From the IMG/VR virus record IMGVR_UViG_3300030098_002040, positions 5,151 through 64,002 of that record: a stretch of 58,852 nt of DNA, one strand, 5' to 3'. Under the pieces are notes generated by a model. The model made no database searches. It saw nothing but the letters and a program-made list of their open reading frames with translations, and was not told where the DNA came from. This stretch comes from a virus. Made by a program: the position numbers and the translations under genes. This document shows positions 1 to 58,852 of the stretch, piece by piece. Position 1 is the stretch's first letter; every line of letters starts with the position of its first letter.

Positions 1-130
1 CGTTTAGTTTAATTCTTTCTTTTAATATTCTATGCTCAGTCATAAGCATACATAAGAAAGAACTAGCCTCTAACTCATCGTATTCTGGCAAGTCAATAAT
101 AACTTGGTATTTTGTTTTTCCTTTAACCAT
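1..130 (-). CDS. Partial small early protein, runs off left edge
   Basis: An open frame starts at an ATG at 130 and reads off the window edge after about 43 codons (begins MVKGKTKYQVIIDLPEYDEL). Its start overlaps the stop of the upstream gene by one base (TAATG), the tight coupling seen throughout this array. I do not recognise the family. It sits in the small-gene block behind the sigma70 promoter at 1444-1472, so early expression is inferred. The C-terminus is missing. Confidence 0.6.
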   Translation of the reverse strand, partial: MVKGKTKYQVIIDLPEYDELEASSFLCMLMTEHRILKERIKLN

Positions 131-420
131 TAGTCATCAATTCCTTTCAACATTAACTTGGTGAATTTTTTTGCAAGCCTATCCTCAAGAGTGGGATCTT
201 CTTCTATTTGTCCTAGATTAAAGGTATCTATTGTTTTCTTTAACCTAAGAGTTTCCTGAGTTTCATCTACTAAATAAGCATCTCTTACATCGTACAACAC
301 GCCTTCGCCGTGTTCCCAATGTTCAATAGCTTCTTCTAGATTTTCAGCAGATACCTCAAACTCATAGTATCTTTTCATAGTTACATCTCTTTCTGCAAAG
401 ATAGTAAATTTTTTACTCAC
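130..420 (-). CDS. Small early-type protein, 96 aa (paralog-like array member)
   Basis: Encodes 96 residues starting MSKKFTIFAERDVTMKRYYE. The start is GTG at 420, with AAGGAG about eight bases upstream; no ATG lies near. It overlaps the preceding 57-aa gene by eight bases. The layout is a short beta-strand-like N-terminus, then a segment of the form F-x-V-x-A-E-x-x-E-E-A, then an acidic and a basic helix-like tail. The 57-aa and 102-aa proteins nearby share this pattern, suggesting diverged duplicates. No catalytic motif is visible and the function is unknown. The position behind a host-type promoter suggests an early host-takeover or accessory protein (inference). Confidence 0.75.
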   Translation of the reverse strand: MSKKFTIFAERDVTMKRYYEFEVSAENLEEAIEHWEHGEGVLYDVRDAYLVDETQETLRLKKTIDTFNLGQIEEDPTLEDRLAKKFTKLMLKGIDD

Positions 421-586
421 TAGATATCTCCTTTATTTCTAAGATTTCATCGTCTTCACGAGTGTGTTCATAATCTTTTGAAACCATCCCGCCTCTTAGG
501 ATTTTTTCTTCAGCGTCAGATTTATTTTCAGCCTCTACAGTTCCAAAAACATTGTATGTTTCTCTTAGTATTACCTTATACTTCAT
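413..586 (-). CDS. Small early-type protein, 57 aa (paralog-like array member)
   Basis: Fifty-seven residues starting MKYKVILRETYNVFGTVEAE, with ATG at 586 inside the 3' end of the upstream 62-aa gene and a stop overlapping the next gene. The upstream gene contains an SD-like GGAGG at about 590-600. The strand-then-V-E-A-E-N-K-S-D-A-E-E pattern matches the 96-aa and 102-aa neighbours. The tail is charged (EDDEILEIKEISSE). No family is recognised. The continuous ribosome-binding-site spacing and overlaps make it a credible gene despite its size. Confidence 0.65.
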   Translation of the reverse strand: MKYKVILRETYNVFGTVEAENKSDAEEKILRGGMVSKDYEHTREDDEILEIKEISSE

Positions 587-764
587 CGGACACCTCCTCT
601 AAATCACTAAGTTCAAACCTTTCAGCAATGTAAGAAAAATCATAATCAAGCTTAGGTTTGAACAGTTTAACAGTATAATCGTCATTAAGTAATTCGTTGC
701 CATCATCATCCATTAAATACAAGTGAATATCACACACATGAACATTTTTGAATTCTTTACTCAT
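576..764 (-). CDS. Small acidic early-type protein, 62 aa
   Basis: Encodes 62 residues starting MSKEFKNVHVCDIHLYLMDD. It is acidic throughout, with a DDDGNELLNDDY segment and a C-terminal EVSDEV. It overlaps both neighbours (genes at 757-1065 and 413-586), consistent with one polycistronic message. No motif is recognised. Small acidic proteins in phage early regions often bind or mimic nucleic-acid-interacting host proteins, but nothing here shows that directly. Confidence 0.65.
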   Translation of the reverse strand: MSKEFKNVHVCDIHLYLMDDDGNELLNDDYTVKLFKPKLDYDFSYIAERFELSDLEEVSDEV

Positions 765-1065
765 TAGTATAATCCTCCCCTTTCATTGTGTAGTCACGTT
801 CTTGTTTATCAATTTCTTTATCAATTTCTTTATCAAGTTCATCCCACTTTTTTGGTGGTTCAATTCTACTATCAATGATCTCATAATCAAGCACCTCATA
901 ATCGTATCTAGGAGGTGTCTGCCACTTAGTCCATTCATAATTATAAGGATCTTCATCAAACAATCTAAGTGCTTCTTTATGTGATTCTGCTTCAATAGAA
1001 ACATCAGCGTATTCAACAACACTTGATAAAACCTTCATTTCTAATACATATATTTTTTTACTCAT
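757..1065 (-). CDS. Small early-type protein, 102 aa (paralog-like array member)
   Basis: I place the start at the ATG at 1065 (MSKKIYVLEMKVLSSVVEY), because a GGAGAGGAG ribosome-binding site ends about eight bases upstream and ATGAGTAA overlaps the previous stop. An upstream in-frame ATG at 1086 lacks such a site. The N-terminal strand followed by D-V-S-I-E-A-E-S-H-K-E-A resembles the 96- and 57-aa proteins. The C-terminal third is a highly charged helix (repeats of EIDKE). Function is unknown. Confidence 0.7.
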   Translation of the reverse strand: MSKKIYVLEMKVLSSVVEYADVSIEAESHKEALRLFDEDPYNYEWTKWQTPPRYDYEVLDYEIIDSRIEPPKKWDELDKEIDKEIDKQERDYTMKGEDYTNE

Positions 1066-1423
1066 CGAGCCACTCCTCTCCATCATCAGGATTGTTCATA
1101 GCTTGTGTTACCAAAGCATCTTCAATTTCAGGGTATGATTCTAAGAATGCATCAGATTCTTCTGCATTTAATTCAAATTCTTTATAGATTACTCCATTAG
1201 CTCCCATAATAATACAAAGAGAAACTAAACCAGTTGTATGTATTTCCCAATGCGAGTCCCCATATTCTTTATCATATGGTTCGTATTCTAAAACAGAACC
1301 CTCGACATTAACATATATTTTTAATCCATTTGGATTCAATTGATCTATACCTAAGCTTGTATCAGAAAATTCGTATTCATAATTCGTTAGCCCTACTTCG
1401 TGTAGGTATTTAGATTTAAACAT
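1058..1423 (-). CDS. First gene after the early promoter, 121 aa unknown
   Basis: Encodes 121 acidic residues starting MFKSKYLHEVGLTNYEYEFS. It is the first gene downstream of the sigma70 promoter at 1444-1472, with GGAGGG seven to twelve bases before the ATG. The predicted transcript start falls almost on that ribosome-binding site, so the leader is very short. Nothing in the sequence identifies a family. It mixes beta-strand-like aromatic segments with an acidic C-terminus (NNPDDGEEWLDE). Promoter-proximal position makes it the most likely strongly expressed early protein here. Confidence 0.75.
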   Translation of the reverse strand: MFKSKYLHEVGLTNYEYEFSDTSLGIDQLNPNGLKIYVNVEGSVLEYEPYDKEYGDSHWEIHTTGLVSLCIIMGANGVIYKEFELNAEESDAFLESYPEIEDALVTQAMNNPDDGEEWLDE

Positions 1424-1443
1424 TAGTATATCCCTCCATATAT

Positions 1444-1472
1444 ATTATACCATAAAAAGATTAGAATGTCAA
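1444..1472 (-). promoter_or_regulatory. Consensus extended -10 sigma70 promoter
   Basis: On the minus strand, TTGACA (1472-1467) is followed after exactly 17 bases by TATAAT (1449-1444), preceded by TG-G as an extended -10. Both hexamers match the bacterial housekeeping consensus. The expected start is near 1437, placing the ribosome-binding site of the 121-aa gene at the extreme 5' end of the message. It would let host RNA polymerase transcribe the small-gene block leftwards. Confidence 0.9.
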
Positions 1473-1480
1473 CAAAAATA

Positions 1481-1612
1481 GGAGAGGTACTAGGCGACTT
1501 GGATCTGCTTAACTTATTTTTCAAAGTCAAAGCCTAGTAAAATTAAGTACTTGTTTCTGATCCTAAGTTCTTGAGATAAAAACCAGTACCTCTCCCTAAC
1601 CAGTAGCTGGTT
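1481..1612 (-). ncRNA. Highly structured intergenic RNA or attenuator-like element
   Basis: On the minus strand GGAGAGGTACT (1595-1585) is perfectly complementary to AGTACCTCTCC (1491-1481). Nested inside, ACTTAGGATC (from 1568) pairs with GATCCAAGT (near 1506-1498) with one bulge. A competing stem TACTAGGC/GCCTAGTA reuses part of the distal outer arm. A separate hairpin AACCAG-CTA-CTGGTT lies at 1598-1612. The outer stem is followed by a short U-rich run (TATTTTTG), immediately before the sigma70 promoter. It could be a small RNA with its terminator, an attenuator, or an operator; the pairing is visible, the role is inferred. Confidence 0.55.
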
Positions 1613-1626
1613 GCAACCCGGTTAAC

Positions 1627-1899
1627 CTAGGAATTATGCAACCGTGACTGTAGTTCTTGCTCTGCTCGTTCCTTCGTTTCAGGTCGAGCATGTTCCATGT
1701 TCAAGATATTCTGTAGCTGTCCTTCGTCCAGCTTACTGTAATCTTTGGTAGTAACCTCATCCAGAGTGAGTCCACGCTCCTCCAATACCGTCATGGCATT
1801 TAGCCCAGCTTCGCCGGACTTTGGATTCTTGGCGATGCCACGGAGAACAATGTCTCGGTAGCCCTTAAATTTATTCAATTGTTTCTCTAGTCTAGTCAT
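1627..1899 (-). CDS. Small charged protein, 90 aa unknown
   Basis: Encodes 90 residues starting MTRLEKQLNKFKGYRDIVLR, with ATGA overlap to the preceding gene. It appears largely helical, rich in Glu, Lys, Arg and Leu, with no cysteine or membrane segment. The base composition is less AT-rich than in the structural genes. It ends just before the structured element at 1481-1612, which may terminate or attenuate its message. Function is not recognisable. Confidence 0.7.
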   Translation of the reverse strand: MTRLEKQLNKFKGYRDIVLRGIAKNPKSGEAGLNAMTVLEERGLTLDEVTTKDYSKLDEGQLQNILNMEHARPETKERAEQELQSRLHNS

Positions 1900-2165
1900 A
1901 CGAGTTCCTCCTCCATTTCTTGGATAGCTTCTGGTAACCAGTGGAACTTGTTACGATAGCTCTCTGGTCTTGTTTCTTCAAACGAGTTAACGATGGATAT
2001 CGCAGCCTTCGGCTCGTCAACGAGCAGATGGTTTTTGATATAACTAACGGCTTCGCCAATGCAGTTAAAGACATCATCAGGACAGTCGAGTCCATAGCAG
2101 CCTTCTATATCTGAGTACACAGCGATAGCATATGGGTTTTGGATATCTATGATAATACGATTCAT
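1896..2165 (-). CDS. Small protein, 89 aa unknown
   Basis: Encodes 89 residues starting MNRIIIDIQNPYAIAVYSDI, preceded by a strong AGGAGG ribosome-binding site. It is the first gene after the hairpin-rich stretch at 2166-2537 and would be first served by any promoter there. The first half looks beta-rich, the second half helical and acidic (ending PEAIQEMEEELV). It is translationally coupled to the 90-aa gene by ATGA. No family is recognised. Confidence 0.7.
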   Translation of the reverse strand: MNRIIIDIQNPYAIAVYSDIEGCYGLDCPDDVFNCIGEAVSYIKNHLLVDEPKAAISIVNSFEETRPESYRNKFHWLPEAIQEMEEELV

Positions 2166-2219
2166 GATTGATCCTCCTTAGATCTTATTAGGGTTTATAA
2201 AATGATTTTTCAATCAACT

Positions 2220-2289
2220 AGCCGATCACAAGGAGCTGACATTGGTTTTCCATTGATGGTTGGGTTCCCAACAGCTCCGTTGGTCGGCT
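2220..2289. repeat. 70-bp imperfect palindrome with nested hairpin
   Basis: The two ends pair as AGCCGA/TCGGCT, then GGAGCTG/CAGCTCC after a small internal loop. The inside holds TTGGG-AA-CCCAA and CCAT-CA-ATGG hairpins. No gene-like frame crosses it convincingly. It lies between the mini-hairpin cluster and the 89-aa gene, so it would be in that gene's leader. It could be a regulatory RNA, a replication origin component or a protein-binding site. Confidence 0.6.
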
Positions 2290-2318
2290 TTGGGCAAATG
2301 TGAGAAAAAAGCAGGTGT

Positions 2319-2348
2319 CCCCATAAACACGGGGTTCCCCGCTAGGGG
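2319..2348. repeat. Tandem C4/G4 hairpins
   Basis: Two adjacent four-bp GC-only hairpins: CCCC-ATAAACAC-GGGG (2319-2334) and CCCC-GCTA-GGGG (2337-2348). They lie between the 70-bp palindrome and the mini-hairpin cluster. A T6 run occurs on the minus strand near 2305-2310, but it is about eight bases from the stem, so I do not call an intrinsic terminator. Confidence 0.5.
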
Positions 2349-2366
2349 GGCTAGAATAGCCGGAGA

Positions 2367-2510
2367 GCGAAGCGTTCCGCAGACGTTCCGAAGGGTCGTT
2401 CCGACCGGCGAAGCCGTTACACGAAGAATGAGGGTTGCCGAAGGCATTCCCCGCAGCCCGAAGGGAAGCATGCACACCGAAAGGTGAGGACGAAGGACTT
2501 CCCGAAGGGA
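2367..2510 (+). promoter_or_regulatory. Cluster of GAA-triloop DNA mini-hairpins (candidate virion-RNAP promoters)
   Basis: On the plus strand there are repeated short stems closed by C-GAA-G: GCGAAGC (2367-2373), CCGAAGG (2388-2394), CGGC-GAA-GCCG (2406-2416), TGCC-GAA-GGCA (2436-2446), CCC-GAA-GGG (2457-2465) and TCCC-GAA-GGGA (2500-2510). There is also one GAAA tetraloop (2475-2486). A five-bp stem with loop TTC (2394-2406) has GAA on the other strand. C(GNA)G triloops are exceptionally stable in single-stranded DNA, and N4 virion RNA polymerase uses triloop hairpins on the template strand. The plus strand is the template for the leftward early genes. Stems here are two to five bp, shorter than N4's, so the promoter role is a hypothesis. 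Confidence 0.5.
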
Positions 2511-2537
2511 GAGATGACTATATTATATAGCCATTAA

Positions 2538-2987
2538 TTACGCCCGTTGATAACGAGCGTCACCACAAACTCCATTACGGAACTTCATGGTTCGGGAACG
2601 ACAGTGAGCTTTGTTGAAGTCTCTCCAGAAATACGAGACAGTATCTGAAAAGTTTAGACCTTCTACCTCAAGATAGTGACTGTCGATAATATCCTCGTTA
2701 AAGATTTCATCATACCAGCACAACATACGGTAGTTGCCATTGTCCAACAAAGTCCAATAGATAGCATCAGTCTCAAAATACCGAAGACCGTCACTAACAG
2801 CATGGAAGGTGTATCCACGCCCTTGACATTCTTTAATATATCTTTTTAATTCACCAAGGCGAACAGTAAACTCAGGCTTGCCATAGGCAAAGACCTTTGC
2901 TGTGTCTGCTCTGTTGGTAAAATGAATAGAGACCATGCCACGGCTCCCCTTGCGGAGAACCACATTCTTAAAGCTTTGCTTACGCAT
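2538..2987 (-). CDS. Unknown protein next to RNA polymerase, 149 aa
   Basis: Encodes 149 residues from the ATG at 2987 (MRKQSFKNVVLRKGSRGMVS), chosen because AAGGAG lies seven bases upstream. An in-frame extension to 3074 would run through the terminator stem and is rejected. The protein has a basic N-terminus, a central aromatic-rich segment and C-terminal cysteines (CRSRTMKFRNGVCG). It is separated from the polymerase gene by a terminator, so it needs read-through or its own promoter. No family is recognised. A partner or accessory role for the polymerase is possible from position only. Confidence 0.65.
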   Translation of the reverse strand: MRKQSFKNVVLRKGSRGMVSIHFTNRADTAKVFAYGKPEFTVRLGELKRYIKECQGRGYTFHAVSDGLRYFETDAIYWTLLDNGNYRMLCWYDEIFNEDIIDSHYLEVEGLNFSDTVSYFWRDFNKAHCRSRTMKFRNGVCGDARYQRA

Positions 2988-3024
2988 AACTTTCTCCTTT
3001 GTCCGTAGACAAGAAACTAGGAAA

Positions 3025-3043
3025 CCTACAGACGTTCTGTAGG
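3025..3043 (-). repeat. Perfect 8-bp hairpin upstream of the 149-aa gene
   Basis: CCTACAGA and TCTGTAGG flank a three-base loop. It lies just past the polymerase terminator and about 40 bases before the 149-aa start codon. It may be a processing site or a second stop signal; no U-run follows. Confidence 0.5.
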
Positions 3044-3044
3044 G

Positions 3045-3077
3045 AAAAACTCTTGTCCCTCGGTAGAGGAACAAGAG
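3045..3077 (-). terminator. Intrinsic terminator after the RNA polymerase gene
   Basis: On the minus strand a 12-bp stem (3077-3066 with 3061-3050, one G-T wobble, loop TACC) is followed directly by TTTTT (3049-3045). It begins nine bases past the polymerase stop. Stem plus U-run is the canonical Rho-independent form. Confidence 0.85.
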
Positions 3078-3085
3078 CGATGGTA

Positions 3086-4885
3086 TCAGCCAATAGCTGA
3101 TGGCAGCTTATCTAGCAATGCTGCAATATCAAACTCTTCAACGCCAGCTCTTTGCGGTAGACGCTTATTGTGAGCTTTGCAGAAGTCACCTAGATAATCA
3201 TGGTTAGTGAACATCCAGATCAAAACCTCTTTGAAGATTTGACGTACAGTATCTACATAGGCTACAGGGACACCAAAAGAATCGTGGATAGTCGCAATAG
3301 GAATACCCAGCTTCTGACATTTGTTGACTACAAGAGTAACAATGACAGCATCTATAAGGTGTGTAAAACATGGAGCACACGCAGCTATCCTGCCCTGACC
3401 AGTAGTCATAGGACAAAGATTCTTACGAATCCTCTTGCGTTCATCATCCATTGTAAATGAAATATCAATATAGTCCTTGATAGACTCACTCCCTCTCTTG
3501 TGAGGAAATGGATGTATAATAATATTATTATCAAGTGGATGCACAAAAGAAAAGCAAGAATCTGTTTTCTTGTACCAACTACTAGCAGCACCTTTTAACG
3601 TACCAAGGTAATCCTTGATAGACGGAAAGCGATTGAACATAGCTTGCTGTAATGACTTAGCCAAATAAGACAGTTGCCTTATCTGATTAGGAACAGACAA
3701 GTCTGCCAAGTGTGACTTAAGACAAGACGCTGGAGATAGTGTGACTTCCTCAAGAGGAATACGACCCTTTTCGATTTGAGTAGCCAACCCATCGGTTGAC
3801 TTCGTATCGAGTAGAGACATGTCACACTCCTGTCCAAAGACAAGGATAGTTCCGATAGCACAAGCTAAAGCATCAGACGCTGTACCATACATGGTTTGAA
3901 TCCCAGTTGGCTTAGCGATTTCTTTTCTTAAGATCTTAGTATCAATCTCAGAAAGTGCTTTAGACCAAGAAGAGCCTTCATTTAGAAACTGATCAACAAT
4001 AGCTAAGTAGAAGTCTTCTTCTAGTATGGTAGTTAGCAAGTTCTTGTCTCGCATCATAAGAGACACTAAGAGTGGACCAGATGATTTAGTATCTAGTTGC
4101 ACAATGTAATGCTCTGCAAATGTTTGATCAGTACAAGCTAACCATGCACTATATGCTTTCCAAGATTCAGGTACATTATGAGTCGTGAATGAGGAAAAGT
4201 ACTTACCGTACTCTTCTTTTAAGAAGTCACGAGCTCTATCCCATTGCTCATCTGTAAAAGGATAAGCATCTGCAAAGCAGACGAGAGATCGATTAAGATC
4301 ATCACCTTGATGAGATAATATACCAGAGCCATTGTAGTATCTACCACGCCAGTCGAGAAAGACTGTGTTGTAGAATCTATCCCAGCTTTCAATCCTTTCG
4401 AGTTCCCTAAAGACAGGTTCAGTTTGATCAGACATTACCTTTTCTTTATTAAGATAAAGCATATGTTCGATCTCAGGATGAATGTCAAACGGTGTATTGC
4501 CGATATACGACAGGGCATCCTGCACTCTCTTAGGTTGAGGCACATTGCCATTGCGACTCACCACAGTACGGTGTGTCCCTGCAATATAAGGACGAGACAA
4601 TACATATCCTTTAAGCCTTGTAGGCTCAGGTAGCATTGTGTCGCCCGCTACGATAGCATTCTCGATAGACCGTAAATCTGTAAGATCTACATTCCAACCA
4701 TAGACTGCTACAGCAATCTGCTCTCGCATCTGGTCAACGACCTGATGGATAGAGCGGTCTGCTCTTCGTAGTTTATTGCGAATGGTAATGAACTTCTCAA
4801 GACCAAAAGTACTGAGAGGTTCCCGGTATCGCTTGGGTAGCTGTTGGATAGCTCCAAGTTGTTTAGATAGTGGGCTTATAGCCAT
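3086..4885 (-). CDS. Single-subunit DNA-directed RNA polymerase, short N-terminal type, 599 aa
   Basis: A T7-family RNA polymerase for later gene classes. Visible motifs are DWRGR (178-182), motif A around D265 (LDTKSSG...LMMRD), motif B K321-x3-K325 to Y333-G (Lys replaces the usual first Arg), and motif C IHDSFG with D535. All catalytic residues are present. Only about 178 residues precede DWRGR, against about 420 in T7, so most of the T7 promoter-recognition N-terminal domain is missing, as in the N4 middle polymerase. I start at the ATG at 4885 because AAGGAG lies seven bases upstream. A 61-codon extension to 5068 reads through strong hairpins and looks non-coding. A terminator follows directly. 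Confidence 0.93.
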   Translation of the reverse strand: MAISPLSKQLGAIQQLPKRYREPLSTFGLEKFITIRNKLRRADRSIHQVVDQMREQIAVAVYGWNVDLTDLRSIENAIVAGDTMLPEPTRLKGYVLSRPYIAGTHRTVVSRNGNVPQPKRVQDALSYIGNTPFDIHPEIEHMLYLNKEKVMSDQTEPVFRELERIESWDRFYNTVFLDWRGRYYNGSGILSHQGDDLNRSLVCFADAYPFTDEQWDRARDFLKEEYGKYFSSFTTHNVPESWKAYSAWLACTDQTFAEHYIVQLDTKSSGPLLVSLMMRDKNLLTTILEEDFYLAIVDQFLNEGSSWSKALSEIDTKILRKEIAKPTGIQTMYGTASDALACAIGTILVFGQECDMSLLDTKSTDGLATQIEKGRIPLEEVTLSPASCLKSHLADLSVPNQIRQLSYLAKSLQQAMFNRFPSIKDYLGTLKGAASSWYKKTDSCFSFVHPLDNNIIIHPFPHKRGSESIKDYIDISFTMDDERKRIRKNLCPMTTGQGRIAACAPCFTHLIDAVIVTLVVNKCQKLGIPIATIHDSFGVPVAYVDTVRQIFKEVLIWMFTNHDYLGDFCKAHNKRLPQRAGVEEFDIAALLDKLPSAIG

Positions 4886-5262
4886 ACCTAACTCCTTCCG
4901 CCAATAGGCAAAAGAAACCAAAGAAACTTCTGGAAACGCTCCAGAAGTAAAAAGTGCTGGAAGCAATAACTCCTCCAGTACCGTCTCCCGCCATCTTCTC
5001 TTCCATGTCTTACGCACAGTAAGACGGCACGGCGAGGATGAGCAGTACGCCCATCTTTGGTAGCTCACGGCTAAGTAAGCTACCTAAGACAAGCACAGCT
5101 TAGGGGGGTATAGGGGGACATTCCGTAATCCCACTAATACAACCCTAGCTGTATATTCGTGACCCCTAGTCGATTTTCCTAAGTATACCTAGTATATAAT
5201 ATATATAATATATACCTATAGATAAACTATAGTTAACTAGGGTCTACCTACCCTTAACCCAA
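4886..5262 (-). promoter_or_regulatory. Structured non-coding leader of the RNA polymerase gene
   Basis: This 377-base stretch between the giant gene and the polymerase start has no convincing gene. On the minus strand it holds, in order, a GGGTTAA.../...TTAAC stem (5258-5231), an AT-rich tract with two CTATAG copies and TATATA repeats (about 5190-5235), and GGTAGCT/AGCTACC (5084-5059). Then come GTCTTAC-TGTGC-GTAAGAC (5025-5007) and a nine-bp hairpin ACTTCTGGA/TCCAGAAGT (4948-4926). The AT tract is a plausible promoter location, but no clean hexamer pair is visible. The hairpins may regulate polymerase expression. Confidence 0.5.
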
Positions 5263-8200
5263 CTATTGCAACTCTTCGGGTAAATCAGGAGTTCTTGGCT
5301 TTTGTATTTCTTCTAAAGGATCAACCGAAGGAGCAACATCGACTCGACCCCTCTCAGGTTGTAGGGTTTCTGTTGCCGGTGCTGGAGCTTGTGTTGGCTC
5401 TTGCATTGGTTTTCCTCTAGGAATATTATATTGTTCAATCATATGAGATAAGAATGCTTGAGGATACAATTCTCTTATTATATTATTAAGATTCTTTTCT
5501 TCTTTAGTAAAGAACATATTATTGTTATTTCCAGTATCTATAACAAAGTCCTCGTTGAATCCTTCACGTCTAGGACCTTGTTGCTGATTACGTCTTAACT
5601 GATCTACAGACTTTTGTTTACCTAGAGTATGAGAAAGAATAGCTCTAGTAAATGGGTTAGCAAATGCCTGACCTATAACTGGATGAGGTGCTAAGGTTAA
5701 AAGACGTGCATAGTTTCCAAAGTCTTTCCCATCAGGATTTGTTATATTCTTAAGAGATTCAAGCTGTCCACTTAGTAATGAGAACCCAACAGGAGCTAAG
5801 GGTCTTCCCACTCCTTTGGCTAAGTTGCCTTCTAGAAATCCTTTAAAGGCTGATACAATAGCTTCTCCTGCAAATCCCATAGAAGGGTTCCTAGATAATA
5901 TATAAGATATTTCTTTAGCAGGATTTTCTGAAAATCTTCGTCTTAGAGTTTCAGCACTTACTCCAGCAGCTAACATAATAATAATCATATAAACAGCTTC
6001 TTGTAACATAAACCTTATGGTTCTTCCTAAGAAAGCTGCGGGACCATATCTTGGTAAATCTCTAAAAATTCTTTGTGAAGCGTAAACATTAGGATAAGAC
6101 TTATAGTGTCTCATTAATCTAAATAGAGGAACATCAGTTGTATCTAAATCCATAGCGGTAGGATTGATAATATTTAAATGTACCACGGCATCTTCCCAAT
6201 TCTTTAATCTTCTCATGGCATCATTAAGTCTTGATCTTCCGCTTCTATCTTGTTCTGAAATATAAGATTTTAAAGATTTGCCAAAAGAATATACTCCATA
6301 TACCCTAGAAGATTTATCTAATATTATATCTATATCGTTTAAGATAGCAATATCTAAAAGACCCATTTGTGCCATTTGATAGACTGCTTCTACTCGACCG
6401 TGAGAACTACCAAGGGTTCTAGAAACAATTTCTTTTAATTGTTTTCGATTTTCTAATACATCCCTATTTTTATTTATTTCTTCAACAAGAGTTTTAAATC
6501 TACCATCTTCAATAATTTCCTGTAGAAATTTTCTATAAGATAAAGTAGATACCATTCTAAGGTCAGTATTAATAGCTCCGTTTACAGAGTTTGATAAAAT
6601 TCTAGATTTTCTTAAAAATCTTCTTGTAGAACTTAACTCGTGATCAGGAGCCTCATCATCAAACAAAAGACTTCTATCCATTTCATACCTATTATGTTTT
6701 AGATACTTAGCGTAATAAGCCATACCAGATGCTAGTTCTTTTTGTTTTATTCTTCCATTCTTTGTAGCATGGCTTGCCCCTAATGTTATACTATCTATAA
6801 GAGTTGTAAAGAAGTTTGAGAATCCTCTTGGACCTCCAAACATCAAAGAGGTAGTATTAACTATACCTTCTACTACAGGAGTAGCTACAGTTAAGTTAGG
6901 TCCTAATAAAGTAGAAGTAAAATCATTTATTGTATCAACAGCTGGATTTACATTGTTTACAGCTCTTGTTGCAACTCCCCCTGTTATCTGTAGTTTTCTT
7001 CTTAATATTTGTATATCTTCTAAAAGCCTAGATCTAACAGGTCTTTGTATTCCTCCAAATAAACTCTTTACAGAATTATCTATAATATTTAAGCCAGATA
7101 AATCTGTATTATTTTCTATAACATTTTCAAATATAGTTAAAAATAAATCTGCATTTATTGTAGAATCAGTAAATTGTTTTAATGTTGAAACAGTACTTGC
7201 ATTCCACACAGGACCTCGAACCATACCATTTACAATATCGGATATAGAATTATTAAATAAACCTTTAGTATTAGGGTTAGTTAGTAAATCATAAGAACTT
7301 GGTATACCTACTATTTTTTGTGGTAAGAAAGAAGTACTTCCTATTCTATTCATAAGTAAATAAAGTTTGTAATCGATAAGATTTAAAACATCATTAGAGT
7401 TTATTAAATATTGTTTATGGTTTGGTCTAACAAGATTATTATCTCCAATTACTTTAGCTAAATAACTTCCAGATAAAGCTTGAAATTTACTTACAAGATT
7501 TGTATGCGACTCTTTTATTCTTCTATTATATGTATTAACTATAACGTCATCAGCAGTAGGTATAATTTGTTTTAAAGTTTTAGTTCCACTAGAAGCTTCT
7601 TCATACATACCTTCAACCATTTGATGTCTTAATAAGTTAATCTCTAATCCTTCCCTTGCAATATAATCCCTTTTAGATTCTGTATCAGTTTTTATTTGTT
7701 GCTTTAAAGTATCTGCTCTTTCGTCTTCGCTATTTAAAATACGTTGATCAATATATTTTTTAACATTATCAGGAGTTAAATCCCAAGATTTTAAAAACTT
7801 TGAATCAACTATTCCATCAGTTACATTACTTAAATCCGGAAGAATATTAGACATATACAAACCAATTGGATCAACAACTCCTTTATTAGCGGATTTTAAT
7901 TCTAGTTCACTTTTAATCATATCTTTCAACGCATCTCGTTTAGATAATACTTCATCTAAAACTTTATTATTTTCCATATTTTTAATTTTTCTTTTTAAAG
8001 TTAATATAATATTTCTATTAGGATCTGTAAATTCTGGCTCAGATAAAACACCAGCATCAAACATAATATCAGTCATTTGTTGTAAAAACTCTTTATATTT
8101 TTTTGCGTACTGTTTAATTAAATTATAATCAGGATCAGTTTCTGAAATGTCCTTTTCGTTAACTATAAATCGAATTGCCCCTTCTTTTATTCGTTCAAAT

Positions 8201-11200
8201 CTATCTGTGTCCAATTTTCCTTCTTCAGTAAATCCTTTATCGTAATCTGCTGCTTCTTGTTCTAAAATCATTAATTCATTATAATTGTGTTCAAAGCTTT
8301 GAATACCTTCAGGATTTTGTAAATTACCAGTAGTGTTTTCTAATCCACTAGCAATCATTCTAGAAAATAAAACAATTGGAATAGCATTATTTAAATAAGT
8401 TCTATCTGACTGAGTAGTATTAAAACTAAAGATACCATTAGTAGCAAGTTTATTTAAAGTTAAATATATACTTGGAAAATAAGCTAAGTATTGTTCTGTT
8501 CCTTCTAAAACATATTCTCCTCTATGCTCTCCCATTTTTTCAAATGAATCTGCTAAAAATGTTTTTAAAATATCTAAATCACCTTGTTCATTATTATTTA
8601 ATAAACTAGTAATATAATTTCTAGGTATTAATAAATCGTCTTTAATTTTACCATGTCTAGAATGAGTAATTTCTCTTTTTGAATTATTAATTATTTTGCG
8701 ATTATTTAAAACAGTTCTTCTATCTTGACCAAACATATTTTTATAATCTATTTCAGATATTTGTTTTTCAATATGTTCTTTTTCTTTTAACTTATTAACT
8801 AATTCAGCTCTCTTTTTATCTTTTTCTTTTAGATCTTTTGCATTGTTCATATCATTTTCTATATCTCTTAACTCACGCTCTATATTCTCAAGGTCATCTA
8901 TTAACGTCTCAAAAGAAGTACCAGTAGTTTCTGTTTTAGTAATATTATCTATTTGTTCTTTTGTCAGAGGAGAACTATCTCTAAATTGAAATAAAGAAGG
9001 AGATTGATCACCTAATGTAAGAGATTTTGGATTTAAAAAGTTATACATATTCTCTGCATTAGGATGTCCAGTAGAAACTTCAGAGGGGGTTCTAGAAGAA
9101 ATAGCCCTATGTATTCCTGCTCGTTGATTAAACCCGTAACTGTTTTCTACAATTTTTTCCATCATCTCATATGCTTTTGGTGTTCTTGTTTTAAATCTAA
9201 ATAATGCATCAGTTATTGTTTGTAAGTATCTTCTAACTGAACGAACAATTTTACCTACCATTGATTCAACATGTTTATCAGGAACTATAATAGATTTATC
9301 ATGAGTTACATCTAACATAACTCTATGAGACACATACAAAGCAGCCCATTCTTCTGGATTATTTTGATAGAAAGCAACAAGAGATTGTAATTGTTCTCCA
9401 CTATACTTAGAGTACTTAGGAAGAGAAGTTACAAAGTCTCGTATAGAAACTTGTCCTTCATAAGATTTAATCCACTCAACAACACTTATCCAATGTGCTT
9501 CGTCTTTTCTAATAAATCTTTCTACTCCCATATGTCCAATGGTTTCGTGAAGAATAATTTCTACCAATTCTGTATTATTATCAACATTAGTAGGATCAAC
9601 AATTATAGAAAACTTGTCTTTCTTAACACCAAAAACTCCAGACACTCTATCCTTAGTTCCTATTTTATACAACGGTTGAGTTGCAATTTCTAAATCTATA
9701 TCGTTAAAGAACTCAGGATTCATTCTTGCTAAATGAGCAAAAGTTATTCTTAACATTTCTTTTTGTTCATTGTTTAAATTAGAACTTTCTATAGTTTTAT
9801 TTAATTCTAAAGCAGTATCATTTGATTTAAATGTTTTATTAAATTGTTTAAAATCTTTTAAAGACCACAAATCAACATCGTCATCTAAACCTCTTGATAA
9901 ATCTAAAGGATTATAAATACCATGACTATCTAGTCCCTCTTGTATAGCTGCTGACAAAGCTAGTTTAGCAGCAATTAATTGAGAAGGACTTGGATCTTTA
10001 ACACCAACAATTTGTTCTAAGGCTGTTTCAAATCCAACTAAATTTTCTAACTCATTAACTTCTTCGCCTATTAATTTAGAACGAACTTCAGAAGCACTGT
10101 TTCTATCTAACCATTGCCTAGCACTTCTAAATAATATTTGTGCTTCATTTAAAGCTGACTCTTGAAAATCTATCTCTGTATTTAATTCTTTATAAAATTT
10201 CCCAGCCTTGCGTGTGCGTGATTTAACGATAAGCCCTCTTAATTCGCTTGCAGTTAAATCTTTATTTAAAATATGCAATGCCCAAGTAGGAAACATATTA
10301 CTATCTACAGTTAATAAGTCACCTTCAATATCATATTCAGTTCCGTTTAAATCTTCTAATACTTTTTTAAATAACTCTACTGTAATAGCCCCATCTTCTT
10401 CTGTATATTCTTTAATTCGTTTATTTATTTCTTCTTTACTTGTTATCTTATTTAATTCTTCTACTGTATTTTTAACATCTTCATTATCTTTCATATATGT
10501 AGGAACATGCTCAGAATTATTTATATCTATTTCTCCTTTTAATCTAGTTGTTAAAAGATGAACTACCCATCCCCCTACTTCTGTTTTTTCTTTTTTAAGA
10601 ATATTTTTTGCGTAATCATTTAACTTTCCTTTATCGCTTTTATTTGCTTTCATGTTCTTAAAGATAGTCCTAAGATCAAAGCTTCTCATTGCTATTCGCA
10701 AAGCTAAATCATATTCACCGGTAAGGTTGCCTAATTGTACCCAATCAAAGTGATTACCATTAAAAGTAACAACCTTATATCCTTCCTTTTGTGCTGCTTC
10801 AACTCTTTTTAAAAATGCTTTTAAGTTTTTACCATCAGACATTTTATTTTCTTTTCGATCAGAGTAATGTTCAGCAATGCTATATACCTTAGTTATTTTA
10901 CCATCTATAACCCAATCAGTTTCAATATCTATAGCTAATATTTTATTATTTTTTAACCATCCATCATAATCTAATAGTTCAGGAATATTATCTACACCCT
11001 TTAATCCTAATTCTTTTAAAATAGATTTAAAATTATCTACATTAGTTCTTTGTAAAACTCCTATATTATTAGAATCACTTATATGTTTTTCTAGATGCTT
11101 AGTCATTTTATTTAAAGGATTAAAATTAAGTTTATTAATTTGTTCATTTAATTTATTTACATTTGGTTCTATTTCTGTAAATGTTTTATAATCTATATTT

Positions 11201-14200
11201 AAAACAGACGCAGCAAATATTTTAGCATCTTGGAAATTTAATCCATGACTATCTTGAACTTTTAAAGCTAGAGATAATACTCTATTAGTATCATTTGGAT
11301 TACTAGTTATTTCATCTAATACTCTAGATAATCTTGTATTGCCTGATTTAGTAGCCGATGTTTTCATAATATCAATAGCTGAATAATAAGATTTTGCATA
11401 AGCAGTATCAAAATCCATTCCTTTTAATCCACCTAATTTATCTATATCAATAGTTTTATGCCGTTCGTTTGGATCAAATGAACTACTTCTTCTATCGTCT
11501 GTAAGAGTATAAGAATCTAATTCAGAGTCTTCCATAATTTCAAATGCTTTTAAAAGTATTTCATTTTTCTTTCTAAGATCAGTTTGAAACCCAGCTTCTA
11601 AACTTTCATGCAATGAACGCTCTGTACCTAAATATGGTTTTTGAGTAATAGACCTATCTTCAATTTGTCGCAAAAGAGTTGACTTAGTATTAATTAACAT
11701 CTCTTGCAGCCCTTCACGAGTAAGATGATAGGTAGGTGCTCCAATAACTTTACCATGTAGCAATGGGTATATACTGCCCCACATTCTTTTAATTTTGCCT
11801 TCATGCGTAGGATCAAGAACCATTCTTCCTCTTGTTTCAGAATCAGGATCTAAATAAATTGTAAAGTTTCTATGATGCTGAATTGAAGCTTCTTCAATTG
11901 CTTTAAAGAATATATCAGATGCCATGTTTCTAATAACTGGATCAGGATCATTGTACATTCTTTCTAAATCCCACCAAGCTAATAACTGTCCTTCTGGTAA
12001 TTTACTTTCGAGTTCACGAAGATAAGCTCCAATTTCACTATCTTCTTTTTTCTTAGCTTGTATATATTCATTTGTTTTAGATATAAGGAAATGCTCCATC
12101 ATAGCCACGCCAGTTTCTAAATGGTGAACAGCTACCGGTCCTTCTACAGTTGCTACGACTTCTTTCTTTTTAAAAGCTGTGTCTTCATCTAAAGCTACAA
12201 GATGTCTTGGGGCAGCAGTAAAAACTCTTGGATCTCCTTTTTCAGATCGTTGAGATATTACCTTAGCAAGTTGAAGATAAGACATAGCATCGGTATCTAT
12301 TGCATCTCCTAGTTCTGGTAAAAATACATCTAACTCTCTAGGATCATAAGTAGTTGTTTTTACTTCATGAGCAATAGACCTCTGTGTGAATAGTTTATCA
12401 TACCAAGTCATTCTTATTTCTCTACTTCTTGCTGTATAATCTGCTTCGCTTGTAGTTCTTAATCCTTTTACAATTCCTCTAGTTTGACGTAAAGTGTCTG
12501 ACATAATTCTATCATGATCCCATAGAATCCATAATCTAGCCCATTGTTTATTTTTTATTTCAGTAAAATATCCTCGTTCCATAGCCCAAGGAAGTACAGA
12601 CTCTTTAAAGTTTCGCATTGCTTTGTAAACTTTTTGTTCATTAGATTCGTCACTAAAAACATTACTAATAGGCTCTGTAGCAGGAGGACTAGCTACAGGA
12701 AGTGTATTAGTATCGAAAGGATGTGATCCAGTTAAAAGACCTGATACAAATAAATTTAAATTATCATCAAGTTTATTATCAGCAAGTTTATTAAAATTAT
12801 CTATTCTCTTATCTTGTTCTTTAACTTTATTTTCAAAGAATTTTTTTCTTAAGAACAAAGATCCTTTGTCTTGCATAAGATTTCCGGGAGATCCCATTGT
12901 AGGTCTAAATGAAGAGATACCAGCCGGAACTTTTGTTGTAATCTCAACCTGATCTTTTACAGTTCTTCTTGACCATAATGGTTTATTATTTTCATCAAAC
13001 CTACCGCCAAATTCATTCTTAGTAAATTGATCTCTACCAATTTCATTTGATAGTTCACTAGGATTATTCCAAAAATTATTTGATCGTGCTCTTGCTTGAA
13101 CAGTATGATCTGATTCAGCTTGCCATTGTGCAAAGTAATCAGCCATAGTATATTCTGGTATAGCTAACATAGCAGGTTCTAATTGAGTTGAAACTCTAAG
13201 AGCTAAATCTATAGCAATAAGTTTATTTACATAATCTCGTTTATTTCCAACTCCTTCAGGAAATCTATTACCTAATGTTTGCCAAATACCGTATGGTTTT
13301 TCTTCGCTTCTATAGCTACCAAAGGGACTTGTATAAGGACTCCTAGCTCCAGCAAAAGGAAGCTGCAATCGTCCTGCTGCTGTATCAATCCCAAACTCTT
13401 GGAATACATGGTATTGCAATAGTAGCCCACCCATTAGCCAATTTTCTTCAACATGAGCAGGATCTAATCCTGAAGCTTCCATAATTTTTTTAGTCATCTC
13501 ATCGTATTCAATTCTAATTGGCTGTGCATTCTTTTCATTTAAAACTCTAAGTAATGGCATTTCTTTCCATGCTTCATTAAACCCTGTTAATAATCTATAT
13601 ATTTCAGAATAATGTTTATTAAATATTTCTGGATTATCTAAATCAGTTTCAGTTAAAGGTCTATCAACAGAAGGATGTCTTTGTGATTTTAAATATTCTT
13701 TAACATTATTAATTCTTTCTTGAGTATCTTTTCTAATAATTTCTTTAAGCCTTGCTTTTTCTTCAGGTCTTCCTTGACTTAAATAATCTGACATTTCTTC
13801 TACATAGTTCTCATGAGCTTGAATTAAATCTCTTCTTTTTTTACCAGCCTCTTTCATATCATCACCATAGACAGCTAACCAGTCTGCTTTAACTAATTCT
13901 TCTTGTTTTGCATAATTTTCTAAAATATTAATTAGCTCTACTCTTTCAGTAGCAGTCATACCTAATCCTTCAAGAATTGTATTAGTTGCTCCTTGAACTT
14001 CATTAATCATAGTTGCTCTTAATGCAGCCCCGCCTTTATTTAAAAAGGTTGCCCATACTTTAATATCTTTTAGAGTAATGCCGTTAGCTTCAGCTTGTTT
14101 TGCCCAATCAGCGTTTTGTTGCCAGTCTTTAACTAATGCATTTGCTGTTCCTTCTAAACCTGCCCAATATAATTGAACCATAGTAGGCTTCTTCATAAAC

Positions 14201-17200
14201 TCTCTAAATAATTTAACTCTATCTGTAGTCTGGTCGTTATTTTTTAAATCTTCTAATATACCTTTAAAATCAAATAACTCGTTTAGTTTTTGTAAAGACT
14301 CCAATGATTCTGGGTTCATATCTATATGCGATTCAATATTTTGTAGTGCTGACTCTAATACATACTTGCCAACATTTAAATAAACATCATCTTGAGTATA
14401 CCCTAATTTATCATATACTAAATTATCTAGAAATTCTTGTATTTCTTTATTTGATCTTTCGCCTGAGATTAACATAGATACAGTAATATGTTGACCAGAA
14501 AAACTATGATCCCTAACTCTTTGATATGAAAATATATTATCTATTCCTATTGTTTGTGCTTTTTCTTGTCCTAATTCTAAAGACCTTTTAGCAAAACCTT
14601 CATAGTTTTTATTCATAAATTCCCAAGCAACGTGTTGAAAGAATCCAGCAAAAGTTAACATCCCAGATGCCATACCCGGCGTAGCTCCTTCTGCTATTCT
14701 TTTATTTAATCTACCTCCCACACTCTCTTCATCAAATGACTCATCTCTTTTTATAAATAAAGGCTGAGGATTATATTTTTCATCAGCTTTTGCTTTTTCA
14801 TCTTTAGTTAATTCTGAAACAGATTTACCTAACTCTTCTGCATATTTTTCTCTAGCTTCTACTTGAGTTTGAAATCCAGTAATAATTCCATCAACATAAA
14901 ATCTACCATCATGAATTAAATTTAACCCTATAACAGGGAAATCTAACATAACTTCCATTACCATTTTTTGCCATTGTTCAAAATTAGTAATAGTTTCTCC
15001 CGGAGTTCTATTAGATATCTGAGGAAGAAAATCAAATCCTAATTTTATTTTACCTACAATTTCTCTACTAGGAATATAATATTCTCTGAAAGCTTCTTCT
15101 TTTTGTTTAGCCGTTAACTCTTTATCTTTATCTAGCTTTCTATCTTTTATATATTCTTCTATAGCTCCTTCTTTAGTAGTTTTTCTTTTTAATAAATCAT
15201 TTATAAAATCAGTTACCTCATCAGGTGTCATTGCTTCAATTGTTTTTAAAGAGTGTTTCATTCTATGAGTAACTAAGGCTTCTTCATAGTTTCGTCTTAG
15301 ATTTTTTGTAGAGAAAGGCATATCATGTCTAACACTTTTAGGTTGTAGTTTAGAACTAATATTCGGCTGTCCTCTGTCTACAAGATCTTGAGGGCTATCA
15401 GGATCAGTTTGATTTTCAATATTTGTACTGATATTTCTTCTATAAGTTGATACTTCATTTCTTCTAAAGATTGCATCAGACAATGCTCTGCCAGCCTCTT
15501 CGGCGGGCATCCAATCTAAAGTACCATCCCCCATATCTGTTTCATTTTTAATTCCATAATAAAGTTTTGTAGTTTCTAATAATATATCAATAACTCTATC
15601 AAGACTTTGTGTTGTTTCATTACTATCAATGATTTCTATATACAACTCTTTAATTCTAGAGTCAATAGTTTTAGGACGAGTAGTAACATAGTCTTCGTAT
15701 ATATTAACAAAAGTTTCTAATAATCTTTGTTTATTAATTCCTCTTGCTTGCTCTATAAAATTATCTTTAAATATTTCTGTATATTCTTTTTCTGTGACTG
15801 ATCTATTAGCGTCAACATCTGTATCTCTATTAAATCCTGCTCGCAATCTATTCTCTTTAGGTATTGTTTTAACATAATCTAATAGACCTTGATGTAATTC
15901 TTCAGCAAATTTTAATTGTCTTCTATAGTTAGTGGTGCTTTTATCTAAAGATTCTACTCTACCTTTAGCATCAACTACTGCTCTTTCAAGTTTGCTTTCT
16001 ACTCTAGCAGAATAATTATCTCCTAGTTTTTTAGATATTGATAATAAAACAGTAGTAAGTTCTTCAACATCAACAATAACATCCATATAATCGCCCTCAT
16101 GGATTGTGTTATTATCTGTTTTTTCTCTTCTATATAATTTATCTGGTGCTAATCGTCCATCTTTACTTGCTTCAATAGCTCCTGCTTGTTCAAGAATTAC
16201 CGGTCTAATTCCTTCTAATGCCTTTGATCCTTCTGGTCCTAGCTCTGAACCCATATGAAATATAGGGTGATTAAAATTTATATTTCCTAATCCTGCTTGG
16301 TGTAACATAGCAATAACTAAACCAAGATGAGAATATTGTCCGTTTTGATTTTTTAAGGTTTGTAATAGACGAGCAGCATCTAAGAATCTTTCTGCATATT
16401 CTCCAATAGTATCTTCAGTAATAACAAAAGGAATACTATCTTGTGGCGGTACTGGGCGTGAAGTCTCTGCTTCTGTTACTGATCTTTTTAATAAAGGCTG
16501 ATCATTTGCAGTAAACTCACCAATGCTTACATAGTCGTGGACAAGCTCATTAAAAGCATTCATAGCTTCGACATCAATTCCAGATAATCTAGCTATCATC
16601 ATATTTATTCCTCTATGTCTATTAGAGGTTTCGTTTCTCCACATTGCAAAATCTGTTATCATATCTCTAGCAGTATTCATATCAACAGTATCTTCCATTT
16701 TTAAATCAGGATACTTTTCTTTTAAAAAACTGTCAATATAATTAAAACTTATATAGCTATCTTTAACATATGTTTTCCAAGTATATAAGTCTATAGTTTT
16801 TAATTTCTTTTTTCTAGCATCATCATTTATTTGGACTTTGCTTTGTTGTGCTGATCGTACAACATATCTATGATATGCAAATTGTTGAAGACCAGATGAG
16901 AAAAGATCTTCTTTTGGAATAAGCCTAGAAGCTGCTACTTCTTTATTTAAAGACAATCTATTTATATTTTTTCTTAGTTCACTAATTTCTTTGAACGGTC
17001 CTAATTTTTCTAATTCTTTCTCTTTCTTTTGGATTTGATTTAAAAGTTTATTAAATTCTTTTCTTGTTTTAAAATATTGTTCTAAATTTTCTTTTAATTC
17101 TTTTTTATTTTTTATTAATTCTTTCTTTTTATCTTCTAATATTTTTTTACTTTGATTACTTGGACTATCTATAGCTTTAATAAAATCTTCTATAACTTGA

Positions 17201-20200
17201 GATAATTTACTATTTTTTATTTCAGTATTAAATTCTTTACTTTCAATTGATTTATTTTTTACTTTGTCTACAAATTCTTTAGTAAGCCCTAGCTTAGCTA
17301 TCATTTGTTCTTCTGTTTCATTATTTCTTCTATTGTTTAAAAAATCTAATAAAACTCTACGCCTTGTCTCTATATCTTCTTTTATATTTAATACAATCCT
17401 TTTAACATCAAAAAGTAGTTTTTTATCTTCTTCGATATTTTTAAGATTAGTATCAACCTCAGCTATATCCTCGTCTATAAATTCATTAACTTTATTAGAA
17501 AGTTTCTTTTTATTTTTTATAGTTGTTAAGTCTACTAGTCTATCTTCTGTTCTAATTCCTAAAGATTTAAATAAAGTTTCTAGTTGTTCATTTAAAGCCT
17601 CTAGTTCTTTTATAGATGTATCAAATTCTTTAACCTCTTTTGTTTCTTTGTTTTTAGTAGACATCTCTGATAATTGTAATTTTAATTGTGATATTTCATT
17701 TGATATTCTAGTTATTTCAGCAAGAGTATCTTTAAGTTCTACAGGCAAATCTGCTTCAAGTTCTTCTAATTTTCTATCTGATTCTCTACTTTCTTCTATT
17801 GTTTCAGTAATTTCTACTGGTTCTGTAGGTGTAGGATCAACTATCGATTTCATAGACTTATCGGCTTTTTCAGCAGATAATACTTCTGCGTCTAATCTAT
17901 CTATAGTTTTTCGGACTGAAGGATTACTTAAAAGATCTTTATGTTTACTTCGTAGTACTGTACTAAATGGATTTATAAAATCTTTACCTGAAGCCTTTAA
18001 TATAATAACGGCTGCAATTTCCTGTACTATCGAAGATTCCATCACAAAATCTGGATGATCTTCGTTTAAGTAACTAAAAAACCGGTTTAGAGTCATTTCG
18101 CCATTAAATACTTTGTAAAGCCTAGTTATAATTGCTGCTTGTTTTAACGGATCTTTAGTATAAAATACTAAATTAGTAAAAAATTGTGAAGCTTCTATAT
18201 TACCTCGGTCACTAGTTTCTTTTATTCTCTTTAATGCCCTGTTAACAGCAGCATTCTTTTTATCTTCATAAGTTTCTGTAGGTGTAGGATCTACATCAGT
18301 TTCAGGCTCTGGTGTTTCTGTTGGCTCTGTAGGCTCTACCTTTTCTTTAGATTTTTCATCTCGTATTTTTCTACCTTCTTCTAGGGTAACAGCTTTAGTA
18401 TCAAAGCCATCTGGATTAGCTACTACCTTATTACCTACTGCGTCTATATAAATAACAGGTCTTCCAATACTTTTAGAAAGCAGCGATGCATTGGTTTCTC
18501 GCTCCTTGTTTAATTTATCTATATCCCCTAGCTCACGACTAGTGTCTTCTTCAAATTTTTCTTTCATTCGTGTTAAATAATTATTTATTTCTTCAGGAGT
18601 CAAATGAACTATGTCATTTAAATTCTTACCATCTTCAGATAATACATTTAAAAATAAAGTTCGTTCTTCTTCCCCAAGAGTTTGAATCCATACATCTGGA
18701 TCAAAAGTATCTGGGTTCTCAGCATAATCAATTTTTTCTATTAGCTCATCAACAGTTAAATCATTTTCTTGTGCAATAAAAATTAAATTAAACCCATGAA
18801 ATTTATTTATATAATTATTTTTAATTTTTAGTTTTGCAGGAGCTGATATAGTAGATCCATCTAATGCAGCATCTAATATTTTAATAGCCTTAATACCTGC
18901 GTGTTTAACATCAAAAGTACTATCGCCAGAGTCTTCTACTAATTTAGTCATGATCTTATCCATCATTTCAAAGGTAAAATCTGTAGGGTTATCTTGTTTT
19001 GTTTCTTGAGCATACTCATATACAGTATCGTATAATACATCTAAGAAATTAGTTTTTCTATTTCTTCTTCTTGGATCATCTGGAAATAAATATTTAAGGG
19101 TATCTTTAGTAGCAGTTATTTTTTTAGGAACACGATTGCCAAAAACAATATCGTATTTTTTACTAAGAACTCCTAACTTATCCGCTTTATCTATAGCTGT
19201 AGATATTTCTGTTAAAGTTCTTCTTCTTCCTGATCCCATCAAAGACAATCTGTTTCTAAGATTAGCGGTGTATGCATCTAGCCTACCGCCTGTAACATAG
19301 CTTCCTAGTTGTCCTGTTTTACCGACTGCAAATCTACCAACCCCTTCAGCAGTTCCAAAAACAGTTCTCATTGCTGGATTTAATCCTATAGATATTAAAC
19401 CTTCTAGTCCAGCAGCGTATGCTATATTATCTTCATTTAATTCTTGTCCCATTTCCGATTGATGAAGAGCTTCTACTAGACCACCTTCAATTAAACCTTC
19501 TGTAAAATCAAGGGGTACTAATTTCATTTTATTTTGAGCTAAGTATCCTATTCGTCTATTTTTACCAAACATCATTCCAAATTGTTCTCCAACAGAGTGA
19601 TGTTTTACAATCCCCATTTTATTAGCAATTATCATAGGTATTCTACTAGGTAATAGCCAATCACCAATTGATCTTGCTATCCTCATCTTTGCTTCTAGTT
19701 GCAAAGACAAAGCATTAGCTGTACTTAATTTTCCAGCTTTTCTTAAATCTTTTATTTTCTTAGTAACCTTCATGCTTCTGTCAATTGCAGTTGCAGCTTT
19801 ATCTCCATACCTTCCAAGAAACCTTAATCCACCTACCAATGCACCCCCAGCAAGCCCAGCAAGATGTCCTACTCCCGGTAAAATAGTACCTGCTGCTATT
19901 GCTCCTGCCGCTGAAGTAGCTCCCCATAAAGCAATCTCAGCTTTCATATCAGGATCTTTTATAATAGATTCTCTTACAAATGCATAAGAAGAAGGTAAAA
20001 TATAATCAGTAAAGTTTTTATCCTCTACCATATAATACATTGTTGATTTTAATACCGCATCTTCATTTAAAGTTTTATTTACTCTATACCAAAAATCATG
20101 AGTATTTTTAGAATTAATTAAATAACTATCAGTATTTCCTGTATAATTATAAGCAGTATACAAAGCTGGTATAAGTTCTTTAAATTCTTCTAACATTTTT

Positions 20201-20862
20201 TCAGCGTTATAGCCTTCTTGTTCTTGTTCGGTTAACGCTAGTATGCCTTCTGCTCCAGTAACAACATAACCAACATCATCAAATTTAAATAATGTTGGTT
20301 GTAAAAGTTCAGTATGATCTATGTTACCTTCTCTTTCCATTTCTGCTAAAGCTGCTTGCTCTAGCTCAGTAGTTAATTTATCATAAGGAAGTAAAAATTC
20401 TCCAGCTTTAAATCTTCCTCCTGTCATAAATTGCTGTGCCTGAGCTTCAAAGAATGCACTTCTTTGAGAATATCCTACAGATTGATAAGGCTGGGCTAAT
20501 CTAGTATTTCGATCCATAATGCCAAATTTGTAACTACCATCAGGTTGAATAAATACACTTAGGTATTGAGAATTTAAAAAGTCCTCTTCAATAGCATCCA
20601 TTCCAAGTTCATTATTTTCATATGTGTTAGCTAAAGTATTATATTGTTTTGATCTACGGTCATATCCAGCTTCAGGACTTAGTTGCCCATAGAATGCATC
20701 ATATTCAAAAGAAGAAATATCGCCAGTTTGTTTTCTAAACCACATAGAGTTATGAAGTTGATCTATCGCATCGCTTTCAGTATATGCTCCAGTTGCTTCA
20801 AATCTTTTTCTTTGGTATATATCATCGTATATATTCCGCATAAATGGGGTAGGTTCTGGCAT
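5263..20862 (-). CDS. Giant ejected virion protein with RNA polymerase, exonuclease and metallopeptidase motifs, 5199 aa
   Basis: Occupies the position of T7 gp16 after gp14/gp15-like genes. A glycine-rich hydrophobic stretch lies near residues 310-355, Pro/Thr-rich linkers at ~840-870 and ~1005, and a long Lys/Glu coiled coil at ~1030-1290. RNA polymerase motifs follow: G1986-R1987-FY, motif A D2118 (DHSFSGQH), and motif B R2220, K2224, M2228, Y2232. The 114-residue A-to-Y spacing is close to N4 (119) and T7 (102). Motif C is not assigned with confidence. A DEDDy exonuclease has D3312, E3314, Y3486 and D3490; HETIGH starts at H3772. A hydrophobic segment near 4955 and a Pro-rich tail close the chain. 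AAGGAG precedes the ATG. Inferred to be injected with the DNA and to transcribe early genes. Confidence 0.9.
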   Translation of the reverse strand: MPEPTPFMRNIYDDIYQRKRFEATGAYTESDAIDQLHNSMWFRKQTGDISSFEYDAFYGQLSPEAGYDRRSKQYNTLANTYENNELGMDAIEEDFLNSQYLSVFIQPDGSYKFGIMDRNTRLAQPYQSVGYSQRSAFFEAQAQQFMTGGRFKAGEFLLPYDKLTTELEQAALAEMEREGNIDHTELLQPTLFKFDDVGYVVTGAEGILALTEQEQEGYNAEKMLEEFKELIPALYTAYNYTGNTDSYLINSKNTHDFWYRVNKTLNEDAVLKSTMYYMVEDKNFTDYILPSSYAFVRESIIKDPDMKAEIALWGATSAAGAIAAGTILPGVGHLAGLAGGALVGGLRFLGRYGDKAATAIDRSMKVTKKIKDLRKAGKLSTANALSLQLEAKMRIARSIGDWLLPSRIPMIIANKMGIVKHHSVGEQFGMMFGKNRRIGYLAQNKMKLVPLDFTEGLIEGGLVEALHQSEMGQELNEDNIAYAAGLEGLISIGLNPAMRTVFGTAEGVGRFAVGKTGQLGSYVTGGRLDAYTANLRNRLSLMGSGRRRTLTEISTAIDKADKLGVLSKKYDIVFGNRVPKKITATKDTLKYLFPDDPRRRNRKTNFLDVLYDTVYEYAQETKQDNPTDFTFEMMDKIMTKLVEDSGDSTFDVKHAGIKAIKILDAALDGSTISAPAKLKIKNNYINKFHGFNLIFIAQENDLTVDELIEKIDYAENPDTFDPDVWIQTLGEEERTLFLNVLSEDGKNLNDIVHLTPEEINNYLTRMKEKFEEDTSRELGDIDKLNKERETNASLLSKSIGRPVIYIDAVGNKVVANPDGFDTKAVTLEEGRKIRDEKSKEKVEPTEPTETPEPETDVDPTPTETYEDKKNAAVNRALKRIKETSDRGNIEASQFFTNLVFYTKDPLKQAAIITRLYKVFNGEMTLNRFFSYLNEDHPDFVMESSIVQEIAAVIILKASGKDFINPFSTVLRSKHKDLLSNPSVRKTIDRLDAEVLSAEKADKSMKSIVDPTPTEPVEITETIEESRESDRKLEELEADLPVELKDTLAEITRISNEISQLKLQLSEMSTKNKETKEVKEFDTSIKELEALNEQLETLFKSLGIRTEDRLVDLTTIKNKKKLSNKVNEFIDEDIAEVDTNLKNIEEDKKLLFDVKRIVLNIKEDIETRRRVLLDFLNNRRNNETEEQMIAKLGLTKEFVDKVKNKSIESKEFNTEIKNSKLSQVIEDFIKAIDSPSNQSKKILEDKKKELIKNKKELKENLEQYFKTRKEFNKLLNQIQKKEKELEKLGPFKEISELRKNINRLSLNKEVAASRLIPKEDLFSSGLQQFAYHRYVVRSAQQSKVQINDDARKKKLKTIDLYTWKTYVKDSYISFNYIDSFLKEKYPDLKMEDTVDMNTARDMITDFAMWRNETSNRHRGINMMIARLSGIDVEAMNAFNELVHDYVSIGEFTANDQPLLKRSVTEAETSRPVPPQDSIPFVITEDTIGEYAERFLDAARLLQTLKNQNGQYSHLGLVIAMLHQAGLGNINFNHPIFHMGSELGPEGSKALEGIRPVILEQAGAIEASKDGRLAPDKLYRREKTDNNTIHEGDYMDVIVDVEELTTVLLSISKKLGDNYSARVESKLERAVVDAKGRVESLDKSTTNYRRQLKFAEELHQGLLDYVKTIPKENRLRAGFNRDTDVDANRSVTEKEYTEIFKDNFIEQARGINKQRLLETFVNIYEDYVTTRPKTIDSRIKELYIEIIDSNETTQSLDRVIDILLETTKLYYGIKNETDMGDGTLDWMPAEEAGRALSDAIFRRNEVSTYRRNISTNIENQTDPDSPQDLVDRGQPNISSKLQPKSVRHDMPFSTKNLRRNYEEALVTHRMKHSLKTIEAMTPDEVTDFINDLLKRKTTKEGAIEEYIKDRKLDKDKELTAKQKEEAFREYYIPSREIVGKIKLGFDFLPQISNRTPGETITNFEQWQKMVMEVMLDFPVIGLNLIHDGRFYVDGIITGFQTQVEAREKYAEELGKSVSELTKDEKAKADEKYNPQPLFIKRDESFDEESVGGRLNKRIAEGATPGMASGMLTFAGFFQHVAWEFMNKNYEGFAKRSLELGQEKAQTIGIDNIFSYQRVRDHSFSGQHITVSMLISGERSNKEIQEFLDNLVYDKLGYTQDDVYLNVGKYVLESALQNIESHIDMNPESLESLQKLNELFDFKGILEDLKNNDQTTDRVKLFREFMKKPTMVQLYWAGLEGTANALVKDWQQNADWAKQAEANGITLKDIKVWATFLNKGGAALRATMINEVQGATNTILEGLGMTATERVELINILENYAKQEELVKADWLAVYGDDMKEAGKKRRDLIQAHENYVEEMSDYLSQGRPEEKARLKEIIRKDTQERINNVKEYLKSQRHPSVDRPLTETDLDNPEIFNKHYSEIYRLLTGFNEAWKEMPLLRVLNEKNAQPIRIEYDEMTKKIMEASGLDPAHVEENWLMGGLLLQYHVFQEFGIDTAAGRLQLPFAGARSPYTSPFGSYRSEEKPYGIWQTLGNRFPEGVGNKRDYVNKLIAIDLALRVSTQLEPAMLAIPEYTMADYFAQWQAESDHTVQARARSNNFWNNPSELSNEIGRDQFTKNEFGGRFDENNKPLWSRRTVKDQVEITTKVPAGISSFRPTMGSPGNLMQDKGSLFLRKKFFENKVKEQDKRIDNFNKLADNKLDDNLNLFVSGLLTGSHPFDTNTLPVASPPATEPISNVFSDESNEQKVYKAMRNFKESVLPWAMERGYFTEIKNKQWARLWILWDHDRIMSDTLRQTRGIVKGLRTTSEADYTARSREIRMTWYDKLFTQRSIAHEVKTTTYDPRELDVFLPELGDAIDTDAMSYLQLAKVISQRSEKGDPRVFTAAPRHLVALDEDTAFKKKEVVATVEGPVAVHHLETGVAMMEHFLISKTNEYIQAKKKEDSEIGAYLRELESKLPEGQLLAWWDLERMYNDPDPVIRNMASDIFFKAIEEASIQHHRNFTIYLDPDSETRGRMVLDPTHEGKIKRMWGSIYPLLHGKVIGAPTYHLTREGLQEMLINTKSTLLRQIEDRSITQKPYLGTERSLHESLEAGFQTDLRKKNEILLKAFEIMEDSELDSYTLTDDRRSSSFDPNERHKTIDIDKLGGLKGMDFDTAYAKSYYSAIDIMKTSATKSGNTRLSRVLDEITSNPNDTNRVLSLALKVQDSHGLNFQDAKIFAASVLNIDYKTFTEIEPNVNKLNEQINKLNFNPLNKMTKHLEKHISDSNNIGVLQRTNVDNFKSILKELGLKGVDNIPELLDYDGWLKNNKILAIDIETDWVIDGKITKVYSIAEHYSDRKENKMSDGKNLKAFLKRVEAAQKEGYKVVTFNGNHFDWVQLGNLTGEYDLALRIAMRSFDLRTIFKNMKANKSDKGKLNDYAKNILKKEKTEVGGWVVHLLTTRLKGEIDINNSEHVPTYMKDNEDVKNTVEELNKITSKEEINKRIKEYTEEDGAITVELFKKVLEDLNGTEYDIEGDLLTVDSNMFPTWALHILNKDLTASELRGLIVKSRTRKAGKFYKELNTEIDFQESALNEAQILFRSARQWLDRNSASEVRSKLIGEEVNELENLVGFETALEQIVGVKDPSPSQLIAAKLALSAAIQEGLDSHGIYNPLDLSRGLDDDVDLWSLKDFKQFNKTFKSNDTALELNKTIESSNLNNEQKEMLRITFAHLARMNPEFFNDIDLEIATQPLYKIGTKDRVSGVFGVKKDKFSIIVDPTNVDNNTELVEIILHETIGHMGVERFIRKDEAHWISVVEWIKSYEGQVSIRDFVTSLPKYSKYSGEQLQSLVAFYQNNPEEWAALYVSHRVMLDVTHDKSIIVPDKHVESMVGKIVRSVRRYLQTITDALFRFKTRTPKAYEMMEKIVENSYGFNQRAGIHRAISSRTPSEVSTGHPNAENMYNFLNPKSLTLGDQSPSLFQFRDSSPLTKEQIDNITKTETTGTSFETLIDDLENIERELRDIENDMNNAKDLKEKDKKRAELVNKLKEKEHIEKQISEIDYKNMFGQDRRTVLNNRKIINNSKREITHSRHGKIKDDLLIPRNYITSLLNNNEQGDLDILKTFLADSFEKMGEHRGEYVLEGTEQYLAYFPSIYLTLNKLATNGIFSFNTTQSDRTYLNNAIPIVLFSRMIASGLENTTGNLQNPEGIQSFEHNYNELMILEQEAADYDKGFTEEGKLDTDRFERIKEGAIRFIVNEKDISETDPDYNLIKQYAKKYKEFLQQMTDIMFDAGVLSEPEFTDPNRNIILTLKRKIKNMENNKVLDEVLSKRDALKDMIKSELELKSANKGVVDPIGLYMSNILPDLSNVTDGIVDSKFLKSWDLTPDNVKKYIDQRILNSEDERADTLKQQIKTDTESKRDYIAREGLEINLLRHQMVEGMYEEASSGTKTLKQIIPTADDVIVNTYNRRIKESHTNLVSKFQALSGSYLAKVIGDNNLVRPNHKQYLINSNDVLNLIDYKLYLLMNRIGSTSFLPQKIVGIPSSYDLLTNPNTKGLFNNSISDIVNGMVRGPVWNASTVSTLKQFTDSTINADLFLTIFENVIENNTDLSGLNIIDNSVKSLFGGIQRPVRSRLLEDIQILRRKLQITGGVATRAVNNVNPAVDTINDFTSTLLGPNLTVATPVVEGIVNTTSLMFGGPRGFSNFFTTLIDSITLGASHATKNGRIKQKELASGMAYYAKYLKHNRYEMDRSLLFDDEAPDHELSSTRRFLRKSRILSNSVNGAINTDLRMVSTLSYRKFLQEIIEDGRFKTLVEEINKNRDVLENRKQLKEIVSRTLGSSHGRVEAVYQMAQMGLLDIAILNDIDIILDKSSRVYGVYSFGKSLKSYISEQDRSGRSRLNDAMRRLKNWEDAVVHLNIINPTAMDLDTTDVPLFRLMRHYKSYPNVYASQRIFRDLPRYGPAAFLGRTIRFMLQEAVYMIIIMLAAGVSAETLRRRFSENPAKEISYILSRNPSMGFAGEAIVSAFKGFLEGNLAKGVGRPLAPVGFSLLSGQLESLKNITNPDGKDFGNYARLLTLAPHPVIGQAFANPFTRAILSHTLGKQKSVDQLRRNQQQGPRREGFNEDFVIDTGNNNNMFFTKEEKNLNNIIRELYPQAFLSHMIEQYNIPRGKPMQEPTQAPAPATETLQPERGRVDVAPSVDPLEEIQKPRTPDLPEELQ

Positions 20863-20882
20863 TTTGTTTTCTCCTTAAGAAA

Positions 20883-21935
20883 TCATTTACCAAGTATTGG
20901 TGTTGTATTAAAATCTTCTTGCCCCTCATAAGTAGGAGCATCTTCTCTTATATTATAAAATGGACTCTTGCCCATCTTCATTCTTGCCTTAGCTCGTTTT
21001 TCAGCCCCCTCCATGAGAGCTTCATTGTCTCTAGGGTCTCCCCCTTTAATTAAAAAATCTAATTGGTCTTTAGGCATACCAGTATATAAAGTAGGGATAT
21101 CAACTTCCTTACCATCAAACTCCACGCCTACAGACATTTCTGTCATTATCTTTCCATCATCTCTAGTTATTTCTCCTAAGAATCCTCTTTCTTTAAATGT
21201 TTTTTGATCTCTTCTAAATCCGTATTTATTTATTGGATCAAAGTAACCAGAGTCCCACGCATCAGACACAAACTCATCTATGTGTCTCATAATACCTCGT
21301 GCCTTATTCTTAATAGCATCTCGGTATTCTCCTCTTCCATCAGTCATCTCATATTCAAACTTACCAAAGTCTCTATTCATAAAAGCAGCTATAGCATTAG
21401 GACTTCCTTTTTTTGGATGCTTAGTCCAACACCCTCGTCTTGTTTGAAAGACTAAATGCCGTCTTAAGGATAATGGAAGATTATCAAAACCTACTCCGGG
21501 AGTCATTCTCTTGCACGTTTTTACATATTCTTTTAAATCATTTTCGGCTAATAAAGACGCTTCAGCTTCAGACAGACCTTCTTCACCCGCTACTAATCTT
21601 TTAGTTCTATCTTCACCAAATAATTCTTTCATTTTAATTCTATTACTAGGCGATAATAGAGTTCCATATCCTATAGTAGGAAGCTTGCCAGTATCTAAAT
21701 ATACAAAACTTCTAAATCCTTCTCGTTCTTTTATAAAAGGCATATACTCTTTTACTATAATTGGCATTTCTCCTAAGTTTTCTGGAGGATTTTTAAGAGT
21801 TATTTCTTGTCCAACTTGTATTTCATTGGGATTTGTTATATTATTTATTTTTATAATATCATCTACCGACATATTATTTTCTTTGCTAATTCTATAAAGA
21901 GTATCTCCTCTTCTTATTATATACTTATTAGACAT
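20883..21935 (-). CDS. LysM plus GH24 lysozyme with phage tail C-terminal domain, 350 aa
   Basis: Cleaves peptidoglycan, as an endolysin or virion-bound muramidase. Residues 1-48 form a LysM wall-binding domain (GDTLYRISKENN). The lysozyme domain starts near 60, with E72, D81 and T87 spaced exactly as the T4 lysozyme triad E11-D20-T26, followed by GYG. Residues ~230-350 hold a separate domain (FLG...DGK...TE.S.GVEFDGKE..IPTL) that recurs in phage internal and tail proteins, favouring a virion-associated role. I start at 21935, where AGGAG is eight bases upstream. An ATG at 21983 overlapping the previous stop would add a short hydrophobic leader and cannot be excluded. Confidence 0.88.
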   Translation of the reverse strand: MSNKYIIRRGDTLYRISKENNMSVDDIIKINNITNPNEIQVGQEITLKNPPENLGEMPIIVKEYMPFIKEREGFRSFVYLDTGKLPTIGYGTLLSPSNRIKMKELFGEDRTKRLVAGEEGLSEAEASLLAENDLKEYVKTCKRMTPGVGFDNLPLSLRRHLVFQTRRGCWTKHPKKGSPNAIAAFMNRDFGKFEYEMTDGRGEYRDAIKNKARGIMRHIDEFVSDAWDSGYFDPINKYGFRRDQKTFKERGFLGEITRDDGKIMTEMSVGVEFDGKEVDIPTLYTGMPKDQLDFLIKGGDPRDNEALMEGAEKRAKARMKMGKSPFYNIREDAPTYEGQEDFNTTPILGK

Positions 21936-21979
21936 TAACAATTCTCCTATCATTACTAGGGTTATTACCCTTAACCCAA

Positions 21980-22126
21980 TCATTTATTCCAATTCCTATG
22001 AAACCAGAAATAAGCACCAAGCATTAAAAAAGCTATGCCGGAACTATCATTACCTGCTTGAAAAGCACAGGCTGCTTGAAAGCATAATATCCCCCCTGAA
22101 ATCTTAAGCAGTAACATTCTTTTCAT
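21980..22126 (-). CDS. Tiny membrane protein, 48 aa, possible holin or spanin part
   Basis: Encodes 48 residues starting MKRMLLLKISGGILCFQAAC. Two hydrophobic stretches (about 4-21 and 30-42) flank a short polar turn, and the C-terminus is basic (FHRNWNK). It overlaps the upstream holin-like gene by one base and the downstream lysozyme frame by ATGA, placing it in a lysis cassette. The cysteine at the end of the first hydrophobic segment could be a lipobox, but the context is weak. A holin or small spanin role is inferred from position and topology. Confidence 0.55.
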   Translation of the reverse strand: MKRMLLLKISGGILCFQAACAFQAGNDSSGIAFLMLGAYFWFHRNWNK

Positions 22127-22413
22127 TAGTCTGTCCTTTTGTCTTCATTATCTAGTTTGCCAATTCTTTCCCAATCAGGATCAATATCTTTTAAAATCCT
22201 AATCATAGTTTCAAGACGGATGATAGAATTATCTAACGCACGGATTCTATCTATTAATTTAACTACCATTTCCCATAATGAATTAAGTTTACTCATAAGA
22301 GTATTCATCATCCACTTCATCATAAAGTAGATGCCTCCTATAAGAACAATAGCCATAAATACTGGAAAGCCTAAAGTTTCTATTAGGCTAATAAGCTCCG
22401 TGGTTTCCATCAT
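22126..22413 (-). CDS. Holin-like membrane/coiled-coil protein, 95 aa
   Basis: One membrane segment near residues 14-34 (FPVFMAIVLIGGIYFMM) follows a short acidic N-terminus. The rest is an amphipathic, probably coiled-coil helix (KLNSLWEMVVKLIDRIRAL) and a charged tail. This single-span plus coiled-coil layout is common among small phage holins. The gene lies directly upstream of the 48-aa membrane protein and the lysozyme. No sequence family is recognised, so the name rests on topology and neighbourhood. Confidence 0.6.
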   Translation of the reverse strand: MMETTELISLIETLGFPVFMAIVLIGGIYFMMKWMMNTLMSKLNSLWEMVVKLIDRIRALDNSIIRLETMIRILKDIDPDWERIGKLDNEDKRTD

Positions 22414-22421
22414 TCCCCCTT

Positions 22422-22691
22422 TTAATTACTACATTTCCATCTCTTTCTCGCTAAGCAAGCTCTCTTCTTAGGAGTTTTTCTACAGTCAATACCAAACTTT
22501 CTAATCTGCCCTTTGTTTCTAGCACAGAAAGATCGCTTACGAGGTCCTCCTCCGGGTTGTGGAGCCTTTAATTTAGAGCCAGTTTTTCGGTTAATCATAC
22601 GCCGTCCTTTGGCTGTAAGACCACCTGCTTTGCTTTTGCATCCATTCTTAATGGTACAGCCCTTCATGGCTCCTTTCTTTTTACTTGGCAT
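22422..22691 (-). CDS. Lys/Arg/Cys-rich basic protein, 89 aa
   Basis: Eighty-nine residues with strongly basic N- and C-termini and six cysteines. The central segment GGLTAKGRRMINRKTGSKLK is followed by APQPGGGPRKRSFC. Proteins of this appearance recur in marine phage genomes, but I cannot name a function. It is one of four consecutive small basic proteins. They might neutralise packaged DNA, bind nucleic acid or coordinate metal; none of this is shown directly. It overlaps the 40-aa gene before it by 11 bases. Confidence 0.75.
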   Translation of the reverse strand: MPSKKKGAMKGCTIKNGCKSKAGGLTAKGRRMINRKTGSKLKAPQPGGGPRKRSFCARNKGQIRKFGIDCRKTPKKRACLARKRWKCSN

Positions 22692-22803
22692 TTTTACCCC
22701 CTGTATTTTTAAATTTAACTTTAAAAGGTTTCATAACTTTCTTAGCATGAGAACCTGTAGCTCTTGTAGTCATACCACAAGCACATTTAAATTTCTTATG
22801 CAT
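22681..22803 (-). CDS. Small basic protein, 40 aa
   Basis: Forty residues starting MHKKFKCACGMTTRATGSHA, with a CxC motif near the N-terminus and 12 lysines. The ATG overlaps the upstream stop by one base and the end overlaps the next start by 11 bases, so it fits the coupled array. There is no ribosome-binding site of its own beyond the coupling. Function unknown. Confidence 0.55.
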   Translation of the reverse strand: MHKKFKCACGMTTRATGSHAKKVMKPFKVKFKNTGGKNAK

Positions 22804-23036
22804 TACTTGCCCCCTTTCTTTTTCTTCCAGCTAATTCTAGCAGGACCTTTCTTGCGTTTAGCAGCAGCTGTACACTGTGCTTTTGTAGGACGACAAGCAG
22901 GATAAGGACGCTTGCTGCCTCCCTTAGCAGACTTACGTCCACAAGGTTTACCAGTTTTACAATCAATCCACCCTTTGCCTTTATTACGACCAAACCATTT
23001 CCTTAATCCTTCACTACTACTTTTTCGTTTTGCCAC
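22803..23036 (-). CDS. Lys/Cys-rich basic protein, 77 aa (GTG start)
   Basis: I start at a GTG at 23036 (reads M-AKRKSSSEGLRKWFGRNKG) preceded by GGGGGAATAAGC. An in-frame ATG at 23063 would lengthen the overlap with the 55-aa gene. The core reads GWIDCKTGKPCGRKS, then CRPTKAQC, with a poly-Lys end (WKKKKGGK). Similar small proteins with a DCKTGKPCGR core occur in many aquatic viruses; the role is not known to me. The regularly spaced cysteines suggest a metal site or disulfides. Confidence 0.7.
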   Translation of the reverse strand: MAKRKSSSEGLRKWFGRNKGKGWIDCKTGKPCGRKSAKGGSKRPYPACRPTKAQCTAAAKRKKGPARISWKKKKGGK

Positions 23037-23184
23037 GCTTATTCCCCCAGTTAGCTGCCCCAACTTTACGGCATTTAACTAAAGCACCAGAAGCATAAGC
23101 TGAGGGCCATTTAGTATAACGAGATTTAACCTTATGGTAACAGGCATCTTTTTTGCCACCAGACTTTTTCTTTTTCCTAGCCAT
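23017..23184 (-). CDS. Small basic protein with conserved CYHKVKSRY core, 55 aa
   Basis: Fifty-five residues with a poly-Lys start (MARKKKKSGGKK), then the core ACYHKVKSRYTKWPSAYASG and ALVKCRKVGAANWGN. This core is a recognisable signature seen in many marine phage and large-virus genomes, without assigned function to my knowledge. It sits directly after the gp15-like gene and begins the run of four basic proteins. A role in particle maturation or DNA condensation is speculative. Confidence 0.75.
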   Translation of the reverse strand: MARKKKKSGGKKDACYHKVKSRYTKWPSAYASGALVKCRKVGAANWGNKRGKTKK

Positions 23185-23195
23185 AGCTTTCCCCT

Positions 23196-26100
23196 TTATC
23201 TATTAAATAACTCAAATGGAATACCTACGTTCCATGTTCTATTGTTTATAAATTTTGCATTACTAATATCTCTTACATTCATTTGTAATCTAAAGTAACC
23301 ATGAGCTCCATCTTCTTCTCTAGTAAAATCAGTATGTTTTAGTTTGCTTGGATCTAAATTAGGAACATACGATCTACCATCCCCTGCTTCTGTATAATAC
23401 CACCTTGCTTCTGATTTTCTACCTTTACTATTTTCGTAGTTTATTCGATCCATATTTAATAGCTTAGTTATATCCTTTAATCCTTTATAGTCTAATCTTT
23501 CTCTAATAAAATCTTTAGATTCTATATCACTTTCCATTAAGTTTAATAAAAAAGAATTTAAAGTTTTATTGCCCTTATCTTGTTTATTAAACCAAGCAGA
23601 TGCATACTCTTTAATTGGGTCAAGCATTTCGTTAGTCATATCCTTATTAGGTGTATTAACTTGCAATAAACTAAAAGCAGCCGTAGCTAAACTTTCTGCA
23701 TTTGTATATTTTTTATTTGTAAGGTTATAAATAAAATCTTTAGACATTATATTTGTTTCTGTATAATTTCTTAAAACTGTTTGCATGTGAGGATTCGTTA
23801 TTCTATCATCATTATATGGAGTCAAATTATTCGTTGGAGAATATTCTAAGCTATCAAATTCTCTTCTTTTTTTACTAGCCTCTTTCATTTGTTGTTGCCC
23901 TAATTGATTTGTAATACGAGCTACAGTTATTCCATTATTAATGTCATTAAAATATGCAAGTTTTTTATCTGGAGGATACGCTAATCCTACAGAATGCCAA
24001 TTAGTCATATCACTATTTAATTCTATGGGCGACTCTATCATAGGGTTTGAAATAAAGTATAGATTAGGATCATTAGCTCCCATTATACCATCTAAAATTT
24101 GAATACCTGAAAATGGTTTATTGTTATTTAAACTTGATGTTTTTCCATTTAACATTGTTAAAGCATGTTTTACAGTTGGATTTTTATCTATTAAAGTTTC
24201 CAGTCTTATCCTCATGTCAGTTACGCCTTGAACTATTACATTATCTTCATTCCAATTTCCTATGGTTCCAGAAAAATTTTGTTTAAGTATTTTATTTTGT
24301 TGGTCTATTGTAAATGCACCATTAAAATATTTACCTTCTGGTCCTTCGTTGGGACCATAAATATTTGGTATCCCTGCTCCTCCAAACTTACCGCCCATAG
24401 TATCACTAGAAAATAGATCTACAAACATATTAGCATCTTTAATATCTATTAAACTGTATATAAGGTGATCTTCAGAAAGACTTTTTCCTCTTTCTTTTAC
24501 TATTTTATTTAATAATCTTTCAGAAGGATTAGTAGCAGCTTCTTTCCACCATCCAACTTGTCTTGCTTCGTTTTTCCATTCTGCTAAAACATTTTGCAAA
24601 TCATTAAAATCTTCAGGGCTTATATAACCATATGTATTTAAAAGAGCTTTGCTTTTAAGAAGGGTTGCGAAAGTATTTACTAAAATTGGTTCATCGCTAA
24701 TTACTGTGTCAGTATTAAGATTAACAATATCGTATGACAATGTTTCTGCATCTTTTAGTTGTCTTCTTTCTTGATAGAAATTTTCTTGGGCAAGCATTTC
24801 ATTTGCATAGGCTAATTTAATTTGTCTATCTTTATCTAAGCCATTTAAATAAATATTAAACTGTTCTGGTTTTTTTAAAAACTCTTGTGATAATTTTCTT
24901 AGATCCATCTCTGATGCATGTTTTGCAAAATTTAACATTGCTTCAGCTTCTTCTCTAGCAGCAACAGATTCCACAGAAGGCTGATCTCCGCTTCGATTTA
25001 TAAATAAACCTAATATATCTGAATCTGTAATAGCAAATGATCTGCCTTGTATTTGGGTATTAAGTCCTTTATAATAATGAGCTAAAAATCCAAAAGCATT
25101 AACACTTTTAGCAGTCCAGTTTCCACTTTCCATAGATCCTTGTACATCTTCAAAAGAATTTTTTAAAGCATTGTCTAAATTATCATTGCTTCTAACTCCT
25201 CCGTTTGGATTATTAATTTTATGCATTGCAATAGATCGACCAGCTTCAAATCCAGAAGCAACATTATAGTACGTTCCTGTTGCAATTGAATCTATTATAC
25301 CATAGCCGTCTTCTATTAACGTCCTATGCCTTTGCTCTGAGTTATTTCCTTTAGGATTAAATCTTAAAGGTTCCCCTTCTTTTTCATACCAATCCCCTTC
25401 TACTTGATATATATTGGAAGCATTATCTTGAATAGTTGCTTTAGACATATCTTCTATATAAGGTATATCAGTTGGATGAAACGGTGTACTATCTTTAGGA
25501 TCTGTAGACATTATAGTTTCTGTTTCTAGTTTTTCACTAACATTCTTTTGTGTTTCTTCCCCTACATCAATAACCCCGCCATTTATAGGATAGTCTCCAG
25601 TAGTAGCAAATAATATATCTAAAATTTTTAAATCTTCATCACCCTCTTTATAAAAATCTAATATATCTATTTCGTTTCCATCATCAGTTATATAAGATCC
25701 TTCTCCTCTTACAAACTCTGCAAACCTTTCGTTAATTACCGTATTTCCATCGTCTAGTATTGTTGTTAACTCATTTCGATTTACTCCTAAGCGTTCAAGA
25801 GTTGGCATAATTTTATCATAAAGTACATCCGCTACTTCTTTCGTAGCTTCAGCAACCTCTTTATCTGTATAGTTTTTAACATTAGTAATTACATTTTTAG
25901 TATTAGGAGTAAAATCACCTACATCTTTTAGTTTCATAGAATAACGAGGGTCTTCTCCTGCTTTTGCTATTATATGTTTTAATAAACTTTGATCTGTAAA
26001 CTTAGCTATTATTGTATTATCAAAACCTTTTTCTTTTAAATATGTTATTAATTTATTATTTGATAGTCTTAGTGCATCTGCGTCCTCGTAAGCCGGATTA

Positions 26101-27662
26101 GACATAATTAAAGTTATATCTTCTAATAAATCGCCCTCTATGAATCCCTCTTTTTTAAGGGGATCTTTAGCAGAATAGGGCATGGTAAAACCATACAGAC
26201 TAGATTCTCCTATACCTTTAAGTTCTAGCTTTTCAAAAATATTGTCGTTATTTATACCAGAAAAATCTAACTTATCTTTTTCAAACCTTTTTCTTTCAAG
26301 ACTATTAAGTCTTTGTTGGGTTTGTTTATACACATCAAGAACATTTTCTGCATTTGTTTGGTCTTCAGTACTTTTATCTCTAGATATAGCCTCTCTCATT
26401 AGAGTACCATACAAAGAATTTTGTTCGGCAATTTTTTCTATTGTAGGATCTTTAATACTTAATTCATTTCTTACCTGTTCAGTAGGATATCCTGAGACTG
26501 AATCTCTTGTAGAATTTAAATATATCATTTTACTAGCTTGAATTAAAACATCTTTAAACTCTCTAGCATCATTTTTAGCAGTATTAAAAATACTGTTGAT
26601 AAGATTATTCCAAGATGCTCCTCCTGCTTCATACAGTGCCATTATTTCATTTTGATTAGGTAAAGTATCTGTTGGTTTTTTAGTTCTTGCTTTAATATCT
26701 TGATTTATTTTAGAAAGATTATTCCAAACAACTTGAGCTGTTCCTAAATGTTCTAGATATTCGTCTTCATCTGGAGCATTTACAGGTATTTGTTGCCATT
26801 CTGGAAGATCTTTATTTGTATCTGCAATAGTTTGTAAAAGACTAGACATATCTACCATTCCAGTTTTAGGATCTATATGACCTACAATAAGATCAGCATC
26901 TCCAACTATTGCTAAAGCTTGAGCATAAGACTCTATAAAATCAGTTTCTTGTCCTAGTACAAAACCACTGTTAGGATCATTTACAATATCTTCTAATGTT
27001 TTTCTTAATTTAAATATTGTTTCATCTTTTGTTAATTTATAAGTTTCTTGTGCTAAAGTAGAAGTAGCTTCAATCCTTAACTGCATTAATTTATCTTCAA
27101 TGCTAGGATGAGCCTTTGGAAGTATTTCATTTATATAATTTATTCTATCTTGTGGATCTATTAATTGTGCTATTTCACTTTGATACTTTAAAAATTCATC
27201 ATTAACTATATCTATATTATTATCCGTTGCAATTTTATCTCTTTGAGAAATATAGTTATTATGTGTTGTTGTGTATTTTTCTATTCCATATTTTTTTTCA
27301 AGCCCTTTTACTTTATTTAAAGCTTCTGCTATTGTTAATTCACCAGCACTTTGTTGTTTCATAATATTACTTATTTCTTCTTGTACATCAACATCTTTTT
27401 TTCTATCGACTTCTTTTTTTGAATTAGAATAAGCTCGAACTGCATTAGTCAGGTAGTTTGTTTCTGGTCCTAAAGTTTTAAACAATGTTTCCATAAAGCT
27501 TGGACCTTCTCCTTGTGGACCCGCTTGTACCGTTCCTTGCATAGATATATCTAAAGGGGCTGGAGTTGGAGCAGAGAATATCGCCTGTCCTTGAACTTCA
27601 GGTTGCATAACTTGTATTCTACCTTGATTAGGTTCTCTTCTTGTATTATCCATTCTAGGCAT
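23196..27662 (-). CDS. Internal virion protein, T7 gp15-like position, 1488 aa
   Basis: A very large, mostly helical polar protein with a Gln/Pro-rich start and many short charged helices. It contains no membrane segment or enzymatic motif that I can see. GGAGG lies about nine bases before the ATG. It directly follows the gp14-like gene, matching T7's gp14-gp15 order of ejected core proteins, but is about twice the length of T7 gp15 (747 aa). By position it should belong to the internal core ejected into the periplasm. A scaffold for the giant polymerase-bearing protein is an attractive inference. Confidence 0.7.
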   Translation of the reverse strand: MPRMDNTRREPNQGRIQVMQPEVQGQAIFSAPTPAPLDISMQGTVQAGPQGEGPSFMETLFKTLGPETNYLTNAVRAYSNSKKEVDRKKDVDVQEEISNIMKQQSAGELTIAEALNKVKGLEKKYGIEKYTTTHNNYISQRDKIATDNNIDIVNDEFLKYQSEIAQLIDPQDRINYINEILPKAHPSIEDKLMQLRIEATSTLAQETYKLTKDETIFKLRKTLEDIVNDPNSGFVLGQETDFIESYAQALAIVGDADLIVGHIDPKTGMVDMSSLLQTIADTNKDLPEWQQIPVNAPDEDEYLEHLGTAQVVWNNLSKINQDIKARTKKPTDTLPNQNEIMALYEAGGASWNNLINSIFNTAKNDAREFKDVLIQASKMIYLNSTRDSVSGYPTEQVRNELSIKDPTIEKIAEQNSLYGTLMREAISRDKSTEDQTNAENVLDVYKQTQQRLNSLERKRFEKDKLDFSGINNDNIFEKLELKGIGESSLYGFTMPYSAKDPLKKEGFIEGDLLEDITLIMSNPAYEDADALRLSNNKLITYLKEKGFDNTIIAKFTDQSLLKHIIAKAGEDPRYSMKLKDVGDFTPNTKNVITNVKNYTDKEVAEATKEVADVLYDKIMPTLERLGVNRNELTTILDDGNTVINERFAEFVRGEGSYITDDGNEIDILDFYKEGDEDLKILDILFATTGDYPINGGVIDVGEETQKNVSEKLETETIMSTDPKDSTPFHPTDIPYIEDMSKATIQDNASNIYQVEGDWYEKEGEPLRFNPKGNNSEQRHRTLIEDGYGIIDSIATGTYYNVASGFEAGRSIAMHKINNPNGGVRSNDNLDNALKNSFEDVQGSMESGNWTAKSVNAFGFLAHYYKGLNTQIQGRSFAITDSDILGLFINRSGDQPSVESVAAREEAEAMLNFAKHASEMDLRKLSQEFLKKPEQFNIYLNGLDKDRQIKLAYANEMLAQENFYQERRQLKDAETLSYDIVNLNTDTVISDEPILVNTFATLLKSKALLNTYGYISPEDFNDLQNVLAEWKNEARQVGWWKEAATNPSERLLNKIVKERGKSLSEDHLIYSLIDIKDANMFVDLFSSDTMGGKFGGAGIPNIYGPNEGPEGKYFNGAFTIDQQNKILKQNFSGTIGNWNEDNVIVQGVTDMRIRLETLIDKNPTVKHALTMLNGKTSSLNNNKPFSGIQILDGIMGANDPNLYFISNPMIESPIELNSDMTNWHSVGLAYPPDKKLAYFNDINNGITVARITNQLGQQQMKEASKKRREFDSLEYSPTNNLTPYNDDRITNPHMQTVLRNYTETNIMSKDFIYNLTNKKYTNAESLATAAFSLLQVNTPNKDMTNEMLDPIKEYASAWFNKQDKGNKTLNSFLLNLMESDIESKDFIRERLDYKGLKDITKLLNMDRINYENSKGRKSEARWYYTEAGDGRSYVPNLDPSKLKHTDFTREEDGAHGYFRLQMNVRDISNAKFINNRTWNVGIPFELFNR

Positions 27663-27664
27663 TA

Positions 27665-28333
27665 TTAATTTCCTCCAAAGATACTGCTGTATAAATCAGG
27701 TATTTGCAATCCCTGTAGTTGGGATTCAAATGCCCCACCTGCTATTGATCCTCCAGCACTTAATCCAGCTCCTAATAAACCAGAACCAAGAGCTTGCGTT
27801 GGAGTAGATCCACTATATACTCCGGGTATGTAAGCATCAGGAGCTTTTTCAGAAAGATTCATTCTTGATAATGATTGTTCCATTTCTTCTTTATTCTTTC
27901 TTAAAGACTGAGCCCTATTCCATTCTAAAGTTTTAATATTTTTAAAAGCATTGTTTAAATTCATTCTACTTAAGGCTTGACCAGTTCCAGAACTAGGATC
28001 TATTCCTCTTCCAGTAAGTTGGCTATCCATTTTAGATTGCATAGCTTGATATGATCTCATAACATCTTCTTCTTGTCTGTCTTGTAGTATATTAATTATA
28101 GCTTTATTAGTTCCATACTGAGTTCCTGCTACCTTATTAATTCTATTATTCATAATATTTCTATTTACATTAGCCATCATTTCATTATAAGCTTTTTTAT
28201 TAAACTGTGTTTGGCGAATGTATTCTTGCCGATCAAATTCTGCCTTTTTTCTTGCAGCTTCAGCGGATGCACCAAATGCACCAAAGACACCTTGGGCTAA
28301 ATTAGCTACTGCCATTGCTGTGAATGGGTCCAT
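27665..28333 (-). CDS. Internal virion protein, T7 gp14-like, 222 aa
   Basis: Starts MDPFTAMAVANLAQGVFGAF at 28333, with GGAGGAG before it and a one-base overlap with the TerL stop. The Ala/Gly-rich hydrophobic N-terminus (residues 5-25) leads into a long Gln/Asn/Arg-rich helix, then a Ser/Gly-rich C-terminus (GLLGAGLSAGGSIAGG). T7 gp14 and relatives share this layout and form the outer-membrane part of the ejection conduit. Length is close to T7 gp14 (196 aa). Identification rests on architecture and gene order. Confidence 0.75.
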   Translation of the reverse strand: MDPFTAMAVANLAQGVFGAFGASAEAARKKAEFDRQEYIRQTQFNKKAYNEMMANVNRNIMNNRINKVAGTQYGTNKAIINILQDRQEEDVMRSYQAMQSKMDSQLTGRGIDPSSGTGQALSRMNLNNAFKNIKTLEWNRAQSLRKNKEEMEQSLSRMNLSEKAPDAYIPGVYSGSTPTQALGSGLLGAGLSAGGSIAGGAFESQLQGLQIPDLYSSIFGGN

Positions 28334-30039
28334 TATCTTCTCCTCCTCCACATATTATTAGTATATGAATGTTTAATAACACTATGTCCTTTAGGCTTAT
28401 GACTCATTGGCTTGCCATTTACAAGAACAGCTCCACTTACTTTATCGCCTAATAATTTGTATCCTCGTTTGTCGCCTAACCAACTATTAATAATTTCATC
28501 TCTATCATCTTCTTCTCTCTTACGAACTTGTTCATCTACATCAAACTGTATTCGTTCTTGATAGTACGATACCGCAGCAGACAATGCATCAATACGGTCA
28601 TCATGAGCCAATGATCCACGGCTATAATTAATTCTAGTTATTTGCCTTTGTGTTTCTTCCTCTCGTATAGCCTTCTTGTTAAAGACTAAACGATGATTAC
28701 CAAACACAGGTTCTAAAATCTTAAGGATTCGAGATTCTTTTTGTCCCCCTACCCTATATTCTTCAATAGCAATCTGACCACACCACTTGGCTACTTCAGG
28801 ACGCAAGATTTGTACATACATAGCATCACCAAAGTTAGACTCTACTCTTACTAAATTTATATTATATTGATTAATTAATTTACAGATAGTCTCAAGAGAA
28901 GAAGAATCATAACCGTTTCCTTGAATCCCTATGAGTTCGTGTATGAAGACATACCCATTCTTGGTAGAGGCGATGCATACCGCCGTTTCATCCTTGCCCC
29001 TACCAGATGGGTCTATTGTCATAATGGTTTGTTCGTATTCTGAGAAATGGTCAGAAACCCACATAGGATCGTATATAGCGTCTCCGGCTACACCAAAGGT
29101 AGGTATGGACTTATTTTTATCAGAAGAAGCCCAGACGAGCTTCTCTGGTCCTACAAAGGGATCTAGGTCTACGACTATTAAGTCTGACAATCGTAGAGGA
29201 TATTTCTGAGCATCAGCCAAGCTAGTATCCAGTTTGTAGTGCAAGCTAAATAGCGTAGGTCCCACCTTAGCCATACGCTCTAGCAATAATTCTTTAGGGA
29301 ATCTTTCAGGTTGAGTAGGCTCTCCTACTTCTACATCAAGACTCCATATATAATCGTTTACATTTTCACATTCTGCTGGCTTTGTTTTATCAGGCATGAC
29401 AGCAGGGAACTTAGTTACTTCATAGTGATTAGACAGTTGGATATAGATAGAATCTTTAATCTGCGGTGTTCCCAAGAATATGATTCTACCCCCCGGATTC
29501 CTAATCTGCTCTGCTTCTAGACACTTATTTAAAAGCTTAGATCTAGCAGCAGGTGTTTCACAATTACCTTCGATTTCTACATCATCAAATATAATATATT
29601 CAGCATGAGAACCTGTTATCTGAGACGTAATACCTCTCGCATAGCAAGACTTATCTTGCCCAGCTTTTGTACGAGCTTCGACATTAAAAGCAAAAGCATT
29701 ATCAACAGTATTATCTCCCGGTCTGAGTGACTTGCAGTATGGTACAAGATCAAGTATTCTTCTTGTCATACTAATAAATTCCGTAGCTTTCATTCCTGTA
29801 GCAGATATAACTAGTATAGTAGTATTAGGATCTTTTAAAAGAAACCAACTTGCTAAACAAGAAGTAATTACAGACTTTCCGAAACCTCTACCAGCTTGAA
29901 GTTGCATATCTTTAGGACCATGTTGCAAAGCATCAGCCATTGCGTACTGTGCAGGTGTAGGTTCCCCTAAACCCAAGTATTTGAAACAAGCCCACAAGTG
30001 GTTACGAAAGTCACTTAATACTTCTTTTGATGGTTTCAT
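28333..30039 (-). CDS. terL: Terminase large subunit (T7 gp19-like), 568 aa
   Basis: The DNA-packaging motor: ATPase plus nuclease at the portal. Walker A is GRGFGKS (50-56) and Walker B YIIFDD (to D153), followed by E155/E157. The nuclease domain shows TIDPSGRGKDE (near 340) and the late acidic motif HDDRIDAL (near 480). Length matches T7 gp19 (586 aa). The Arg-rich C-terminus (MWRRRR) overlaps the next gene by one base. The small-subunit candidate is about 3 kb upstream, with fibre, holin and protease genes between, like the T7 17-17.5-18-19 order with insertions. Confidence 0.95.
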   Translation of the reverse strand: MKPSKEVLSDFRNHLWACFKYLGLGEPTPAQYAMADALQHGPKDMQLQAGRGFGKSVITSCLASWFLLKDPNTTILVISATGMKATEFISMTRRILDLVPYCKSLRPGDNTVDNAFAFNVEARTKAGQDKSCYARGITSQITGSHAEYIIFDDVEIEGNCETPAARSKLLNKCLEAEQIRNPGGRIIFLGTPQIKDSIYIQLSNHYEVTKFPAVMPDKTKPAECENVNDYIWSLDVEVGEPTQPERFPKELLLERMAKVGPTLFSLHYKLDTSLADAQKYPLRLSDLIVVDLDPFVGPEKLVWASSDKNKSIPTFGVAGDAIYDPMWVSDHFSEYEQTIMTIDPSGRGKDETAVCIASTKNGYVFIHELIGIQGNGYDSSSLETICKLINQYNINLVRVESNFGDAMYVQILRPEVAKWCGQIAIEEYRVGGQKESRILKILEPVFGNHRLVFNKKAIREEETQRQITRINYSRGSLAHDDRIDALSAAVSYYQERIQFDVDEQVRKREEDDRDEIINSWLGDKRGYKLLGDKVSGAVLVNGKPMSHKPKGHSVIKHSYTNNMWRRRR

Positions 30040-30044
30040 TAATA

Positions 30045-30899
30045 TTATCCTCCCATACGTCTGTCATCATAGGTATTTAAATTTTGACTAAGCTCAGCAA
30101 TCATAGATGGATTAGAAGATAAATCTTCAGTTGATAAAGTTTGTGCAGATACACAATGACAAGTTGTTGGAGGACCATATTGATAAGTTCCCGTAGTATC
30201 GCTATCAAATTTATGATGGATATAACCTTGAATTTTTCCACGATTAGCAGAAGTTTGAGCACTATGATATAATATTACTTCGCCAATATCAGACTTCCAA
30301 AAAGAAGTTCCTTTAGCTCCTCTTCCTCCAATAGTTATTTCACTATCATCTGCTGATCCACTTTGAGTACCAGAATCATCATTATCATTAGCATTTAAAT
30401 GTAAGTAAGCTGTTGTACCTGATCTATACATACCTGCCCAGTTATAAGAGTCTGCTGTTAAGGCATCACTACTTAATGTATCGCCTGAACCTCCACCAAT
30501 AGTAGCTCCATATTGTATTTTAATTTGTCTTGAAGTATTTACTCTTATCTCTGTTTGGTTAGTAGCATTATCATGAGCTTTTAAAACACGAACACTACCA
30601 TCTGACGGAGCTGGAATTGTTGCTTTAAAATATATTCCATAATAATAATTTCCAGTTCCTACATCAAAGGGTCCCTCAGTAGTTTCAGTAGTATCATACA
30701 TTGTTCCTGTGTTATCTGCACCAGAAAAAGTAACAATAGGAACTCCATTCTTTCTATTAACAGTTCCATTGTCATGGCTTGCTAATACTACTGCATCATC
30801 TTTATTAAAACTTACATCTCTCCATCTTGAAACTCCTGCCTCTTCTGCTTTTAACCAAAAATTTAAATCGTTAAGATCATTTGGTTTAAATAGTGGCAT
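30045..30899 (-). CDS. Tail-associated protein with concanavalin/LamG-like jelly roll, 284 aa
   Basis: The N-terminus begins FKPNDLNDLNFWLKAEEAGV, then a beta-rich Gly/Thr/Asp-rich body. Near 205-235 it has DIGEVILYHSAQTSANRGKI followed by QGYIHHKF. The pattern GEVI-Y...R..I.GY..HK is typical of concanavalin-A-like jelly-roll domains that bind glycans. It is therefore likely a receptor-binding or decoration protein of the tail. It lies between a small structural protein and terL. Confidence 0.65.
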   Translation of the reverse strand: MPLFKPNDLNDLNFWLKAEEAGVSRWRDVSFNKDDAVVLASHDNGTVNRKNGVPIVTFSGADNTGTMYDTTETTEGPFDVGTGNYYYGIYFKATIPAPSDGSVRVLKAHDNATNQTEIRVNTSRQIKIQYGATIGGGSGDTLSSDALTADSYNWAGMYRSGTTAYLHLNANDNDDSGTQSGSADDSEITIGGRGAKGTSFWKSDIGEVILYHSAQTSANRGKIQGYIHHKFDSDTTGTYQYGPPTTCHCVSAQTLSTEDLSSNPSMIAELSQNLNTYDDRRMGG

Positions 30900-30901
30900 G
30901 A

Positions 30902-31273
30902 TTATTCTCCTAAGAATACTGTTACTAAGGGAGTATTAGCAGTGCTTGATTGTACTGCTCTCATAAAAGGAAAGAGAGTTACTACAGCACTTTTAGATCC
31001 AGCTTGTCCTGCTGTATTTATTGCACCAAAATCATGCACTTCAATATAAGTAGTATCATCAAAAGAACCTTCAATTTTAATAGAAGCAATATCGCCACTA
31101 TCTGTTGAAGTTTGTACTGCATGTACAAGTCCTGTCCTAAATCTTTCCATTTTCATTTCTTTGCCACTACCTGTACCATCCGCAGTTGATCCTTCTAGTA
31201 ATTTATGAATTACCATTCTTGGATGATATATTGTTCCTAGTGGTCCTATTCCTGTTCCGACTGCCATAGTCAT
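30902..31273 (-). CDS. Small beta-rich structural protein, 123 aa
   Basis: The start at 31273 (MTMAVGTGIGPLG) follows AGGAG and overlaps the protease stop; a second ATG two codons later is possible. The chain is beta-rich, with IKIEGSFDDTTYIEVHDFG and an FPFMRAVQSS segment. This resembles the small beta-sandwich proteins often placed between fibre and terminase genes in podoviruses. It is probably a tail or head fibre accessory. No family assigned. Confidence 0.55.
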   Translation of the reverse strand: MTMAVGTGIGPLGTIYHPRMVIHKLLEGSTADGTGSGKEMKMERFRTGLVHAVQTSTDSGDIASIKIEGSFDDTTYIEVHDFGAINTAGQAGSKSAVVTLFPFMRAVQSSTANTPLVTVFLGE

Positions 31274-32019
31274 ATTCTCCTTTTATGAGGCAATTGCCTC
31301 TTTTTAGTTTTAGATGGCAACAAATCTTCTTCTACATACTTATGCCACTTATGCATAGTATTATCATTTGGTGATATAAGAGTTAAAGATTTTTCGCCAT
31401 TAAAATAAGTTAAAAAGACCCCACCTTTTGTAAGGGTAAACTGTACAACAGCAGAAGGTCCCTTTTGCATACCTTGATCTAGGTAAATTACAATTAATGT
31501 AGAAAGAGTTATATTAAAATTATTTCTTATAATATTATTTTCCTTATCATGATACATAGGAAGAAATATATTATCATAACTCCATCCATTATCTGGTAAG
31601 GGTAAATAAGCTCTATGGAAAGATACAACTGATCCTACAGATTCAAAATCTTTTGCTTCTGATCCTGCCCACCATATAGCTCCTGCACTATGAGCTCCCA
31701 TAAATTTACCTGCTATTGTAGTAGCATTGTATTCTTTAGTTAGCCTTGCTAACTTATATCCAGTAAGAGCACTACCTCCCGGTGTATCTATAATAATTCT
31801 AATAACTAGTTTTTTATGCTCTGCTTCTTTACATATTTTATTAAAATACTTTGATACAGAAGCATCAATCATACCATAAAAACGCCAATCATAATATCTG
31901 TCTGTAGCATCGTACTCAGTATCAATAAATGAATCATGGCAATTAGGCTCAGGCATAACCGAACCATACACACATGTAGCAAATACAATCTCAATAGCTA
32001 ATAATATTCGTGCAAACAT
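31270..32019 (-). CDS. Exported ClpP/SppA-fold serine protease-like protein, 249 aa
   Basis: A hydrophobic signal-like N-terminus (residues 1-20, MFARILLAIEIVFATCVYGS) precedes a ClpP/crotonase-fold core. IDTPGGSALTGYKL (78-90) matches the ClpP substrate strand, GAHSAGA has candidate nucleophile S111, and VVSFHRA has candidate H135. The 24-residue Ser-His separation is close to ClpP's 25. Phage ClpP-like proteases normally mature capsids in the cytoplasm, but this gene is not next to portal or capsid genes and seems destined for export. A periplasmic role in lysis, entry or host-envelope editing is inferred. The third triad residue is not assigned. Confidence 0.7.
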   Translation of the reverse strand: MFARILLAIEIVFATCVYGSVMPEPNCHDSFIDTEYDATDRYYDWRFYGMIDASVSKYFNKICKEAEHKKLVIRIIIDTPGGSALTGYKLARLTKEYNATTIAGKFMGAHSAGAIWWAGSEAKDFESVGSVVSFHRAYLPLPDNGWSYDNIFLPMYHDKENNIIRNNFNITLSTLIVIYLDQGMQKGPSAVVQFTLTKGGVFLTYFNGEKSLTLISPNDNTMHKWHKYVEEDLLPSKTKKRQLPHKRRI

Positions 32020-32042
32020 AGACAGACTCCTTATTTAATTAT

Positions 32043-32201
32043 TTATTTTTTCTTTTCTATGGATCGTAAACGATCTTCATGGTCGTGAACAATCTCCTTC
32101 ATTGAATCAATAGCGGTTGTAATGTAACCTAGTTCTCTTTGTATTTTCCAGAGCATTCCAATGATGCCCAATCCAGCAATTAATTCTGGTATGCTTTCCA
32201 T
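32043..32201 (-). CDS. Tiny holin-like protein, 52 aa
   Basis: Encodes MESIPELIAGLGIIGMLWKI and then a polar, probably coiled-coil tail ending IEKKK. One short membrane segment (7-19) plus charged coil is the shape of small class II/III holins. It lies between the fibre and protease genes, where T7 has the 17.5 holin. Its topology resembles the 95-aa protein at 22126-22413. Its small size limits certainty. Confidence 0.55.
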   Translation of the reverse strand: MESIPELIAGLGIIGMLWKIQRELGYITTAIDSMKEIVHDHEDRLRSIEKKK

Positions 32202-32202
32202 T

Positions 32203-32910
32203 TTATGCTGTCCTTATAGCAATCCACACACAGTTTGTTAAACCATGAGTAATAGACCAGCTATTAGATTTTTGAAGAGTATCAAATTTAATAGCGGGCG
32301 TTCCGTGTAATTGAGTATGGTTAGCATCTGTAGTTTTTAAAGCTAAGATTTTCCAAACTTCAGTATCAGATACAGTAAAGTTATCAGTATCTAAATAAAT
32401 AGTAGTACTTCCATTAGTTTTAACTTTTGTAGATGTAGCAGTGGTTTCATCGCCAATTGATACAATATTATCTATTGGTTTATCAAAAGATCCTGTACCA
32501 TAAGAATTAAACAAAACTCTAAAAACAGCATCAGCTACGCCTTCTCCAGTTACCGCAGAGGCAATAGTACCGTATTTCCATTGAGAAGAAGAGTTGGTAT
32601 ATCTTACTCCCCCATTTACAGTACTCCCAGAAATACCAGAACCAGAAGCAATAGACGTGCCGTCAGCAATATCTAAATCATTTAAAGAATCTACTGTAGA
32701 TTGTCTTGCTAATTTAAAACCACCAGTAGTTTGTCCGTCATGGACACGAGCGGTGTAGTCACTTGTTCCTGATCCTCTTGCTGCTAAAGGCTCATCGGTT
32801 CCTGTATCTACAGTAATCTCGCCCTTTGCTCCTGTGAAACCTGAAGAACCATCCGTCCCATCATGTTGGGCGGTACTTCCTCTTCTAAATTGTACTTGTT
32901 TAGCACCCAT
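32203..32910 (-). CDS. Tail fibre / tropism-type protein, 235 aa
   Basis: The N-terminus QVQFRRGSTAQHDGTDGSSG, continuing FTGAKGEITVDTGT..., and then VHDGQTTGGFKLAR, is the recurring phage fibre repeat (FRRGT.AQ...GE..VDT...VHDG.T.GG) also seen at the N-terminus of the Bordetella phage Mtd protein. The rest is Ser/Thr/Gly-rich beta sequence. It likely attaches to the tail and contributes to receptor binding. A variable-repeat diversification cassette is not visible: no template repeat or reverse transcriptase lies nearby. Confidence 0.75.
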   Translation of the reverse strand: MGAKQVQFRRGSTAQHDGTDGSSGFTGAKGEITVDTGTDEPLAARGSGTSDYTARVHDGQTTGGFKLARQSTVDSLNDLDIADGTSIASGSGISGSTVNGGVRYTNSSSQWKYGTIASAVTGEGVADAVFRVLFNSYGTGSFDKPIDNIVSIGDETTATSTKVKTNGSTTIYLDTDNFTVSDTEVWKILALKTTDANHTQLHGTPAIKFDTLQKSNSWSITHGLTNCVWIAIRTA

Positions 32911-32912
32911 AA

Positions 32913-33125
32913 TTACCCTCCAAATTTAAATGGTACAGCTTCAGATAGTTTTTCTTGAAGCTCTTCCATAACTCCATTAGGTATACTATCTAAATCTTTT
33001 TTATTGTCATTAATAACTCCACGGACTACTTGATACAATCCCGGAGTACATTTTAGAGGGTCTTCTAGATCCTCAATCAAACGGTCAAATAAAGCTTCTT
33101 GTAGTGAATCTACTTTGTTACTCAT
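32913..33125 (-). CDS. Candidate terminase small subunit (T7 gp18-like), 70 aa
   Basis: I start at the ATG at 33125 (MSNKVDSLQEALFDRLIEDL), which overlaps the upstream stop as ATGA. The pattern LFDRLIEDLEDP...TPGLYQVVRGVINDN resembles T7 gp18, where a helix is followed by S-P-x-L-Y-N and another helix. Length is shorter than T7 gp18 (89 aa). Position just before the fibre and holin-like genes fits the T7 late order loosely. I see no other small-subunit candidate. Confidence 0.6.
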   Translation of the reverse strand: MSNKVDSLQEALFDRLIEDLEDPLKCTPGLYQVVRGVINDNKKDLDSIPNGVMEELQEKLSEAVPFKFGG

Positions 33126-33328
33126 TTTTGCCCTGCTTTCTCGCAATCACATTCTTCTTTCTTTTTCTCGCAATCACAAGGTCGTTTCTTTTTCTTACAT
33201 GGACATTCTTTTTTCCAAAAGATAAGCCTATTAAGAAATTCTTTACGCTTCTTACAAGAAGCACATTCTTTTAGTAAACCAAAAGTAACAACCTTAATTA
33301 ACCAAGATATAATATCTCCTAATCCCAT
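33122..33328 (-). CDS. Cys/Lys-rich small protein with hydrophobic N-terminus, 68 aa
   Basis: The start at 33328 (MGLGDIISWLIKVVTFGLLK) follows AAGGAGG. One amphipathic or membrane helix (4-18) is followed by CASCKKRKE and then repeated pairs, CPCKKKKRPCDC and CDCEKAGQK. Nine cysteines in CxC/CxxC pairs suggest zinc or other metal binding, or disulfides. It directly follows the cysteine-rich tail gene. Function unknown. Confidence 0.6.
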   Translation of the reverse strand: MGLGDIISWLIKVVTFGLLKECASCKKRKEFLNRLIFWKKECPCKKKKRPCDCEKKKEECDCEKAGQK

Positions 33329-33338
33329 AATGTCCTCC

Positions 33339-36300
33339 TTAGACTTCTGAACTAGACCTCTTTCTAGGGGAGAAAGTGGCATTTAATTGAATATTTGTAA
33401 TGTTCACCGGATCTGGTGAATTACTTGTTATTGATATAAAACAATCGTTTGCATTAAGAAATACTTTCTGCGTAAACTCCCCCTGATAATCAGTTCCTAA
33501 AGTTTTTTCATACAATGGATCTATTCCTAAAATCTTTCGTTGAGATCTTGGACTATGTAATACTGTAGAAACAATAGCTCCTCTATCTAAAACATTAAGC
33601 CTATATTTACCAGTATTAAAATGTCTAGTATCAATAGATAATACTTTCATAACACCTTCAATAGTATTATTATTTTGATCTCTAAAAGTTGGAGGAGAAA
33701 TCATAGCAGCCATGCTAAAGTTTTCTCCTGCAACAAAATCTTGTAGTAAATAAGTAGCATTGTTTTCAATAGTTCCTATATCATATATAAAAAGATTTGA
33801 ATTTACAGATTCTAATGGTTCGTTTATAGTTCCACAATCTAATTGATTAAACTGCTGTAACCCATCAATATAATCTTGATCATATGCTACATCTGTTTCT
33901 CTTAATAAAGTCTGAGTATCAGTACTACTATCAGTTATAGAACCGTAATCAATAAAGACTTTGCTATAAGGAGGCAACATAAATTGATTTATACCTAATA
34001 ATTCTAAGACTGTAGTTTTAGGTGAGCCTTCTCCTTCTATAGTTCCAATAGAAGATACAAACTTTGTTCCAGTTTCTGGATCATCTATTTCATACCGTGC
34101 ATATCCGGGACCATAACTATAATTATAACATTTAATTGTATCTCCAGCTTTAAAGTCTCCAACACCTTCCCAATTTTCTCCTAATACAATCTCAAAGATG
34201 TTAGGATTATGATATGATAATTCAATAAAACTACGACCATCTGATCTTGATAATATTCTATAGTTTTCATTATTATCTAAAGCTTTAGGAAAAGACTGAA
34301 TTACTTTTCTACCTTTATTATTTCCCATATATACATGTGAATATTGGATAGTAAAAGAATACCCTGTTGCGGTAGAACTTTTTGCAGTACCGCTTTTCCA
34401 TTTTCCAATTGTCATATTTCTAGTTTTTTCAACTTCAGTAGGAATATTTCTAGAATCGTGCCAAGCTATTCCTTTATCATTAGTAGTATTTACTCCGCTA
34501 TCTCTTCTACTATTAATATATTCTTGTGGTCCAGAGTATAATCTGCCTAAATAATTACTTCCGTTCATATTTACAAAAGGTGCACCTTCTCCTCGAATTA
34601 CATTTTGTAAAACTTTTTCTAAATACTTATCTTTAGTTTCAGGAATTTCTCCCAAAACAACATTCTCAGTATAAGTTGTTCTTCCCTTTATACTATTATA
34701 GGAATTGCCTGTTGTAGTTTGAGATCTTGTATCATCTTTTCGTTTTTTTCTATTTGTTACAGGAAGATATTCAGAAGCAAAATACAATCTATTTAAAAAT
34801 CCTTCTGATATACCATCAGTATCTGTAGAAAACGATCCGCAAGTGCAAGGGTTGACAGTAGAATTTTGTATTACTTCGCTTCCTGCACTACCAATACTAC
34901 CACATGCAGTTGTTGAGTTACAATCACTATTGCCACAAGGACACCCAGTAAAAGCTATGGAAGTTATTGCTGGTTGAATATTTTTAGCAGCAACATATAA
35001 ATAAGAAGTAGCTTTTAATCTCCAAATTTTATAATATAATGGTTTACCATTTAGGAAAGCATCTTCTCCGTTACTAGTCTGTGCTCTACAAAGATCAGTA
35101 TCTAGCCATAAAGCTTTAATTGGTCCGCTGTATACTTCAGCAGGACCTTGAAATGGATTTGAAACTGAAACACCGCATTGAGTAACTTTCATTCCACAAC
35201 GATACAAACCTTTACCAAATTTACTACTTGATAAGTATTTACATATTCCATCAAAAGCATCTCCTGCCCAATCTAATAAAGTTTTTTCTTTAGCTTCAGG
35301 AGTTTCACCATTTGTTGAATATAATACTATATCTTGTGTTAAATTAGTTGCTTTAAAAAAATCATATTTTCGATAACAACTTTCTGGATCAAGTCCAGCT
35401 TCTGCTGCAAATGTATCAGCTCCTTCTAAAGAACCAATAGGTCCAAGACTAGGTTGAGTAAAAACCCTAAACCTACAATGACCATTAGCATAAAACGGAG
35501 CGTTGGGTTCGTTTTGATTGTAACCAATAACTCCATTTTGTTGCACACTGCATCTCATTCTTAATGTATTTCCTGTATCTTGATTAAACCAATGAGATGC
35601 TTTTCTATAATACTCATCAATATCATCACTACCATCGTATCCACTAGGAGTACAATCAGTACAACTACTAACATCTGATGCTTTAGGACAAAACCAACCT
35701 TTAGGATATTCTAAATTAAACAAAGGACCATGACCGCCTAAAAAATTTGTTTGAGGAAATTCATTTATATTAGAAATACAATCTCCAGTATGACACGTTG
35801 GAATACCTCCCGGACTAGTACAAGTTTTAGACAAAATAGCTCCGGGTTGCCATCCACTTACTGATGTTTTAATTCCAGTTGTTGTAGCCCAAGATCCTCC
35901 ATAATAATAATCTGAAAAATTACCCGGAAGTTCATTGCAGCCCATTAAAGTTCCTGAAGTATCGTATTGTGTATCATTAGCATGATCAGAGGGCCATGTA
36001 TCTTCGTTTATACAAGGTGGACAAGTGTTATCGCTACAAGGAGTATCGCAACCACAGGGTTCTTGAGGACAAAGCCCAGCTCTTGGCGTTCCTGCTGGAC
36101 ATACATCCTCCCCATTGTCACATTCAGCGTTGCATGCTTCAATACCATCACAACAACAACAAGTAGGAAGACCATCAGCAGCACCGCATCCTAAATCTTT
36201 ACAAGATTCTCCAGCATGAAGCGTACCTTCTGGACAACATGGTCCTCGTCCTCCGATATTACCATCTTCATCTTGACAACAATATCCAATTGCATCGCCA

Positions 36301-39300
36301 GTATCAGGATCGACAAACTCACATGGAAGTGTACCATCCGAACAAGGACAACATTCTACGCCACCAAATTTACTAGCCCCTTCTCCTGCTGCTGCTGATC
36401 CTTGAGGACAACAAGGAGGCTCACTCCCGTCATCACAACAAGTATCATCGCATTGACAGCCACAACAAACGGTATCAGGACAATTACCACATCCTCCATA
36501 ATGTTGACAACTTTCATCTGAACTTCCATCTTCACAACAACAAGGTTTTGGAAATCCATCAGGACAACAACCTTCCATTGGAGCAGGATCTCCGCTATCG
36601 CAGAAACCGTAAGGATTACAATGAGAAACACCAGACTCGGTATCGCCACATCCTCCGCTAGGACATTCGTATCCTGCTAAAAGCGTACCTTCAGGACAAC
36701 ATTCTGCTCCCGGAGTATTACCGTAAGGACAAGTTTCATATTGATATATTCTATTAACATAAATTCTATGCGGTCGTTTATATAATATTGGATTATCTGG
36801 ATCTGTTATATCTTCAAAAATAATTTCATTTTCAAATAGAACTGTTTCGTCACAAGTGACACATAATTCATCGTATCTATTTTTTAATTTTTCTTTATTG
36901 ATTATACTAAATATACGAGTACGATCTAAGAATGTTCCTTCGGCATCTAGACTTCCAGAATTAAACAACTCATATCCAGAACCAGCTGGATCAAAATAAT
37001 AATCTGGAGTATCTCCATCTTCCCAAGCTAAAAAGTTATCTTCTGAAGTATAATCTGATATATAAGCATTAATTTTTCTATTATCAGCCCCTTCATTTAT
37101 AATAGACCATTCAAAAAAATCTGCTTGTCCTGTAAATACTTGACCACTAGAATCTATAGTAGCATAAGTTACATACATATCGGGCGATATAGACAAAGAG
37201 TTAGGCTCAAAGAAATAATTTCTTTCAACAGATCTTCTATCAGTCCGTGGTGTTGCAGGACCATCGCTATTCATATTCATTTTCTGTATAAATATACTTG
37301 TTCTTGGATTTGTTCCATAAGCATCTGTCCAAGATCTAGCGACTGTTATAAATATTTCGTTATCATATTCTTTAATATTTAAAACTTTAGAATTTTGTGG
37401 TAAAATCCATCTAAAGAAAGCATTTTGTGCAGCCCTATCCCCTTCCCATCTATTAACATATACATATAGATGATTTTGAAATTCTTTATCTACCATAATA
37501 ATCATATCTTTATTAGGCAATGCTTCTATAGTAGATATTTCTTTTGGTAAATATCCTTCAGCATGTTTACTAACTTCAACTGCTTGATTAACAGAGGCAG
37601 CAGAACTAGAAAAATATAAAAATAATTTATGAGGTGCAAAGAAATATACTTGAGATCCCATAGTTACTGGAGATATTAAAGGTGCGGTTGAATAAAAAGA
37701 AGAAGGAGCAAGCTTTGCAGTAAAAGGAGTAATTTGATTTTCAGATCCAAGTAATTCATATTGTGTATCGCTTAGAGTATTAACAAATATAAAATCTTTA
37801 AAAGGAGTAATACTTGCAATAGAACTAGACTCTGCTGATCCAGTTCTTACATCAATAGGATCTGTATCTACTATATTATCAGGATCATTTAACCAAAGAT
37901 TAAAGTAATCGTTAGAGGCTGAAGAAAATAAAGTATCATCAGAAGCAAACCATAGTCTGTTTCTCCATACACACATGTCAGTTATTTTAGCCTTTGCTCC
38001 ATTTTCAAATACCAAAGGACCTTTATTTGTTTCTTTAGTTCCGCTTGTTCTTAATTTCCAATCAGGATATTTTAGTACCCATTTATTTTCAGCAGTTACA
38101 TAATCTAAAATAATAGGCATAGAGACTTTATCAAACATGCAATCGCCATCTTGAGTTCGTACTCGTTCAAAAAACGGCTCACGATCTACATCAACTGTTC
38201 TATAATATCCAGAAGGTTGGCTTCCAAAAGATTCTCTAGTATACCATATTTTTCCAAACCCAGCTGTTGATCCAGTTTCTCCAGAAATAGTAGCTAAATG
38301 ATTATTAGCACCGTTTACATTTCTATCATCATCGGCAGCAGGAGGTAAAGGAATTTTAGAAAAGTTTTGTACTGATTGTCCTAATACTTCCTCTGATCTA
38401 ATATCTTTATTAATAGCAATCGGTGTTGTATTTCCCTGTCCATCTCTACTAGGGGTAATAGAAGCACTAAAAACAGGTCCAGAACTTTCGGCACTTTCAA
38501 CAGAAGCAACTGATATAGAGAAATCATAGTTTTCTTCTGACTCAAAAATTATTTTAGTATCTGTACCTGATACTTCGAGCCTTGCTGTTTCAAAAGGATA
38601 ACTGCTATCCTCTTTTGGGAATAGAATTAAATCTTTATACAAAGATCGTGTAACATCTTTTGCAGTTCTAGGGTAATTAACTTCAACATTTCCTGATGTA
38701 TTAGTAAAAGTCAAAGCATCAATTGAAGCGGTAAAACTTCCTGACTTTAAACTTGCATCAGCTTCAGGAGCAATAGCAGTTAAAGTATTATTTGTCCAAG
38801 TCCATGTTACTACAAGACTTCTAAAGTTATCTATATTTCCTATACTATCAGCAGCAATAGTAGTTTCAAACCTTGCTTTCTCTCCACCTTCTACATTTCT
38901 AGCAGTAAGATAAGTAATATCTTCTCCCGGAAATCCTTGAACAAATCCCGCATTAACCCTTTTGTTTAAAATAAACATAGAAGAACCAAAGGGTATTGTT
39001 TTTAACCGTTCTTCTGAATTATATTCATTGCTTTTATCTTTTATATAATTACTAAAACTAACTTGATCTGTACTTGATATACTAGAAGTATCCACAATTT
39101 CTTTTGTTACATTAGAATTTTCATCTACTTTAAAAACAGTAATAAGATCATCAAAATCATCAGACGAAGAATTAATAGCTATTAAAAATCTTTCATCTTC
39201 GTCTAAATTTAACCAACTAAAATGTATATCATCTGAACTACTTGACAAAGGAATATCTAAAGCACCGTCTCGGTCACTATCTTCTTGTATTGTCCCTTGT

Positions 39301-39467
39301 ACAAACTTAAATCCATTACGTTTCTCTAAAGATTTTTCTAAAGTTACTAAACAATTATCTAATTGTTGAGCTTCGTTTAGTTGTCTTTTACTAGGAGGAG
39401 TTCTTCCAACGCCTCCACTAAGAGAATTAATTGGCAATGTAACTTTTTGAGATCTTTTTTTAGCCAT
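33339..39467 (-). CDS. Tail tubular protein B (T7 gp12-like nozzle) with cysteine-rich insert, 2042 aa
   Basis: The N-terminus (SLSGGVGRTPPSKRQ, then QQLDNCLVTLEKSLEKRNGF) matches the T7 gp12 pattern that begins the tail nozzle propeller. T7 gp12 is 794 aa, so this is over twice as long. About residues 909-1276 (nt ~35640-36740) form an insert dominated by Cys, Gly and Pro, with at least four imperfect copies of CCPxGTxxAG. More Cys-rich patches follow to ~1545. The C-terminal part returns to ordinary beta-rich tail sequence. It overlaps the gp11-like gene by eight bases. The insert may form disulfide- or metal-stabilised appendages on the nozzle. Confidence 0.85.
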   Translation of the reverse strand: MAKKRSQKVTLPINSLSGGVGRTPPSKRQLNEAQQLDNCLVTLEKSLEKRNGFKFVQGTIQEDSDRDGALDIPLSSSSDDIHFSWLNLDEDERFLIAINSSSDDFDDLITVFKVDENSNVTKEIVDTSSISSTDQVSFSNYIKDKSNEYNSEERLKTIPFGSSMFILNKRVNAGFVQGFPGEDITYLTARNVEGGEKARFETTIAADSIGNIDNFRSLVVTWTWTNNTLTAIAPEADASLKSGSFTASIDALTFTNTSGNVEVNYPRTAKDVTRSLYKDLILFPKEDSSYPFETARLEVSGTDTKIIFESEENYDFSISVASVESAESSGPVFSASITPSRDGQGNTTPIAINKDIRSEEVLGQSVQNFSKIPLPPAADDDRNVNGANNHLATISGETGSTAGFGKIWYTRESFGSQPSGYYRTVDVDREPFFERVRTQDGDCMFDKVSMPIILDYVTAENKWVLKYPDWKLRTSGTKETNKGPLVFENGAKAKITDMCVWRNRLWFASDDTLFSSASNDYFNLWLNDPDNIVDTDPIDVRTGSAESSSIASITPFKDFIFVNTLSDTQYELLGSENQITPFTAKLAPSSFYSTAPLISPVTMGSQVYFFAPHKLFLYFSSSAASVNQAVEVSKHAEGYLPKEISTIEALPNKDMIIMVDKEFQNHLYVYVNRWEGDRAAQNAFFRWILPQNSKVLNIKEYDNEIFITVARSWTDAYGTNPRTSIFIQKMNMNSDGPATPRTDRRSVERNYFFEPNSLSISPDMYVTYATIDSSGQVFTGQADFFEWSIINEGADNRKINAYISDYTSEDNFLAWEDGDTPDYYFDPAGSGYELFNSGSLDAEGTFLDRTRIFSIINKEKLKNRYDELCVTCDETVLFENEIIFEDITDPDNPILYKRPHRIYVNRIYQYETCPYGNTPGAECCPEGTLLAGYECPSGGCGDTESGVSHCNPYGFCDSGDPAPMEGCCPDGFPKPCCCEDGSSDESCQHYGGCGNCPDTVCCGCQCDDTCCDDGSEPPCCPQGSAAAGEGASKFGGVECCPCSDGTLPCEFVDPDTGDAIGYCCQDEDGNIGGRGPCCPEGTLHAGESCKDLGCGAADGLPTCCCCDGIEACNAECDNGEDVCPAGTPRAGLCPQEPCGCDTPCSDNTCPPCINEDTWPSDHANDTQYDTSGTLMGCNELPGNFSDYYYGGSWATTTGIKTSVSGWQPGAILSKTCTSPGGIPTCHTGDCISNINEFPQTNFLGGHGPLFNLEYPKGWFCPKASDVSSCTDCTPSGYDGSDDIDEYYRKASHWFNQDTGNTLRMRCSVQQNGVIGYNQNEPNAPFYANGHCRFRVFTQPSLGPIGSLEGADTFAAEAGLDPESCYRKYDFFKATNLTQDIVLYSTNGETPEAKEKTLLDWAGDAFDGICKYLSSSKFGKGLYRCGMKVTQCGVSVSNPFQGPAEVYSGPIKALWLDTDLCRAQTSNGEDAFLNGKPLYYKIWRLKATSYLYVAAKNIQPAITSIAFTGCPCGNSDCNSTTACGSIGSAGSEVIQNSTVNPCTCGSFSTDTDGISEGFLNRLYFASEYLPVTNRKKRKDDTRSQTTTGNSYNSIKGRTTYTENVVLGEIPETKDKYLEKVLQNVIRGEGAPFVNMNGSNYLGRLYSGPQEYINSRRDSGVNTTNDKGIAWHDSRNIPTEVEKTRNMTIGKWKSGTAKSSTATGYSFTIQYSHVYMGNNKGRKVIQSFPKALDNNENYRILSRSDGRSFIELSYHNPNIFEIVLGENWEGVGDFKAGDTIKCYNYSYGPGYARYEIDDPETGTKFVSSIGTIEGEGSPKTTVLELLGINQFMLPPYSKVFIDYGSITDSSTDTQTLLRETDVAYDQDYIDGLQQFNQLDCGTINEPLESVNSNLFIYDIGTIENNATYLLQDFVAGENFSMAAMISPPTFRDQNNNTIEGVMKVLSIDTRHFNTGKYRLNVLDRGAIVSTVLHSPRSQRKILGIDPLYEKTLGTDYQGEFTQKVFLNANDCFISITSNSPDPVNITNIQLNATFSPRKRSSSEV
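35640..36740 (-). repeat. Region coding imperfect Cys-Gly-Pro repeats in the nozzle protein
   Basis: Translates to repeated units built on CCPEGTLLAG, CCPDGFPKPC, CCPQGSAAAG, CCPEGTLHAG and VCPAGTPRAG, spaced roughly 25-75 residues apart and separated by CxC and CCCC clusters. Codons differ between copies, so these are old, diverged duplications. Confidence 0.7.
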
Positions 39468-42400
39468 CAGGTAGTCCTCTCCATTGTCTTCTTACCCATG
39501 CATCATTGTATCCTCTGTTTCTATTTCTGTAAACAGCCTTATAAACATTTGGATCACCAGTTGTTAATATATTTTTATTATGATCAGTAATATCTTTAGC
39601 CTTAGCATTTAATTTAGTTTCCATTTCTCGCTGAGCTAATAAACTATCTACATTTAAATCTCCTACAGTTATTCTTTGATACTCTCTAACCGCAGTATCT
39701 ATAATCGAAGTTTGCATAGCGGTATCTATTGCTTCCCAAGGAATAAAATATATAACTTCTACATTTCTTCCATCTGTAACTTTTGTAGTATCCCAACTTA
39801 ATGTATCATTAGTTAAGTTTTTTAAATATATTTTCTTTTCACTTTGATTAAAGTAATCAGCACCATCTATTAATATATTATCAGCATCGTATTCATAATC
39901 ACCTTCATCATATCCATTTATATATCTTGCAGATAAAATAGTTTTACTAGTAGGTCCAGTTTCAAGATCAAATATTTCAGCATTTTCTTGTAATATTATT
40001 TTATCTGATGCTAAATTAATAGGTAAAGAATAACTTGCTGTTGTTCCTGCCTTATCAGTATACGATACAGAGACAGTATCATTAGTACTATACTTTTGTC
40101 CAGAAGATACTAATGTAACTTCAGACGGTTGAACATTAGAAACTTTGGTAATATCAAATACACTAGAAACATACGAGCGTGTAATAGCAGTAGTATCTGA
40201 ATCAAGTTTAACTCTCATACCTTTGGTTATTATATCCGAAGTATCATCTTGTTGATCATTAACTGCATATACTAAACCGCTTACAATAGGATTGGCATCC
40301 CCTCCTACAGTTCCTCGAACATTAAAGTTTGTGCCATCTTGAATAACAGGACTGCCAGTAGCAGAAACAGTTTGAGTAACAGCAAACTCTGTAAGATTAG
40401 TAGTTACGGTAGGATAATTAGTATCATCATCTACCATTTCATTGCTATATCCCCAACCATAACTAGTAAAGGCATCAGAACCAACGTGATCGGTTTTATC
40501 TTTATATCGTAAAGTTAATCCTGAAATAGCCCCATCTGTAACTTCTGCTGCTCTAAAAACCACAGGTATTGTAGACGAAGCAGGAGATTTTACAGTAAGA
40601 ACATCCCCAACTACATATCCAGTTCCCGGATTTACAAAAGAAAAGTCAGATATAACACCGTTTAAAACTTCACTAATATATAAACTAGCTCTTGCATCTA
40701 CACCACTAGTAAAAGCGGAGGCTACAGAGCCACTAATATGATCATTAAATCCACCTCCTACAGTAATAGTAGTATTACCAGCTGTACCACGAGCTACTTG
40801 TGTTATAGTTAATACATTAGAAGAAGCCCCAGATATTGCAACAGTAAATCTACTAGTGCCGTGTCCATTAGAATGATCAATAGCAGCCTTTAAAGCAGTT
40901 GCCATTTCAGCATGTGTAGGACTTCCATCAACTGCAAAAGCAATATTATCATTTGCAAGGACTGTGCCATTGGCAGAAGAACTTGCTTCGTATGTTTTAG
41001 TTGTGCCATCAGTAGATATTAATTGAATAGTTGCAGCAAGATCACATCCTTCACTAAAAGTAAAAGAAACTGATGCAGCAGTTCCCGCAGAAGTATCGTT
41101 TATTTCGTATTCTTGAGTAGTAGAGGCAGCATAATTTGCACCATTATGAACAAGAGTAGCTGTTTCAACCACTCCAGTATATAAAGTTTCGTCATCAGCA
41201 GCATTGTAAGTGCTATTACCATCCTTTGTATAAAAGAAAAAGGACGGAGCAAAGTTTGATTCAGCACTTAAAGCTCCACTTGTTGGATAAGAAGGATCAG
41301 CTACTGTATTTTTATTAGTACTAGTTATTTCTCTTTTCATTTTTAAAAGAGGACCTGTAATAGCTCTTGTGCTTATTGGAGCACCCGCAGAACCATGAGT
41401 AGTACTGGTTACATCAGCATCAATATAACCTAAATTAATTGTTAAAGCTACAGATTCAACTCCTCCGGTTACTCTTTCTAGTTTAAAACTATGTGCTGTT
41501 CCTGTTGCTGCTTCTTTTTCATACCCATACCCACTATCCACAATACATTCAATATCAACATTACCATCAGAATCTTCGAGCCCTTGAACAATTGCATTCT
41601 TAACGTCTGTTCCTGTATCCCAAACAATATAATATAACTGACGACCCGCACTACCAGTACCGTAATCAAAACCATAGCTACCCCCAGTTGCTCCAACCAT
41701 GTTTTTTAATCCAAGTGCGTTTAGATGTCCAATAGAACCGACATCATCATTTGTTGTGCCACCGTGCCATAGCCCTTCTCCTCTATAATCAGAAGAAGCT
41801 GGCATAGTTTTAATTTTTTGTATGCCCAAAGCAGATACAATAGATCTTCCAGACTTATGATCAGATGCTGCTATAGTATAACTAAAGCTTTTCTTTTTCT
41901 GAGCGGTACTTGTTTTAGCAGGAACTGAAGTGGCATCAGGAAAATCAAATGTAATAACATCTCCTGTTTCCCAACCATATCCTCCGTCTACTAATTGAAC
42001 ATCTATTATTTTATCTGCTATTTCAATAAATTTAACTTTACATTTTGCTCCAGCTGAACTTGCTGTAGTAGAAGTTAAAATAGTACCAAGAAATCCAGTA
42101 GCTGTATAAGCAGCAGTACCATCGCTAGTTAAGTTTTTAGATATTTGATAATTAAATATAGTAGGATTTAATACTTTAGTATTGACATACCCTTGTATTT
42201 GACAATGATAAGAATTACCATCGTCTCCTGTATAACTTGTAGGTAATGTATAGTTTCTAGATGTACCGTCTAATTGAGCAACAGCAGCATCAAAAGTGTA
42301 CCACGTTCCCGCAGTAAATTTATCAGAATCTAATTCACCGGCATCTTCTAAACAAAGACTTGTATTACTATCAGACTCGATATCTGGAGGTAATACATTA

Positions 42401-43566
42401 TTTTTAATAGTAGTTGTTACTGTTGATCTACTTGTTGAACTTAAATCAGCATAACTACTTTGATAAGGAGGGAATAGAACATAAGTTCCTGCTGAATTAA
42501 GTTTCCCTCTGTCTTTAAAATCTCCTAAAGTTTTAACAACTCCATCAGATAATGTTAAATTAACTCTTGCATTTTTACCTGTTCCTGATCCACTTAAATA
42601 TTCAATACTTTGATTGCTTACTTTTTTAGCATCGTAGTTAGCACCGGGATATGATTTGGTATTTGTAGTAGAAATATTCCAAAAGTTATTAGTTGCATTA
42701 GTTACAGAAGTGCTTGTATCTAAAAGAACACTAGAATTTGTTTTCTGCGGAGCAGTAGATGCTGAGCCATCTTCAAAGAATTTTAAGGCTCCATCACTAG
42801 CAGTAACCACACACTGTACTCCACCGGCATTATATTCTTCAGCACCCCAACAACTAGTATTACTGGTAGTATTAGCAGCACTTACTGAATCCCAGATCCA
42901 TCTACCAGCACCAGAAATAAGAGGAGTTTCAAAATTATAAGTACCACCATGATTACTATGGGCTCCAAAGGTAGCAGCAACTGGTTTAATTCTAACAATA
43001 TCTCCAGTAGTAAATCCACTTCCGCTATACTGCGGATCAATACTAAAGCTTTCACATACTCCCATAAGATACGCAACATCCGCAGTGATTCCTGTTTCTG
43101 TTCCATTTAATGTTTTTACTTTAACAGCATCAGAAGTTGTAGTAGTTCCAAACATATTAGAAACAGCATCATGTCCTGAGTCGCCTTCTTTTATTTGTTT
43201 AATCCAGTTCTTACCAAATGAAGATAGTATTAAACCATCAGAAGCAATAGTATTTGCAGTAAACTTAACATCAATTTCCAAGCCAGTATCAAAAGTAAAT
43301 CTTGAAGCTGAACCTGAATCTAGTATTGCGGTATTAGTTGTTGTAGTAGTAGGCAATCCTATACTTATAACTGAACCATGAAAAAACTTTTTAATATCTT
43401 TATTATGTAATATGCCCCTTAACTGATAGTCTCTAACAGTTTCATTAAAAACATATTTAGCTATCGTCAAATCAACGGCTTGTTCATCTTCAAGCCCTGT
43501 AACCATTTGCTCCCCACTGTTGAGGAGCATTCTATTAATAGCTTCTAACTTAGAAATCATTCCCAT
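39460..43566 (-). CDS. Tail tubular protein A (T7 gp11-like adaptor) with very large insertion, 1368 aa
   Basis: The first ~65 residues (SKLEAINRMLLNSGE, then VTGLEDEQAVDLTIAKYVFNE) and the last ~110 (AMQTSIIDTAVREYQRITVG, then an Arg-rich end) match the two halves of a gp11-type gatekeeper protein, which is only 196 aa in T7. Between them is an insert of ~1150 residues. It is Ser/Thr/Gly/Asp-rich, beta-predicted, and contains several copies of a G-x-G-Y/F-x-x-G-D-x-h motif (GSGFTTGDIVRI, GGYGWETGDVITF, GTGYVVGDVLTV). The start is ATG with GGAG upstream, right after the capsid terminator. The insert probably forms lateral fibres or a collar around the tail. Confidence 0.82.
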   Translation of the reverse strand: MGMISKLEAINRMLLNSGEQMVTGLEDEQAVDLTIAKYVFNETVRDYQLRGILHNKDIKKFFHGSVISIGLPTTTTTNTAILDSGSASRFTFDTGLEIDVKFTANTIASDGLILSSFGKNWIKQIKEGDSGHDAVSNMFGTTTTSDAVKVKTLNGTETGITADVAYLMGVCESFSIDPQYSGSGFTTGDIVRIKPVAATFGAHSNHGGTYNFETPLISGAGRWIWDSVSAANTTSNTSCWGAEEYNAGGVQCVVTASDGALKFFEDGSASTAPQKTNSSVLLDTSTSVTNATNNFWNISTTNTKSYPGANYDAKKVSNQSIEYLSGSGTGKNARVNLTLSDGVVKTLGDFKDRGKLNSAGTYVLFPPYQSSYADLSSTSRSTVTTTIKNNVLPPDIESDSNTSLCLEDAGELDSDKFTAGTWYTFDAAVAQLDGTSRNYTLPTSYTGDDGNSYHCQIQGYVNTKVLNPTIFNYQISKNLTSDGTAAYTATGFLGTILTSTTASSAGAKCKVKFIEIADKIIDVQLVDGGYGWETGDVITFDFPDATSVPAKTSTAQKKKSFSYTIAASDHKSGRSIVSALGIQKIKTMPASSDYRGEGLWHGGTTNDDVGSIGHLNALGLKNMVGATGGSYGFDYGTGSAGRQLYYIVWDTGTDVKNAIVQGLEDSDGNVDIECIVDSGYGYEKEAATGTAHSFKLERVTGGVESVALTINLGYIDADVTSTTHGSAGAPISTRAITGPLLKMKREITSTNKNTVADPSYPTSGALSAESNFAPSFFFYTKDGNSTYNAADDETLYTGVVETATLVHNGANYAASTTQEYEINDTSAGTAASVSFTFSEGCDLAATIQLISTDGTTKTYEASSSANGTVLANDNIAFAVDGSPTHAEMATALKAAIDHSNGHGTSRFTVAISGASSNVLTITQVARGTAGNTTITVGGGFNDHISGSVASAFTSGVDARASLYISEVLNGVISDFSFVNPGTGYVVGDVLTVKSPASSTIPVVFRAAEVTDGAISGLTLRYKDKTDHVGSDAFTSYGWGYSNEMVDDDTNYPTVTTNLTEFAVTQTVSATGSPVIQDGTNFNVRGTVGGDANPIVSGLVYAVNDQQDDTSDIITKGMRVKLDSDTTAITRSYVSSVFDITKVSNVQPSEVTLVSSGQKYSTNDTVSVSYTDKAGTTASYSLPINLASDKIILQENAEIFDLETGPTSKTILSARYINGYDEGDYEYDADNILIDGADYFNQSEKKIYLKNLTNDTLSWDTTKVTDGRNVEVIYFIPWEAIDTAMQTSIIDTAVREYQRITVGDLNVDSLLAQREMETKLNAKAKDITDHNKNILTTGDPNVYKAVYRNRNRGYNDAWVRRQWRGLPDG

Positions 43567-43589
43567 TATAGTGCTCCTTATAAAAAACT

Positions 43590-43623
43590 AAAAACCCACT
43601 CTCCCCTTTCGAGGAGAGAGGGC
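43590..43623 (-). terminator. Intrinsic terminator after the major capsid gene
   Basis: Minus strand: stem CCCTCTCTCC / GGGGAGAG-T-GGG with loop TCGAAA, then TTTTT at 43594-43590. It sits about 40 bases past the capsid stop. T7 has a terminator at the equivalent place after gene 10, which sets capsid protein above downstream genes. Confidence 0.85.
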
Positions 43624-43663
43624 GAATGTCAATATAATATTATAAATTAAAATAATATAATTA

Positions 43664-45193
43664 TTATGACTTAACAAATGCTCCCGGTATTGCACCAAGA
43701 CCAGCAGGAATATTATTTGAGTATGCAATATCAAGAGCAGGAGCTCCATTAAATAGTGCATTTCCATACAGGTCAAGAAGAATACAGCCCGAAGCTGCAT
43801 CTAAAGGAGCACTGTTGTACTCTACTAATGTTAAATCGTCAGTATCAGTTTCATTCATTTCTAATGCACCGCCACCAATAGCATCAACTTCAGCAGTTGC
43901 AGAACCTTTGTACTTGATACCATCAAGGACAACACCTGTGCATTCTGGTTTAAGAATACCAGTACCGCCCATCATAGAAGCAACAGTAAAGGTAGTATTT
44001 CTACGAACATCATCTACTGTATCAACTTTAAGACCTTGTAGTCTAATAGAAGCAATAGATGAAGCTGTAAACATAAGTGCTTTAATACCAGCTTCAAGAC
44101 CTTGAACATTGTACTTGTCTTCACCAATAACTGGTACAAGATTAGTATCAGGTGATGCCCCAGGATTTGTAGCAGCAACAGTTGCATAGTTTGCAACAGG
44201 TAAGTGGTTGCTCTTAACAATAGTAACACCCATGTAAACTAGAGTATCACCTAGTCCAAACATACCTTGAGATAAACCAGCACCTAAGCCACCCATGTCT
44301 TCAGTTCCACCGAAGAAAGGTCTACGACCGCCATCATCAAGATCGCCGGTTGCACGAGCGACACCAAGAGCACGGATATCTTGGAAAGTTCTTGGTTCAA
44401 CTACTAAGAAGTATGGTTCTTCAGGAATGTTAGCTTCTTGTTGACGTACTAAGAAGTCTTCCACATATTGAAGAAGTTCTAAAGCAGCTGTAGTTCTATT
44501 TGCAGCAGATGCAGTGCCACTTCCTAAGTATTGGAAGTTGTCACGAGTTCTAGCAAATCCAAACTGGTGTCTTGGTTGCATGCCTCGTGTACTAGCTACA
44601 CCCGCAGTAACAGTTCCCCATTTAGTTGAAGCGGAACCTGTACTGCCTCCGTCTGCTTCGTCAAAAGCTAAACAAAGTGTAGTAATAGCACTTTTTTCAA
44701 GCTCAATACTGTTACATACAGCACGAGCTACGAAAGATGCAAGTTGTCTATCACGAGTAGAAGCAAGACGCAAACCAGCTTGACGTGCAAGCTCTGCTCT
44801 GTATTCCCACTGTGATACCATTTGGTCAATGTTGTCTAGCTCAAAGTGAGCAGCCATTGGACGCTTGTCCAAAGTAACAACAAATGAATCTGAAATTGGT
44901 GAGTTGCCGTCTTTATCGCTACCACCACCAAGCTCTTCACCCGCAGACCAGACAGCGTTAAGACCTACTGTACCAGTGATTGGGAACTCCATTTGCATGC
45001 CACTTGCAATGGATCTACTTGTAACCATTGACTCAAACATATTATATTCGTCATACGCATTGATGACTTCACCCGACCATATCGGGAGCCACAAACGACC
45101 CGGAGCACCCGGAGTTGTAGCAGTATGGAGTGAAGTATCTGCTCGATACCCGATATCTCCATGAAGCAAAATTTGATCTGAACTAAATGCCAT
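43664..45193 (-). CDS. Major capsid protein (T7 gp10-like), 509 aa
   Basis: I start at 45193 (MAFSSDQILLHGDIGYRADT), where AGGAG lies seven bases upstream; an ATG two codons earlier is too close. N-terminal features of podovirus HK97-fold capsids are visible: a LWLPIWSGEVINAYDEYNMF segment followed by FPITGTVGLNAVW. Then come GWxxRAELARQAG-like helix text (WEYRAELARQAGLRLASTRD) and a C-terminal region rich in Gly and Ala. It is longer than T7 gp10A (345 aa). Neighbours are scaffold upstream and a terminator downstream. Base composition is less AT-rich, fitting high expression. Confidence 0.92.
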   Translation of the reverse strand: MAFSSDQILLHGDIGYRADTSLHTATTPGAPGRLWLPIWSGEVINAYDEYNMFESMVTSRSIASGMQMEFPITGTVGLNAVWSAGEELGGGSDKDGNSPISDSFVVTLDKRPMAAHFELDNIDQMVSQWEYRAELARQAGLRLASTRDRQLASFVARAVCNSIELEKSAITTLCLAFDEADGGSTGSASTKWGTVTAGVASTRGMQPRHQFGFARTRDNFQYLGSGTASAANRTTAALELLQYVEDFLVRQQEANIPEEPYFLVVEPRTFQDIRALGVARATGDLDDGGRRPFFGGTEDMGGLGAGLSQGMFGLGDTLVYMGVTIVKSNHLPVANYATVAATNPGASPDTNLVPVIGEDKYNVQGLEAGIKALMFTASSIASIRLQGLKVDTVDDVRRNTTFTVASMMGGTGILKPECTGVVLDGIKYKGSATAEVDAIGGGALEMNETDTDDLTLVEYNSAPLDAASGCILLDLYGNALFNGAPALDIAYSNNIPAGLGAIPGAFVKS

Positions 45194-45344
45194 GATCAAT
45201 CTCCTTTTATCATATATTATAAATTAAATAAAAAAAATTAAAAACAATATACGACATCTATCTTAGAATTATTCTTTCGAGTTCTTTGATAAAAGGAAAC
45301 CATTCAATATCCCCTAAGAATATTTATTGTTTCAAACGCATTAA
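45194..45344 (-). promoter_or_regulatory. Intergenic gap before capsid gene, possible late promoter
   Basis: About 150 AT-rich bases between scaffold and capsid genes, one of the few real gaps in the structural block. It holds TTAGGGGATATTGAATGG near 45300-45325 and a T-rich tract, but no sigma70 hexamer pair. The gap size and its position before the most expressed gene make a phage-polymerase promoter plausible. I cannot define a shared motif. Confidence 0.3.
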
Positions 45345-46328
45345 TTAAAAGTGACCCTGTATAATTCCTTGAGAAACATTAACTCTTTGTTGTACAGCTT
45401 CTCGGAATCGAGGATCAACTTTGTATCTTGGGTTTCTCATATCTGCTATCATCTCTTGTTGACTTGCATACCCTACAATTTGTTTAGCTTTAGCCTCGCT
45501 CGCTTGTCTCCTGTTTGGAGTAGGTGATGGCTCTTGTTGCCTCATACTAGAAGCAGCTTGATTGTAGCGTTGTTGTAGCCCCATAAGAGTGGTAGCATAA
45601 CTAGGAGAGCGAAGCTGTGAATTAATAGCATCACGCTCCGCTGGCTCAAGATTATCTCTTGCCCAGCCTAAAATATTATTGAGGTTTTCTTCACCTCCAA
45701 CGTGACCCGCAGCAGTACGGAAAGCTTCTTTACTAGCTGCTTGTCTTCCATAAACAAAATGATCAATTACTTCGTCAGTAACACCCATCTTTGCTTTGAT
45801 TTCATTTCTACTCTCTGGAGTCAATGCTCCATTCGATTCAATTTCTTCTCCCCATCTGTTCCATTCGTTTACAGTAACTTTATCTAAAGAAGTTTCTGTT
45901 TGCACTGGTTCTGGTGGAGCATCAATTTGCAACTGCTCGCCTTTTTGTGGCTCAGCTACAGGTGTTTCCACGGCAGGTTTATTTGCATTAGGATCATAGT
46001 TTGGATTTGCTATTCCATTTTCATTATATTGAGTCTTAAGCTCTGCAATTTCTTGACGAGCTTGAGTATAATTTTTCTGTGCTTCAAACAAACTATTAAA
46101 CCATGCATCCGCTGTTTTAAAATTAGCGGGTATTTCCTTACCCTGATCTCTAACATGCGAGAGGAATGCCTTTTTCTCATGATTATATTGTGCAACATCT
46201 TCTTGAGGAATGCTTTCTGGTATTCCACTCTGAGATTGTTCCGGTGTAGATTGTTCCGCAACCAATTGTTCCGTTGGAGTTGGTTGTTCTGGAGTCTGTG
46301 GAGTCTCATTACTTTGCTGATCAGTCAT
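45345..46328 (-). CDS. Capsid scaffolding protein (T7 gp9-like), 327 aa
   Basis: Acidic, Glu/Gln/Pro-rich N-terminus (MTDQQSNETPQTPEQPTPTE), a middle helix (YTQARQEIAELKTQ), then the conserved-looking core WGEEIESNGALTPESRNEIK and WARDNLEPAERDAINSQL. The C-terminus is a basic helix. Length (327) and position directly before the capsid gene match T7 gp9 (307 aa). Scaffolds of this family share the LTPE...I..K.G motif. GGAGAAATAG precedes the ATG. Confidence 0.88.
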   Translation of the reverse strand: MTDQQSNETPQTPEQPTPTEQLVAEQSTPEQSQSGIPESIPQEDVAQYNHEKKAFLSHVRDQGKEIPANFKTADAWFNSLFEAQKNYTQARQEIAELKTQYNENGIANPNYDPNANKPAVETPVAEPQKGEQLQIDAPPEPVQTETSLDKVTVNEWNRWGEEIESNGALTPESRNEIKAKMGVTDEVIDHFVYGRQAASKEAFRTAAGHVGGEENLNNILGWARDNLEPAERDAINSQLRSPSYATTLMGLQQRYNQAASSMRQQEPSPTPNRRQASEAKAKQIVGYASQQEMIADMRNPRYKVDPRFREAVQQRVNVSQGIIQGHF

Positions 46329-46341
46329 CTATTTCTCCTGT

Positions 46342-46779
46342 TTATCTGGCAGACGCACTGCCAAAATAAAATCCTATAATTGCAAGCAATGCTTGCCTGT
46401 TTTCTTCTGCAAAGAGATATCCATTAATCTCTTTAAATACAGTTTTTTCTTCGCCTCCGAAAAGACCGAATAAAATTTCACCTGATTTTTCTTTTACTTC
46501 AACAACAATAGGTAAGTCAAACATTGGAGCTAAGAATGGAGCATACATACAAGCAAATAAAACTGAAAGAACTATAATCCTTCTAGTTAATTTACCTGCA
46601 TCAATGCCAACTCTTTTAGCTGCACTATTCGCAGTATCATCTGAAGCTTTTTGAGCTTGCAATGCCAGCTTCATTCTTTCCTGCTCGTTTTTTCTTTTCT
46701 CAGCTTGTTGTTTAAAAATAAATCCAACAGCTGAACTACCTAACATTGTTAAAACATCAGGGGTTAACATATCAAACAT
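46342..46779 (-). CDS. Holin-like multi-span membrane protein, 145 aa
   Basis: Three hydrophobic segments: 11-21 (LGSSAVGFIF), 65-88 (RRIIVLSVLFACMYAPFLAPMF) and 127-142 (ALLAIIGFYFGSASA). A charged Gln/Lys helix links the first two. This layout, with PFLAPxF and a final IIGFYFG, resembles the three-span holin family found in marine phages and gene transfer agents. It is located between capsid assembly genes, far from the lysozyme. Holin assignment is from topology and resemblance. Confidence 0.6.
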   Translation of the reverse strand: MFDMLTPDVLTMLGSSAVGFIFKQQAEKRKNEQERMKLALQAQKASDDTANSAAKRVGIDAGKLTRRIIVLSVLFACMYAPFLAPMFDLPIVVEVKEKSGEILFGLFGGEEKTVFKEINGYLFAEENRQALLAIIGFYFGSASAR

Positions 46780-46781
46780 CG

Positions 46782-46994
46782 TCAGTTCTCCTCATCAACA
46801 TCTGGTTTAATGGGGAGATGATCTCTTGGATGATGATTAGGAAGATTAGTATAGATCTTTAAGTTAACAGGCGTACCCATTTCTTTTTCTATTTTCCACA
46901 TATAATAATTTTCAGCTGTGGTAAATATAAGCATAGTTAATAAACTACCAGAAAAGATTCCTGCAAAAAAAGATATAAACTTTTTCTTAATCAT
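46782..46994 (-). CDS. Single-span membrane protein, 70 aa
   Basis: Basic start (MIKKK) then one membrane segment (residues 6-27), followed by a polar 43-residue tail rich in His, Pro and Asp (LPNHHPRDHLPIKPDVDEEN). The layout would fit an N-in/C-out inner-membrane protein such as an inner spanin, but there is no coiled coil. It is coupled by ATGA to the preceding 33-aa frame. Confidence 0.6.
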   Translation of the reverse strand: MIKKKFISFFAGIFSGSLLTMLIFTTAENYYMWKIEKEMGTPVNLKIYTNLPNHHPRDHLPIKPDVDEEN

Positions 46995-47092
46995 TTTTTA
47001 TCCCCTTTAGATTTTGTGGTGAATACCTTGGCAACCTTACGCAAGATGCTGCCTTTTTGTTTATCTTTATCTTTACTACAATTACATCCCAT
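46991..47092 (-). CDS. Tiny basic protein, 33 aa
   Basis: Encodes MGCNCSKDKDKQKGSILRKV and a Lys-rich end, with stop-start overlap to the next gene. It fills the gap exactly between two coupled genes, which supports its being translated. Two N-terminal cysteines are present. Function unknown. Confidence 0.45.
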   Translation of the reverse strand: MGCNCSKDKDKQKGSILRKVAKVFTTKSKGDKK

Positions 47093-47093
47093 A

Positions 47094-47423
47094 TTAATAA
47101 CTCGGTCTGTTTATGTCTACAGGTGTATGTCGTTTTGGTTTTCTGTTCAAAGATTTAAAAACAGAACTTATTTTTCTACCCGCAGCAGATATTTTTCTAT
47201 TCATTTCTTGAGATCTTTTATAATACCTTGCTTTACCGGGAACAGATGTCTGTGCATCAGACCATCCTTTCCATACTTTTTTGTCATCTACTTTAGGTTT
47301 AGGTCCGTACCCACTAGTATTACTAGTAGTAGCTTTCTTTGTAGCTTTTTTTACATTTGCTTTTCTTTTTTTCTTAGGAGGTCTCCCCACTTTTTTACCA
47401 TATGTTCCTTTACCCATTGGCAT
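47094..47423 (-). CDS. Basic protein with AT-hook-like GRPPKKKRK motif, 109 aa
   Basis: Starts MPMGKGTYGKKVGRPPKKKR, then KANVKKATKKAT. The GRP core flanked by Lys/Arg is the minor-groove AT-hook pattern. The C-terminal half is also basic with a helix (RSQEMNRKISAAGRKISSVF). Similar MGKGTYG...GRP proteins are common next to portal or capsid genes in aquatic podoviruses. Likely binds DNA during packaging or in the head; this is inference. Confidence 0.65.
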   Translation of the reverse strand: MPMGKGTYGKKVGRPPKKKRKANVKKATKKATTSNTSGYGPKPKVDDKKVWKGWSDAQTSVPGKARYYKRSQEMNRKISAAGRKISSVFKSLNRKPKRHTPVDINRPSY

Positions 47424-47434
47424 AATTATACTCC

Positions 47435-49033
47435 TTAATTAATTAACTCTTGTGCTTGTTGAGCAACTTGCCCAATATTAGTACCACCTGTTTGGTCTTG
47501 AATATCTTGTTGAGCTGCTGCTTGAGCAATATTACCTACTGCTGCTCCACCTTGTGAAGCTAGTTGCTGTAACATTTGTTGTTGCATTTGCTCTTGTTGC
47601 ATAGCTTGTTGTGCCTTAGCTACTTCTTCTTCAGATTTAATCCAATTATCTGGATTAAACCCTAGAGTACTAACTAAAGCTTGACCAAAGGCATCCCATT
47701 TAAAAGTAGCAATTGATTCTGGAGGAAGGTTACGAACCATTTCTCCCAATTGCATTAACTTCATAAGATCTGATTCTCTATTTAAAGCTTGTAACCCAGT
47801 AACAATTTCTACATCTAAGTTTCCTTCAGTTGTAAAGAATTGTTGATACAATCTTTTATCAATAGAACCATCATCAACCATAAGATAAACAGTTCTATTT
47901 AATATAGGTATAAATAAATCTCTAGCGATAGCACTAAATGCACCGCCTAAAATATTTTCTAATTCTTGTCCTATTTTTTTAACGGCTGTAGCTGTTACAC
48001 GATCTCCCGAAGGGATTGAAGCTGAGTCTAAAAGAAAAGCTTGTCCAATTTCTCTTCTCATTTTTTCAACAGCAGCGGAAACAGCTTGTATTTGTGGACT
48101 CATAGTGGCTGCTGGACTAATAGCTTCAATGTCTTCTCTTCTAGCTGCAATCCATTGACCATTAGGAGCAACTCCTACATCATCAATATCAGTAATTCCA
48201 GCTGGATCTACTGCCATCCAAAAAGTAGAACTAGCAGCCATTCCTTCAATCATAGATCTTGTATAATTTTCTAAAGTTTCTATATCACCTATTAAATCTT
48301 CACAATGAGATCTAGAATACGGCTCGCCAGCTATAGAATTCCATCTTAATACTGCAAGAGGAAGGACATCATAAGAACCAGACTCTACAATTTCACCGTC
48401 TAATTCTTTTTCTGCTATCCATTTACCTTTTTCATCTTTATATATTCTATTAAACTCTACATCGTAACCAGATCTTGAGTAAGATATTGACCCTGTTGCT
48501 GGTTCTTCAATATCTGCATCTTCTGGTTTAGATACAAATTCTAAATAAATAAGTTCTAATAAATCACCATTCACATCTCGTCTAACAACATAGTGATCAA
48601 GACGAATATTTCTAAAAGTATAATCATCTTCTTGAATAATTAAAACATCTCCAACAATAATTAAATGTTGAAGAGCTTGAAATAATACTTCTCTCATATT
48701 CTGACTTGTTAGTTTTTTATAAACTTGGTAACTTAAATTATTAAGATAAACTTGTGTTTCACTAGAAGGTTCTTGTCCCCCTTTAAGATTAAATCTAAAG
48801 AAAGGAGAATCATCTAAAGGTAAAAGAGCGTGTAAAATACGAGAAGACATAGCAGTTACGCCACGAGCAGAGACAGAAGAAAATGGTTTATTTAAAGAAG
48901 TATCGTCAGTATAACCTTCTGGAGGAAATATAGATGGAATAGTTAGCCAAGAACAATGCCTTGCTCTTTCTAATTTTGCATAACGAAAGCCATCTAACTT
49001 ATGAAATCTTTCTGCTATAGTTTTCTCTTTCAT
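47435..49033 (-). CDS. Portal / head-tail connector (T7 gp8-like), 532 aa
   Basis: The N-terminus has LERARHCSWLTIPSIFPPEG and a following PFSSVSARGVTAMSSRILHA, matching the T7 gp8 segment YTIPSLFP...AVGARGLNNLASKL. Further matches are LFQALQHLIIVGDVL-like text, LRWNSIAGEPYSRSHCEDL and a VTATAVKKIGQELENILGG helix. The C-terminus is Gln/Ala-rich, as in gp8. Length 532 against 536 in T7. The dodecameric portal is where TerL docks. It lies upstream of scaffold and capsid with five small genes between. Confidence 0.94.
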   Translation of the reverse strand: MKEKTIAERFHKLDGFRYAKLERARHCSWLTIPSIFPPEGYTDDTSLNKPFSSVSARGVTAMSSRILHALLPLDDSPFFRFNLKGGQEPSSETQVYLNNLSYQVYKKLTSQNMREVLFQALQHLIIVGDVLIIQEDDYTFRNIRLDHYVVRRDVNGDLLELIYLEFVSKPEDADIEEPATGSISYSRSGYDVEFNRIYKDEKGKWIAEKELDGEIVESGSYDVLPLAVLRWNSIAGEPYSRSHCEDLIGDIETLENYTRSMIEGMAASSTFWMAVDPAGITDIDDVGVAPNGQWIAARREDIEAISPAATMSPQIQAVSAAVEKMRREIGQAFLLDSASIPSGDRVTATAVKKIGQELENILGGAFSAIARDLFIPILNRTVYLMVDDGSIDKRLYQQFFTTEGNLDVEIVTGLQALNRESDLMKLMQLGEMVRNLPPESIATFKWDAFGQALVSTLGFNPDNWIKSEEEVAKAQQAMQQEQMQQQMLQQLASQGGAAVGNIAQAAAQQDIQDQTGGTNIGQVAQQAQELIN

Positions 49034-49037
49034 TTAA

Positions 49038-49352
49038 TTACTCCGGTCTAGGAATTTGAATAGAATCTGGTCTATCTCTATAAATTGATTCTGCTGCTCG
49101 TGTTCCAACATTTCGTTGGGCAGCAACTTCTTCTTGAACAGCTCCTTCTTGTGCTTCAATTTCAGCTTTCTTTCTTTTAGCTTCTTCTTCTGCGGATTTA
49201 ATTCTAGCTAACCTTGCTGCTTCTCTTTGAGCTTCTCTTTCGTCAGCTTTTTCTTGCATCAACATAGTATTTTGTTGCATTCTTTCAAACTGACGTTGTT
49301 GCATTTGTTCCATAGCTCCGTAATCTGTTTTTGGTGCTTTGCCTCCACCCAT
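49038..49352 (-). CDS. Coiled-coil protein beside portal, 104 aa
   Basis: Starts MGGGKAPKTDYGAMEQMQQR, then about 60 residues of charged Gln/Glu/Ala/Arg helix (KADEREAQREAARLARIKSA). The tail is Pro-rich. The position just before the portal and Gly-rich start recall T7 gp7.3-type assembly proteins, but similarity is only in layout. A head or tail assembly chaperone is plausible. Confidence 0.6.
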   Translation of the reverse strand: MGGGKAPKTDYGAMEQMQQRQFERMQQNTMLMQEKADEREAQREAARLARIKSAEEEAKRKKAEIEAQEGAVQEEVAAQRNVGTRAAESIYRDRPDSIQIPRPE

Positions 49353-49353
49353 T

Positions 49354-49671
49354 TTATTTTACCTCCCTTTTACTTGTTGTTTTCTTATGGACTTTAGTTT
49401 GTTTATTACGTCCCGTTGTCCCCCTCGAAACGCCCACTCCTCCCTTGTCGTCAGGTTGCTGTACTCCATCGGTGGATACAGTAGATCCAGTTCCTTTATT
49501 ACTTGATCTTCTATCAAGGGCATCCGTTCTTTCAGAGATTTTTTGGACATTTTGTTCTAGCCTTTCTATTTTATTAGTTAGTTCTTGTATTATCCCCATT
49601 AAATGTTTTTCAGTTTGTGATAAAGCTCGACCAGCCCCATACATACTTCTTATAAATGCTTGTGTATTCAT
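49354..49671 (-). CDS. Coiled-coil then low-complexity protein, 105 aa
   Basis: Residues 1-55 are a good coiled coil (HLMGIIQELTNKIERLEQNV). Residues 56-105 are Gly/Thr/Lys-rich and low complexity, exactly where a second reading frame (49359-49550) encodes a better-formed protein. The start overlaps the reductase stop by ATGA and has GGAG upstream. The C-terminal half may be shaped by the overlapping gene. Function unknown. Confidence 0.6.
   Translation of the reverse strand: MNTQAFIRSMYGAGRALSQTEKHLMGIIQELTNKIERLEQNVQKISERTDALDRRSSNKGTGSTVSTDGVQQPDDKGGVGVSRGTTGRNKQTKVHKKTTSKREVK
49359..49550 (-). CDS. Overprinted small protein, 63 aa
   Basis: Reads in another frame inside the 105-aa gene. 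The sequence MSKKSLKERMPLIEDQVIKE, then LYPPMEYSNLTTREEWAFRGGQRDVINKLK, has normal composition and a plausible helix-loop-helix. The W-A-F-R-G-G-Q-R-D-V-I pattern resembles short podovirus proteins with YRAGQR-type motifs. The ribosome-binding site is weak (AAAGG), so translational coupling may be needed. Confidence 0.55.
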   Translation of the reverse strand: MSKKSLKERMPLIEDQVIKELDLLYPPMEYSNLTTREEWAFRGGQRDVINKLKSIRKQQVKGR

Positions 49672-51605
49672 TTTATATCTCCTGTTAAATCGGTAATCTC
49701 ACAACCACCTGCACTACAAGCAAGCTCTTTGCTATTAGTTGTAGTATCTTCTTTTTCATAATTTTTTAATTGAGTCCAATCAATATCAATTGGTAAATTA
49801 TCTTCCATCTCAAGAAAACTTTTATAATCTTTTATTTCTTCAAATGGAGCTTGATCATATACATGATCTTCTTTTGGTAAGAAAGATATTCCACTTACCC
49901 AATTCCAATTATTCCAAACCCAGTTTCCTATTTCTAAAAACTCCTCATTAGAGTAAGAAATAGTTACACTTGGTTTATGATCGCACCAATGTCTTTGATA
50001 TATTAACCAAAGATTTAAATGGTTTAATGCACTAATATCTTTTTGTGTTTTAGAACTCAATGGAGAACTAATAGGAAAAGAAAACACGGTAGTACTATGT
50101 GGTCGCATACAACAATCTTCATGTGGGATACCTTGATCAGACATAAACTGTGTCATTGGATCATTCTTATCCATTCGTACTCTTCTAATATATTGTTTAC
50201 TATATCTTGGATGCATTCCTGAAGATGAGCCAGCTACACAACTAGTAGTTCCACTAGGCTTAACACAAGTAATAGCTGTGCTTTCATTAATACCTAATTT
50301 ATTAGACCATATCTTGTTTATATGTTTAGCACATTTCTTCAAATCAATTAAAGTATTAGGAAGATCAGGATTATTTACATCACTGAAAAATTTATTATCA
50401 TATATTCCAGTAAAAGAAACTCCTAGTAATCTTTCCTCATCACAATTTAATCTCCATTGTTCATCTAAATAAGGAAATCTAGTACAAGCAGATTGAATAG
50501 TTCCAAAAATAGCAGCAGATCTAATTTTACTAGTAATAGATTGAATCGTATCGTCTGATTTAATTACAATCTCTGATAAATTACAAAATTGTTTGTGTCG
50601 AAGAATGATTTCAGAACAAGGATTTGTTCCAAATTTATAATCTGAATCTCGACCAGCTAGTTTTGCTATAGTTTTCATTGATTCTCTATTGCATATACCT
50701 CTTTCTCCTGATTTAGAATTGTACATCTCTGCCCATTCTTCTAAGAAAGTAGAGAAAGATGGTTTATTATTATACACAGCAGAGTTATTAGCTAAAGATC
50801 TATGACCTGCTGATTCCCACCAAGGACCACTCTTAGCTCTTGCCATGCTCTTGTCTTCTAAATCACTAAGAGAAATTAAAGCGGATCGCCTGACAGCACC
50901 TGCTATTACAATCTCTCCAATCATACACACAATATCATGTACTTCTAAGCTAGATAGCTTGCGTCCTTTGGCATTGTGAAATGTATTAGTAACAAACTTA
51001 AACAAACGAATCAAGGGCTCAGGACCCGAAGCTCGTCCTCCAAAAGTTTTAAGTCTTGCTCCTGCGGGTCGAACCTGAACCGTATCCCATGTTGGATGAA
51101 TGCCTTGATACAAATACCAGACCAGCTGTTCTAACGACTCAGCCCACCCTTTTCTAGAATCTTTAACTATAATCTCTATAGTTTCTACTCTTTTAATAAC
51201 ATTTGGTATTTCAGGGAGCTTGGCAATCTCGTCTCTTTCGCAAGAGAATCCCACACCAGTTCCACAACAAAGAATATATAATATTTGTGAAAATATTGAA
51301 GGATCATTTACAGCCACATAACTACAGTTATATAAACAAGTGTCATCTACTTCCGCAGCAGCTCCAGCAGTCATCAATGCCCGCATACTAGGGAATACCT
51401 CACGGTTTAACAAATGTTTCTTAGCATCCTGAAGATCTGGATCTTCTGCGTCTAGGTCAAACCTATTAATAAAATAATTAAAATATCTATTAACACATTC
51501 TTCCCAAGTCTCTCTTCTCTTCTCCTCCTCTAGCCACCTACAGTATTTACTAGTAGCTATGAAGTCTTCAAATAAACGGCTCAATGTTATTCTCCCTTTA
51601 CCCAA
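49668..51605 (-). CDS. Class II (adenosylcobalamin-dependent) ribonucleotide reductase, 645 aa
   Basis: Reduces ribonucleotides for phage DNA synthesis using coenzyme B12 instead of oxygen-dependent subunits. The ten-stranded barrel signatures are visible: TCLYNCSYVAVNDP with the first active-site cysteine, CCGTGVGFSCERD, and NPCSEIIL...FCNLSE. The latter carries the thiyl-radical Cys and catalytic Glu. The C-terminus ends CSAGGC, the shuttle pair typical of the monomeric NrdJ type such as the Lactobacillus enzyme. There is no NrdB partner nearby, as expected for class II. It overlaps the 5'-3' exonuclease gene by 19 bases. Confidence 0.93.
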   Translation of the reverse strand: MGKGRITLSRLFEDFIATSKYCRWLEEEKRRETWEECVNRYFNYFINRFDLDAEDPDLQDAKKHLLNREVFPSMRALMTAGAAAEVDDTCLYNCSYVAVNDPSIFSQILYILCCGTGVGFSCERDEIAKLPEIPNVIKRVETIEIIVKDSRKGWAESLEQLVWYLYQGIHPTWDTVQVRPAGARLKTFGGRASGPEPLIRLFKFVTNTFHNAKGRKLSSLEVHDIVCMIGEIVIAGAVRRSALISLSDLEDKSMARAKSGPWWESAGHRSLANNSAVYNNKPSFSTFLEEWAEMYNSKSGERGICNRESMKTIAKLAGRDSDYKFGTNPCSEIILRHKQFCNLSEIVIKSDDTIQSITSKIRSAAIFGTIQSACTRFPYLDEQWRLNCDEERLLGVSFTGIYDNKFFSDVNNPDLPNTLIDLKKCAKHINKIWSNKLGINESTAITCVKPSGTTSCVAGSSSGMHPRYSKQYIRRVRMDKNDPMTQFMSDQGIPHEDCCMRPHSTTVFSFPISSPLSSKTQKDISALNHLNLWLIYQRHWCDHKPSVTISYSNEEFLEIGNWVWNNWNWVSGISFLPKEDHVYDQAPFEEIKDYKSFLEMEDNLPIDIDWTQLKNYEKEDTTTNSKELACSAGGCEITDLTGDIK

Positions 51606-52345
51606 TTATGTGGTTTCCATAAATTAATACTATTATCTTTCTTGTTATATTCACCATCCCGAAGGATACGAACACACCAAGCCATAGACATAGCAAACTG
51701 ACCTGTAGTCATGTCACCATAATCCTCCGCTGGATTAGGTCGTGTTTCATTATCATATAAATTAAAGATATTCGACACCCATTCACCCTTAGCCCAATCA
51801 TTCAGATACTTTTCTGCCTTCTTAGGACCAACTCTCCAAAGTCCGGGAATGCCGTCTGTAGAATCTCCTGTCATCCATTGTTTAAAAAAGAATCTATCAG
51901 CCTCTTCTTCTTCTATGAATACAGGCTCCTCTTCTTTATCAGGGTTCCAATGCCAACCCGGCACACCTCGTAGATCTTTATCTATAGTAACTGCAATAGC
52001 TGACCCGTTGCTTGCAGCCAATCCCATAAGATCATCTGCTTCTAATTTATTTACAGCTTTACAGTCCGCATTATCATATAATATCTCTACAGAGTAGCCT
52101 AAACAATCTGGTTGTGCAGACCCATCTCTATGTGCCTTGTAACGTGACCAATGCTCACGCCTAAAGTTTTCACTCCTTGGACAAGAAAAAGCAACGATAA
52201 TTTTCTTCACACCATGAGGTGTCCATCGTTTAATATCAAGGCTTAGTCTATCCTCTAATGCATCTATGCCCTCAATATCTGCCCAGAATGAAGCTTTATA
52301 TGCTAATATATCTCCATCTAATACAGCTATCTTAGGCTTCTTCAT
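51587..52345 (-). CDS. 5'-3' exonuclease (FEN/T7 gp6-type), 252 aa
   Basis: A flap-endonuclease-family nuclease, probably removing RNA primers and degrading host DNA. Metal-binding motifs are VLDGDILAY (7-15), KLEADDLMG (near 100), VTIDKDLRGVPG (near 120) and WMTGDSTDGIPGLWRVGPKK with the helix-two-turn-helix. The arch region (SENFRREHWSRYKAHRDG) matches relatives. It lies between the dNMP kinase and the reductase with overlaps on both sides, in the DNA metabolism operon. Confidence 0.9.
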   Translation of the reverse strand: MKKPKIAVLDGDILAYKASFWADIEGIDALEDRLSLDIKRWTPHGVKKIIVAFSCPRSENFRREHWSRYKAHRDGSAQPDCLGYSVEILYDNADCKAVNKLEADDLMGLAASNGSAIAVTIDKDLRGVPGWHWNPDKEEEPVFIEEEEADRFFFKQWMTGDSTDGIPGLWRVGPKKAEKYLNDWAKGEWVSNIFNLYDNETRPNPAEDYGDMTTGQFAMSMAWCVRILRDGEYNKKDNSINLWKPHNWVKGE

Positions 52346-53051
52346 CTATATCTCCAAATAATCTATCAATTAAATCATCAATAACAGACTCAATATCAGG
52401 TATACGTTGTTCTCTTCTAGCTTTACATAGCTCACAAGAGCATTTACTTTCTGTTTGACATTCTAAACCTAACCAAAATTTTATCCTCCTGATAACCATT
52501 TGTCGCAAGTTCTCTTCGGTAGTTTCGTTAATAAGAGTAGTAGTAAATAAGTCCTGATAGTCAGCCCTACCCATGTCTTTTGATACCGACAGCAATTCAG
52601 ACTCATGCGTTCTCCATTCTGCGTCTGCATTTTCCATCGTTCTAGATCCCGCAGTAACAAATATTTGTATCGCCTTGAGTTTCTTACCTTTGGATAGTTC
52701 GTTAAGATATCGGCAATCATCCACAATGACAAGTCTCTCCCAATACTTTTTCCCTTCATTTAAATCATCCATTTCTTCTGATTGAATCTGTTGTAATTTT
52801 TTATACCATTGATTAACCCAATAGTCTGGGTTATCATCTCGCATAATCTTGCCTAAATGTTGGCAATAATCTCTATACTCTTCCGAGTTTTTATCTTTAC
52901 ATAATCCTTTTTCTTTCGCTGAATCCTTAATAGGACCTGCAAAGGGAAGAAGTATAGGCTTGTATCCTAATTTAAATCCTTCTTCTGCAATAAACTTAGC
53001 AGTTGTTGTTTTACCAACTCTTGCTTGTCCACTTATAGTAATGATTTGCAT
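52332..53051 (-). CDS. Deoxynucleoside monophosphate kinase-like protein, 239 aa
   Basis: P-loop GQARVGKTT near residue 8 follows a hydrophobic strand (QIITIS). The middle holds RDDNPDYWVNQW and a Walker-B-like LVIVDDCRYLNE, where the D-R and N-E-x-x pattern is typical of phage dNMP kinases. C-terminal cysteines CSCELCKARREQR form a possible zinc knuckle. I start at 53051, where GGAGG lies seven bases upstream. Product would be dNDPs feeding polymerization, working with the adjacent reductase. Confidence 0.8.
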   Translation of the reverse strand: MQIITISGQARVGKTTTAKFIAEEGFKLGYKPILLPFAGPIKDSAKEKGLCKDKNSEEYRDYCQHLGKIMRDDNPDYWVNQWYKKLQQIQSEEMDDLNEGKKYWERLVIVDDCRYLNELSKGKKLKAIQIFVTAGSRTMENADAEWRTHESELLSVSKDMGRADYQDLFTTTLINETTEENLRQMVIRRIKFWLGLECQTESKCSCELCKARREQRIPDIESVIDDLIDRLFGDIDEEA

Positions 53052-53548
53052 TTCCATTCCTCCATAACACTTTTTGATGAAACACAATTTGTAACAAGTG
53101 TTTTCCATAAACTGACAGGGCTATAATTTTTTGCAATATTATAAGCTTCATGCTTGCGATAATAATTAAGCCAAGATATAACAGGTACAGTACAAGCATC
53201 GGGCGGGTATTGTTTAAAAAATATTCTTGTCAAAAAATACTTAGTCATTTTATAAGGGTTCATATTAAAATTATTTAAATCATTAAAAAATAAAGAGTGT
53301 GGGATAACATCTGCAAAATATAATACATCTACTGGCTCTACTATTTTTAATAAAGTATTTAACGGAATCCATTTGCTTTTTCTTTTTATATCAGAATGTA
53401 AAGCAAATAAATGTTCATAGTTTTCTCTTCCCTTTTCCCTAACAACTAAAGCAACATGATTAATTCGAGAGCCAGTTAATACATTAACTAACCAACCCCA
53501 AAATGTTTTCTTTTTAAATTGTCCAAATAAAACATATACTTCTATCAA
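53033..53548 (-). CDS. Possible permuted papain-fold (NlpC/P60 or YiiX-like) protein, 171 aa
   Basis: N-terminal FGQFKKKTFWGWLVNVLTGS leads to RINHVALVVRE with a candidate histidine. A cysteine then appears in PPDACTVPVISWLNYYR. The His-before-Cys order is that of permuted papain-fold hydrolases, which often act on peptide or lipid bonds. Typical ELFALH and WIPL spacing is present but no full triad can be proven. It sits between DNA polymerase and kinase genes, and both ends overlap neighbours. Function remains uncertain. Confidence 0.5.
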   Translation of the reverse strand: MIEVYVLFGQFKKKTFWGWLVNVLTGSRINHVALVVREKGRENYEHLFALHSDIKRKSKWIPLNTLLKIVEPVDVLYFADVIPHSLFFNDLNNFNMNPYKMTKYFLTRIFFKQYPPDACTVPVISWLNYYRKHEAYNIAKNYSPVSLWKTLVTNCVSSKSVMEEWKCKSLL

Positions 53549-55230
53549 TGTGTTTCACTCCAATCTTTTCCAACTCTAAACTCACCGTCTAGTTGCATAC
53601 ACTTAAGTTTTTCTCCAGCTTCTTGAATAGAATCTACTGCCATCTGACCAACAGTATCTGCAATACTAGGCTCGCATTCTAACTGCCACTCATCATGAAC
53701 TGTAGCCATAAATCTAGCATTAAGTTTTGCAATTTTCCTATTCAATAAAACTTGAGCAAGTTTCATAACAATAGCACCATCTCCTTGCAATTGAACATTC
53801 AAAGCACTATGCTCTGACCGACAAGGAACTTCTCTACCGTCTAATAAAGTAACTGTTCCCTTTTTAGATACTTGATACTTAACATCATCAATCACTTTCT
53901 TAATAGCTGGTAATTTACTAAAGTAAGACTCCTTTAGTTTCTTGCCCATGTGTGCTGATTGATTTATTATCTTACCAATTTTAGCATCTCCAGCTCCATA
54001 AATCAAGCCATAAAAGAAAGTTTTACTAAGATCTCTGCTAGGTAAACCCGCAGCTTTTTGATTCACAGTATGAATATCATCCGTTAAAATAACATTAGCA
54101 TATGAACCATTGTCGTACTGCATCATTCTAGTAGCTAACATTCTAGCTTCAAGTCCAGAGGCATCAGCCCCTACCATAACCCATTCATCTTTAGGGATAA
54201 ATAAACTTCTTGCACGTTTATCGCCACTAACTTGTTGAAGATTAGGCTGGCTTGCGGTCATCCGACCTGTTACTGTACCTTGAGGATTAATAGAACCATG
54301 TATTCTACCATCTCTACTATTCTCTGCTCGCTTTATCCAATCAGATACTTGTCCCATAAGTTTTGTAATATTAAAATAATCTATTAACATTTTAACTTCA
54401 GGAAACTTTAATCTCTTTAGTACTTCTTCATCTACCTTTGGATTACCTTTATCTGTTTGTGGAGGAATCCAATTGTATTTATCTTGAAGACGTTCAGCTA
54501 TTTGTTTTCTAGATCCGGGATTGAATACAGTAATTCTATCCTTTAATCTTTTACCAGTCTTTTCTGAATGTCTTTCTTCTACTTTAGTTGGAAAGACTTC
54601 ACGAAGACTATCTTCAATAGAACATTTTTCTAATAGTAAATCAATATGCAAAGCTTCTGCTTTATCTAAAGCAAAACCAATACCATTTGATATTTGTTTA
54701 GCTATGATAGTAGTTACTTCATGTTCAAGCCATACGGATTTACTATACTTGTTAGCAAATTCTTTTTGTCTATTGTATATCTCAGCATTTACATGCACAT
54801 CTTGAATGCAATAGTCTAACATTTCTTGTGAAAAGAAATCAAACCCACCAGTGTAGTTTGTTTTTTCTACACCAATGTGTCTACCCCAGCATTCCAGAGA
54901 GTTGCCACCCAATGGGTGACTTGACTTCTCTGGATACATCATCTTGCTAACAACCAAAGTATCAAAAGTAGGAGTGTTAATTTTGCCGTAAGTCCTCTCC
55001 AGCATAGGAATATCATAAATAATAATATTATGACCAATAATAAGATCAGATTTACGCAGAAGTTGAACGCCCAACTCGATGTTATCTTCTGTAAACGTGT
55101 ATATTTTTTCTGTTTCAATGTCTTTGGCAACTAAGCACCATACTTTTGTACCGGCTGGTGTAGCATTTCCTTTCCTATCTAATATAAGTTCGTTTAATCC
55201 ATTCGCTTCTATGTCGAATACTAGTTTCAT
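53545..55230 (-). CDS. Family A DNA polymerase with 3'-5' exonuclease (T7 gp5-like), 561 aa
   Basis: Replicative polymerase. Exonuclease motifs: FDIEANG (D6, E8), GHNIIIYDIPML and YCIQD (Tyr four before Asp). Polymerase motifs: A at D356 (GADASGLEARM), B RDLSKTFFYGLIYGAG with K403 and Y407, C VHDEW with D513. The residue equivalent to E. coli Pol I F762 is Tyr, as in T7, a state associated with virulent phages. It is shorter than T7 gp5 (704 aa); I did not locate a thioredoxin-binding loop. GGAG precedes the ATG at 55230. It follows the primase-helicase gene. Confidence 0.95.
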   Translation of the reverse strand: MKLVFDIEANGLNELILDRKGNATPAGTKVWCLVAKDIETEKIYTFTEDNIELGVQLLRKSDLIIGHNIIIYDIPMLERTYGKINTPTFDTLVVSKMMYPEKSSHPLGGNSLECWGRHIGVEKTNYTGGFDFFSQEMLDYCIQDVHVNAEIYNRQKEFANKYSKSVWLEHEVTTIIAKQISNGIGFALDKAEALHIDLLLEKCSIEDSLREVFPTKVEERHSEKTGKRLKDRITVFNPGSRKQIAERLQDKYNWIPPQTDKGNPKVDEEVLKRLKFPEVKMLIDYFNITKLMGQVSDWIKRAENSRDGRIHGSINPQGTVTGRMTASQPNLQQVSGDKRARSLFIPKDEWVMVGADASGLEARMLATRMMQYDNGSYANVILTDDIHTVNQKAAGLPSRDLSKTFFYGLIYGAGDAKIGKIINQSAHMGKKLKESYFSKLPAIKKVIDDVKYQVSKKGTVTLLDGREVPCRSEHSALNVQLQGDGAIVMKLAQVLLNRKIAKLNARFMATVHDEWQLECEPSIADTVGQMAVDSIQEAGEKLKCMQLDGEFRVGKDWSETH

Positions 55231-55259
55231 ACTTTACTCCTTCGTCCTGATTTTGAGGA

Positions 55260-56981
55260 CTACTCATTTGAAGGCTCCAGTAACAATTGACCTGTGTCAT
55301 CTAGAGCAAAATTTATTTCTTGCAATCTACCTGTAGCTCTGTTGTAATACAATGCCGAAGCAACGCCAGCTCTACCAGTTAGTCTATTCTTTAGAACCCT
55401 AACCGTTGTAGTATTTGCGATCCTTTCGTCAGAATTTTGTCGATCACGTTCAAGAGCAACAACGACATTAGGAACGGAAGCAAGACTACCAGAACCACGC
55501 AGGTCTTGAAGAGTAATCCGGTCGCCTTCTTCGTATGCTTTAGTTGTTTTCTTAAGTTGTGAAACCACATCTATTCTTACTCCTGTTCTTGAGACAAGAC
55601 TTCTCATCTCTTTCATTAAGTTATCAATGACCATTCTTTCAGAGTCATAGTTATCATCTGAAGTTGCAAGTCCTACCGCAGCAGCAGTAATATGATCTAA
55701 TATAATAACTTCAACACCTAGAGAAACAGCCATGTATTCCATTCTTGCAAAGAGATTACTTAATCCACTATGACCAAGGTGATCATAGATATATAACTTA
55801 GTATCATTAAGTTTTTCTTTTGCATCATTGTACATCTCTTCTGTAAACTCGTCAACTATCTGCATATCAATAGGTTCTTTTCCTAGTTTGATCCGCAGAT
55901 CATTCATAGTTTTAGCAGCCTTTAATGCTCTAACAGGTTTGTTTATCATAATAGATATCATATCATCTAGTGTTTCTTGCGGTGCTTCTTCCAACATAAT
56001 TGCACCAACGCTACGACTCTCTTCCAGATGGTGCATAACCAACTCTTTGAGTATTGTTGTCTTACCAGATCCTGTGCCTGAACACCATAGAGTAATCTCA
56101 CCTGATCGTTGACCGACAAGGAACTCAGTAAGCGTATCAAATGGGAATCCATATACTTTTTGCTCCACTCCCTCGGATTTACTTTTAATATCTTTAACAT
56201 GTAGAATTTCATCAGGTGCATATACTTGTGCTTGCCAAACAGAATTGATGACATCCTTGCCAGCTTTATTCATTAGGCATTCATTCGCATCCTTATAAGG
56301 TAAAGATGTAATATAACATTTACCCGGAGGCAGTACCTCTGCAACTCTAGCCATTGCTGCACGACCTGCTTCATCTTGATCAAAGCATAGTACAATTTCT
56401 TCATAGCTTGTTATAAATTCTAAGTTTTGTTTAACTGATTTAATGGCAGATGCTGCACCATTTGGAAGACTAACCACGGGCCATTTGGATTGCAATAGCA
56501 TATTAACAGACATACAATCAATTTCACCCTCAGTAATAATAATCCTTTTGTTTTTCTTGCCAGCACCTGACCAAAGATTTTGTCCCCATAAGGGAAGATT
56601 ACTTGTATCGCCACGCCATACAAACTTTTTATCTGGAGTTCTAATATGCTGAGCAATAAGTTTACCATCTCGATAGTAGTTAGCAATGTCACAGAACTGC
56701 CCATTAATTTTAGCAGTTTGATAATTGTAAAGCTTTGTAGTTTTTTCATCAATAAGTCTATTTGGTTTTGATATACACTCACCATTGATTGGTGAAAAAT
56801 TTATACTAGACGGAACCTTGGTTTCGTATTGCACATTATCTCCTTTTTGAAAATACTCACAGGCAAAACAATACCCATGACCATCGGAGTATCTTACTAG
56901 ATTATCTCCGGAACTATCATTGCCTTGTTGTCTACATGAGGGACAAGGCTCCCTATGAATTGCTTGACTTTCTTCTTGCAT
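55260..56981 (-). CDS. Primase-helicase (T7 gp4-like), 573 aa
   Basis: Makes RNA primers and unwinds the fork. Zinc ribbon CPSC...CFAC (about 12-42), TOPRIM motifs ITEGEIDCMS and CFDQDEAG, helicase Walker A GTGSGKTT, MLEEAPQ, Walker B VIILDHI, and a late QLRGSG-like LQDLRGSGSLA arginine-finger region. Domain order and length match T7 gp4 (566 aa). I choose the ATG at 56981 (AAGG seven bases upstream) over a GTG two codons earlier. A few bases overlap the small gene upstream. Confidence 0.94.
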   Translation of the reverse strand: MQEESQAIHREPCPSCRQQGNDSSGDNLVRYSDGHGYCFACEYFQKGDNVQYETKVPSSINFSPINGECISKPNRLIDEKTTKLYNYQTAKINGQFCDIANYYRDGKLIAQHIRTPDKKFVWRGDTSNLPLWGQNLWSGAGKKNKRIIITEGEIDCMSVNMLLQSKWPVVSLPNGAASAIKSVKQNLEFITSYEEIVLCFDQDEAGRAAMARVAEVLPPGKCYITSLPYKDANECLMNKAGKDVINSVWQAQVYAPDEILHVKDIKSKSEGVEQKVYGFPFDTLTEFLVGQRSGEITLWCSGTGSGKTTILKELVMHHLEESRSVGAIMLEEAPQETLDDMISIMINKPVRALKAAKTMNDLRIKLGKEPIDMQIVDEFTEEMYNDAKEKLNDTKLYIYDHLGHSGLSNLFARMEYMAVSLGVEVIILDHITAAAVGLATSDDNYDSERMVIDNLMKEMRSLVSRTGVRIDVVSQLKKTTKAYEEGDRITLQDLRGSGSLASVPNVVVALERDRQNSDERIANTTTVRVLKNRLTGRAGVASALYYNRATGRLQEINFALDDTGQLLLEPSNE

Positions 56982-57294
56982 TCTCACGCCTTTTAAACTC
57001 CTTTTCAGTTATCTTTCCAAACGCTAAATCATGTCTGTCTCTATACTCTTCATCAGTTACATATTGTTTTCTTCTTCCGTCACCTTTTCCATTTGCTTCT
57101 GCTCCTTTTTCTATATGGGGCATCCATGTTTTTTTATTCTTCTGTTTTGAAGGAGTCATAAACATGTCGTTCTTTACTTGTCCATTTTCTTTTTCCCATT
57201 GTTTAACTCCTCCTACCTTCTCTCTTCTTTTCATTATGTCTTCAACTTTTTTTTCTCTGCTCCATCCATTAGCATTTGATCTTATATTACCCAT
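56953..57294 (-). CDS. Small charged protein, 113 aa unknown
   Basis: Starts MGNIRSNANGWSREKKVEDI at 57294, sharing one base with the previous stop. Very rich in Lys, Glu and Arg, with GGVKQWEKENGQ and a C-terminal KITEKEFKRRENARRKSSNS. Probably a flexible nucleic-acid-binding or bridging protein; no motif is diagnostic. It overlaps the primase-helicase start by about 29 bases, so co-expression is certain. Confidence 0.65.
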   Translation of the reverse strand: MGNIRSNANGWSREKKVEDIMKRREKVGGVKQWEKENGQVKNDMFMTPSKQKNKKTWMPHIEKGAEANGKGDGRRKQYVTDEEYRDRHDLAFGKITEKEFKRRENARRKSSNS

Positions 57295-57635
57295 TATATA
57301 ATATTCTCCTTCCAAAGATCATCGGTTAACTCGGCTTGCAATCCCCAAGCTTCGTCTTCACCATCTCCAGTCCACTCATTAGTTTCATATTGTTTAACAT
57401 GAATAAGTTCATGAACCAGTGTCATAACAAAATTTCTTATGGTTTGATCACCATGTAATTCAATATAATAATTATATTCATTAACTTTTTCACAAGTACC
57501 ATAACAATCATTCATAGGTTTAATACGAACAGTTACACTTAAAAGATAACTAAGTTTCATTCTGTACTTAAACCAATCAATTACATCCGTTACAATTTTT
57601 CTTTGGTGTTTGTATCCACCTTTAACTGCAATCAT
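57294..57635 (-). CDS. SprT-like zinc metallopeptidase domain protein, 113 aa
   Basis: Contains TLVHELIHVKQYE (HExxH) followed ~15 residues later by EDEAWGLQAEL, supplying a third ligand Glu. That arrangement is typical of small SprT/WSS1-like proteins. I start at 57635 (MIAVKGGYKHQRKIVTDVID) because GGGGG lies just upstream and an earlier ATG at 57653 would sit inside the tRNA. Substrate is unknown; DNA-protein crosslink or host-protein removal is a family-based guess. Confidence 0.65.
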   Translation of the reverse strand: MIAVKGGYKHQRKIVTDVIDWFKYRMKLSYLLSVTVRIKPMNDCYGTCEKVNEYNYYIELHGDQTIRNFVMTLVHELIHVKQYETNEWTGDGEDEAWGLQAELTDDLWKENII

Positions 57636-57650
57636 GTTTTCCCCCATGAA

Positions 57651-57723
<73 letters not shown>

Positions 57724-57729
57724 ACTACG

Positions 57730-58104
57730 CTATATAGGGCGTATGCCTAAAGTGAAGTAACCTTCTTCTCCCTTCGGAGCCCACTCTTTAACAGCGTGAA
57801 CAGAGCGAACTATATTATCATCTACCCATAATTTATCATTGAGTAGATCAAAAATTGCTTTGATAAAATTATCTATGTCGCCCTTTGGACATTCTAGTTT
57901 TGTTGATTTAGGTTGTCGTACATAACATTCTAAGTCAACAGCAATGGGCTGATCAATTAAATCAAAGTCAGCACCTAACACTTCGTAGACTACCTTTGAC
58001 CCTTCCTCTCTAAACTTTTTATAAGGACCAGTAAAGTAAGCCCCGAACTTAGATATTCGGGGTCTACTTGCAGCAACTGGGCTTATTGGAAAGGTGTATT
58101 CCAC
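57730..58104 (-). CDS. RusA-like Holliday junction resolvase, 124 aa
   Basis: RusA family layout: N-terminal strand FPISPVAASRPRISKFGAYF, a basic patch, then CPKGDIDNFIKAIFDLLNDK and LWVDDNIV. The D-x-D-N and D-D acidic residues match the RusA active site that cuts branched DNA. Length is typical (about 120 aa). It would resolve replication intermediates, the role T7 gives to gp3. It lies directly after the single-stranded DNA binding protein. Confidence 0.88.
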   Translation of the reverse strand: MEYTFPISPVAASRPRISKFGAYFTGPYKKFREEGSKVVYEVLGADFDLIDQPIAVDLECYVRQPKSTKLECPKGDIDNFIKAIFDLLNDKLWVDDNIVRSVHAVKEWAPKGEEGYFTLGIRPI

Positions 58105-58109
58105 TTCTT

Positions 58110-58631
58110 TTAGAATGGGATATTGTCATCCGTTACTTCAGGAACTTCTTGCTGTTCCACTACAGGTGCTTTGTAATCGGAACCATCGAAGCCATCAGTA
58201 GCGGTGAACCCACCAGAGTTAGCTTTCTCGTTCTTCTCAATGATTTGACAACCATTTAAAAAGAAACTTAGTGAGTTGTCCCTTGATATTACCATCGGGG
58301 ATAGACGAAGACGAACTTTGTCTCCACCAAAAGGAACAGCATCGGTATCATTTGTTGATGCATCCTTACAAGGGAACGTGTTTGTTCCATCCTTAGTATA
58401 AATAGTAGACTTTACTTTAATAGTTGTTACACCATCAGCTTCTCGCATACCATTAATCTTCTTAGCACCTGAATCTTTTAAAGTTTTATCAAGTGTTGTT
58501 TGAAGATCTTCATTAACAACCACAGTAATGTTGTGATTGCCCGGACTTCCAAACTTATCATCTGGTTTGTGTAAGTGTGACCACTGTACATCAAGTGTGT
58601 TAGTATAAATAGGTGACATTTTAGTCATCAT
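58110..58631 (-). CDS. Single-stranded DNA binding protein (T7 gp2.5-type), 173 aa
   Basis: Predicted OB-fold protein: beta-rich core (NHNITVVVNEDLQ, GVTTIKVKSTIY, KVRLRLSPMVISRD) and an acidic tail VPEVTDDNIPF ending in Phe, as in T7 gp2.5, where the aromatic end contacts polymerase and helicase. I start at the double ATG at 58631, since AAGGAG is six to seven bases upstream. The preceding partial gene overlaps by about ten bases. Confidence 0.82.
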   Translation of the reverse strand: MMTKMSPIYTNTLDVQWSHLHKPDDKFGSPGNHNITVVVNEDLQTTLDKTLKDSGAKKINGMREADGVTTIKVKSTIYTKDGTNTFPCKDASTNDTDAVPFGGDKVRLRLSPMVISRDNSLSFFLNGCQIIEKNEKANSGGFTATDGFDGSDYKAPVVEQQEVPEVTDDNIPF

Positions 58632-58852
58632 TTTTTTCTCCTTCATTGTTTTCTTTATTCATTTCACTAGTGTGATTAAATGCTTGGTGATTCAAACGAC
58701 TAATAGTCTGTTGAATCCCTGATTGAATGTGTGACATAGCACCGGCTACATCATTAAGATATCGAACTACGTTCTCAACTTCAACTGCTGGCTTTTCTGC
58801 CTGTGCTTCAGCATCAGCTTTGATCTTAGCTTCCATTTCATCTCGATACTCA
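58621..58852 (-). CDS. Partial small acidic/helical protein at right edge
   Basis: The frame is open to the window end; the visible part includes RDEMEAKIKADAEAQAEKPA and then YLNDVAGAMSHIQSGIQQTI, ending in an Asn/Glu-rich tail. An internal ATG at 58836 has only a weak ribosome-binding site, so the true start may lie outside. No family is recognised. It is the most upstream gene of the replication operon in the window. Confidence 0.55.
   Translation of the reverse strand, partial: EYRDEMEAKIKADAEAQAEKPAVEVENVVRYLNDVAGAMSHIQSGIQQTISRLNHQAFNHTSEMNKENNEGEKNDD

Follow-up and report, generated by a model that had tools for sequence, protein, structure and literature searches.

A template-strand array of GAA-loop mini-hairpins at the late/early gene junction of an uncultured T7-like podovirus

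An array of mini-hairpins, most of which carry a GAA loop on the template strand, was found between the late and the early genes of an uncultured T7-like podovirus of bacteria. The array is real, and it is probably functional. By analogy with T7 and its relatives, we tentatively favour the reading that it is a multiplied form of the T7-type hairpin of the concatemer junction/terminal repeat. The T7-group terminal repeats appear to be a closer positional precedent for it than the early promoters of phage N4, with which the preliminary description of this DNA had compared it.

The array may bear on the manner in which T7-type phages duplicate their terminal repeat, a hairpin form of which has been reported during T7 infection (PMC4281155). 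In addition, a natural array of 7-11 hairpins, in which the loop and the strand are kept while the stems change, would provide a handle on the identity of the folding strand and on the role of the hairpins.

Composition and genomic setting of the array

The window (the whole stretch of DNA analyzed, 58,852 nucleotides) corresponds to bases 5151-64002 of a virus record of 64,002 bases. Its genes run leftward and encode a primase/helicase, a DNA polymerase, a ribonucleotide reductase, a head-tail adaptor, capsid and tail proteins, a terminase and an endolysin, and these are followed by a giant protein of 5199 aa, a divergent single-subunit RNA polymerase (RNAP2) and a small gene (Table 1). A clearly T7-like polymerase of 814 aa (RNAP1) is encoded to the left of the window (L002 1023-3467). 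The phage thus has two separate single-subunit RNA polymerases, besides the giant protein. The known phage records contained no DNA match to the early region (1400-5100), and no terminal repeat was found in the 64,002-base record.

Table 1. Features of the array, its surroundings and related sites (positions refer to the window unless another genome is named)
Feature	Position	Strand	Remarks
Array of GAA(A)-loop mini-hairpins	2349..2513	+ (template strand of leftward genes)	TTC loops in leftward RNA; syntenic array in L012
GGCTA-GAA-TAGCC hairpin	2349..2361	+	5 bp, A-T closing pair; absent from the preliminary description
GC-GAA-GC hairpin	2367-2373	+	
CC-GAA-GG hairpin	2388-2394	+	
GGTCG-TTC-CGACC hairpin	2394-2406		TTC on + strand; overlooked in the preliminary description
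CGGC-GAA-GCCG hairpin	2406..2416	+	one of three 4-bp C(GAA)G hairpins
TGCC-GAA-GGCA hairpin	2436..2446	+	
CCC-GAA-GGG hairpin	2457..2465	+	
CACC-GAAA-GGTG hairpin	2475..2486	+	
TCCC-GAA-GGGA hairpin	2500..2510	+	
L012 syntenic array	L012 4785-4980	template strand	11 CGAAG
Small gene directly upstream of the array	2538..2987	-	149 aa from ATG, 178 aa from TTG; homologue in L012
RNAP2, divergent single-subunit RNA polymerase	3086..4886	-	600 aa from ATG with Shine-Dalgarno at 4886; 660 aa if GTG 5068
Part of giant protein (5199 aa total) with polymerase-like motifs	14155..14916	-	aa 1983-2236: LIHDG (aa 1983), D2118 SFSG, REFMKKPTMVQLYWAG (aa 2220)
Terminator-type hairpin (AGCGGG..CCTGCT) and T tract, proposed concatemer junction	2305..2343	-	includes CACCTGCTTTTTTC (2317 to 2304), class-II-pause-like
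Conserved structured element between terminator and first small gene	2217..2289	-	RNA fold z -5.2; L012 5049-5121, z -6.5
Small gene, 89 aa	1896..2165	-	Shine-Dalgarno; start region conserved in L012
Small gene, 90 aa	1627..1899	-	59% identical to L012 protein
Perfect sigma-70 promoter	1444..1472	-	TTGACA-17-TATAAT plus TG extension (12/12); ahead of AT-rich early genes
atcGTCCCC-TTC-GGGGACc sites	L110 2181, 5146, 13912; L113 6091; L130 5834; L131 4329, 9955		

The pentamer CGAAG starts at positions 2368, 2389, 2409, 2422, 2439, 2459, 2491 and 2503, which accounts for eight of its 28 occurrences in the whole window; the eightfold recurrence noted in the preliminary description was therefore borne out, with all copies within 2368-2507. 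Dinucleotide shuffles of 2345-2515 contained a mean of 0.9 CGAAG, and the observed number was reached by none of 2000. The five GAA hairpins with stems of at least 3 bp compare with a shuffle mean of 0.1, and this value was likewise reached by 0 of 2000. The GC content of the array (61%) stands out against the 34.5% of the window. With 2-bp stems admitted, the earlier tally, six hairpins with a GAA loop and one with a GAAA loop, is correct; the list lacked the 5-bp hairpin at the left end of the array and overlooked two hairpins with TTC on the + strand, one given in Table 1 and the other being GCG-TTC-CGC. Two of the eight CGAAG copies (2422 and 2491) lack an ordinary stem, although tandem G.A pairing is possible at 2491. 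When the left and right flanks of 18 distinct sites from two phages were compared, 63 Watson-Crick cells were counted against 30.9 expected, a value reached in 0 of 5000 permutations.

Leftward from the array, a distance of 31-50 nt leads to the CACCTGCTTTTTTC tail of a terminator-type hairpin, whose RNA form would be AGCGGG-GAA-CCCCGU..AUGGGG-ACA-CCUGCU-UUUUU; a similar fold is present in L012. The motif CACCTGCTTTTTTC also occurs at the late/early junction in L012, L015, L016, L017, L078, L081, L111, L120, L142 and G010. RNAP2 lies before the motif in some relatives and beyond it in L078 and L081, which indicates that the motif, and not RNAP2, marks the boundary. The 73-nt structured element that follows the terminator (2217-2289) shows a compensatory stem change from A-U to U-A in L012 and resembles an RNase III-type site.

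The array had been described as preceding the early genes. It does lie upstream of them, but two small genes (2165-1627) and a sigma-70 promoter (1472-1444) intervene before the main early genes. L012 has two perfect sigma-70 promoters downstream of its array. Because of these promoters, early transcription by the host polymerase, as in T7, is the default assumption. Just before the early promoter lies a non-coding tract (1475-1627) with the long closing stem GGAGAGGTACT/AGTACCTCTCC, and a non-coding tract with a 14-bp stem occupies the same place in L012 (5840-6450); both are possibly non-coding RNAs.

The array in related phages

About 80 relatives were gathered by scans with RNAP1. The nearest one that covers the region is L012 (RNAP1 79% and RNAP2 54% identical), and this was the sole relative in which an array was found. 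Within 206 bases, the L012 array has 11 CGAAG and eight GAA hairpins whose stems reach 3 bp or more, and all of these are on the template strand. The loop and the strand are the same as in the window, whereas the stems are mostly different. The two array sequences hardly align, in contrast to the adjoining 129 bases, which are 78% identical; the loop, the strand and the place have therefore been kept, while the stems turn over. Conservation in related phages, which the preliminary description had named as a check, thus holds for the loop, its strand and its place in L012, but not for most of the stems, nor for the other relatives of the set, which are without an array.

We also considered a series of GAA runs in the distant relative L017, where seven direct CGAAG repeats without stems lie at the same junction (3296-3370). 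They were rejected as a form of the same array, being stemless and of opposite strand sense. A scan of viral contigs for CCGAAGG..CCGAAAGG..CCGAAGG matched 32 contigs, none of which had a comparable hairpin array.

Comparison with T7-type concatemer junctions

In both T7 and T3, C(TTC)G hairpins with a stem of 6 bp or longer are confined to the terminal repeat, where both copies carry them in sense orientation, as in the array. T7 and L012 share the identical core AACCTTCGGTT, of which L012 has three copies. In five phages of the T7 group (Yanou, Pila, vB_Yep_15, HZ2R8 and C2) the TTC hairpin is kept, with changes in the stem and the closing pair, while EG1 and KP32 have a TTT loop in place of TTC, likewise upstream of CTATCTGTT. 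The T7-group hairpin lies inside the terminal repeat, 70-140 nt before CTATCTGTT, the concatemer-junction signal. This signal is annotated as the concatemeric junction in 13a, and in T3, 13a, Yanou and Pila its start precedes by one base the position at which the terminal repeat is annotated to end. The same test found no junction hairpin in 13a, JB01, Ebrios, K1F, SP6 and gh-1 (the terminal repeat of gh-1 is annotated).

The array is placed between the last late gene and the first early promoter, as a T7-type junction requires, and its TTC triloops, read in the sense orientation, precede the junction motif by a distance that is within the limit of about 140 nt seen in the T7 group. The motif CACCTGCTTTTTTC itself resembles the class II signal ATCTGTTTT, which is known from phage concatemer junctions (PMC11617373). 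Compared with the class II sequence ATCTGTT (followed by a T run), ACCTGCTTTT differs at two positions; here it sits on a hairpin, and it is conserved in ten relatives.

The likeness to T7, T3 and other Studiervirinae thus extends to the C(TTC)G triloop, its gene-sense orientation, the combination of a variable stem with a constant loop, the late/early junction and a place upstream of a polymerase pause/termination signal, which is putative in the present phage. There are also differences: the T7 group has one hairpin where 7-11 are present here, the array stems are shorter and GC-rich, and the signal is CTATCTGTT there and CACCTGCTTTTTTC on a terminator hairpin here, with the link between the array and a genome end drawn by analogy. 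TTC hairpins at the junction are absent from most of the phage's own family. A further parallel is offered by the Yersinia fPS phages, in which 11-34 variable repeats lie between the terminal repeat and promoter P1 (PMC5923468). As may be the case here, variable short repeats are clustered beside genome ends, but they were described as sequence repeats and not as fixed-loop hairpins (PMC5923468).

The array lies where the late transcription unit ends, with the last late genes on one side and the terminator-type hairpin on the other. If it is a multiplied junction hairpin, the CACCTGCTTTTTTC tail of the terminator may act as a pausing or termination signal for the phage's own RNAP1 at the junction between genome units, and the interval would be the genome end. 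During the cutting of the concatemer into unit genomes, the C(GAA)G strand would become single-stranded and fold back, so that DNA, and not RNA, would be the working form. The very stable C(GNA)G mini-hairpins could cause turn-around or blockage, or could mark the DNA for recognition by the packaging enzymes, and the outcome of such a processing step would be a duplicated terminal repeat and a protected end.

The ends of the available contigs were also compared with this placement. The near-complete contigs of relatives (at least 58 kb) tend to stop in the interval that corresponds to this junction: 7 of 17 do so, at 4.6-6.2 kb upstream of RNAP1, which for an interval chosen post hoc gives a Poisson p of about 3e-5, and two of these seven end shortly after RNAP2. 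The overlapping ends differ by 1-10%, which makes strain variation a possible alternative cause of the breaks. For two contig starts the distance to the motif was measurable, and both are situated about 1 kb past it, not at it.

Two other explanations have to be weighed against a junction hairpin. The array may act at the RNA level, as the 3′ untranslated tail of the late transcript, in which hairpins with UUC/UUCG loops protect the transcript end or aid pausing before the terminator. We regard this as rather unlikely. The array is situated directly upstream of the terminator-type hairpin in a tract with further structured RNA-like elements on its flanks, and the whole region has an RNA fold z of -2.6, but the antisense strand folds equally well (z -2.5), no T tract follows any hairpin of the array, and the TTC-centred perfect palindromes fit a triloop and not the register of a UUCG tetraloop. 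Rfam at gathering thresholds gave tRNA as the sole match, leaving the array unmatched. Among the relatives, C(TYC)G hairpins of at least 5 bp lie on the gene-sense strand in 17 cases against 5, as would be expected for cUUCGg-type RNA loops; this bias is nevertheless neutral as to the folding strand, since it is compatible with template-strand DNA and sense-strand RNA alike. The non-Watson-Crick stem positions, when read on the GAA strand, comprise 26 G.T/G.A against 5 A.C/C.T (expected share of G.T/G.A 0.63; binomial p 0.009, post hoc). Because of this tilt, which speaks against folding of the RNA, the GAA (template) strand is mildly favoured as the folded one. The units may, on the other hand, be functionless, having arisen by template switching at stable mini-hairpins during replication or from a short mobile palindrome, a view that seems to us distinctly unlikely. 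It would account for the tandem, near-identical units of 12-13 nt within the L012 array, for the words of 11-13 nt that are common to the array and the two downstream small genes in opposite orientation, and for the occurrence of the array in one small lineage only. However, in both phages the palindromes are confined to one intergenic site, one loop and mainly one strand are kept despite the changing stems, and a GC-rich tract is maintained within a window of 34.5% GC.

The N4 comparison and the giant protein

The preliminary description proposed that the hairpins are N4-like early promoters. According to this proposal, extruded template-strand C(GAA)G hairpins would recruit a virion-carried polymerase (the giant protein or RNAP2), which would start leftward transcription. 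We consider this unlikely for the array. An N4 promoter is a template-strand hairpin with a C-G closing pair and a loop with 5′ G and 3′ A, whose central purine is at -11, and the N4 virion RNA polymerase (vRNAP) contacts -10G, -8G and +1C (PMC4496689). C(GAA)G on the + strand conforms to the loop rule, as had been stated, and the likeness extends to a giant late protein with polymerase motifs, encoded in the same genome. When the scan used for the present record was applied to N4 as a positive control, the first 8 kb yielded three template-strand hairpins and no more; their stems measure 5-7 bp, and one of the three has a GAA loop. Judging by where they lie and by their sequence, we regard them as the early promoters P1-P3. 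In contrast, the short stems, already named as the main weakness, do not exceed 4 bp in the C(GAA)G hairpins of the array, which lacks the N4-type stem of 5-7 bp, and the whole 64-kb record yielded no C(GNA)G hairpin whose stem reaches 5 bp. In the two arrays, -8G is present at 4 and +1C at 3 of 19 sites, as at random positions; the sites share no conserved flank, and the CCAWAA context is missing. The 7-11 copies are in tandem, the early genes are served by perfect sigma-70 promoters of host type, and the relatives that carry RNAP2 or the same giant-protein motifs have no array. The loop and strand rule and the motifs of the giant protein thus stand in favour of N4-like promoters, while the stems, contacts, flanks, array-free relatives, sigma-70 promoters and the vRNAP profile (see below) argue against them. 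If the array did serve a virion polymerase, hairpin promoters would exist outside the N4 family, beside a giant protein with unusually ordered polymerase motifs.

Isolated hairpins elsewhere in the family deserve separate mention. In the junction and early regions of the relatives, C(GRA)G hairpins of at least 5 bp lie on the template strand in 12 cases against 1. A 15-base hairpin of the C(TTC)G type, with a 6-bp stem and neighbouring bases that are also conserved (atcGTCCCC-TTC-GGGGACc), is found in several places in L110, L113, L130 and L131 (Table 1), one copy being located about 20-30 nt before the RNAP1 gene, and L118 and L120 have CACAC/CACGC hairpins followed by GGTGAAAA. These elements could be promoters, RNA hairpins or terminators. 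With their recurring flanks and template-strand C(GAA)G form, they leave promoters as a possible interpretation for the family, and to a lesser degree for the array of the window. No obvious RNAP1 promoter was recognized among the repeated 12-mers of the genome.

RNAP2 was rejected as a counterpart of N4 vRNAP, its profile matching the T7/mitochondrial RNA polymerases and, weakly, the N4 RNAPII subunits; its predicted structure (pLDDT 50) was too poor for use. The giant protein had been credited with N4-like polymerase motifs, and this stands in part: motifs A and B are present at N4-like spacing, with a K-x-P motif B, but a C-like HD precedes motif A and the profile match is at noise level. 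The giant proteins of seven phages (the window, L200, L201, L206, L207, G004 and G005) have in common HD, D-x4-G and K-x-P-x-M-x3-Y, which were assigned as a motif C-like element (QD in one giant), motif A and motif B, respectively. In an alignment of the seven that spans about 1100 residues, most members show 15-18% identity and 15 columns are invariant, among them those of the HD and motif A aspartates and of the K, P, M and Y of motif B. An alternative assignment of HDGRFY as a DxxGR motif was discarded, since the relatives show [ILV]HD[SA] at that place.

In the canonical enzymes (RNAP1, RNAP2 and the N4 relatives) the HD follows motif B, whereas in the giants it lies 227-262 residues before motif B, with no HD within 600 residues after it. 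This order suggests that the giants carry a circularly permuted polymerase domain, apparently arranged C-A-B, which we treat as a lead only. The N4 vRNAP profile scored no higher on the giant protein of the window than on shuffles, the Pfam N4_RNAP_helical match was below threshold, a search of solved structures with the seven-giant profile did not find a polymerase, and a profile scan from two giants added no new relatives. It is improbable, in our judgement, that the giant is a virion RNA polymerase with a permuted palm (C-A-B) and that the array doubles as its entry site and as a genome-end structure; were it so, one DNA element would couple the formation of the end to the first transcription of the next cycle. 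In another part of the giant protein (aa 3311-3400; window about 10663-10932) we observed an RNase H-like/DnaQ-type exonuclease motif, with a Pfam RNase_H_2 match above the cut-off, which is also present in the giant protein of G003.
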